Below the pieces are notes generated by a model. The model was given only the letters and a program-made list of their open reading frames with translations. It was not told the DNA's origin and did not search any database. The translations under genes and the position numbers were made by a program. A stretch of DNA of 40,034 nt, taken from a virus. The stretch is taken from positions 1-40,034 of IMG/VR virus record IMGVR_UViG_3300037827_000548. One strand, written 5' to 3'. Shown here piece by piece: positions 1-40,034 of the stretch. Every line of letters begins with the position of its first letter. Position 1 is the first letter of the stretch.

Positions 1-127
1 AGTTGATTCATTTTGGTTTCGGTGTTCATCTTTCCTGATTGCGATCCACGTAAACCTATCTCTGATTGCCAGATTCGTGGATCAAATTCATTGTGTTGTT
101 GAGCTGTCTTTAAACCTGCTGCAGCCA
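1..127. repeat. Terminal overlap, left copy
   Basis: These 127 bases are identical to 39908-40034. An open reading frame continues through the joint, so this marks a closed circle opened by the assembler. The unique genome length is 39907 bases. A length of exactly 127 matches a commonly used maximum assembly k-mer, which argues against a biological direct terminal repeat. Confidence 0.95.
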
Positions 128-305
128 TTGGCTCGGCATATTTAGCCTGCGCCTCAGCTATTTTATTAGCTAGAATTTTAGCTTTTAATTCTTGAGGAAA
201 GCTTGCGAAGCTTTGGCCTAATTTTTGGCCACGCTCCATCCCGACCAACATGGGATTAGCCTCATCAAAGCTGATTCGTTGAAAACGAGGAAGTTGTAAT
301 GCCAT
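1..305 (-). CDS. Glycine-rich internal virion protein, 5' part (cut by window edge)
   Basis: This is the start of a 445-residue protein split by the linearisation; the rest is at 38875-40034. I place the start at 305, where AAGGTG stands seven bases upstream; an ATG two codons earlier sits too close to that site. The first 92 residues are not glycine-rich (begins MALQLPRFQR) and join in frame to MNTETKMNQL. The ribosome site overlaps the stop of the preceding gene, so the two are probably translationally coupled. Its place between neck and tail genes matches the ejection proteins of P22-like phages (inference from order, not from a recognised domain). Confidence 0.8.
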   Translation of the reverse strand, partial: MALQLPRFQRISFDEANPMLVGMERGQKLGQSFASFPQELKAKILANKIAEAQAKYAEPMAAAGLKTAQQHNEFDPRIWQSEIGLRGSQSGKMNTETKMNQ

Positions 306-316
306 ATTCATTCACC

Positions 317-901
317 TTATAAAAATGCACCTGCAAGCGATCCTAAGCCACCTAACAATGAACCCCACATTCCACCAGAATGTTGGTTCTTGGCATTTTG
401 TCCTTCGTAATTCATTTGTGCCTGATTACCAAAAATAGATGCCATATCCTGACCTCGGCCTATACTTGCACTTTGACCTTGCGTATATCCTAAATTGTGC
501 AAGCCTAAAGCATTAGACATCCATTGGTTATAATCTTGATCAGCTAAGCCTGTGGCAATGCCCATATTTTGCATTTCGTGTTGAGGAGATCCTGCCATGC
601 CACCGGCAGCGGATGCGTGGCCTGCACCTTGAAGAGCTTGCTTTAGGGCAAAATCAAATCCTGGAGATTGGTGATATCCTTTCCCAATTTCGTTTAATTT
701 TCCACCCGGGTCGTTAGCTAGATCTGTCCCGCGCTTGATCCATGGATCATAGCCTTGACCTATTTCGCCTCTCATTTTATCAAAATAAGGATTAGCGGCA
801 TCTGCTGGATTTTTCCATCCACCGAACATCGAGCTTAAGCCTTGGCCTAGCATCCCTATTCCACCGGCGCCACCGGCTGACATAAAATTCTTCCAGTCCA
901 T
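317..901 (-). CDS. Putative DNA ejection/transfer protein (P22 gp7/gp14-like position)
   Basis: A 194-residue protein rich in Gly, Ala, Met and Gln. It has a glycine-rich hydrophobic start (GGAGGIGMLGQGL) and a hydrophobic end (GSLLGGLGSLAGAFL). This amphipathic pattern is typical of small podovirus internal proteins released with the DNA into the cell envelope. It lies directly after the neck genes, as the ejection proteins do in P22. No catalytic residues are evident. The assignment rests on composition and gene order, so the exact P22 counterpart is uncertain. Confidence 0.65.
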   Translation of the reverse strand: MDWKNFMSAGGAGGIGMLGQGLSSMFGGWKNPADAANPYFDKMRGEIGQGYDPWIKRGTDLANDPGGKLNEIGKGYHQSPGFDFALKQALQGAGHASAAGGMAGSPQHEMQNMGIATGLADQDYNQWMSNALGLHNLGYTQGQSASIGRGQDMASIFGNQAQMNYEGQNAKNQHSGGMWGSLLGGLGSLAGAFL

Positions 902-914
902 ATCGTAATTCCTT

Positions 915-1208
915 TTACGTTAAGGTAAATACCATCCAAGTTCCGTTAACATTTCCTTTGAACTGATTAGTAGTACTATCATAAATGATATTGTTAATTG
1001 ATGTTGAATCTATAAGTTGAATTATATCGCTTGTAGGCTTAGGAGGCACGACAAACCCCTCAGGCTTAAAATTCGTTTGCAATGCCATGACTAATTGTTG
1101 CAAAAATAATCGATAAGGCGCTGTTAGTACACCATCTTTATCAATTACCTGCTCATCTCTTGGGAGATCAGGAAATATAGCTTGCTGTTTTTTAGTTTGA
1201 GTTGTCAT
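915..1208 (-). CDS. Small virion-associated protein of phage neck cluster
   Basis: A 97-residue protein. The N-terminal half carries FPDLPRDEQV and LFLQQLVMALQ; a middle KPEGFVVPPKP segment leads to a short beta-rich end (NNIIYDSTTNQFKGNVNG). Proteins of this kind are common next to neck or tail genes in podoviruses. The last piece resembles the repeated modules of fibre-type proteins that describe a value or text shown on the particle. It overlaps the gp10-like gene by four bases. The function is unknown. Confidence 0.7.
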   Translation of the reverse strand: MTTQTKKQQAIFPDLPRDEQVIDKDGVLTAPYRLFLQQLVMALQTNFKPEGFVVPPKPTSDIIQLIDSTSINNIIYDSTTNQFKGNVNGTWMVFTLT

Positions 1209-3004
1209 TTTCTTACGTTTACGACTCCATCTGTTACAACAAATCGTCCAAGGCTCCAGAATCTAAACTGACATACTAAATCGTTTGACCATCCTAATTG
1301 CCACCATGCCAATTTATTTTTACGCTGACCAATCGCAGGTAAGTACTGAGCATCATAGCTGCTGAAATGTTCGCCACCATCAATAGATATTGACATATCA
1401 ACACGCGGTAAAATTGTATGAATTTGAGGTTGTTGTGCAATTAAATAAAAAAATTCGCTCGGATCAATCTGCTGAGATGCGAGATTATTTTCATCCTGAG
1501 TTAATAAATATTGTCCGTCTTGCGTAATGAATAATTGGGTCGAACCTTGGGTGATATATTTATTAACATCCGCAGTATAGGTATCACTTAAATCCGCTTG
1601 TTGTGCAATAAGCTGATTGCCATCCTGGGTAATTAAATTTATTCCATTTTGACTTATAAAAGTAAAAGGATTAGCAAATAAATCTTGAGTTACAAGATAT
1701 AAGTCACCAACAGCTTCTTGTATGTAATTAGTGTTTCCGCTTTCCACAGTGAAGCCACAGTCATTAGCAATGAATGGTTCCTGTTGAGGATTTCTAATAG
1801 ATTTACATGTTCTTATGCGTGGAATTTCTTGTCCATCATAAGTCGTAAATATGGTATCGAAAGTATAGAGATTGCCATTATTTTTAGTAACGAAATAATA
1901 TTGATTGTTGAAAAATGCAACCTCAGATGCAATAAAATAGTTACCGTCTTCATCGCAAGCATGATAAATCTTATGTGTTCCGTCTTGCAGAAAGTCGACA
2001 AAGAATGACAAATTATCAGTATAGAAATTAATATGATAGAACAAATGTCCATCTTGCCTATACATGAAAGCCTCAGAATCTGAAGGGTTTTGCATGTTAG
2101 CAAGAACGTAATCAAATCCGTCTGTCGTAATTTGCTGTTGGGTTCCACCATCTGAATAAAATACGACAGGTCCACCTTTCTCATTAATGCCAAGCCATGC
2201 GACAAGATCATCCATCGATGCAATGGTTGCAGGATTCAAACAGCCATAATCAATATTAAATGATGTATTTCTTTGATATGGAAATAATTGATACCCCACA
2301 TCAAACCAAGGCTCTGTTACCGTGCTGCCGAACACAAATATCATATTTCCTTTGCCCGGGAAACGCACAACGGCTTGGGTGTTATCAGGTTTGGTTTGTA
2401 GTAATCCAATGCTTGCGGCATCATCAGGCCAAGACGCACCGTTATTTTGTGCTGATAACCTCCATGTGTTACTTGCAGGAGGAGAATAAAAACCATCGGC
2501 ACGTGCGGCACATAAAAAATATGTGTCATGAAAATCGATAAAACCTGGAATGAAAGATGTCGTTACCACCTGGAAATTAGGTGTCAACGTCCTGTCATAA
2601 AGATAAAGAGATGTGCCATCGGATAATAATATCTGTGGGACATTATTTTCTGCGATATAGACAATACCTTTTGATGTTTGTAATTCGCCTATTTTTATCG
2701 CTTGGGATGCAATAACTTTTTGTTGTTGTTGATTAAAAGTAATATTGATAAGAAAAACAGTACTATTAAAGACACCTATCATTCTATTAAATTTAGTGCT
2801 GGTATGAAGAGCGCGTCCTTGCGTACCACTACCCAATGAAGATGACGCTATAGCTAATTGATATCCTGCATAAGGAACCATCCAACCGTCAGACATAAAC
2901 ATATTATATGTCTTTTCGATACTAATTTTAGGATAGCGACCGAATGTAGATGAGCCGACTATGTTTAGTGGTTTAGCCTCAAAGCTAGGTGGCCTCGTTA
3001 TCAT
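1205..3004 (-). CDS. P22 gp10-like neck protein (packaged DNA stabilisation)
   Basis: A 599-residue, beta-rich protein with several blades of similar make-up, ending in a WWQLGWSNDLVCQFRFWSLG segment typical of this family. The repeated phrase FITQDGQYLLTQDENNLASQQ and its variants (roughly residues 430-510) form an internal repeat rich in I-T-Q-D/N-G. In P22, gp10 forms a ring below gp4 and closes the portal after packaging. The neighbouring gp4-like gene and a one-base overlap (TAATG) support this. The length is somewhat above the roughly 470 residues of P22 gp10, partly because of the repeat. Family membership is inferred from pattern and context. Confidence 0.75.
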   Translation of the reverse strand: MITRPPSFEAKPLNIVGSSTFGRYPKISIEKTYNMFMSDGWMVPYAGYQLAIASSSLGSGTQGRALHTSTKFNRMIGVFNSTVFLINITFNQQQQKVIASQAIKIGELQTSKGIVYIAENNVPQILLSDGTSLYLYDRTLTPNFQVVTTSFIPGFIDFHDTYFLCAARADGFYSPPASNTWRLSAQNNGASWPDDAASIGLLQTKPDNTQAVVRFPGKGNMIFVFGSTVTEPWFDVGYQLFPYQRNTSFNIDYGCLNPATIASMDDLVAWLGINEKGGPVVFYSDGGTQQQITTDGFDYVLANMQNPSDSEAFMYRQDGHLFYHINFYTDNLSFFVDFLQDGTHKIYHACDEDGNYFIASEVAFFNNQYYFVTKNNGNLYTFDTIFTTYDGQEIPRIRTCKSIRNPQQEPFIANDCGFTVESGNTNYIQEAVGDLYLVTQDLFANPFTFISQNGINLITQDGNQLIAQQADLSDTYTADVNKYITQGSTQLFITQDGQYLLTQDENNLASQQIDPSEFFYLIAQQPQIHTILPRVDMSISIDGGEHFSSYDAQYLPAIGQRKNKLAWWQLGWSNDLVCQFRFWSLGRFVVTDGVVNVRK

Positions 3005-3705
3005 TACGGCCTCCAGCCATGTCCAATATTCACATCTCCAAAGTTGATGCCAGATACAGACGTCAAGATTGAGCTTTTCCTAATGGAAAGATCAGGGGGG
3101 CTTACATCCATTAATTGTCTTTGAATCGCCATTAAGATTCCCTTAGATTCAGGGTTCATCATAATGCCGTACTCAGAACACATATATTGAGCCAACGCAT
3201 AGCGCAGGTATTCGATATAAGATGGATCATAAATAGTTAGTAAATCAGTATCTAAAGTCACATCTTGCAAACCGAATTTACCCATAATCTTTATGGGATA
3301 TTCACCTGCAGGCTTGAAATAAAGGTAAATCGATCCTCCACCTAACGAACGGTTAAAGTACCAATTGGATGGCAGAGAATTAATACTATCAACACGACCT
3401 GTACCAAAATAAGCTGTTCGAGTTGTGAAATCTGTAGGATACCTGACATCGCCGATATTGAAAGTTAGCGATTCAACTGCATATAAATTAGGAATGTAAT
3501 ATTGCTCTTGACCTATTACCCCAGGAAATTCGTAATATGTCCAATAGGGGATAAGATCGATCTGGATAGATTTCCAATCGAGCAATGCGTTTAAAAGAAA
3601 GAGGCCGTCAACAGCCTGGTCACCCGTAACGCTTTGCAGCCTACGGGCAACGATGCCTGATAGATACCAAGATCTCGTGATTAATAGCCGTGCTGTATAG
3701 GCCAT
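3004..3705 (-). CDS. P22 gp4-like portal adaptor (tail accessory factor)
   Basis: A 233-residue protein beginning with short helices (LLITRSWYLSGIVARR) and QAVDGLFLLNALLDWKS, the pattern of P22 gp4-type adaptors. The family makes a twelve-part ring under the portal that extends the DNA channel. P22 gp4 is 166 residues and podovirus relatives are often about 200-230, so the length fits. A beta-rich middle (YYEFPGVIGQEQYYIPNLYA) and the helical YIEYLRYALAQYMCSEYGI are visible. The gp10-like gene follows with a one-base overlap. Some P22 relatives show muramidase activity here; no clear catalytic motif is seen in this copy. Confidence 0.75.
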   Translation of the reverse strand: MAYTARLLITRSWYLSGIVARRLQSVTGDQAVDGLFLLNALLDWKSIQIDLIPYWTYYEFPGVIGQEQYYIPNLYAVESLTFNIGDVRYPTDFTTRTAYFGTGRVDSINSLPSNWYFNRSLGGGSIYLYFKPAGEYPIKIMGKFGLQDVTLDTDLLTIYDPSYIEYLRYALAQYMCSEYGIMMNPESKGILMAIQRQLMDVSPPDLSIRKSSILTSVSGINFGDVNIGHGWRP

Positions 3706-3718
3706 TGATGATCACCTT

Positions 3719-4573
3719 TTATGATAAGGATACGTAATACCCATTCACAGAAACAGATACTGCATCCCCTGAAACGGTTACCTTATAATCGATCTCAGGT
3801 TTAGTGCTTCCAACACCCACATTAACTGCAATCATGAATGTTTGAGCTACACCTGCAGCTGCACCTGTTAAAGTAACCAGATTTGCTGTAGCACTGGATC
3901 CTGTTGGTCTGAATTGAACAGTATCGCCAGCCGCAAGCGGTGTGAACGTTACGGTCAACAATGCAATAACGAAAGGATCGCCTGCTGTTGGAATAGCGCC
4001 TGACATATCAATAGCGGTAAAGGAGGTAGCATTACCACCTGCAAGAACAGATACTGCAGGAGATAAATAATATCCTTTATAGTTCACAGCATTCAGAACG
4101 GATGCCGCTAAAAAGTGAGTGGATGAATCGGTTGTTACCATTCCTATTAGACGCTTTGAGTCATAGCCAAATGGTAATAAAGGCGCTGCATTACTTTGTA
4201 AAGAAATGAGACCACCATTAAGTAATTTACCGCTAGAATCCGCAATAGCCCAAATATTATAATTTGTGCTTAAAGCTAAGACACCTTGATCTAATCCATT
4301 AAGACCTACAACAGCCGAATTCAAAAACAATGGAAGCAAATAAGCGCTAGCATTGGAGAAAGAAATGGGAGCTGGAATTAGACCATTGTTATGTTGCTCT
4401 GCAAATATTGCATTGCCACCTATCGGCAAATAATAGCTCATATCAATGCTATCTGTTGAATCTCGGCATTGACCTGGAGCAATTGCAATAACCGTATTTG
4501 ATGCAACGGAGACATTCATACCGCTTATATATAAGAACGGTAAGGTTTCAACTGGTATATTTTGTACTGTCAT
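3719..4573 (-). CDS. Putative capsid decoration or head fibre protein
   Basis: A 284-residue protein, almost cysteine-free, rich in Ala, Ser, Thr, Val and Gly. The N-terminal 170 residues describe a beta-rich head module. The last 110 (from SPAVSVLAGGNATSF) look like a separate beta-sandwich ending VSVNGYYVSLS. It sits directly after the coat gene and before the gp4-like gene, where several phages encode decoration proteins or head fibres. No family was recognised with certainty. It might instead be a particle-surface adhesin. Confidence 0.6.
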   Translation of the reverse strand: MTVQNIPVETLPFLYISGMNVSVASNTVIAIAPGQCRDSTDSIDMSYYLPIGGNAIFAEQHNNGLIPAPISFSNASAYLLPLFLNSAVVGLNGLDQGVLALSTNYNIWAIADSSGKLLNGGLISLQSNAAPLLPFGYDSKRLIGMVTTDSSTHFLAASVLNAVNYKGYYLSPAVSVLAGGNATSFTAIDMSGAIPTAGDPFVIALLTVTFTPLAAGDTVQFRPTGSSATANLVTLTGAAAGVAQTFMIAVNVGVGSTKPEIDYKVTVSGDAVSVSVNGYYVSLS

Positions 4574-4630
4574 CTTCGTATCCTCATCCTTAAAGTTAAA
4601 GCTGGCGGCTATTAACCACCAGCTACATGA

Positions 4631-5974
4631 TTACGCCTGGCTTAAAGGTATAATGACGCGCATACAGTATTGCTTAACAGCAAGTGAACCGTGTGTTTCG
4701 TCATAGATAATACCTTTCTGGTTCGCACCAAAGATTGAACCGTAGGTCATACGAACAGAAACTGCTGTTTCAGGATCGTATTCATTACCAGTATCAAACG
4801 GACGTTGATCAGGTAATTGTGGCATTGCTATATAGAATGCATCGCCGCCAACAACCAAACCTGCTCTATGGGATGGTAAGAATGTGACTTGCATACCAGG
4901 TTGTAATGCTTGATTTAAATTAACTGTTTGTCCGCCTGCCCAATTTAATGGCCATGCTAAATTAACAGTAATTACACCACTTGCATTTGATGCGGCATCT
5001 GCAACCACACGATTTTGAACCTTATTAGCGGATATTTTATGTCCGATATAGGTCAAGTAACGCATATTGCGGAAACCTGAAACGCCATCATTGAATTGGA
5101 ACATATCGCCCATTTTGACAGCGTTTGCATCAGATGCAGATGCGCCGGAGAATGTCAACTGAGTAACATTCTGACCCGATGGATCATTTGTGCTTACTAA
5201 GGTGAGGACGGTTTGATTTTCACCTACATCGCCTGCAAATTGAATAGGCAAAAAGTTAGATTGGTAATACTTAACGCGAGGTGTACCGAATTCACCAATT
5301 TCCCAAGACATAGCAATTTCATTGTTACGTTCTGGTGCAAATTGATTTAAGCCGGTTCCAACGATTGCAGGATAAACAGTATCAGGTAAGTAAACCTTGA
5401 TGCCATGTGATACACTGCCAAAATTTTTGAATAGCATTATCATTTGCGCGAGCTGTTGATAGCTCGTTAATTGCACAATTCCGTCCCCGAAGTATCGGAA
5501 TGGACCAGATTCTGTATGATATGCTCCGGTAGGCACGGATTCGCCTTCAGCATTTACAACCATCACAGGGACGGCAGAAATACAATTGAGTGCCAAGTTC
5601 CCTTCAACTTCATTCGCCAATTCAGTTAAAAACGATTTACCGAACACTTCAATGTATTCGTCTTCGCCTTTTTCTAAATTGAAAATACGTTGTTGAGCGG
5701 TAACGGTGAATGAGCTGTTAAACGCTTGATCGCAAGTAAGTGTTTCCACTTCTTGAATAGCAGGCTGCCATTTTGCAACCAAACCTGCTGAGGTTGTTGC
5801 GCGTGGCGGGGTGTCAAACGTGACACTACTGCCCAAATTGGCCTGAATCTTTTCGAAGTCTTTAAATTTTGTATTGGATGTGCTGACAAAACAGCACAAG
5901 TTTTGTAACAAGCCTAAAGACGATCTTTGATACGTCTGTACTTGTTGCAGTATATTATCTGCGTATAAAGGCAT
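4631..5974 (-). CDS. Major capsid protein (P22 coat type)
   Basis: A 447-residue protein, close to the 430 of P22 gp5. An N-terminal helical region with VTFDTPPRATT leads to the long spine-type helix (ELANEVEGNLALNCISA). An inserted beta domain follows around residues 250-350 (VKMGDMFQFNDGVSGFRN, the counterpart of the P22 segment with MKRGDKISF). The end returns to the HK97 fold (FYIAMPQLPDQRPFD). The scaffold gene directly upstream and the neck genes downstream agree. It is the shell subunit. Confidence 0.85.
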   Translation of the reverse strand: MPLYADNILQQVQTYQRSSLGLLQNLCCFVSTSNTKFKDFEKIQANLGSSVTFDTPPRATTSAGLVAKWQPAIQEVETLTCDQAFNSSFTVTAQQRIFNLEKGEDEYIEVFGKSFLTELANEVEGNLALNCISAVPVMVVNAEGESVPTGAYHTESGPFRYFGDGIVQLTSYQQLAQMIMLFKNFGSVSHGIKVYLPDTVYPAIVGTGLNQFAPERNNEIAMSWEIGEFGTPRVKYYQSNFLPIQFAGDVGENQTVLTLVSTNDPSGQNVTQLTFSGASASDANAVKMGDMFQFNDGVSGFRNMRYLTYIGHKISANKVQNRVVADAASNASGVITVNLAWPLNWAGGQTVNLNQALQPGMQVTFLPSHRAGLVVGGDAFYIAMPQLPDQRPFDTGNEYDPETAVSVRMTYGSIFGANQKGIIYDETHGSLAVKQYCMRVIIPLSQA

Positions 5975-6026
5975 GGTGAGATGCTCCTAACTATTAATCC
6001 ATTAAATAGTTCGGATAACTCGGTCT

Positions 6027-6827
6027 TTACACTCGGTATTTGCGTTTGTAGTCGCCTACCGACAAAGGACCTTGATTACCCGCTCCGGCGTTAGAAGGTC
6101 GAAGTTGAGATAATGGATCTTTAGGAGATTGATATTTAGCGCCTTGTTGGTTGGTCTTGAGAGACTCCGACAATCGCTTAATTTCTGCCAAGGCTAACGT
6201 AGGGTGTCGTCCGGCACGCATATCAATGTCGATTAAGTTTTGAATTGCCCCAATTTTTGTGGGATTCTTCATAAGCTCAACCATCACCTCACGCGTATTA
6301 TCAACTTGGTTCGCTAATTGAACATGATGTGGAATAGCGCCCAAATCTACACCTGACTCACTCACAAGTTTTTCAAATTCTTTAATACCACCTTCACCGG
6401 CACCAACTTTTGTGAAGAATTCAGAGGCAATCCGTTGCGCGTTTTGCTCTTCAGCATTCCTTCGCTGATCCTGAATCCACTCATTCCTTGAGCGCGTTGC
6501 TTCATCCGCAGTTATCCGTCTGACTTGTTCTTCGGTCATTCCAGGTTGAGGTTGATAGGCAGGTGGTGTATAGCCTTGTTGAGGGGCTTGATACGACTGC
6601 TGTTGTTGAGGAGGTTGGTAAGCATGCGATGCCATAGATGAATCGCGCTTGTAACGCTCAACGGCCTCGGACTTGGCACGTCCGACTAAATCATTGACTT
6701 CTGACTGTCTAAAAGTTCTTTCGCTGTCGCTTGGAGCGCTTGATGGCGCTGACGACGGTGTGCTAACAGGTGCTGAGGCTGTAGAATTTTGAAAACTCTG
6801 GCCTTCTCCATTTACCATATCTGTCAT
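6027..6827 (-). CDS. Scaffolding protein
   Basis: A 266-residue protein with a disordered Ser/Pro/Ala start and a Gln/Pro/Tyr-rich segment at about residues 70-95. A charged coiled-coil section (EEQVRRITADEATRSRNEW) follows, and it ends with a small basic tail, KRKYRV. P22-type scaffolds bind coat protein through a basic C-terminal helix-turn-helix and drive procapsid assembly. Position directly before the coat gene and the first place behind the promoter at 7024-7051 fit. High charge and low complexity make sequence-level identification weak, so the call depends on order and composition. Confidence 0.8.
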   Translation of the reverse strand: MTDMVNGEGQSFQNSTASAPVSTPSSAPSSAPSDSERTFRQSEVNDLVGRAKSEAVERYKRDSSMASHAYQPPQQQQSYQAPQQGYTPPAYQPQPGMTEEQVRRITADEATRSRNEWIQDQRRNAEEQNAQRIASEFFTKVGAGEGGIKEFEKLVSESGVDLGAIPHHVQLANQVDNTREVMVELMKNPTKIGAIQNLIDIDMRAGRHPTLALAEIKRLSESLKTNQQGAKYQSPKDPLSQLRPSNAGAGNQGPLSVGDYKRKYRV

Positions 6828-6840
6828 TTCGATTCCCTTC

Positions 6841-7016
6841 GACTGTTAACCCCGTCACGGTGATACCTCTGCTTTCGTAAGAGTCCCGTCTATTTTATCT
6901 CCATGATAAGCATAGATACTTTGGCTATTTCCCCGCCACGGTGAGGGTCATGTTAGCTTACATTTCCCGCCCTACATATCGCATAGGTCTCGTCTATTTG
7001 TCCCCCATAGATGGGT
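6841..7016 (-). promoter_or_regulatory. Structured leader of the scaffold-coat operon with repeated modules
   Basis: About 190 bases of untranslated leader lie between the promoter and the scaffold start. On the plus strand CCCGTCACGGTGA (6851-6863) recurs as CCCGCCACGGTGA (6932-6944), and CGTCTATTT recurs at 6888-6896 and 6991-6999. Each module holds a short hairpin, for example CCTA/TAGG, CTCT/AGAG, and GGG-ATGT/ACAT-CCC. The modules are spaced roughly 80-100 bases apart. The pattern suggests a duplicated RNA element acting on the capsid operon or a binding or packaging site. No known riboswitch family was recognised. Confidence 0.5.
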
Positions 7017-7023
7017 TACGATC

Positions 7024-7051
7024 ATTTTAACATTGACTAATCTCTTGTCAA
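7024..7051 (-). promoter_or_regulatory. Sigma-70-like promoter for scaffold-coat operon
   Basis: Read on the minus strand, TTGACA (7051-7046) is a perfect -35 and TAAAAT (7029-7024) a five-of-six -10 with a 16-base spacer. It lies just after the stop of the DUF3310 gene. It gives a leader of about 190 bases before the scaffold ATG. Confidence 0.7.
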
Positions 7052-7059
7052 CATATAGA

Positions 7060-7431
7060 TTACGAGCTTTTTTCTCGATTTCGGATTTCGTCATTTATAT
7101 ACCATGCGGCTTTCTTGAGATCTTCAATCGAGTTTCCTTTAAGATCGCATCGCCAGAGATACTTAATGGCATTACCAATATTAAAGGCGTAGTGTCTTGT
7201 AACATCGATACACTCAATACGCCTTCCACAATAATCGCATTTTGCTGGGCTATTGTTATAGTGAGCAGGATGGTTGACAGGATCAAGAACTGCTTTCGGA
7301 TCAAATTCTCTTAATGCGCCCATTTGCCATTGCGGATTTTCTCGAAATTTCTCGAGAAATACCTCTTCTTCTGTGGTTCTATTTGATGTTTTAACCTTTT
7401 CACACGATAAACTCATATGTACTTTTTCCAT
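7060..7431 (-). CDS. DUF3310 (nucleotide kinase-like, T7 gp1.7-related) protein
   Basis: A 123-residue protein. The core at residues 50-118 is DPVNHPAHY, then IECIDVTRHYAFNIGNAIKYLWRC and DLKKAAWYINDEI. This is the DUF3310 signature found in many tailed phages, including the region of T7 gp1.7 (a nucleotide kinase). A CDYC-type pair (CDYCGRR) is inserted between the two halves, possibly binding zinc. The first 40 residues are variable; an alternative start is the sixth codon. It is followed by the promoter of the capsid operon. The enzymatic role in this phage is inference. Confidence 0.8.
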   Translation of the reverse strand: MEKVHMSLSCEKVKTSNRTTEEEVFLEKFRENPQWQMGALREFDPKAVLDPVNHPAHYNNSPAKCDYCGRRIECIDVTRHYAFNIGNAIKYLWRCDLKGNSIEDLKKAAWYINDEIRNREKSS

Positions 7432-7531
7432 AGCAAATTACGTATTATGGTATATTACGGAACACCACGATCAAAACCCGATCAAGAAATAATTTTTCTA
7501 ACTATCGATAAGGTAACTTATCGCGAGTTAA
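7432..7531. other. Short intergenic hairpin region
   Basis: No gene is seen. A small perfect stem, CGATAAG-GTAA-CTTATCG, lies at about 7504-7521, between the 61-residue basic protein and the DUF3310 gene. It has no T-tract, so it is not a clear terminator. Confidence 0.4.
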
Positions 7532-7717
7532 CTATTTCTTCTTATGCATCGATTTGAGAGTCTTCGCTAAATTAGCCTCTTTGCGAATAGTAGGGTTTTT
7601 ACTATGCTCGGCCTTTGCTAATTTCTTAGCAGGAATCTTTTTACCTTCAGGCACACCTAATTCGCGGTGTAGTTTTCCAGGGTGCTTAATTGCGCCCTTA
7701 ATCCACTTCTCAGCCAT
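7532..7717 (-). CDS. Small lysine-rich basic protein
   Basis: A 61-residue protein dominated by Lys and Ala, with GAIKHPGKLHRELGVPEGKKIP and a run ending MHKKK. Short basic proteins of this look are often encoded beside the portal or capsid genes of podoviruses, and they probably bind DNA or act in the particle. The motif KHPGAL-like near the start is shared by such proteins. It is one of five very small genes between portal and scaffold. Confidence 0.65.
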   Translation of the reverse strand: MAEKWIKGAIKHPGKLHRELGVPEGKKIPAKKLAKAEHSKNPTIRKEANLAKTLKSMHKKK

Positions 7718-7725
7718 AACGCCTC

Positions 7726-7857
7726 CTAATATAATTCACCATGTCTTGCACGCACATAAGTACCCTGCATAGCAGAGTTCCAAACTAATCTAGAGTATAT
7801 TCTCGCTTGAAGCGCTTGCTGTTTTTTTACAAATGCACTTACGTATTTCTTCGCCAT
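7726..7857 (-). CDS. Small basic hypothetical protein (43 aa)
   Basis: Start placed at 7857 (MAKKYVSAFV), where AAGGA stands nine bases upstream. A longer frame exists but its first 41 codons are the shadow of the overlapping gene. The protein is 43 residues and basic, with KKQQALQARIYSRLVW. It overlaps the end of the 86-residue gene by 68 bases in another frame. The function is unknown. Confidence 0.55.
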   Translation of the reverse strand: MAKKYVSAFVKKQQALQARIYSRLVWNSAMQGTYVRARHGELY

Positions 7858-8050
7858 CTTTAATTCTTCCTTGCGTAATATTCTTTTGTGCTCGAACGAC
7901 AGGATTTTGGAATGTCCAAATCTCTCCTGTCGCATCAATGGCCACAACCCATTGAAGATTAAACTCAATGCCATAATCAATTAGCACCCAAGCCAGTCCC
8001 TCACCTTTCGGGGTACTCATTGGAATGGGTGGATTTAATTGGGTTAACAT
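7790..8050 (-). CDS. Conserved small phage protein (WVLIDYG type)
   Basis: An 86-residue protein. The central GLAWVLIDYGIEFNLQWVV, then a Thr/Gly turn and NPVVRAQKNITQGR, is a pattern I know from uncharacterised proteins beside phage portal genes. The last 25 residues are lysine- and serine-rich and may be the less conserved tail. It starts at 8050 beside the stop of the preceding 45-residue gene and overlaps the following 43-residue gene. The function is unknown. Confidence 0.6.
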   Translation of the reverse strand: MLTQLNPPIPMSTPKGEGLAWVLIDYGIEFNLQWVVAIDATGEIWTFQNPVVRAQKNITQGRIKDGEEIRKCICKKTASASSENIL

Positions 8051-8051
8051 A

Positions 8052-8189
8052 TTATTTCTTCTTCATTTTCGATTTCATTTGATCTTGCGGCTTGCCTTTC
8101 TTCGCTGTTGCGTTTGGCATTTTAGGACGCATCGGCTCCTCATAAGACGGCTTAACAGCTTTGCTTGGCATAGGGCTTTTCTTACGCAT
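8052..8189 (-). CDS. Very basic 45-residue protein
   Basis: The 45 codons from MRKKSPMPSK to SKMKKK have AAGGA eight bases upstream of the ATG at 8189. About a third of the residues are Lys or Arg, with Pro and Met filling most of the rest. The stop is directly followed by the start of the next gene. Composition suggests nucleic-acid binding or a particle-associated peptide. No family was recognised. Confidence 0.55.
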   Translation of the reverse strand: MRKKSPMPSKAVKPSYEEPMRPKMPNATAKKGKPQDQMKSKMKKK

Positions 8190-8200
8190 AAAAAATATCC

Positions 8201-15673: not shown

Positions 15674-16185
15674 AGCTTTAAACTTAAGCACCACTTGCCA
15701 AAGCTAATCAACTCTTGTGTGGTTGCATTGCTTTTCATTAGATTGGCTAAATAGGAAATTATATGCACATTTCCAACGATATATCCCACATCTGGATTTA
15801 TTCTGTCTAAAGAAGGAGAGTTCTTAGATTTTTCTTTAGACAAATAATCTAATTTAATATTCAAGATAGGACAAACCTGTGGAGCAATGGATATTAAATA
15901 TGTTGAATTGATATCATGAGAAATATTTAAAATTTTAGCTCTCTTACGTGAACTTGAATACATCTGGGAACATTTATGTTTAACAGGATTTTTTAAAGAG
16001 TTTTCTTTTGTCCAATCTAATACTCTTTTCGCAGCTACAGAAGAATTTTTTTTATATTTATCAAAAGCCCATTTTCTTTTTTGTTCTCGATTACAGATAT
16101 TACATAAATAAATATAATTTCTAAGCCGATAATAACCACAGTTATCTTTAGAAAGAGGAACCTCGCAAACTCTACAATTTTTCAT
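15670..16185 (-). CDS. HNH endonuclease (free-standing)
   Basis: A 171-residue protein. Two zinc pairs at the start (CRVC, CNIC) precede a basic helical part. A C-terminal HNH-like core reads SPSLDRINPDVGYIVGNVHIISYLANLMKSNAT, in which SLDRI.P..GY..GNV.I is a well-known phage HNH signature. Such enzymes often act as homing nucleases. It lies at the end of the lysis operon, convergent with the plus-strand island. A hairpin with ATCCTA/TAGGAT arms sits just before its start. Which site it cuts is unknown. Confidence 0.8.
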   Translation of the reverse strand: MKNCRVCEVPLSKDNCGYYRLRNYIYLCNICNREQKRKWAFDKYKKNSSVAAKRVLDWTKENSLKNPVKHKCSQMYSSSRKRAKILNISHDINSTYLISIAPQVCPILNIKLDYLSKEKSKNSPSLDRINPDVGYIVGNVHIISYLANLMKSNATTQELISFGKWCLSLKL

Positions 16186-16219
16186 TTTCCATCCTATTAA
16201 ATATAGGATGCATATAATA

Positions 16220-16624
16220 CTATTTTAGTTTATTTTTAACAACTCCTAATCCACCCATACCAAAGATTAAATAAACTAAATTTAATATTTCATCAGAATT
16301 CATTGGGAAAGGATTCACTACCCCCGTATGAATACAATCTGAGCCCCATACATAGGTTATAATCAATATCTGAGGAGCGTAATACAGAAGGACAAGAAAA
16401 CCGCACGTCCAGCCCAGGAGAGCCATCCAACCCAAGTTAAAAACTTTTCCTGTCAAAATTAAGAGCTTATTATTTTCTATTTGCCCCATCCGAGGTTTTT
16501 GTGCTATTTCCTCATATTTCGCCTCAGCCTCAATACGTGCTTTATCCGTTGTATAGAGATCGCCCACCGCTTTAATAGGCTCTGCAACAGTTTTTCCTAG
16601 ATGCAACCAATCGGGGATATTCAT
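16220..16624 (-). CDS. Holin (3TM, GTA-type)
   Basis: A 134-residue protein. A charged N-terminal half (DKARIEAEAKYEEIAQKP) is followed by three membrane segments at about 63-80, 83-95 and 112-128. Helical N-terminus plus three closely spaced C-terminal segments matches the 3TM holin of gene-transfer-agent and podovirus lysis cassettes. It ends close to the HNH gene and overlaps the lysozyme gene by one base. Holins open the inner membrane and release the lysozyme. Confidence 0.75.
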   Translation of the reverse strand: MNIPDWLHLGKTVAEPIKAVGDLYTTDKARIEAEAKYEEIAQKPRMGQIENNKLLILTGKVFNLGWMALLGWTCGFLVLLYYAPQILIITYVWGSDCIHTGVVNPFPMNSDEILNLVYLIFGMGGLGVVKNKLK

Positions 16625-17052
16625 TAGATTTCTCCAGACCGCATAATAACAGCCAAAGTTGTTGCTCGTTCACCCACCTGAGACGCCCATTTTGAATCCA
16701 ACATTTCCTGTGCCGCCCTATCAAAATCTCGCGCCTCGATTGCCAGCATCATTTCTTTAAAGCCAAGCAAACCCTGAACACCCAAATTAAAGCACATATC
16801 CACCAATACAATCTGGCGTTCTTCATTAAGGCTATCCCAAAAATTAAGTAAATAACTAAGCTTATGGGTAAAATAGTGAATATCTTCATCTAATAAATAA
16901 AGCGCCTCACCAAGAGATATGCCACGGTCATTAAGATTGCGACCTATGCCTACGGTAAGATGGCCTGTTGTATCGATATAGGGAAATTGTTTATAGGTTT
17001 CATGTTGGACAAGTAGGTTCTTCAGCTTGTGACGTGCGTCCGGTGTCATCAT
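16624..17052 (-). CDS. Endolysin, T4-type lysozyme (GH24)
   Basis: A 142-residue protein. The active-site Glu18, Asp27 and Thr33 sit in HETYKQFPYIDTTGHLTVGIG with the same spacing (9 and 6) as T4 lysozyme Glu11, Asp20 and Thr26. The C-terminal region (LVDMCFNLGVQGLLGFKEM) matches the helical lobe of the family. No signal peptide or anchor is seen, so it needs the holin. ATGATG at the start follows AAGGA by five bases. It cleaves peptidoglycan between N-acetylmuramic acid and N-acetylglucosamine. Confidence 0.9.
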   Translation of the reverse strand: MMTPDARHKLKNLLVQHETYKQFPYIDTTGHLTVGIGRNLNDRGISLGEALYLLDEDIHYFTHKLSYLLNFWDSLNEERQIVLVDMCFNLGVQGLLGFKEMMLAIEARDFDRAAQEMLDSKWASQVGERATTLAVIMRSGEI

Positions 17053-17260
17053 TTACGTCCTTATTAGCATCCTTAACGAAAATCGTATCACAATCATATT
17101 GACATTTCTTGCAGAAATAGAGGTGATTGTTTACATAAAGATCATCATTACAGCATCGACTAATAAGCATACAATTTCCAGATAAAAAAAGCCCGTTCTT
17201 GGTAAACGGGATCATGTAAGGAGGTAGCGTTGCATCTTTTTTAGTTATTAAGGGAGTCAT
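17000..17260 (-). CDS. Cysteine-rich hypothetical protein
   Basis: An 86-residue protein with CMLISRCC and YFCKKCQYDCD, at least six cysteines in the middle third, in a zinc-ribbon-like layout. It overlaps the VRR-NUC gene stop by four bases and the lysozyme start by 53 bases in another frame. The tail (DANKDVNDDTGRTSQ) is disordered and may be constrained by the overlap. The link to the lysis cassette may be only one of expression. Confidence 0.5.
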   Translation of the reverse strand: MTPLITKKDATLPPYMIPFTKNGLFLSGNCMLISRCCNDDLYVNNHLYFCKKCQYDCDTIFVKDANKDVNDDTGRTSQAEEPTCPT

Positions 17261-17676
17261 AATCGATTATTGACATAATCGTTGTAAATCTTGATGGCGT
17301 CATCACAGCCATACGCATAACTAGCATAATGACCAATTTTATTAAGTTTTGCAATCCATACCTCTTGGTCCGGATCTTTTTTAGCATCGCGCTGATCAAT
17401 ACGCTTAAATTCTAACCAAAGTCCGATATATTTATCATTTCGTAGCGGCCATTGATAATCCACTAATCCAGGCCGCATTCCAATAGCGATGAGCGCTTTA
17501 GTAAACCAGCTGTGACCTATTCGTTCATTTGCATGTTTTATCAGGTATTCGCCGAGGATAGGTATTCTCTGGGCGTATCCCCAGAACGCCTTGCATTCTT
17601 GATACTCGCTCGGTATTAGAATCTGCGATTGTAAGTCGAGAATCGGCCTCCGGCCTATGCGTCTCTTTCGTAACAT
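17257..17676 (-). CDS. VRR-NUC-type nuclease (Holliday junction resolvase-like)
   Basis: Start placed at 17676 (MLRKRRIGRR), with GGAG six bases upstream; 139 residues. PSEYQECKAFWGYAQR precedes the nuclease core: GMRPGLVDYQWP carries the catalytic Asp, and GLWLEFKR the Glu and Lys. A helical end follows (WIAKLNKIGHYASYAYG). This order (G..D, then E.K) is that of VRR-NUC enzymes, which phages use to resolve branched DNA before packaging. A 76-codon frame overlaps the N-terminal part in another register and is not called. Confidence 0.8.
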   Translation of the reverse strand: MLRKRRIGRRPILDLQSQILIPSEYQECKAFWGYAQRIPILGEYLIKHANERIGHSWFTKALIAIGMRPGLVDYQWPLRNDKYIGLWLEFKRIDQRDAKKDPDQEVWIAKLNKIGHYASYAYGCDDAIKIYNDYVNNRL

Positions 17677-17751
17677 TGCTATCTCCATATAGCCGTTTTA
17701 ATAAGGACATCTTGTCCTTATCGCCTAGATTAAAAACCATCTTTTTGTTTT

Positions 17752-18114
17752 TCAAGCACCCATGCTCCTTTGCAACTTTGATTTGATTTCGTCAAGAAAA
17801 GATCTGGCAACTTTTGGGTCAGATTTAAACGCCCTTGATGTGTACACAATAACCGGATGACTATAGCCTTTGCAATATGACCAGAATTCCAAGTGATGAG
17901 GGGGGATTGCTGCATTATTCTTAGCAGCCTGCCTGAGCAATACCAATACACGTCTGATCTCATCATAGGTACACCCTGTTAACGCCGATTGCCATATTGT
18001 TTTAACCAGATCCTCTGGTTTTGATTTATTAAATTGTTTCGTCCAGCGTTCCACGTAGAACTCTGCCATACAATTGAACAGTTTGTCTATCCATTCCATA
18101 TCCGGCTTATCCAT
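17752..18114 (-). CDS. Putative replication protein, P-like helicase loader
   Basis: Start moved to 18114, where AGGAGG lies four to five bases upstream; 120 residues. DLVKTIWQSALTGCTYDEIRRVL and then PPHHLEFWSYCKG follow the pattern W..AL.G.t.e.i...l and PP...EF...C seen in lambda P-type helicase loaders and related phage replication proteins. The gene lies directly beyond the origin from repA, a position that suits a loader of host DnaB. No enzymatic motif is visible. The assignment is inference. Confidence 0.5.
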   Translation of the reverse strand: MDKPDMEWIDKLFNCMAEFYVERWTKQFNKSKPEDLVKTIWQSALTGCTYDEIRRVLVLLRQAAKNNAAIPPHHLEFWSYCKGYSHPVIVYTSRAFKSDPKVARSFLDEIKSKLQRSMGA

Positions 18115-18129
18115 AAGCCCTCCTACCAT

Positions 18130-18166
18130 TTACATACTAGATACATACTAGATACCTAGTATGTAA
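18130..18166. promoter_or_regulatory. CATACTAG inverted and tandem repeats (operator or initiator site)
   Basis: TTACATACTAG (18130-18140) and CTAGTATGTAA (18156-18166) are perfect 11-base inverted repeats. Between them ACATACTAGAT is tandemly repeated (18132-18142, 18143-18153). The octamer CATACTAG occurs here three times, and once more, inverted, at 19870-19877 on the far side of repA. This dense cluster sits upstream of the putative loader gene and next to the origin-like region. It is a likely binding site for RepA or a repressor. Confidence 0.6.
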
Positions 18167-18420
18167 GCTCTTGCTTTTAAAATAACCAAAAAAAGAAAAC
18201 TAGTAAATCTTTTTTAATCTTTCTGTATCTTTAGGAGTATCACTTAATGGGACTTATGAAACACTTAACTCCCATTTTTGTGGATAAGTGGGAGTTAGCG
18301 ATAAAACGGCATCAATTCGGCTATGAAATGGCAATGAAACGGCAATCATTATGGAAATATATTGATCATTTTATGAGCGCAGGCAATAGGAAGACTTGAC
18401 GTCTATATACGTCATGTTCG
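18165..18420. other. Putative plasmid-type replication origin (oriR)
   Basis: About 300 bases without a gene, directly downstream of repA. An AT-rich tract (about 18170-18235) could melt first. TAACTCCCA/TGGGAGTTA arms at 18266-18274 and 18289-18297 make a 9-base stem whose loop holds a perfect DnaA box, TTATCCACA (18287-18279, minus strand). GAAATGGCAAT and GAAACGGCAAT (18325-18346) are tandem 11-mers, with a related AAACGGCAT at 18304-18312. TGACGT/ACGTCA arms lie at 18397-18414. In IncFII plasmids repA is also followed by CIS and an origin with a DnaA box. Confidence 0.65.
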
Positions 18421-18438
18421 AGTTGGTTTATCTATGAA

Positions 18439-19461
18439 TCAACTGGGCGGCGGAAATTCTTTCTTTAGGAAATCCATAATCTGGACAGGGGTAAACCCTT
18501 GATGCTTTAGTTGTTCCATTCGAGCCTTTATAGCGTAACCACGGCCTGACTGTGGCGCTGAAACACGCTTAACGCAGTTTTGTACGCTGGGCTGCAAAGA
18601 TGGCGCTACTTTCTTTAAATACGAAGGTTTTTTATCAGGAAATGTCTTTTTTCGGTAGAACTCGCGTTTTGCTTTATTATTATCCAAGCGGCTTTGTTTT
18701 TCGTGGAACCTTATTGCGGATGTTTCACGGTCTTTTAGAAATTCCGGCATTAAGCCTAAGAAATCAAAAACTACATCTGTCGCATGAATTTGGGTAGCTA
18801 TATTTATTATTTTCCCATCATTGAGGGTTTTCTTTATTTCTATTACCTTAAAGAAACCCGAAGCCTGTAATATCTTCATGGAACGCTTAACACGGATAAT
18901 AGATATCCCGCTTTCTTTCGCTATTCGAGCGTAATCAAAATATACAAATTCATTTGCTCCGTCGAAAAATCCATAGGCCATTTTGTATAAATTAAGTCTA
19001 GAGATAATAGTTCCAAGAGTAATAAATATAATTGCCTCAAGACTTTCTGACCTTCTTTTTCGGGATGGTGTAAGTGGATGACAGTGGTATAAAAATCCGA
19101 GGAATTTGGGGTTGTCATACAATGAAATGAACCATTGAAGCATTCCAGTAGGTTTAAGTTTTTCTCTGTTAATATCCTTTCGAGAAATTCCTCCTCTAAT
19201 GCGACTCGCAAGATACTGTAAACGCTTTCCGCATTCTGATATTGAGTGAGGCAACCTAGTACCAGATTTAGTCTTTCCAAAAAGGGGAGGCACTTTGAAA
19301 TTATTTTTATCGTGTCCACAACGATTCCCATAAACAAATACTTGCGTATTTCCGCTTTTCTGGCTAACATCTGCCCCTGTAAGGACATTAATAGGCACGT
19401 TTGTGTTGTCCGGTCCCCGCGAAGGTGGTACAACACAAACGGGCATCCTTCCCGATTCCAT
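18439..19461 (-). CDS. repA: Plasmid-type replication initiator RepA (IncFII family)
   Basis: A 340-residue protein; the start at 19461 has AGGA seven bases upstream. A central region with SRKRRSESLEAII (133-145) leads to a winged helix (about 173-228: YARIAKESGISIIRVKRSMKILQASGFF). This follows the layout of IncFII-type RepA initiators (RepA of R1/R100 and many gammaproteobacterial plasmids). The first 100 residues are variable and the end is basic. RepA would bind an origin downstream of its own gene and load host replication factors, here probably with DnaA. A plasmid initiator inside a P22-like genome is unusual. Confidence 0.75.
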   Translation of the reverse strand: MESGRMPVCVVPPSRGPDNTNVPINVLTGADVSQKSGNTQVFVYGNRCGHDKNNFKVPPLFGKTKSGTRLPHSISECGKRLQYLASRIRGGISRKDINREKLKPTGMLQWFISLYDNPKFLGFLYHCHPLTPSRKRRSESLEAIIFITLGTIISRLNLYKMAYGFFDGANEFVYFDYARIAKESGISIIRVKRSMKILQASGFFKVIEIKKTLNDGKIINIATQIHATDVVFDFLGLMPEFLKDRETSAIRFHEKQSRLDNNKAKREFYRKKTFPDKKPSYLKKVAPSLQPSVQNCVKRVSAPQSGRGYAIKARMEQLKHQGFTPVQIMDFLKKEFPPPS

Positions 19462-19482
19462 AAACTTTCCTCAATTTACTCG

Positions 19483-19548
19483 CTAATCCGTGCGAATATC
19501 ATTAATAAATTTATTTGGGCGTCTCTCCGCTCTGTCACGCCGATTCAT
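19483..19548 (-). CDS. Leader peptide upstream of repA (21 aa)
   Basis: The 21 codons (MNRRDRAERRPNKFINDIRTD) begin at 19548 with AGGA 11 bases upstream and end 21 bases before the repA start. Two shorter frames upstream (19607-19627 and 19579-19599, six residues each) also have AAGG sites. In IncFII-type plasmids translation of a leader peptide governs repA. Coding status is inferred only from position, ribosome sites and that precedent. Confidence 0.35.
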   Translation of the reverse strand: MNRRDRAERRPNKFINDIRTD

Positions 19549-19642
19549 GCTTGCAAGATTCCTGGCGTTCTCGTATCTCTATTTAGGTCGCACTTCCATC
19601 TTGCCTTTACCGATATGGGCAAGCCATCTCAACCTTTTTTAA

Positions 19643-19745
19643 GGGAAGATCGGCGATAGAACCTTTGAATAGCATAGTCTGGAGTTGTCCTGGTCGTTCC
19701 CAGACGCCTTTACGTATGTTTCAACGCTCACCGTGCGGTCTTCCC
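19643..19745 (-). ncRNA. Structured RNA element in repA leader (possible copA/copT-like control RNA)
   Basis: Arms at 19643-19652 and 19736-19745 pair as a 10-base stem (GGGAAGATCG with CGGTCTTCCC, one wobble). They enclose an inner hairpin of GTCTGG/CCAGAC (19677-19682, 19700-19705) with a 17-base loop. It lies about 180 bases upstream of repA, inside the predicted transcript. The fold can form on either strand, so it may be the sense leader or a counter-transcribed antisense RNA, as copA/copT in IncFII plasmids. No strong plus-strand promoter was found. Confidence 0.45.
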
Positions 19746-19771
19746 CGCGAAGCTATTCTTAAGTACTAGAG

Positions 19772-19801
19772 ATAGTAACTATACACCAAACCCCAAGTCA
19801 A
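19772..19801 (-). promoter_or_regulatory. Promoter of repA, with palindrome ATAGTAACTAT
   Basis: On the minus strand TTGACT (19801-19796) and TACTAT (19777-19772) are 18 bases apart; the same hexamers occur in the plus-strand island promoter. An ATAGT-A-ACTAT palindrome (19772-19782) covers the -10, and TACTAGAGATAG, close to the TACTAGATAC units at 18130-18166, follows. It drives a repA transcript with a leader of about 310 bases. Confidence 0.5.
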
Positions 19802-19909
19802 CGACAAATATTCGACAAGCCGCTGAAATAACTAAATAAAAATAAAACTTGCAATGTAATTATCATATGCTAGTATGCGCCCCACGATGAACATAACACC
19901 AAGTAATAC
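19802..19909. other. Intergenic end of accessory operon
   Basis: No gene is seen. It is AT-rich with one inverted CATACTAG at 19870-19877. No terminator with a stem and T-tract is apparent, so accessory transcripts could read through toward repA. Confidence 0.4.
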
Positions 19910-20110
19910 CTACCCTTTAGTATTCGTTGGACACGCAAGATCATCTGGAGAAAAAATAATTTCTTTGGCATCTCCGTTGGGGTAAATAATAAATGGAACA
20001 ACACCTCTTTTCGGTATATCAAAGAGAACCATAAAAAAATCTTTACCAGCCGCCATTTGCACACATCGTGAATTTGGCGGTAAATCTAATTTAATGACAG
20101 TTTTGGACAT
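19910..20110 (-). CDS. Hypothetical protein (66 aa)
   Basis: Start placed at 20110 (MSKTVIKLDLPPNSRC), since codons further upstream duplicate the preceding gene in another frame. The 66 residues are mainly beta-type: SRCVQMAAGKDFFMVLFDIPKRGVVPFIIYPNG, then a final SPDDLACP. It overlaps the preceding gene by 20 bases and is the last gene of the accessory operon. The ribosome site is weak, as in a coupled gene. The function is unknown. Confidence 0.5.
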   Translation of the reverse strand: MSKTVIKLDLPPNSRCVQMAAGKDFFMVLFDIPKRGVVPFIIYPNGDAKEIIFSPDDLACPTNTKG

Positions 20111-20552
20111 CGGCCTGCGTGCAAACGTGTCCTGTGCTTTCGCCAGTGCAATTTGGCTTGCTTGCATTACTGATACCCAATTCATCCGCTGTTTGTTTGG
20201 CGAGGACGAGAAACATCCTGTCATAACGTTCTTTAGCCTCAAGATAATCTTTCTTATCCACATTTAACTTTTCCTTATCTTCCATTTCGATAATGCGTTT
20301 CAATTCATGCTTATCCTCTCTTATGTCTCCATACCATTTTAGAGCCGTAAAGAATGTCCACAAAGAATTCGAGATAAAAGCGCCTAAGCCGATGCCACTT
20401 GCAGCGTAACCTTCTTTATATAACCAGTACCCATTCCACGCTATACCTGCAAAATTAAGCGCTAATAAGCCCATCTGCGCACATAAGCCCTTAGACGTAA
20501 ATTTAATTGACCACTCTAAACTTGATTTTCTCATTTCCATCCAGCTCATCAT
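20091..20552 (-). CDS. Two-segment membrane protein
   Basis: A 153-residue protein. Membrane segments lie at about 27-45 (LALNFAGIAWNGYWLY) and 52-73 (GLGAFISNSLWTFFTAL), and a charged helical part follows (DKEKLNVDKKDYLEAKERYDRM). The end is cysteine-containing (NCTGESTGHVC, DVQNC). Most of the chain after the second segment probably faces one side of the membrane. It overlaps the preceding gene by four bases. No family was recognised; a holin-like or signalling role cannot be told from sequence. Confidence 0.55.
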   Translation of the reverse strand: MMSWMEMRKSSLEWSIKFTSKGLCAQMGLLALNFAGIAWNGYWLYKEGYAASGIGLGAFISNSLWTFFTALKWYGDIREDKHELKRIIEMEDKEKLNVDKKDYLEAKERYDRMFLVLAKQTADELGISNASKPNCTGESTGHVCTQADVQNCH

Positions 20553-20842
20553 AAACCCTCCTTAACAAATCTCATTACTTTTGCAGCCTCAATAACTTTA
20601 TTAAATTTATTCGTTAAACGATTAACTTGGTTTTCAAAGGTAAACTTATCATCTCCAAGACCTAAAGGTACTAATGTCCATAAACCACATTCAATTTCAC
20701 GCACCATGCTTTCAATAGCAAGAAGCCCTTCAAGCGGAATACCCGTTTTGCACATGTGATTTATTGATGAAAATTTAGATAAAGCGGCCATTCCTAAGCT
20801 ATCAACATCTTTTTGCATTTGTTCTTTTGTTTTATATTTCAT
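20549..20842 (-). CDS. Hypothetical helical protein (97 aa)
   Basis: The 97 residues begin MKYKTKEQMQKDVDSLGMAAL and are helical throughout. A Leu/Ile-rich middle (GIPLEGLLAIESMVREIECGLW) precedes a basic-helical end with VNRLTNKFNK. There are no cysteine pairs or membrane segments. It overlaps the next gene by four bases (ATGA), as do most genes here. Confidence 0.55.
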   Translation of the reverse strand: MKYKTKEQMQKDVDSLGMAALSKFSSINHMCKTGIPLEGLLAIESMVREIECGLWTLVPLGLGDDKFTFENQVNRLTNKFNKVIEAAKVMRFVKEGL

Positions 20843-20844
20843 TA

Positions 20845-21123
20845 TTACTCCAAGGGCTCACTTAAAAATCCAACGGGATGCATTTTGTCTTTTTCGTAAA
20901 TATTAGCCATAACCATCTGAGTATACCAACCAATGCGTGGATCAAAATTATCCTCCTCATTCGGATAGGGAATAATTTTAAATTCAGCGCCCCAATCTTG
21001 ACCAGTTGCCTTGACCAATTCAGATGTAACAATAGCTTTAACAACATCATTAAACTTTTTTACAATAATTGTAGTGGCAAGCGACTCTTCTAACCCACCA
21101 CGATGAAATCTAAACAGAGGCAT
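20845..21123 (-). CDS. Hypothetical protein (92 aa)
   Basis: A 92-residue protein, MPLFRFHRGGLEESLATTIIVKKF, a mixed alpha/beta fold. GGAG stands six bases upstream of the start, within the last codons of the preceding gene. Later NEEDNFDPRIGWYTQMVM and PVGFLSEPLE are visible. It has the look of phage-encoded proteins of unknown role near regulatory genes, with no catalytic signature. Confidence 0.55.
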   Translation of the reverse strand: MPLFRFHRGGLEESLATTIIVKKFNDVVKAIVTSELVKATGQDWGAEFKIIPYPNEEDNFDPRIGWYTQMVMANIYEKDKMHPVGFLSEPLE

Positions 21124-21337
21124 CGGATACTCCTAGTAAATGATTCCACGCACCCGCTTTCATTAATTCAATATAGACGCAGAATTCTGCACGCGTTTGC
21201 GCAGGACATCCACCATCAGGCGCTGGAAAACCATGATTATCATATTTTCGTTTAAGTAAATCAGGAAAATGTTTCTCGATTTCATCAAGCAATACTTTTG
21301 CTATTTGTGGAATTGGATCAGGATATGGTGTTGGCAT
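21110..21337 (-). CDS. Hypothetical protein (75 aa)
   Basis: Start placed at 21337 (MPTPYPDPIPQIAKV), with GAGGG shortly upstream; the earlier ATG at 21376 lies inside the previous gene. The 75 residues are largely helical (LLDEIEKHFPDLLKRKY) and end GAWNHLLGV. It overlaps the previous gene by 20 bases and the next by 14. The function is unknown. Confidence 0.55.
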   Translation of the reverse strand: MPTPYPDPIPQIAKVLLDEIEKHFPDLLKRKYDNHGFPAPDGGCPAQTRAEFCVYIELMKAGAWNHLLGVSDASV

Positions 21338-21518
21338 TTTTTCCCTCGGGTCTTCTAAAAGTAAGTGTATGTTCATCTATATGATAATGCTCAAAGTAAC
21401 GAACCACACATCCATCATAAGGACAGAATTTTTCGGCATTATTAAGATCTTTATTTAGTGCTTTTAAATTCTTTTTGAGCTTTTTTAGTAGTTTAATTAT
21501 TTCATCGGTGTCGTTCAT
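21318..21518 (-). CDS. Coiled-coil protein (66 aa)
   Basis: The 66 residues start with a charged coiled coil (EIIKLLKKLKKNLKALNKDLNNAEK). A small cysteine pair, FCPYDGCV, and a His-rich YFEHYHIDEHTL follow. It overlaps the start of the preceding gene by four bases. The C-terminal part may bind a metal; otherwise nothing is recognised. Confidence 0.5.
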   Translation of the reverse strand: MNDTDEIIKLLKKLKKNLKALNKDLNNAEKFCPYDGCVVRYFEHYHIDEHTLTFRRPEGKNANTIS

Positions 21519-21826
21519 TTGTCATATATTCCTGTATTAACGCCATTTGGATATCGAGGATCAAATTTAGTGTCTTTGTAGTTGGTTAAAGGCTCTTTTC
21601 TTCCATAGGGTTCGGGCTTTTCACCATAGAGTGTATAAAGTATTTCATTTAGCATAGGGATAAGATGCGAAAGCATTTGATTAGGATCATTGTTTCCTAA
21701 ACATGCTATATCTATCGCAGAATAAACCACATCTCTATCGGGATCGCCAGTAAGCTCCGAATCCACATAAAGTGCAAAAACCACTGTTCCATTAGGAGCC
21801 AGCATTTTATCACTGAATATTTTCAT
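21515..21826 (-). CDS. Hypothetical protein (103 aa)
   Basis: A 103-residue protein, MKIFSDKMLAPNGTVVFALYVDSEL, with a beta-rich start. Helix-like MLSHLIPMLNEILYTLYGE and a proline-rich end (KPEPYGRKEPLTNYKD) follow. Acidic runs such as TGDPDRDVV are present. It overlaps the end of the small membrane-protein gene by 17 bases. No family was identified. Confidence 0.55.
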   Translation of the reverse strand: MKIFSDKMLAPNGTVVFALYVDSELTGDPDRDVVYSAIDIACLGNNDPNQMLSHLIPMLNEILYTLYGEKPEPYGRKEPLTNYKDTKFDPRYPNGVNTGIYDK

Positions 21827-21962
21827 AATTAATATCCCTACTTGGGCAAACTTTTATAATGTGCATCTTTTCAATTTCATTCATTCTTTTTTCATGATGC
21901 CCTAACACAAAGAGAATCATCCCAAACAACAAAAGTGTAATAATCCTTTCAATTAAATTCAT
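21810..21962 (-). CDS. Small single-pass membrane protein (50 aa)
   Basis: The 50 codons begin MNLIERIITLLLFGMILFVLG, one membrane segment, then a charged helix (HHEKRMNEIEKM). AAGGAT sits about six bases upstream of the ATG at 21962, overlapping the preceding stop. The layout repeats at 23308-23460 and 25425-25586 in this operon, but the sequences are not clearly homologous. Confidence 0.55.
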   Translation of the reverse strand: MNLIERIITLLLFGMILFVLGHHEKRMNEIEKMHIIKVCPSRDINYENIQ

Positions 21963-22180
21963 TTATTATCCTTTCTCATCTGTTTTTTCTCTTCATCCGT
22001 AAACTTACTAAACCAAATTTTAAACTCTTCATTACAATCATCACAAAGGACATCAGTTCGATCATTCTTTGCTTCAGGATAGAGAGTTAGCATCTCTTCA
22101 GCTGCTTTATAATCGTTCCAATCTTTATCATTTCTTTTCGGATAAGTGATCCGACACTTAAAGCAAGTAAATTCACTCAT
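21959..22180 (-). CDS. Zinc-ribbon-like protein (73 aa)
   Basis: A 73-residue protein. Two CxxC pairs, CFKC at 6-9 and CDDC at about 46-49, lie about 40 residues apart in an acidic-basic chain with KFTDEEKKQ at the end. This is the layout of a small zinc-binding domain. It overlaps both neighbours by four bases. The partner, whether DNA, RNA or protein, is unknown. Confidence 0.55.
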   Translation of the reverse strand: MSEFTCFKCRITYPKRNDKDWNDYKAAEEMLTLYPEAKNDRTDVLCDDCNEEFKIWFSKFTDEEKKQMRKDNK

Positions 22181-22353
22181 TCGTTGACCTTCTTTTCTGG
22201 AAAAAATGCACCAAAATCATGAAGCGTAATGATGTCATTAATCTGTTTTAAAAGCTGTGCCTTAGTCACGTAGTTTTCACTCAATCCCATATCAGCAATA
22301 GCTCTTACAGCAAACATAAAACCTTTGCGAAATTCATCGCTTGTCTCAGACAT
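22177..22353 (-). CDS. Hypothetical helical protein (58 aa)
   Basis: Start chosen at 22353 (MSETSDEFRKGFMF), which overlaps the preceding stop by eight bases; ATGs at 22371 and 22389 are alternatives. The 58 residues are helical (FAVRAIADMGLSENYVTKAQLLKQI) with no special motifs. It belongs to the tightly spaced accessory operon. Confidence 0.45.
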   Translation of the reverse strand: MSETSDEFRKGFMFAVRAIADMGLSENYVTKAQLLKQINDIITLHDFGAFFPEKKVNE

Positions 22354-22606
22354 TACTATTACTTGGCTCATTTTTGCACCCACATTCATCTAAAAATCGT
22401 TTTTCATCTTTGGTTGGAGAACTTTTCACACCATCCATGTGGTCAACAATATCCTTCATAAATAAAGTTGTATGAATAGAAGCCGAAGCACAATGTTTCA
22501 AAAGAAATTCTTTATCTTCAGGGAAAAACTGTACAATAAGTCTAAGTCTCGATCCTATATCAAGCGCGAGAGCCGCTACTGCATCAAAATCTATTTTGTC
22601 ACTCAT
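22346..22606 (-). CDS. Hypothetical protein (86 aa)
   Basis: An 86-residue protein, MSDKIDFDAVAALALDIGSRLRLIVQFFPED. The start is helical and the middle is Ser/Thr/Met-rich (CASASIHTTLFMKDIVDHM). A pair of cysteines at the end (ECGCKNE) may bind metal. It overlaps its neighbours by eight bases. No homology was recognised. Confidence 0.5.
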   Translation of the reverse strand: MSDKIDFDAVAALALDIGSRLRLIVQFFPEDKEFLLKHCASASIHTTLFMKDIVDHMDGVKSSPTKDEKRFLDECGCKNEPSNSNV

Positions 22607-22793
22607 CTTTGGCTATAGCTCCTATGGTTTGATCACTAAATACAGTTTCTGTTTCAAGATGGTGCATAACCATCAACGGCCCCCATGCAGCCTGTAATAA
22701 GCTCCATCCTGATGATCCAGCAATATAAGAATTCTGAATCTCTTTAACCTTATCCATCATTTCTTTAAGTGCTTTTATACGCTCATCTTTCAC
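22599..22793 (-). CDS. Hypothetical helical protein (64 aa)
   Basis: The 64 residues begin with a charged helix, MKDERIKALKEMMDKVKEIQ, then a Ser/Leu-rich GWSLLQAAWGPLMVMHHLE. AAGGTG is four bases from the start. It probably forms a helical bundle or partner-binding surface. It overlaps the next gene by eight bases. The function is unknown. Confidence 0.5.
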   Translation of the reverse strand: MKDERIKALKEMMDKVKEIQNSYIAGSSGWSLLQAAWGPLMVMHHLETETVFSDQTIGAIAKDE

Positions 22794-23043
22794 CTTCAGT
22801 CACCTCTATAACTTGTTTAAAAAGCTGTTGAATAAGTAGCTTAAAATCAATGAGAGCTAATGCTTTGTAGTGAAATTGTTTATATTCACTATGCTCTGAT
22901 TTTAATTCTTGACAAATTCGAGCATGCGAATTAGCTACATCACTTAAATGATAAAGAATTCTATCAATCGCATGATTAAAGCCATCATCATAACCATAGT
23001 CATAACTAGAAGATCCATCATCTCTTTTTCTGTTTTCTGTCAT
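22783..23043 (-). CDS. Hypothetical protein (86 aa)
   Basis: An 86-residue protein with an acidic, Tyr/Ser/Asp-rich start (DDGSSSYDYGYDDGF). A long helix follows (AIDRILYHLSDVANSHARICQEL) and then FKLLIQQLFKQVIEV. GGAATG stands just upstream of the start. It has a coiled-coil look without a known domain. Confidence 0.5.
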   Translation of the reverse strand: MTENRKRDDGSSSYDYGYDDGFNHAIDRILYHLSDVANSHARICQELKSEHSEYKQFHYKALALIDFKLLIQQLFKQVIEVTEGER

Positions 23044-23315
23044 TGCATTCCGAGCCCCATCATCATAGTAGTATCGTTAAACTGTTTCTTGGCTAATTCA
23101 CATATATCATCGATATAACTTAATGAAGGTTCATTTCCAATATCTTTTTTAAACATAAGATAGGTGACGTGAGCAACTAACGATGCTGTGACAACACTGT
23201 TTATAAAAAAAACTTGCTCAGAATCAAGATCTTTACCCGACCAGAATTCTCTCATTTCATCAAATATTTTTCTGCGTAAATTAATACTCTCCATCATCAA
23301 CTCTTTTTCAGTCAT
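23040..23315 (-). CDS. Hypothetical helical protein (91 aa)
   Basis: The 91 residues are mostly helical: MTEKELMMESINLRRKIFDEM, then VVTASLVAHVTYLMFKK, which is hydrophobic but too short and mixed to call a membrane segment, and a Met-rich end (DTTMMMGLGMQ). GGAG is six bases upstream. It overlaps the 50-residue membrane gene by eight bases. Confidence 0.5.
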   Translation of the reverse strand: MTEKELMMESINLRRKIFDEMREFWSGKDLDSEQVFFINSVVTASLVAHVTYLMFKKDIGNEPSLSYIDDICELAKKQFNDTTMMMGLGMQ

Positions 23316-23460
23316 TTAATTTCTCCAGCATTCTTTCAATTTTCGTCATTCTGATTTGTATATCTGTTCTTTCTCTTCTAACTTGAAAAATAGCTAAACA
23401 AACAAGAATTACACTAATACAACAAAAAATTAGTGAAGGCATTATGTGCCAATCGATCAT
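23308..23460 (-). CDS. Small single-pass membrane protein (50 aa)
   Basis: The ATG at 23460 has AGGAG eight bases upstream and overlaps the preceding stop (ATGA). The 50 residues begin MIDWHIMPSLIFCCISVILVC, a membrane segment. A charged helical tail (VRRERTDIQIRMTKIERML) faces one side. Topology is like the membrane genes at 21810 and 25425. Confidence 0.55.
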   Translation of the reverse strand: MIDWHIMPSLIFCCISVILVCLAIFQVRRERTDIQIRMTKIERMLEKLND

Positions 23461-23759
23461 ACAAATTTCTCCTGCAACTGTTTCAAATAACAGTCAAAAA
23501 TATCTCTAGCCTCCTCAACGAATCGAGGGATATCTTTTTTGTCTTGCAACATGCCGCCGAGCATTTCCAGTATTTGGGCAGCATATGCCAAAGAACCATC
23601 TCTCAGAACAACAAAAAGCTCTTGATCAATGGTGGTCATTTTATTTAGATTAATAAAACCTTTCATGGTATCGATCAAATCTTTGCTAAGCTCTAAAATT
23701 AACTTTTCTTCTTTCGTTTGTGCATTTTTATTCGTAAAATGCGGCATTTTAAAGGTCAT
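23457..23759 (-). CDS. Hypothetical helical protein (100 aa)
   Basis: The 100 residues (MTFKMPHFTNKNAQTKEEKL) include a charged helix and MTTIDQELFVVLRDGSLAYAAQI. A charged end follows (EARDIFDCYLKQLQEKFV). It is rich in Leu/Lys/Glu with a single cysteine. The overlap with the next gene is four bases. Nothing in the chain suggests an enzyme. Confidence 0.5.
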   Translation of the reverse strand: MTFKMPHFTNKNAQTKEEKLILELSKDLIDTMKGFINLNKMTTIDQELFVVLRDGSLAYAAQILEMLGGMLQDKKDIPRFVEEARDIFDCYLKQLQEKFV

Positions 23760-24090
23760 TTCTTTCTTCCATGATCTTAAGATACCTATTGCGTCTTTCT
23801 GACTCTAACTCAGGATTTTTCTCCCAGAATTCCTCTATATGAAAACCAAGACGTTTAATTCTATTTCTTTCAAGTAAATTCGGAATCGAATTAAGATCAA
23901 ATTTAACTAATTTCATATTAGCGTCCCAAGTGGCAGCCCTACAACACATAAGACAAAAGCTAATACATCCAGGATGTGGTTTAGATCTTTCAGCCCCATC
24001 TATTCCACCAGCTGATTCACAAGGATAAGTACAATAAGGACAAATGTTTTCCTTAACGAAATTCCTGTTTTTCTTTTTCTTAGTTTTCAT
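23749..24090 (-). CDS. Cysteine-rich zinc-binding protein
   Basis: Start chosen at 24090 (MKTKKKKNRNFV), overlapping the preceding stop by 11 bases; an earlier ATG at 24117 is an alternative. The 113 residues carry CPYCTYPC and, about 25 residues on, CISFCLMCC. These seven cysteines look like a zinc cluster. A basic helical end follows (NLLERNRIKRLGFHIEEF). The function is unknown; a nucleic-acid or partner-binding role is plausible. Confidence 0.5.
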   Translation of the reverse strand: MKTKKKKNRNFVKENICPYCTYPCESAGGIDGAERSKPHPGCISFCLMCCRAATWDANMKLVKFDLNSIPNLLERNRIKRLGFHIEEFWEKNPELESERRNRYLKIMEERNDL

Positions 24091-24364
24091 CCTTTTTATC
24101 CCATCGTCTAGTTGCATTCGTTTTCATGTCAATGTAGGTTCTATCACAGACATTCAAGTCAGGAAAACACTCAGCAAAGCATTTTATGCAATCTTGAACG
24201 GCTTTTTTAAGATGTTTTATTGCCTCATCTTTTGTAGAATAGATTGTATTACATCCGTACATATCGCCAGTTTCTTCTCCAAGAAAGGAAAAGATGAATT
24301 CGAAAGTCCATCCTCCATCTTTTTCTATCGCTCTACCTTGAATCCTTGGAATAGGAATTGTCAT
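24080..24364 (-). CDS. Hypothetical beta-rich protein (94 aa)
   Basis: The 94 residues begin MTIPIPRIQGRAIEKDGGWTFEFIFSFLG. A central helix (IYSTKDEAIKHLKKAVQDCIKCF) follows, and the end has a pair of cysteines and RRWDKKDEN. The mix of beta hairpin and helix is like small double-stranded RNA-binding or HicB-type folds, but the signatures are weak. Confidence 0.5.
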   Translation of the reverse strand: MTIPIPRIQGRAIEKDGGWTFEFIFSFLGEETGDMYGCNTIYSTKDEAIKHLKKAVQDCIKCFAECFPDLNVCDRTYIDMKTNATRRWDKKDEN

Positions 24365-24373
24365 TCAGTCACC

Positions 24374-24550
24374 TTATTTTTGTGTTGTAACTCTTTCCCA
24401 AATATCATTGAGCTTTTCCTCTTGCAAAGCGGTTAATTTTCCCCGCTTTTCATACTGATCTCTGATCGATGGTATAAATTCTTTCTCCCAATCGTTCATC
24501 CGGTCATAACGATTGAGACAGTCTTCGATTAATGTTTCAATCTCATCCAT
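24374..24550 (-). CDS. Acidic helical protein (58 aa)
   Basis: The 58 codons begin MDEIETLIEDCLNRY and end IWERVTTQK; AAGGA stands five bases upstream of the ATG. A charged helix, WEKEFIPSIRDQYEKRGKLTALQEEK, dominates. It has the look of small acidic helical partners. No function is known. Confidence 0.5.
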   Translation of the reverse strand: MDEIETLIEDCLNRYDRMNDWEKEFIPSIRDQYEKRGKLTALQEEKLNDIWERVTTQK

Positions 24551-24566
24551 TTGATTTCCTTAAAAA

Positions 24567-25016
24567 TTAAACGATGTCTATACTGTTATAATGGATGCAG
24601 CTATCTAACAAAACACCGTTGTATTTTATGTGAGTTGTGGATGCTGTTTTGTAATGTCCACGTTTAGGAAATCCAGCAACTTTTTCAATGCTAACCTCTC
24701 CATAATAAAAAGTTTGTCCTGCCTCTACTTTAAAATGAAATTCTTGATGCGCATTAGGTGTATAAGGTGCCTCACTGTAATCTAGTGGAATTTCTCGCAT
24801 TTTTGGATATTGTATGAAATTATCAAAATAAACATCATATATAAGCGCTGAAGATGTTTTATTAATAATGGTGACCCCGTGCTTTGATGATACGCTAGTC
24901 CATCCTGGAGTAGATTGTTTCCAAGTATCACTACAATATGCTTTCGAATTTGGATCTTTAGCATGAGCCGAAAAAGATAAGCTACCAACAATAATGGCTA
25001 TTAAATATTTTTTCAT
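24567..25016 (-). CDS. Secreted beta-rich protein with signal peptide
   Basis: A 149-residue protein. MKKYLIAIIVGSLSFSAHA is a typical signal peptide with cleavage after about residue 19. The mature part is beta-rich and aromatic (ALIYDVYFDNFIQYP, HFKVEAGQTFYYG) with two cysteines near the ends (AYCSDT, LDSCIHY) that might pair. A secreted protein among phage accessory genes could alter the cell envelope or exclude other phages. The exact target is unknown. Confidence 0.6.
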   Translation of the reverse strand: MKKYLIAIIVGSLSFSAHAKDPNSKAYCSDTWKQSTPGWTSVSSKHGVTIINKTSSALIYDVYFDNFIQYPKMREIPLDYSEAPYTPNAHQEFHFKVEAGQTFYYGEVSIEKVAGFPKRGHYKTASTTHIKYNGVLLDSCIHYNSIDIV

Positions 25017-25030
25017 CTTTCTATTCCTTA

Positions 25031-25438
25031 TTAATCTTCACTAATAATATCTGGGCATAATGGCATGTAAGCCCGCTCGCCAGCATAAAACACAGGCTCA
25101 ATTGCATCAAGATAACTTTTATTATAATGCCCTTGCTGGGGAACATCATTTTTAAGCTGAGCATTCATCCAATCTGCAATAGATGCAGCATCTGCTGGCG
25201 GAACATGAAGCTTATCGGAAACATAGTCTGTTTTATAATGATCCGATATAGGAAACAAATAAGAACCGACTCTTTCTATTGCGACAAAAAATCCCTCACG
25301 AGGATCGCCCTTAAGTGTATCGGTGAAAAACGCAACAATACGAAACATCGTGCCATTGCAAAGATCAATCCATCTACATACATATTTGACATTTAATATG
25401 TCGGCATATATAACTTTTTCCCACTTAATTTTTAACAT
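25031..25438 (-). CDS. Hypothetical protein (135 aa)
   Basis: Start placed at 25438 (MLKIKWEKVIYADIL), overlapping the end of the small membrane gene by 14 bases; an earlier start would lie inside that gene. The 135 residues look mixed alpha/beta: CRWIDLCNGTMFRIVAFF, GDPREGFFVAIERVGSYLFP and ADWMNAQLK. A later GERAYMPLCPD may be a conserved tail. The secreted protein follows after 14 bases. No family was found. Confidence 0.5.
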   Translation of the reverse strand: MLKIKWEKVIYADILNVKYVCRWIDLCNGTMFRIVAFFTDTLKGDPREGFFVAIERVGSYLFPISDHYKTDYVSDKLHVPPADAASIADWMNAQLKNDVPQQGHYNKSYLDAIEPVFYAGERAYMPLCPDIISED

Positions 25439-25586
25439 TATTATATTCATCCAATAAGCGTTTACGTTCTTTATCACCAAGTCTTTCGTACTTACGAACT
25501 AAGTACATATAAAATACTATCTGCCCTATGTTAAAAAGCATCCATAAAACAGCGACTATGATTAATATTGATTTAAGATAAATCAT
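25425..25586 (-). CDS. Small single-pass membrane protein (53 aa)
   Basis: The 53 codons (MIYLKSILIIVAVLWMLF) contain a long N-terminal membrane segment and a basic helical tail (RKYERLGDKERKRLLDEY). It overlaps the preceding and following genes by 14 bases each. The layout resembles the small membrane proteins at 21810 and 23308. Function is unknown; such peptides often act in superinfection exclusion or lysis control, but no evidence here decides. Confidence 0.55.
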   Translation of the reverse strand: MIYLKSILIIVAVLWMLFNIGQIVFYMYLVRKYERLGDKERKRLLDEYNNVKN

Positions 25587-25995
25587 TTCGTTCTTTTTCC
25601 AGTTTTAACATTTCAACTCTATGCTGGTAAGGCTTCGATGCATCTTTTGTCTTAGTAATTGCGACGAGAATACGCGCAAAAACATCAGCAAGTTTATTTT
25701 CATCTTTGAGATGCATATCGGCATATTCACAGTAAAATTTCCATTCACTATCACTTCGTGCAAATTTAAAAAGTTTAGGGAACAGATCAACGAAATCCTG
25801 TACCGTATAAGCAGAATAATGCTCTTCATCGTAAGAATTAGATGACCAGCAAATTTCATATTTAGTATTTTTTTCATCCCATACATAATGAAACATCGTA
25901 TCTTGCCGGATGCCTATTTCTTTCAATCGCTGCGCCCACTTAAGACTACAAAAGTTTTTATCAAAATCCCTAAAGTTCTGTTTTAATTCCTGCAT
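25573..25995 (-). CDS. Hypothetical protein (140 aa)
   Basis: A 140-residue protein with DFDKNFCSLKWAQRLKEIG and aromatic strands (MFHYVWDEKNTKYEICWSS). A helical end holds FARILVAITKTKDASK. The overlap with the preceding gene is 26 bases, and the start follows AAGG closely. It is one of the longer unknowns of the operon. There is no metal site or membrane segment. Confidence 0.55.
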   Translation of the reverse strand: MQELKQNFRDFDKNFCSLKWAQRLKEIGIRQDTMFHYVWDEKNTKYEICWSSNSYDEEHYSAYTVQDFVDLFPKLFKFARSDSEWKFYCEYADMHLKDENKLADVFARILVAITKTKDASKPYQHRVEMLKLEKERNDLS

Positions 25996-26248
25996 CCTTC
26001 ACCTGTTGCTCAAAAAATCGTTTAATAACCCATTCACGACTAAATGCTTTATCTTTGCATGTTGGCATATCGACGCAATACTTTACATTCACAAACATAA
26101 CACCGGTTTCCATCCCATGCAAAACGCTTACATCATGCGAAATAACTTTAATGTATTTATCTGTGCGCAGCTGATTACAACAAGGACATCGCCACGTCAT
26201 CTTGTCAAAGTCTGGCGGACTAGGCGGCGCAAAATTATTTCCGTTCAT
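25970..26248 (-). CDS. Zinc-binding-type protein (92 aa)
   Basis: The 92 residues include WRCPCCNQLRTDKY near residue 20. A beta-rich middle (HDVSVLHGMETGVMFVNVKYCVDMPTC) and a helical end follow. The CPCC motif and the later two cysteines suggest one zinc. It begins close to the preceding gene's end. The function is unknown. Confidence 0.55.
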   Translation of the reverse strand: MNGNNFAPPSPPDFDKMTWRCPCCNQLRTDKYIKVISHDVSVLHGMETGVMFVNVKYCVDMPTCKDKAFSREWVIKRFFEQQVKDAGIKTEL

Positions 26249-26462
26249 TTTTTACCTCATCAATAGCATCTATAATCTTTTTTTCCAAAGCATCCCATTT
26301 GCCACCAATACAATAATCTTGGGGCTTCATTCCTCTCAGAGCAGGATTATCAATTTGGAACCACAATCTTGCCCGTGCTTTGTTTCCCTGGAAGAACTCC
26401 GTTATTAGGTGTAATAATTTTGGGGGTATTGGCAATGTCGTTCGCTTTTTCTTTGGCTTCAT
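26235..26462 (-). CDS. MbcA/ParS-like (DUF2384-type) C-terminal domain protein
   Basis: A start at 26462 gives MKPKKKRTTLP and 75 residues. The stretch FFQGNKARARLWFQIDNPALRGMKPQDY matches the family phrase that runs K.r.W....NPAL.G..P, which is the C-terminal part of MbcA/ParS/Xre antitoxins. The N-terminal HTH of those antitoxins is absent. The gene overlaps the 181-residue gene by 113 bases, and the ribosome site is weak, so translation may begin further down. A role as an antitoxin without a toxin is not supported; no RES toxin is present. Confidence 0.45.
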   Translation of the reverse strand: MKPKKKRTTLPIPPKLLHLITEFFQGNKARARLWFQIDNPALRGMKPQDYCIGGKWDALEKKIIDAIDEVKNERK

Positions 26463-26895
26463 CGAGTAATTTATCCGCATCCTGTCGTTTAACCATAATT
26501 TCTCCCAATGTTACGCGCCTTTCACCACCGTCTGCTAAAGGAATGAGAGCAAAACCGTTTTCTCTTATTTCTTTCACTTGCTCTGCGGTTAGCGTAATCA
26601 TGGTTTCATCAGGTTTGTATTCCTTAATTTTCTCAAAACCATCGGATATTGCGTTAACCATTTTAGCCCGCATAAAATCGTAATCCATTTTGGTATCAGG
26701 CAATATCTGTTTAAGCGTATAGTAAACATTGATGCCAACACCTACAGATAAATTCATAATCATCACAATAACATCGGCATCCGTTAAAGCACCATCAGGT
26801 TTTGAATGAAGATACTCATGTATTTTTTCCTGATAAGTTCTCATCATTGCTGTCGTAATGTTGGATAAATCTGTTTCCTTACTTACCTGATCCAT
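26350..26895 (-). CDS. Hypothetical helical protein (181 aa)
   Basis: The 181 residues are MDQVSKETDLSNITTAMMRTYQEKIHEYL, then a long helical domain with VIVMIMNLSVGVGINVYYTL. Later VKEIRENGFALIPL and KLLDEAKEKANDIANTP are visible. GGAG lies seven bases before the start. No enzyme motif is seen. The last third overlaps the MbcA-like frame. The function is unknown. Confidence 0.55.
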   Translation of the reverse strand: MDQVSKETDLSNITTAMMRTYQEKIHEYLHSKPDGALTDADVIVMIMNLSVGVGINVYYTLKQILPDTKMDYDFMRAKMVNAISDGFEKIKEYKPDETMITLTAEQVKEIRENGFALIPLADGGERRVTLGEIMVKRQDADKLLDEAKEKANDIANTPKIITPNNGVLPGKQSTGKIVVPN

Positions 26896-27073
26896 CTTTT
26901 TTCTCCATGTTAGAATAATACAACTCGTAAATGCCTCTTTCTAATCTTTGATATTGGTCTTCTATTAATTCGATTCCAGCAAGATCATCCCTTCGGATCA
27001 AGTGTTCTCGAACTGTTGTTAATAGAGAATATGCATTCCCTAGCAAAAAACTGGCATCCGTGATTGTTGTCAT
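26879..27073 (-). CDS. Hypothetical helical protein (64 aa)
   Basis: The 64 residues (MTTITDASFLLGNAYSLLTTVREHLIRRDD) form two helices, and the end is LYYSNMEKKDGSGK. It overlaps the 181-residue gene by 17 bases. No family was recognised. It lies third from the regulator at the head of the operon. Confidence 0.5.
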   Translation of the reverse strand: MTTITDASFLLGNAYSLLTTVREHLIRRDDLAGIELIEDQYQRLERGIYELYYSNMEKKDGSGK

Positions 27074-27082
27074 GCTATTTCC

Positions 27083-27343
27083 TTATATTCTTTTGTTTAC
27101 AATTTTATTTTTAAATCTTTCATCATAATAATAATGACAGCTAGCACATAGCATAATGAAATTCTCTCTTTTAAATTCATAGACTTTGTCTTTTAACTTC
27201 GCCCAATGATATTTTTTACTTTTATTTTTACATAATTTATTTTCACATCTATCGGCTTTCCCAAAATTTTGATTGATCCATAAATGTACTGTTCCGTAAG
27301 TTTTATTTTGATCTCGGATATCATCAATATTAAGCTCTATCAT
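27083..27343 (-). CDS. HNH-type endonuclease, short (86 aa)
   Basis: An 86-residue protein. CENKLCKNKSKKYHWAKL followed by MLCASCHYYYDER is the zinc-bound HNH layout (a Cys pair, then the HW..L element, then CxxCH). The family phrase L..KCHY.YD of many phage HNH proteins corresponds to MLCASCHYYYD. Its start overlaps the XRE gene stop by four bases. It is probably a free-standing, homing-type nuclease or a DNA-nicking partner. It is short but appears complete. Confidence 0.65.
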   Translation of the reverse strand: MIELNIDDIRDQNKTYGTVHLWINQNFGKADRCENKLCKNKSKKYHWAKLKDKVYEFKRENFIMLCASCHYYYDERFKNKIVNKRI

Positions 27344-27567
27344 TCTTCATCTCTAATATCTGTATATTTTATGCTCATACCTGCTCGTTCATTTGCAACA
27401 TCGATTATTTTCTTGATTGCCATTAATCCAGGTTTGCGCTTCCCTCTTTCGTAATAAGATAGGCTGGTTTGATCAATTCCTGACCATTCTGCAAGTTTAC
27501 CCTGAGAAATACAGCATTTTATCCTTATTTCTTTGATTAAATCTTTGATTATCATTGCCGTCCCCAT
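27340..27567 (-). CDS. XRE/Cro-CI-type HTH regulator
   Basis: A 75-residue protein, or 71 if the ATG at 27555 is used; both have GGGGA or GGGA ribosome sites. The helix-turn-helix is ISQGKLAEWSGIDQTSLSYYERGKRKPG, with the typical Q..LA...G....T.S..E.G...P pattern. It stands at the head of the accessory operon, divergent from the recombination genes, like a phage immunity region. It probably controls both directions through TTAAACTA/TAGTTTAA at 27604-27631. Whether it keeps a prophage silent is inference. Confidence 0.8.
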   Translation of the reverse strand: MGTAMIIKDLIKEIRIKCCISQGKLAEWSGIDQTSLSYYERGKRKPGLMAIKKIIDVANERAGMSIKYTDIRDEE

Positions 27568-27718
27568 AAAAATTCCCGTTATATTAATGTATTTTAATAA
27601 AAATTAAACTATTTTCATAAGATTAGTTTAAATTATTTATAAAGTCTATTGCTTTTTATGCTAATTATGTAATAATATCCTCCTAGAAACAGAAATTAAC
27701 CTGCTACGGAGAAAAAAC
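27568..27718. promoter_or_regulatory. Divergent control region with inverted-repeat operator
   Basis: TTAAACTA (27604-27611) and TAGTTTAA (27624-27631) are perfect inverted repeats 12 bases apart and fit an XRE operator. A plus-strand promoter TTGCTT-18-TAATAT may lie at 27649-27678, but the DNA is AT-rich and the match weak. CTGCTACGGAG at 27701-27711 serves as the ribosome site of the first plus gene and recurs before 14485. Confidence 0.5.
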
Positions 27719-27841
27719 ATGACAACATTAGAAGAGACAAAGTTTTGGGCAAGTTTTGGATATATAGAAGAAGAAACGATATACTGCCCTATGTGTGAGG
27801 ATACACACGCAAATAATACTAACTGTCAACGTAATGATTAA
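27719..27841 (+). CDS. Small zinc-finger-like protein (40 aa)
   Basis: The 40 codons (MTTLEETKFWASFGYIEEET to NTNCQRND) have GGAG eight bases upstream. CPMC and a later lone Cys with a His between them may bind metal. It is the first gene of the early plus operon. Only short length and position speak for it beyond that; the function is unknown. Confidence 0.55.
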   Translation: MTTLEETKFWASFGYIEEETIYCPMCEDTHANNTNCQRND

Positions 27842-27853
27842 GGGAATAATCTT

Positions 27854-28318
27854 ATGTTAAATACATACAAAAATAATTTTTACTCAAAAGTACTTATTCC
27901 TAATGATAAAGGATGCATGCTTTGGACGGCATCTAAACTTCCAACAGGATACGGTCAATTCACATATAACAATATACAAACACGAGCTCATAGATTCTCT
28001 TACGCCTTACATATAGGAAAAATACCTAAAGGTATGTTTGTTTGTCATACATGTGATAATCCTTCTTGCGTTGCACCTGATCATCTTTTTATTGGGACTC
28101 CAAGAGATAATGTTTTGGATAAAATGAGAAAAGGTCGAGGAAGATGGGGTCAACATGAAAAAAACGGAATGGCTAAGCTTACTTTAGAGAAAGCAAATTA
28201 TATAAGGAAACTTATTGATGATGATTTTTTCTCTTTAACAAAAATAGCTGAAATATTCGGGGTTAGTGATAGCGTTATTCATGAAATCCGAGCAAATAAA
28301 ACTTGGAGGAATGACTAA
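27854..28318 (+). CDS. HNH homing endonuclease with C-terminal HTH
   Basis: A 154-residue protein. GCMLWTASKLPTGYGQF opens it; RAHRFSYALHIG, then CHTCDNPSCVAPDHLFIGTPRDN is the HNH_3 signature (Cys64, His65, Cys67, Cys72, His77). A helix-turn-helix at about 125-150 (LTKIAEIFGVSDSVIHEIRANKTW) gives DNA specificity. Such genes move as selfish insertions between phage genes. The Gly/Arg stretch KGRGRWGQH joins the two domains. The next gene starts one base past its stop. Confidence 0.85.
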   Translation: MLNTYKNNFYSKVLIPNDKGCMLWTASKLPTGYGQFTYNNIQTRAHRFSYALHIGKIPKGMFVCHTCDNPSCVAPDHLFIGTPRDNVLDKMRKGRGRWGQHEKNGMAKLTLEKANYIRKLIDDDFFSLTKIAEIFGVSDSVIHEIRANKTWRND

Positions 28319-28319
28319 T

Positions 28320-28616
28320 ATGAAAGACTTAAATAATTACATAGACGTTTGTATTATTGATGAATACGCAACTAAAAGCTTTTCCGAAGGCTTCTCCCTG
28401 GATATTGATGATGTCCCTGAAAAAGAAATCTCTAATTTTCTACACGAACTCATGCAACGCGATACAAACGTTAAAGATTATGTTTTGCATTCGATGCAAC
28501 AACTTATCAACGAGCGTTTAAAAGACCGCGAATCTGATGAACGCTACGATTCTGGCTTGCGATTAGTACGTTTATCCAACGGCGATACTCGTTTACAACG
28601 TGCTGGAGGTTACTAA
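28320..28616 (+). CDS. Hypothetical protein (98 aa)
   Basis: Start set to 28320 (MKDLNNYIDVCIIDEY), with GGAGG ten bases upstream inside the HNH gene; the longer frame from 28266 duplicates HNH sequence. The 98 residues are acidic at first (GFSLDIDDVPEKEISNFLHELM) and helical. A Arg/Asp/Ser-rich end (LKDRESDERYDSGLRLVRL) may be disordered. It overlaps the next gene by one base (TAATG). The function is unknown. Confidence 0.6.
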   Translation: MKDLNNYIDVCIIDEYATKSFSEGFSLDIDDVPEKEISNFLHELMQRDTNVKDYVLHSMQQLINERLKDRESDERYDSGLRLVRLSNGDTRLQRAGGY

Positions 28617-28834
28617 TGAGCGAAACTAAAAAATGGTATTGGGCTTATACGAACGACCCCATCACCTGGATCTTTGATTCTATTGAAGAGGCAAGAGACC
28701 ACGCCATCGAAATTGAAGAATGTTATTTTACTAACGAAAAAAAAGAGGTAGTGCATGTCACTACCCACACAAACGGACATTATTATTCAGATGGCACAGT
28801 CAGTTGCGAAGGCTGTCATGAAGGCAACAGATAA
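28616..28834 (+). CDS. Hypothetical protein (72 aa)
   Basis: The 72 residues start MSETKKWYWAYTNDPITWIFDSIEEARDHAIEIE. A beta end has His pairs (VVHVTTHTNGHYYSDGTVSCEGCHEG) with CEGCH. The aromatic start and the CxxCH end look like a small binding domain, perhaps for metal. It lies between the unknown gene and the ATPase in the recombination operon. Confidence 0.6.
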   Translation: MSETKKWYWAYTNDPITWIFDSIEEARDHAIEIEECYFTNEKKEVVHVTTHTNGHYYSDGTVSCEGCHEGNR

Positions 28835-28856
28835 ACATTAACTATAGAGGTGACAC

Positions 28857-29738
28857 ATGGCTTTAAGAGGCGTAAAACCAGCAGCAATACAGAAAAGATT
28901 GAAAGCATTATTCTACGGTGGCGCTGGCGTTGGTAAAACAACGGCTAGCATTAGTTTCCCCCGACCTTATTTAATCGATACGGAAAAAGGCGCTGAAAAC
29001 ACTCAGTACGCCCGTATCTTAGAAAAGAACGGAGGTGCTATATTTCAAACGTGCGATTTTGACGAACTAATCCGCGAAGTAAAATCCTTACTAACAGAAA
29101 AACACGAATTCAAAACGCTAATCATCGACCCGCTAACAACGCTATACAATGATTTACTTGATAAGTCAGCGGCACTTTTAAAAGCTCAATCTAAAGAGAA
29201 AGACGCAACCGGCACTGAGTTTGGTCGTCATTATGGCGAGGCAAATAAAAAGATGAAACATTTACTAGCTTTGTTATTGAGGTTAGACATGAATGTTATT
29301 ATCACATCGCACGCCAAGAATGAATATGCGGGTAATATGTCGGTCATTGGATCCACTTTCGATTGCTACAAAAAATTAGATTATCTTTTTGATCTTGTTT
29401 TTGAAATTCAAAAGCGGGGTAAGGAACGTGTGGGTATTATAAAAAAATCACGTATTGAAGGTTTTCCAGATGGCGAAACATTTCCTTTCAGTTATGATGA
29501 GATCTCAAATCGTTATGGTAAAGACATACTTGAGAAAGATGCTACGGCACAAGTGTTAGCAACGCCGGATCAAGTTAAAGAAATCGCAAGGCTAATTGAT
29601 TTAATCAAAGTGCCTGAAGAGGTTTCGCAAAAATGGCTAGACAAGAACGATGCTGAAACATGGGAAGAAATGCCGGTGGATGCAATTCAAAAATGTATTG
29701 ACCACCTTAAGTCTAAAATTCAAGGAGATGCAGCATGA
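28857..29738 (+). CDS. Sak4-like RecA-fold ATPase (AAA_24)
   Basis: A 293-residue protein. Walker A is GGAGVGKTT at 21-29 and Walker B TLIID at 87-91. DTEKGAENTQYA lies after the first strand, and MNVIITSHAKNEY is the sensor-like strand. This layout belongs to AAA_24/Sak4, a single-strand annealing and recombination ATPase of phages. It usually works with a phage SSB, and here an SSB-like gene follows directly with a four-base overlap. A C-terminal tail of about 60 residues is helical and charged. Confidence 0.85.
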   Translation: MALRGVKPAAIQKRLKALFYGGAGVGKTTASISFPRPYLIDTEKGAENTQYARILEKNGGAIFQTCDFDELIREVKSLLTEKHEFKTLIIDPLTTLYNDLLDKSAALLKAQSKEKDATGTEFGRHYGEANKKMKHLLALLLRLDMNVIITSHAKNEYAGNMSVIGSTFDCYKKLDYLFDLVFEIQKRGKERVGIIKKSRIEGFPDGETFPFSYDEISNRYGKDILEKDATAQVLATPDQVKEIARLIDLIKVPEEVSQKWLDKNDAETWEEMPVDAIQKCIDHLKSKIQGDAA

Positions 29739-30190
29739 GTTATAGTTTTGATCCAATGACAGAGGAAGAAATTGCGTCAAGTAATATTATTGAAGATGGT
29801 GTTTATAATTTCGAAGTTGTTAAATCAACCCGAAAGACCTCCAAAGCAGGAAATCCAATGGCCGAGCTTCAATTAAATGTCTGGGATAAAGACGGCAAGA
29901 TTAATCCTGTTTTTGATTATCTCATTTTTTCAAAGATTGCTTTGAACATCAAAAAGGTTAAACACTTTTGTGATGCTGTTGGCCTTCAGGAGGAATATAA
30001 GAAAGGCCAAATGCCTGAAGAGCTAGAGCGTTTCTGCGGAAAATTACAGCTCGGTACACAGGAGGAACGTCCAAATCCCAATGGCGGAGTATGGGCTCGA
30101 AAAAATACTGTTCTTGATTATATCGCAGGTGATCCGCAATCGAGCAAAAAACCTGTAGTTGATGAATTTATGGACGATATTCCCTTCTAG
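29735..30190 (+). CDS. DUF669 / SSB-like protein with DDIPF tip
   Basis: A 151-residue protein. An OB-type beta start (EDGVYNFEVVKSTRKTSKAGNPMAELQLNVWD) is typical of DUF669, a phage single-strand binding family. The last residues, DEFMDDIPF, are nearly the acidic C-terminal tip of bacterial SSB (which ends DDDIPF). In the host that tip recruits replication and repair enzymes. The Sak4-like gene directly upstream completes the pair. It would coat ssDNA and attract host partners; this is inferred from family and tip. Confidence 0.8.
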   Translation: MSYSFDPMTEEEIASSNIIEDGVYNFEVVKSTRKTSKAGNPMAELQLNVWDKDGKINPVFDYLIFSKIALNIKKVKHFCDAVGLQEEYKKGQMPEELERFCGKLQLGTQEERPNPNGGVWARKNTVLDYIAGDPQSSKKPVVDEFMDDIPF

Positions 30191-30256
30191 CGGACATATT
30201 GTGTACAGCCCCTTTATATGGTATAGATACGCGTCTATTTCATTTAAGGGGGAAAC

Positions 30257-30958
30257 ATGGAAAACGTGCTTATTTTAGATACAGAAACAACAGGTCTCGA
30301 TGCATCGAAAGGGAAGGTTCTTGAAATTGCGGGTATACTTTACAACATCCCAACACGATCTATTCTTGCTCAAGTATCAACTTTATGTTATGCAGAGGAA
30401 AATCCAGCTTTTGAGATTAACCGGATTTCGGTTGCATCATTAAAAAAAATACCGACATTCACAGAGTCTTTAGCAATGAATTTATTGCTTGATATGATAA
30501 AGGAGGCAGATGCCATTGTTGCACATAACGCTGAATTCGATAAAAAATGGGTTGAAACGATTCCTCTACTTGCTCTTTCCTTTAGGCAAAAAAAATGGAT
30601 ATGTACTCGCAATGACGTTATTTGGCCTATTCGTAAGGGGGTTGCTCTCAATCTTGTACATATTTGTGTCGATCTTGGGGTTCCTGTCGTCAACGCTCAT
30701 CGTGCTTTGTCAGACTGCCTTCTTCTTATCGAGGCAATTGAATGTATTGATGATATCGATCACTTTCTCGATAAGTCGGGCAAAGGACGAATAACCTATC
30801 ACGCAAATGTCGGATATGAAAACCGACAAATTGTAAAAGATGCAGGGTTTGCTTGGGACAATCTAAAGAAAGTCTGGCACGCCAAACTTACGCCAGAACA
30901 AGCAGCCACAATGCCGTTCACTGTTTATCCGGCAGAAAGTACTTGCTTAACAGTTTAA
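30257..30958 (+). CDS. DnaQ-like 3'-5' exonuclease (DEDDh)
   Basis: A 233-residue protein. Exo I is LDTETTGLD (Asp8, Glu10), Exo II AHNAEFD (89-95, Asp95), and Exo III AHRALSD (His148, Asp153): a complete DEDDh set. A C-terminal small domain (about 178-225) has VKDAGFAWDNLKKVWHAKL, matching the phage K..GF.WD...K.W motif. Preceded by a possible promoter TTGTGT-17-TATAGA at 30198-30226. It may trim DNA ends for Sak4-mediated annealing or proofread. Host polymerase is needed as no phage polymerase is found. Confidence 0.85.
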   Translation: MENVLILDTETTGLDASKGKVLEIAGILYNIPTRSILAQVSTLCYAEENPAFEINRISVASLKKIPTFTESLAMNLLLDMIKEADAIVAHNAEFDKKWVETIPLLALSFRQKKWICTRNDVIWPIRKGVALNLVHICVDLGVPVVNAHRALSDCLLLIEAIECIDDIDHFLDKSGKGRITYHANVGYENRQIVKDAGFAWDNLKKVWHAKLTPEQAATMPFTVYPAESTCLTV

Positions 30959-30978
30959 ATTTTAGTAAAAGGTACGCA

Positions 30979-31036
30979 ATAGCATGTTGCGATCCGTAGC
31001 AGGATAAGCTAGGCCTCGTACGAGGCCTCATGCTAT
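30979..31036. terminator. Convergent-operon structure with 18-base palindrome (bidirectional terminator?)
   Basis: Outer arms ATAGCATG (30979-30986) and CATGCTAT (31029-31036) enclose a small ATCC/GGAT hairpin and the palindrome AGGCCTCGTACGAGGCCT (31011-31028). It lies between the stop of the exonuclease gene and the stop of the last fibre gene, which face each other. No T-tract follows on either strand, so it is not a standard rho-independent terminator; a recombination or binding site is possible. Confidence 0.5.
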
Positions 31037-31039
31037 ATA

Positions 31040-31795
31040 TTAGGCTGAAACATATTCGGTGATAACAACAACACCTGCGGAACCCGCTCCGCCCGATACT
31101 GCTCCTCCTGCATTTGCAGTTAAACCGCCACCTCCCCCTGATCCATAATTAGTTCCTGCATTCCCACTTCCTTGTGCATTAAGACCTGCAACACTTCCGC
31201 CAAAAAAGCTTCCACCTCCAAAACCGGAAGGAACAACTGCACTAGCGGTAACAGAAGATGATCCTGTCCCACCAGAATTACCAGTTGGTGTAAAGTCACC
31301 TGTTCCAGCAACTCCTCCAGCCCCTCCAGTAAAACCCCCTGCACTCCCTCCACCTCCTCCGCCAGCTTTACCAACACAGAGAACTCCGACACTTGTATCG
31401 CCTCCAGCACCACCCACAGCACCGGAAGTATTGCCTGCTGTCCCTCCTGCTCCAATTGTTACAGCTTTGTTTACGCCAATAGCTGCAGCTGTTGAATATT
31501 TACGAGAATAACTTCCGCTACCACCTCCACCACCTGATTGCGTTGTAGTAGCAGTTGAGTTCGCACTTCCGCCACCACCGCCTCCTCCTCCGACACATTC
31601 AATAACACAATATTTCATACCTGTAGTAGGTGTATAGGTTCCTGAACCTGTAAAGACTTGCGTTATGACCTGATTAATAGGCGCAACCGTTAATCCATTA
31701 AGTAAATTTAGTTGTGTTCCTGTAGATGTAACAGATGTCGCCCCTACATTGAAGGGCGTTTGAAGTGTGTTATTTAATGCATTATTCGCAGTCAT
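31040..31795 (-). CDS. Glycine-rich receptor-binding tail fibre tip (probable)
   Basis: A 251-residue protein. The first 50 residues are Asn/Thr-rich, then YCVIECVGGGGGGGG leads into repeated runs of glycine with Ser/Ala/Thr. The end GVVVITEYVSA, like the family phrase G.v.I..Y, is the typical closing of glycine-rich phage adhesin domains. The polyglycine sheet-like fold is used for receptor binding by adhesins of several phages. It is the last gene of the fibre cluster. The receptor is unknown. Confidence 0.75.
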   Translation of the reverse strand: MTANNALNNTLQTPFNVGATSVTSTGTQLNLLNGLTVAPINQVITQVFTGSGTYTPTTGMKYCVIECVGGGGGGGGSANSTATTTQSGGGGGSGSYSRKYSTAAAIGVNKAVTIGAGGTAGNTSGAVGGAGGDTSVGVLCVGKAGGGGGGSAGGFTGGAGGVAGTGDFTPTGNSGGTGSSSVTASAVVPSGFGGGSFFGGSVAGLNAQGSGNAGTNYGSGGGGGLTANAGGAVSGGAGSAGVVVITEYVSA

Positions 31796-31811
31796 GTTAA
31801 ATTCCTTTTAA

Positions 31812-32675
31812 TTATTGCGCAACAACGAAAGCAACATAATTCACAGTACAAGTTGCACCTGGGTCGCCGCTGAATAAAATACTGAAACCAGTTGATGTAG
31901 CTGTAACCTCTTGAACAGATACCGGATTGCTTGATGTTTGGATGCTAGCCGTTACAATACTTGCAGCTGTTAAACCTGCTACAGCAACCGCAATAGGTCC
32001 TGCTCCACCGCCACCAATATTTGCAGTTCTGTTTGCTTTAATATTTGCTGACAATTGTACTGCTGAAGCAACAACACCGGAGTCTTGAATTGTTCCTGCT
32101 GCATCGGCAGCTGTAACAATATGACCTGCAGTAAATCCAGATCCTGCTGTTGATGCAACCGTTGATAATGCAGCATTTGATGCAGCTTTAGATGCAGCTG
32201 TACCAAGAACACCACCATCACCAATCGTTCCATCTGCAGCTGTAAATATTGCCACATGGTTTATGGTTGGAGCAGCGTTCAACATCACGACTTTAGTTTT
32301 AGCAGCATTGGTTGCTGAATATCCTGCATCTTTAATTTGTCCGGTTGTGCCGTTGAATACGGCAAAATCACCAGAAACAACAGGTAATAATACATCGCCA
32401 GGGTTACCCCAAAGTACAAGTGTGTAACCTGTTGAGGAACTATAGGTTAATTGAAATATCCCGAATGTTCCTGATTGGGTTGCTTTATTAAAGCTGTAAA
32501 GTACCTCAAAAACATCAGTTGGTAATATTGGATTACCAAGATTATTTTGATTGTTTAAATATCCTGCTGTTGTAATTGTTGCAAGATTATCAGTTGTGAT
32601 CATCGTGCATCGGCGTGGATTAACAGCTGATCCGACTAAACCTGTCACATTTACGTTAAATGATATGATAGACAT
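31812..32675 (-). CDS. Tail fibre protein, Ala/Thr-rich
   Basis: A 287-residue protein rich in Ala, Thr, Ser and Val. A start MSIISFNVNVTGLVGSA is followed by LTYSSSTGYTLVLWG and a long region of repeats such as GTTGQIKDAGYSA and ADAAGTIQDSGVVAS. In many phage fibres the repeated GQIKD.G and GTIQDSG elements build beta-spiral shafts. The last 60 residues form a small beta domain. It was probably diversified with its neighbours. It may bind the cell surface. Confidence 0.7.
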   Translation of the reverse strand: MSIISFNVNVTGLVGSAVNPRRCTMITTDNLATITTAGYLNNQNNLGNPILPTDVFEVLYSFNKATQSGTFGIFQLTYSSSTGYTLVLWGNPGDVLLPVVSGDFAVFNGTTGQIKDAGYSATNAAKTKVVMLNAAPTINHVAIFTAADGTIGDGGVLGTAASKAASNAALSTVASTAGSGFTAGHIVTAADAAGTIQDSGVVASAVQLSANIKANRTANIGGGGAGPIAVAVAGLTAASIVTASIQTSSNPVSVQEVTATSTGFSILFSGDPGATCTVNYVAFVVAQ

Positions 32676-32701
32676 TTCCTTATCTCCTTAATTAATTCCG
32701 T

Positions 32702-33379
32702 TTAAACAACTGTTAATGCTCCTTGACCACCGCCGAGCGTTGTCCAGGTTGTATTTGCTACTGTACAAACCAACTGCACAGAATCAAATTGATTAGTGGA
32801 TGCAATACTGCCACCCACACCCACGGTAGTCGGACTATTTCCAATGTTAATGGTTTGCCCTGCGCCTTGCGCTACAGCCCAGCCGCCTGATCCTTTACCA
32901 ACAATATAAATAACATCCCCAACAGATGAAACAGATGGAAGTGTTAGTGTTACGAGTCCAGCATTATTTGCAATGTAACCGCTATCAACAGCCATCGCTT
33001 GACTTGTACCTGTGACCTCAGTCCAACTTAAACCTGAGCCGCTAGTACTGATCGTAATCGTTGCACCTGACTGATTAATAGTGATACCTGTTCCACCGAT
33101 AAGTGTAATAGATTTCATCCACGCTGCAGTCGCCGCATTTCCTGATGTGGTACAAACCCAAAGATTATTATTAACGGTATCCCAACATAAACCGAATGTA
33201 GTTCCTGCCACATTCCCGTTTGGATTACCGGCAAAATTTGCAATCAAGTTTGTAGATGTTAAATTTAAAACTTGTTGCAGTGTCATTTGTACAGATACGC
33301 CTGCTTGCACTGCAGCGATAATATCGCCTAATGTTGCAGATATAACTGAAGGGAGGTCTGTAAATTTTTCATTAGCCAT
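32702..33379 (-). CDS. Tail fibre paralogue 1
   Basis: A 225-residue protein. Its C-terminal 100 residues (GTSQAMAVDSGYIANNAG, GKGSGGWAVAQGAGQTI, STNQFDSVQLVCTVANTTW) match the ends of the next two fibre genes. The N-terminal half, MANEKFTDLPSV and MKSITLIGGTGITINQSG, is different. The shared end probably forms a trimeric beta domain exposed at the fibre tip or shaft. Tandem copies suggest duplication and divergence. Confidence 0.7.
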   Translation of the reverse strand: MANEKFTDLPSVISATLGDIIAAVQAGVSVQMTLQQVLNLTSTNLIANFAGNPNGNVAGTTFGLCWDTVNNNLWVCTTSGNAATAAWMKSITLIGGTGITINQSGATITISTSGSGLSWTEVTGTSQAMAVDSGYIANNAGLVTLTLPSVSSVGDVIYIVGKGSGGWAVAQGAGQTINIGNSPTTVGVGGSIASTNQFDSVQLVCTVANTTWTTLGGGQGALTVV

Positions 33380-33394
33380 AATAAAATTCCTTTT

Positions 33395-33976
33395 TTATGC
33401 GACTGTTAAATTACCTACAGCCGACTTAACTGCCCATGTTGTATTTGCTGTTACACATACAACCTCGACTGCATCCCATAAATTTGTAGATGTTAACGTG
33501 CCTCCACTTGAGGATGCGCTGCTTCCGAAATGAATGGTTTGTCCTGTATTTGCTGTTAATATCCATCCTGCTGCGCCTTTTCCTTGGACGGCAATAACGC
33601 TTCCTTCAGCTGCTGTCGCAGGTAAAGTTACTGTAGTTTGTCCAGCATTAGATATGATATATCCATTATTAACTGCAGCCGCTTGCGTTGTTCCAGACAC
33701 ATCGTTATAAGAAAATCCTGCAAAACCTGTCGCTGCAATTGTGATAGATCCAGAAACCGAAGTGATTGTAATATTTGATCCTGCGGAAAGAGCTGCAGCT
33801 GATGGATCACTTGCAGTTGTTCCGATAAGAACTTGTCCTGCAGCCAGAACAATAGGTGTAACAGCAGATGCTCCTTCACCAATTAAAACACCATGCGCGG
33901 TAGGACTTGCAACACCGATACCACCTTGTGCTGCGGATAATGGAAAAGGAGCATTCACGACATTATTTGTAGCCAT
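33395..33976 (-). CDS. Tail fibre paralogue 2
   Basis: A 193-residue protein. The start MATNNVVNAPFPLSAAQGGIG is typical of short phage fibre subunits (FPL..AQGG.G). The end shares GKGAAGWILTANTGQTIHFG, STNLWDAVEVVCVTANTTW and VGNLTVA with its two neighbours. It lacks the middle insertions of paralogue 1. The conserved end and short length agree with gene duplication in a fibre locus. Confidence 0.7.
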   Translation of the reverse strand: MATNNVVNAPFPLSAAQGGIGVASPTAHGVLIGEGASAVTPIVLAAGQVLIGTTASDPSAAALSAGSNITITSVSGSITIAATGFAGFSYNDVSGTTQAAAVNNGYIISNAGQTTVTLPATAAEGSVIAVQGKGAAGWILTANTGQTIHFGSSASSSGGTLTSTNLWDAVEVVCVTANTTWAVKSAVGNLTVA

Positions 33977-34011
33977 TTAAAATATCCTTATATAAAATTA
34001 AAAATCCGTTT

Positions 34012-34620
34012 TTAAACAATCGTTAAATTACCTACTGCTGATACAACTGTGAAAGTCGTATTTGCTGTTACACAACGCAATCGAATGCAATCCCATTGAT
34101 TGGTTGATGAAATGCTACCTGTCGTTAATGTTGTTATTTGATTGCCAAAATGGATAATCTGTCCTGCACCTTCAATTAATGTCCATCCACCGCTTCCTTT
34201 TCCATTAATTTCAATCCAATCCCCCACGGCAGCTGTCGTTGGCAAAGTGAATGTCACTAGTGTTGCGCCATCATCCGATGTATAACCCGTGTTTTTAGTC
34301 ATGGTTACAGTAGCGCCAGCCTCATCAATCCAAGGACTTGCACCATTTGTTGAAATGGTTATTGTGTTATGACCATTCGTAATGGTGATACCTGAACCTG
34401 CAATTATATTTGCTGCAAGAGGTGGACCAATGGACGATCCTATAACGACTTGTCCATCTAATAATGCAATAGCAGATGCAAATTGTGCAGCAAAATTAGC
34501 AAATGTCATGGCAGCATCATTGCCTGGCAAATAAGGTGATTGTCCGAAATACATCAAATCAGTAGAAGCATTTGTTGTTATAGGATTCGCTATAAATACT
34601 TGATTAATATTCTCTGACAT
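34012..34620 (-). CDS. Tail fibre paralogue 3
   Basis: A 202-residue protein. It starts MSENINQVFIANPITTNAS and carries FANFAAQFASAIAL and GSGITITNGHNTITIS. The end (GKGSGGWTLIEGAGQIIHFG, STNQWDCIRLRCVTANTTF, VGNLTIV) is the shared C-terminal domain. Most N-terminal phrases differ from the other paralogues, while the end is conserved, which hints at modular exchange. It ends just before the next short gene. Confidence 0.7.
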   Translation of the reverse strand: MSENINQVFIANPITTNASTDLMYFGQSPYLPGNDAAMTFANFAAQFASAIALLDGQVVIGSSIGPPLAANIIAGSGITITNGHNTITISTNGASPWIDEAGATVTMTKNTGYTSDDGATLVTFTLPTTAAVGDWIEINGKGSGGWTLIEGAGQIIHFGNQITTLTTGSISSTNQWDCIRLRCVTANTTFTVVSAVGNLTIV

Positions 34621-34621
34621 G

Positions 34622-34804
34622 TCATGTCCCTAATAGCAAAAAGTTGGTTCCATCCAATAAAAGTAAAGGCATCGTGTTTAATAATAAAAAACTATTAGGC
34701 AATATAGGTGTGCTATTAGATTTTATAACTTGAATATTATTAAACACACTTTCTGTGCCAAAATTAAAATTATTAATATTTGGATCATCATTACGAGATT
34801 GCAT
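34622..34804 (-). CDS. Small hypothetical protein in fibre cluster
   Basis: The 60 residues are rich in Asn at the start (NINNFNFGTESVFNNI), with a Leu-rich end (FLLLNTMPLLLLDGTNFLLLG). LLLDGTNFLLLG looks like a fibre repeat element. It overlaps the preceding 113-residue gene by 14 bases. No family was recognised; its place between fibre genes suggests a particle role. Confidence 0.5.
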   Translation of the reverse strand: MQSRNDDPNINNFNFGTESVFNNIQVIKSNSTPILPNSFLLLNTMPLLLLDGTNFLLLGT

Positions 34805-35132
34805 ACAGGCTCACTCCAACATCCGCATCTCCTGCGCCTGTATTTAAAATATTAATAACATCGCCTGCTTGGACTGTTCTCGATCCTGGTAAAAGTTCAG
34901 AATTAGTGGATGCAAAAGTAGCTCCCGCAGGGGCTGCAGCCGTTCCATTAATTGATACCCAAACCTCCGATCCAGGTTGGAAAGAAAATGATACAATCCA
35001 GTTTTCATAATTTGATGGTACAGTAAAGGATGCATTTCCAGCCGATGCCAAAGTCGCAGAAAATTTGGCATCGGCTTTACTTGCAGCAAATGAATTATAT
35101 CCCTGTACATCTCTACCAAAATTCAATGGCAT
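34791..35132 (-). CDS. Small beta-rich fibre-associated protein
   Basis: A 113-residue protein rich in Ala, Ser and Asn. It starts MPLNFGRDVQGYNSFAASKADAKF; later EVWVSINGTAAAPAGATFASTNSELLPG and DVINILNTGAGDADVGVSLY look like a small beta sandwich. This layout (A..GATF.......L.PG, v.aGD.i...n) resembles a carbohydrate-binding-like or collar-associated module of phage particles. It follows the long collar fibre. The function is inferred from context. Confidence 0.6.
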   Translation of the reverse strand: MPLNFGRDVQGYNSFAASKADAKFSATLASAGNASFTVPSNYENWIVSFSFQPGSEVWVSINGTAAAPAGATFASTNSELLPGSRTVQAGDVINILNTGAGDADVGVSLYAIS

Positions 35133-35147
35133 AACTTGATATCCTTA

Positions 35148-37076
35148 TCAAAGCTTAATAAACATGTTCAAATATGTGGATGGTTGAACCACATTAAATG
35201 GTTGGCTACTTCCCGTAATACCAGTCGGTGTACCTGCAGCAGCTGTTGCAGCATTAACACCTCCACCAGCTGATGCATTTGTCACGCTGAAGTTAGGAGA
35301 TGTGGTGTGTTGATGAGCTGCTAATTCTGCTATAGATTGTGTATGCGCATATTCACCTATTGGCGCACCCTCAACACTAAAGTTAACCGTATTAACAGCT
35401 GTCCCCGCACTGGTAAAAGGAACAAGTACTCTTGCTAATGCATTCGCATATGTTGTTGAGATCCAAAATTGTGATGTGCTTACAATGGTTGAAACGTAGA
35501 AAACGCCATTTGTTATATTGCCAGGCAACGTGCCTCCAACATTTGTAAATACGATAGGCATTCCCACATAAATAGTTGGATTTGGCGTGGTAAGAGAAAG
35601 CAGTATATTTCCACCATTATTACTTGCTGTGTAAACATTAGTTAGAGTACTTGGAACTGCAAGATTAGTAGGGACTGTGCCTATGAGAGTTCTACCTAAT
35701 TGCTTTGTCAATGAAATAGCTTTATTAGCATTAAAATCTGCAATAGCAGTTACACCATAAGCGACAGGTGCGCCAGTACTATCAAATAATTGAGCTAAAG
35801 TATTTGCAGTTCCAATATTTGCAAATGAAAATGTATCCCACAGCAATCTATACAATGGCCATGTATCAATATTCTTTCTTGCCGTTGCATTAGATGAGGC
35901 ATTTCCAATAGTTCCATCGTTCATAGCAACATATCCAGGCGACTGGTATGTTGTTGAAAATATTTTACCTGCTAAAGATATTTTTACATCGCCAGTTCTT
36001 GGACTATTAATAATAGTTTCAACTTGATCATAGGTATCGAAATCATTATCAGGAACATCCGTGCTTAAATAAAGTTGCGGTTTAGTATGATTAATTTGGA
36101 AAGTAGTAGATAAAGGATATTGAATTCTTAAAAATAATGCATCATCTCCCCCACTACCTAGAACTAAACCCGTCGCATCTGGAAAAATAAAAGATAAAAC
36201 AAATTTTTGAAAATTATTATTTAAAGTAATTCTTTGAACAAGAACAGGATCAGGCTGCGTTAATGCTCCAGATCCTAAATATTGATATATTTGTATATCA
36301 AGAAAATTATTTGTATTACCCGCGACATTTTGTGCTTGTATCACTAATGTAGCTAAAACATTTTGTAATGTATCTACGTGTAGAGATATGGGATATTGAA
36401 TACATTTAACAGTTTCACCAGCCTGAGATGCCGTACATTGCATATTCAAATAATATTCTGGTGTTATATCCTCATCTAACACTGCCGTCATAGGTAAAAA
36501 TGCTAGATCATCATTAGCACCTGCAACGTTTTTCAAGAAACGTATATCGCCATTTGTATAACCGTCATGTTGACTTGGTGCGATCACCATATCAGTTACA
36601 GTCATTAAATCTTGTGGACCTGCATTACGCCAATAAATATTATTTAATATGTAATTGCGAAAGGTTGGATTGATAGACGTTGGTCCGCCACCACCCGCAG
36701 GTTCGAATGGAAAGTTTTCACGTGTGAATTGCAAAACGGTAGGATTACCATCTTGATCTGAATCGTAGACTGTAATGTAATATGCCTCACGAACATTTTC
36801 GTCATCCTCCTGAAAAGGATAATAAAATGGAATAACATCGTTTCCATTCGGATCTTGTATCGTTCCGGCAGAACTCAATGTGAGAGGATTATCAAGCGCA
36901 ATATACGTATAAGCACCTGGAGAGCCTGTTTGATAATACCAATTCTTATAAAAAGAACGCGCAGTATCTTTATAGAGAGTGATGATGCCATTAGTCAACG
37001 GGAGGCCATCGTCTTTTCTAACGATGTAATCCTGCAACATAGCAGCTGCGACTAATAAATTTGGGTTGATCGGCAT
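35148..37076 (-). CDS. Collar-type tail fibre protein
   Basis: A 642-residue protein. It begins MPINPNLLVAAAMLQDYIVRKDDGLPLTNG, the start of several short-tailed phage fibres, followed by a beta-rich N-terminal domain. The C-terminal 230 residues hold the phage collar pattern: YVAMNDGTIGNASSNATAR, DTWPLYRLLWDTF, then HTQSIAELAAHQHT and a final SQPFNVVQPSTYLNMFIKL. The L..HQHT and QP..Y..MFIKL elements define collar-type domains. It is the longest fibre gene and probably carries the smaller fibres. Receptor contact is inferred. Confidence 0.8.
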   Translation of the reverse strand: MPINPNLLVAAAMLQDYIVRKDDGLPLTNGIITLYKDTARSFYKNWYYQTGSPGAYTYIALDNPLTLSSAGTIQDPNGNDVIPFYYPFQEDDENVREAYYITVYDSDQDGNPTVLQFTRENFPFEPAGGGGPTSINPTFRNYILNNIYWRNAGPQDLMTVTDMVIAPSQHDGYTNGDIRFLKNVAGANDDLAFLPMTAVLDEDITPEYYLNMQCTASQAGETVKCIQYPISLHVDTLQNVLATLVIQAQNVAGNTNNFLDIQIYQYLGSGALTQPDPVLVQRITLNNNFQKFVLSFIFPDATGLVLGSGGDDALFLRIQYPLSTTFQINHTKPQLYLSTDVPDNDFDTYDQVETIINSPRTGDVKISLAGKIFSTTYQSPGYVAMNDGTIGNASSNATARKNIDTWPLYRLLWDTFSFANIGTANTLAQLFDSTGAPVAYGVTAIADFNANKAISLTKQLGRTLIGTVPTNLAVPSTLTNVYTASNNGGNILLSLTTPNPTIYVGMPIVFTNVGGTLPGNITNGVFYVSTIVSTSQFWISTTYANALARVLVPFTSAGTAVNTVNFSVEGAPIGEYAHTQSIAELAAHQHTTSPNFSVTNASAGGGVNAATAAAGTPTGITGSSQPFNVVQPSTYLNMFIKL

Positions 37077-37123
37077 TCCATGCCTCCGTGCAAAAATCCA
37101 TTTTTAAGCTTACCTATTGTAAG

Positions 37124-38878
37124 CTATTTCTTAAAAGCTTTGCCCAAATATTTCATAAGTAACGGTGAATGAGGAGCTACAGCACCCACGATACTTCCTA
37201 GCGGCCCGAAAGGTAAACCACCTAATCCGCCCGCAACTGTGGCTAATCCACCTTTGATATATTTTGCTCTGTGGACCTGCTTCAGCATATTGTGTGCCCA
37301 CTTTTCTGTATCGGCAAGAATATACTCATCAAAACCTTTGGTTCTTTTTAAATCAAGGATAGTGTTTGCCATTGCCTCGGCATCGCCAGGTTGAACCTTT
37401 TGAATAGCGGCATAAATTGCATTTCTACCAGCCCCTGCTCCCATATCCAAAATAGCTTTTTTGTCTGCAGCCGTTGGATGCGAAAATAACTTAACAATAG
37501 CCGCATCATCTACTTTACTTGTACGTCCTTCAGCTAACCGTCTTAATGTTTGAGATGCGCCAGTTTCAACTGTTCCTTTTTCATAGGTTTTCGCATAGCT
37601 CGAATATTTATGTCTAAATTCATTCTCAAGATTTTGCATATCTTGGGGTAGAGTTTTAGTAAAAGCCTCTTTGTCAGCATTAAGATTATTAATATTAGAC
37701 TTCAATTGTTCAACTTTTGGCACAGCAGCATCGCTTACCTTCGCACGTCCTTCCATTGATCTTAATTCTTTCTTAAGAGCAGATTGAAGCTTGTCATAAT
37801 TATTTAGCGTTGGGTTTTTCTGATAGGTATCATGAAGATCCCTTAGCTCGCCCTTTTTGCCATAAACATCAGTAACGCTTGAATCCGAGAAATATTTGCT
37901 TTTTCTCGATGTAGGTAAGGACATCATATCCTCAACTTTAGCAGCTGCCTTTTCAGGAAGATGATCTACATTAAAAATATCTTCGACTTTGTGTAAGAAA
38001 TGATCGACAGCATCACCACCATATTCTTTACTGGTTTTTCCTTTCCTATAATCGGCCATAGCCTTAGTAAGTGCATCCGCCTCACTTTTCCCATATTTTT
38101 GTCCAGGTGCCACTGTTTCAGCAACTTTTGGGAGATTACCTTCAGGCAAACTGCTCTCTGGCATATTATAAACATCAGATTTGCCTTCTTGCGCATAGAG
38201 CTTTTCTTTAGGGATCAGCGCTTCTTGTTTCCTTGATCCTTTTGCAAATTGTGCACGACGTCCAAGTTCTTCAATATTTTGCTTTGATGTTCCTTGTCCT
38301 AATGTTGCGCGAAAACGCTCTGCCTCATTGCCAGGTTGAAGATAATCGATTGCCGCAGCCGTTCCTTTTTTTAGACCGGATGCTATTTTCTCAGTTGGCG
38401 CTCTAGCACCTAATGCAAAGGCTAATGCCTCACCAGCTTCTGCAGGACGTGTATGAGGAGCCACATCAAAATAAGGAATATCAGGTAAATTAGTCTCTCT
38501 CCCTGATTTCTTTTGTAACATTTTCAAACCGGGGTCATTTTCAACACCATGCTTTAAAAAATTACCAATACCAGCGGGAACATTCGCAACGCCCTGCATA
38601 AATCCCTTCATAGGTGCAACAGCATAATCCTCAACACCTTTATTCAAGCGCCTGATTCCTTGCATGAAATCATCTTTCATGTTGAAACCTTGACCTCCAC
38701 CTTGAGGTTGTTCTTCATTTCCTTGACTTGGTTGTTCCATCTGACCGGAGCCAATGTCATAATCTTGAGGCTCTTCATAACCGTTAGGTGCCTCTTCTTG
38801 CGGAGGTGCCATATGACCACCCTGTTGATCATAATGAACATTCCAATCAATATATTTTTCAAATGGATCTTCCATCAT
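37124..38878 (-). CDS. Internal virion / ejection protein (584 aa)
   Basis: A 584-residue protein. The first 70 residues are disordered and Gln/Glu/Pro/Gly-rich; then VEDYAVAPMKGFMQGVANVPAGIGNFLKHGVE and, from about residue 150, a long charged helical chain. The end (GGLATVAGGLGGLPFGPLGSIVG) is a glycine-rich hydrophobic pair of short helices, typical of proteins that insert into a membrane. Its start overlaps the 445-residue gene by four bases. P22-like phages have similar ejection proteins that make a channel through the envelope. The role is inferred from order and composition. Confidence 0.65.
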   Translation of the reverse strand: MMEDPFEKYIDWNVHYDQQGGHMAPPQEEAPNGYEEPQDYDIGSGQMEQPSQGNEEQPQGGGQGFNMKDDFMQGIRRLNKGVEDYAVAPMKGFMQGVANVPAGIGNFLKHGVENDPGLKMLQKKSGRETNLPDIPYFDVAPHTRPAEAGEALAFALGARAPTEKIASGLKKGTAAAIDYLQPGNEAERFRATLGQGTSKQNIEELGRRAQFAKGSRKQEALIPKEKLYAQEGKSDVYNMPESSLPEGNLPKVAETVAPGQKYGKSEADALTKAMADYRKGKTSKEYGGDAVDHFLHKVEDIFNVDHLPEKAAAKVEDMMSLPTSRKSKYFSDSSVTDVYGKKGELRDLHDTYQKNPTLNNYDKLQSALKKELRSMEGRAKVSDAAVPKVEQLKSNINNLNADKEAFTKTLPQDMQNLENEFRHKYSSYAKTYEKGTVETGASQTLRRLAEGRTSKVDDAAIVKLFSHPTAADKKAILDMGAGAGRNAIYAAIQKVQPGDAEAMANTILDLKRTKGFDEYILADTEKWAHNMLKQVHRAKYIKGGLATVAGGLGGLPFGPLGSIVGAVAPHSPLLMKYLGKAFKK

Positions 38879-40034
38879 AACGGTCTAGCTCCATTTTTAA
38901 ATGCATTAGAAAACATGGATTTCTTAATCGGAACGACTCGATTATCTGGCAAGCGCATAGGAATAGTATCTAATTCTGCCTTAGAAATATGATAAGAACC
39001 TGTTTTCTTCAAAGACTCAATAGCTTTAGGTGTTGTATAAAACCACCATTTATCAAGATTTGAGTTTTTAACCTTAGCATCTTTTCCGTTGATATCACCG
39101 CTAATCAAAGGTAAATCCTCTTGATAGGATTGCCATAACTGTTCTGATTGATTTTTAGTAAGACCGGATTGTGGATTTGAAACCACGGATAAAAATTTAC
39201 TTTTTTCTTGCATACGATGATGCACAGCACCTATCCATTGGGTTTGCAATTTACGCGCATCATCTGTCATTGTTCGATCAAATTTCATTTTAGCGGCCAT
39301 ACCCATGTCAAGATTTGAGAATCGAGCTTGTCCCATTGAATCTTTCAATGTCTCAATTGCGGCAGGAAGCATATTCATGGCAGCACGATCTGCTTGTTGT
39401 TCCGGTGATACATTGCCCATGCCAGCTGTCGTAAGACCTGAACTTGGAAAATGACCTAATGCGGATCCTCGATAAGTAGATCTATCCATTGCATTATTAA
39501 ATTGAGCAAGTGCTTGATTAAAAGATGTTGCGCCGTTTGCAGCTTTAATGCTGTTGGCCAGATCCTCTTGATATTGTTTATATTGATCCTCTTGCTGTAG
39601 CTTTGCGTTTTCACGTCTAGGTGAAAAAGTATCAATACCTAATAGCATTTGATTGGCAATATCATCAGGAGATGGTCTAGGCGTTTGAATACCGTAGACG
39701 CTTTGTCCTTGCTGTTGTTGCTGTGGGTTCATATTGCCGCCATAGCCACCTCCGCCGCCACCTTGCATTCCTCCGGCAGACTCATTGCCACCTTGCATTT
39801 GATCAGATTGTTCACCACCACCGTAACCCGATGGAGCACCACCACCAAAACCACCGCCTCCAGACCCTTGATTCCCTCTCAAAGTTTTAGCTAAATAATC
39901 CATCTTGAGTTGATTCATTTTGGTTTCGGTGTTCATCTTTCCTGATTGCGATCCACGTAAACCTATCTCTGATTGCCAGATTCGTGGATCAAATTCATTG
40001 TGTTGTTGAGCTGTCTTTAAACCTGCTGCAGCCA
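38875..40034 (-). CDS. Glycine-rich internal virion protein, 3' part (cut by window edge)
   Basis: The frame is open to the right edge and continues at 305 to give 445 residues in total. From about residue 112 it is very rich in glycine, glutamine, asparagine and serine. After that comes a mainly helical section with many Asn, Gln, Met and Lys and a short basic tail. No enzyme motif or signal peptide is visible. It sits between the 194-residue ejection-type protein and the 584-residue protein, the position of the internal proteins gp7/gp20/gp16 in P22-like genomes. Its stop overlaps the start of the next gene by four bases (ATGA). A role in DNA ejection is inferred from position and composition. 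Confidence 0.8.
   Translation of the reverse strand, partial: AAAGLKTAQQHNEFDPRIWQSEIGLRGSQSGKMNTETKMNQLKMDYLAKTLRGNQGSGGGGFGGGAPSGYGGGEQSDQMQGGNESAGGMQGGGGGGYGGNMNPQQQQQGQSVYGIQTPRPSPDDIANQMLLGIDTFSPRRENAKLQQEDQYKQYQEDLANSIKAANGATSFNQALAQFNNAMDRSTYRGSALGHFPSSGLTTAGMGNVSPEQQADRAAMNMLPAAIETLKDSMGQARFSNLDMGMAAKMKFDRTMTDDARKLQTQWIGAVHHRMQEKSKFLSVVSNPQSGLTKNQSEQLWQSYQEDLPLISGDINGKDAKVKNSNLDKWWFYTTPKAIESLKKTGSYHISKAELDTIPMRLPDNRVVPIKKSMFSNAFKNGARPL
39908..40034. repeat. Terminal overlap, right copy
   Basis: Exact copy of bases 1-127. When the ends are joined, the gene that starts at 305 on the minus strand continues in frame to 38875. Confidence 0.95.

Follow-up and report, generated by a model that had tools for sequence, protein, structure and literature searches.

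Phage-plasmids have been described from several groups of tailed phages. Those grouped by Pfeifer and Rocha (P1, SSU5, N15, pMT1 and others) encode plasmid Rep and Par proteins, and some carry IncFIB/IncFII replicons; they are myophages and siphophages of 55–111 kb, and a short-tailed P22-like group is not in the table (PMC11652158). Phage-plasmids with ParA are also already known from metagenomes (PMC4490671). Plasmid prophages are known in podoviruses as well: Ochrobactrum podovirus POI1126, a podovirus like the phage described here, has partition-like genes and a prophage for which replication as a plasmid was demonstrated, but it is 60 kb in size, its kin are Bcep22-type podoviruses, and no RepA was reported there (PMC5492332). 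Replicon exchange, finally, is known from the parABS/RepA phages of mycobacteriophage cluster A, in which a repA and par cassette is swapped among similar phages and the prophage is a plasmid (PMC7157519). Removal of parABS, which is dispensable for plasmid replication in these RepA phages, raised the copy number (PMC7157519). The group described here resembles them in these respects; however, the cluster A phages are actinobacterial and have a different RepA, and their cassette replaces the integrase (PMC7157519), whereas here Rep replaces the phage initiator.

IMG/VR record IMGVR_UViG_3300037827_000548 was analyzed over its whole length of 40,034 bases, referred to as the window. It is the genome of a P22-like phage with a portal protein, terminase, capsid protein, head closure protein, scaffold-like protein, holin-like gene and endolysin; the portal, terminase and head closure proteins matched phrog_156, phrog_38 and phrog_578, respectively. 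Plasmid replication genes accompany the virion genes in this one complete genome, as in phage-plasmids. No tRNA was found in the window, and no polymerase was recognized among the genes scanned. The record ends in an exact 127-bp repeat, which is probably an assembler overlap from a circular or circularly permuted molecule, since a repeat of identical length is present in two sister contigs (S7, described below, is among the contigs bearing it). An 8-kb contig, IMGVR_UViG_3300028021_000008 (L003), matches the window at 100% identity in its portal and terminase proteins, and the same phage or population may therefore occur in a second record. Three HNH/endonuclease VII-like genes, at 15670–16185 (−), 27083–27343 (−) and 27854–28318 (+), have no counterpart in S1, S2, S4, S7 or S11 (see below) and are therefore probably recent insertions. 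The gene at 12829–14130 (−) encodes a DNA methyltransferase fused to a ParB-like nuclease domain and is kept in S1, S4 and S11; in this phage, the ParB-like portion is unlikely to be a partition protein. The main features are listed in Table 1.

Table 1. Features of the replicon, the virion module and the early region in the window.
Feature	Position	Strand	Evidence or remarks
Major capsid protein	4631..5974	-	phrog_283; 88-89% identical in S1, S4, S7
P22-type portal protein	8661..10847	-	phrog_156 1.4e-55; tblastn to P22-like podovirus portals
Terminase large subunit	10880..12418	-	phrog_38 3e-73
Nuclease/Holliday junction resolvase-like gene, after loader	17257..17688	-	phrog_5702 E 4.8e-8, phrog_824
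Putative helicase loader, lambda P-like N-terminal half, 125 aa	17752..18129	-	phrog_109 E 0.0027
AT-rich stretch after repeats, candidate melting region	18160..18240 (about)	-	sequence; presumed function
Origin direct repeat 2, TTAAGTG	18241..18247	-	offset 192; 21 nt from repeat 1
Origin direct repeat 1, TTAAGTG, presumed Rep site	18262..18268	-	offset 171 from rep stop
Origin DnaA box TTATCCACA, perfect	18279..18287	- (rep coding strand)	152 nt past rep stop
rep, plasmid-type replication initiator, 340 aa	18439..19461	-	tblastn to plasmid Reps; family alignments; AF2
rep untranslated leader, about 300 nt	19462..19771	-	3' end common to sister S4
Site of parA and small putative ParB gene of S4; cassette absent in window	19462..19909		synteny
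Candidate rep promoter TTGACT-18-TACTAT	19772..19801	-	pattern match only
Small XRE regulator, 75 aa, heads early leftward operon	27340..27567	-	no homologue in sisters compared
Sak4-like annealing ATPase and single-strand-binding protein	28857..30190	+	profile matches
DnaQ-like 3'-5' exonuclease	30257..30958	+	profile matches

The first-pass annotation had described the initiator as an IncFII-family RepA and had proposed several searches by which this could be checked. Rep contains SRKRRSESLEAII at residues 133–145, a GNRCGHD motif, an RKRRSES motif and a winged helix. Homologues were indeed found on plasmids: tblastn gave matches to Photobacterium damselae (7e-14) and Aquicella lusitana (8e-6), and these Reps led on to repP-11A, to Nitrosococcus, Methylocaldum, Aeromonas and Robbsia plasmids, and also to Pseudomonas phage PARCL1pr and Aeromonas phages. 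The members of the aligned family have in common a GNxCGH motif close to the N-terminus (in two members, partial or shorter, it is missing or was not read), an RxxRSE motif and a winged helix; the window has all three features of these RepP-11-like initiators, together with an origin of the TWAAGTG-pair type. When the family profile was compared with IncFII RepA by hhalign, E values of 2.6e-5 and 2.7e-4 were obtained (probability 75 and 41). The comparison with the O-like initiator of sister S7 gave a probability of 0.15, and by profile similarity the window Rep does not match the lambda O type.

The profile search of the window Rep against PF02387 gave no match, nor did the NCBIfam IncFII models (NF040977/TIGR03474). 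NF040977 (RepA_IncFII_LM) was reached by 7/16 family members, the window Rep excluded, with a best value of 1.7e-7; two members scored singly against it were both below the cut-off. Direct family searches with the window Rep were weak (RepL 0.009, below the cut-off), the best phage-family match was phrog_26369, a replication initiation protein (weak, E 0.0029), and direct sequence searches of Pfam, NCBIfam and the PDB gave nothing decisive. An AF2 model from a single sequence was unusable; a model from six sequences had a core at residues 139–270, with pLDDT mostly 73–90, in which the winged helix could be seen, but the fold is generic and had no discriminating PDB match (none with E at or below 1e-3). 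Judged by these comparisons, Rep is a plasmid initiator of a sister family to IncFII RepA, and not IncFII RepA itself. IncFII/L/M RepA is a distant relative of this family (IncP-11 repP-11A/Nitrosococcus/Aeromonas/Photobacterium/Aquicella), which is known otherwise from plasmids and two other phage types. IncFII is reached only by profile comparison, and the family name given in the first-pass annotation is right only in a loose sense.

Directly downstream of rep lie the perfect DnaA box and AT-rich DNA that had been reported from the first reading of the sequence. The box alone proves little, since the genome has two perfect boxes against 0.54 expected from shuffles; what counts is its position. 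(The second box, at 20254–20262, falls within an early gene and was regarded as a chance occurrence.) As in IncFII origins, TTATCCACA is found downstream of the initiator gene on the coding strand; its offset from the rep stop in the IncFII plasmid is 176 nt, with equal orientation. The offsets in five other Rep phages, introduced below, are 144, 156, 155, 127 and 132 nt (S2 with one mismatch), and perfect boxes in equal orientation occur at 132 nt in Robbsia and 142 nt in PARCL1pr. The two TTAAGTG repeats follow the box. Such a pair occurred in 1/600 Markov strands, never near a DnaA box; the TAAGTG columns are invariant at both repeats in a five-phage alignment, and a pair of TWAAGTG-like motifs about 21 nt apart recurs in most plasmids and phages of the family. 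Since the pair is beyond chance, the repeats are likely sites at which Rep would bind. The direct repeats claimed earlier were probably a different set, a TACATACTAGA tandem at 18131–18155, which is missing from the sisters and was for this reason dismissed as a set of origin iterons; origin repeats are present, but in the form of the conserved TTAAGTG pair. Between origin and loader, at 18130–18166, the TACATACTAGA units form a tandem and inverted repeat (arms at 18130–18143 and 18153–18166) that is possibly an operator. With a Rep of a plasmid family and an origin conserved with plasmids, the claim that a P22-like phage carries a plasmid-type replicon is strongly supported, and we regard the presence of such a replicon, initiator gene plus downstream origin, as almost certain.

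The next gene after the origin encodes the putative lambda P-like loader, for which phrog_109 was matched by 4/6 orthologues, all weakly (best 4e-4); the resolvase-like nuclease and then the lysis genes follow. Upstream of rep, TTGAC(T/A) is found in three sister phages too, and the count of promoter-like sites in the window is not above that in shuffles. Folding of the rep leader was not unusual (z −0.44), and an Rfam search of the window gave no match. No tap peptide, CopA-like leader or control element was identified in the approximately 300 nt of this leader. The XRE regulator does head an operon, as had been noted. At the place of the Sak4-like and single-strand-binding genes, S1, S4 and S7 have a RecT/Bet-like annealing protein and a Gp157-like gene, both read from sequence.

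Scans of IMG/VR yielded five more phage contigs with a Rep of the window type: 3300025949_000012 (S1), 3300011415_000012 (S2), 3300021405_000029 (S4), 3300050821_016676 (S11, partial) and 3300050821_006249 (S13). The window has its virion module in common with S1, S4 and S13, the capsid proteins being 89, 88 and 68% identical; S11 shares its genes for lysis, loader and methylase with the window, and S2 is a more remote relative. A tree of the Rep proteins places the window together with S1, S4, S11 and S13 in a single clade (98/98), in which S1 is basal; the tree is weak at depth and gives no firm place for S2. S13 (L051) also has an RtcB-like RNA ligase gene at 1355–2581 (−), recognized from sequence only.

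In 4/5 of these contigs (S1, S2, S4 and S11), parA and a small putative ParB gene adjoin rep. The cassette lies directly upstream of rep in S1, S4 and S11, where the small gene is weakly Arc-like; in S2, rep is adjoined by a divergent parA and a small gene, and in S13, which has no parA, a small putative ParB-type gene is left as an orphan. In S1 (L015), 8-bp iterons GAAATCTT flank parA and its small partner gene at 5013–5054 and 5969–6001 and likely constitute parS or an operator; S11 has a shorter array of the par-cassette iterons. The window and its closest sister, S4, are syntenic to the left and right of rep, and the par cassette is exactly what the window misses: tblastn with five ParA proteins found neither a match nor a remnant of ParA in the window. 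ParA was also found in none of 24 near-complete relatives that do not have a window-type Rep, compared to 4/6 contigs with Rep (Fisher p 5.5e-4, with related phages counted as independent). The parA sequences of S1, S4 and S11 are 62–84% identical; because of this and because the parA-bearing S1 is basal, par was probably ancestral, and both the window and S13 would have lost it. One of the 24 relatives, S7 (3300036827_000083), has a capsid protein 88% identical to that of the window and carries an O-like initiator at the position of rep, with neither Rep nor ParA. The replication module has therefore been swapped, and the par cassette along with it.

No tyrosine integrase was found in the window, S1 or S2, nor in the S4 and S11 records, and no serine recombinase was found in the window. 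This agrees with the first-pass annotation, which had used the missing integrase to argue for a plasmid prophage. However, the 24 relatives without a window-type Rep have no tyrosine integrase either, so the argument is weak and, alone, uninformative. The window has no CI-like repressor, its only repressor-like gene being that of the XRE protein in a Cro-like place, and no toxin–antitoxin pair was recognized there in a non-exhaustive search. Searches with the capsid protein against bacterial plasmids, and with Rep and terminase against bacterial genomes, found no relative, and thus no lysogen is known. The plasmid relatives of Rep are mostly gammaproteobacterial, a weak hint that the host may be as well. 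Plasmid records of 28–50 kb from Arsenophonus nasoniae and Acinetobacter encode terminases 25–31% identical to that of the window; these phage-size plasmids are likely other phage-plasmids.

Partition genes serve the segregation of a replicating plasmid. Because Rep comes with such genes, the Rep-bearing group most likely represents phage-plasmids, probably kept as plasmids instead of being inserted into the chromosome. For the window, the best explanation, to which we assign a probability of roughly 0.6, is that it carries a complete replicon of the IncP-11/Nitrosococcus/Aeromonas family and that its prophage is a circular plasmid, which would make the phage temperate. Rep would bind the two TTAAGTG repeats and DnaA the adjacent box; the AT-rich stretch would melt, and the P-like loader would bring DnaB, starting theta replication. 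The genome would be a circular plasmid in the quiet state, aided in most sisters by the partition cassette of ParA and the small protein. In the lytic state, the Rep-origin would seed replication, and the Sak4, single-strand-binding and exonuclease genes would make concatemers for headful packaging. With its par cassette lost, a plasmid prophage of the window, if any, would depend on copy number or another stabilizer. The earlier proposal of a circular plasmid prophage thus fits the group, in which parA lies beside rep in 4/6, better than the window, where par is absent and rep is followed by a P-like loader.

Several observations do speak against a plasmid prophage: neither the window nor S13 has ParA, the window also has no recognized toxin–antitoxin pair or CI-like repressor, and rep followed by a P-like loader is what a lytic replication module would have. 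The main rival, which we consider unlikely, is that Rep serves lytic initiation alone, in a virulent phage that captured a plasmid initiator and origin in place of its O-like initiator. The order of Rep, loader and resolvase-like nuclease is the O–P order of lambdoid phages, S7 has an O-like initiator at this very position, and the integrase-less relatives without Rep may themselves be virulent. However, it is not evident what a purely lytic phage would use the parA beside rep for, and the full plasmid layout has been kept in the origin. A still less probable reading is that an ancestral phage-plasmid lost par and is heading back to a lytic or unstable carrier state, with rep now mainly lytic. 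Such a reversion would fit the finding that parA and its partner gene are cleanly missing from the site orthologous to S4, as well as the orphan putative ParB-type gene in S13, but loss of parABS leaves plasmid replication of the RepA mycobacteriophages intact and can raise their copy number (PMC7157519); missing par does not, therefore, exclude upkeep of the window genome as a plasmid. That the contig is a plasmid in which a defective P22-like prophage resides, or a chimera made in assembly, is scarcely credible: plasmid replicon and phage genes do occur together on one circular contig, but this is one compact phage genome with head, tail and lysis gene sets, and relatives of the rep-origin-loader block are present in the phage genomes of five other contigs, for which reason a chimera was rejected.

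With this replicon, P22-like short-tailed phages join the lineages with plasmid-type replication modules. More tentatively, an integrase-less, probably virulent P22-like lineage could have turned into phage-plasmids in one step, by exchange of the O-like initiator for the rep-origin and par; the plasmid Rep would drive both lytic and plasmid replication through the phage loader, and some members, including the window, would have dropped par since. Capsids that are 88% identical but go with an O-like phage initiator in one genome and with a plasmid replicon in another constitute a clean natural experiment, which makes testable both a change of lifestyle through exchange of one replication module and the service of a plasmid initiator in lytic replication together with a phage loader. 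A search of the open literature, which is part of all literature, turned up no earlier description of this replicon family in P22-like phages.

Among known systems, the IncFII and IncL/M RepA plasmids (R1/R100 type) resemble the window in the succession of Rep and origin, but no TTAAGTG repeats like those of the window were seen in the IncFII plasmid used for comparison. A Rep of the window's family also occurs in Pseudomonas phage PARCL1pr and Aeromonas phage Ahp2, and both phages encode a ParA-like protein, which adjoins Rep in PARCL1pr; they differ in their unrelated tailed virions and in having an integrase. The IncP-11-type replicon (repP-11A, LC700336) and the related Nitrosococcus, Aeromonas, Photobacterium and Aquicella plasmids have the same GNxCGH and RxxRSE motifs and winged helix, paired TTAAGTG-like repeats downstream and, in some, a DnaA box. 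These replicons are found in plasmids, whereas that of the window belongs to a P22-like phage genome of 40 kb, and its origin is followed immediately by a phage helicase loader.
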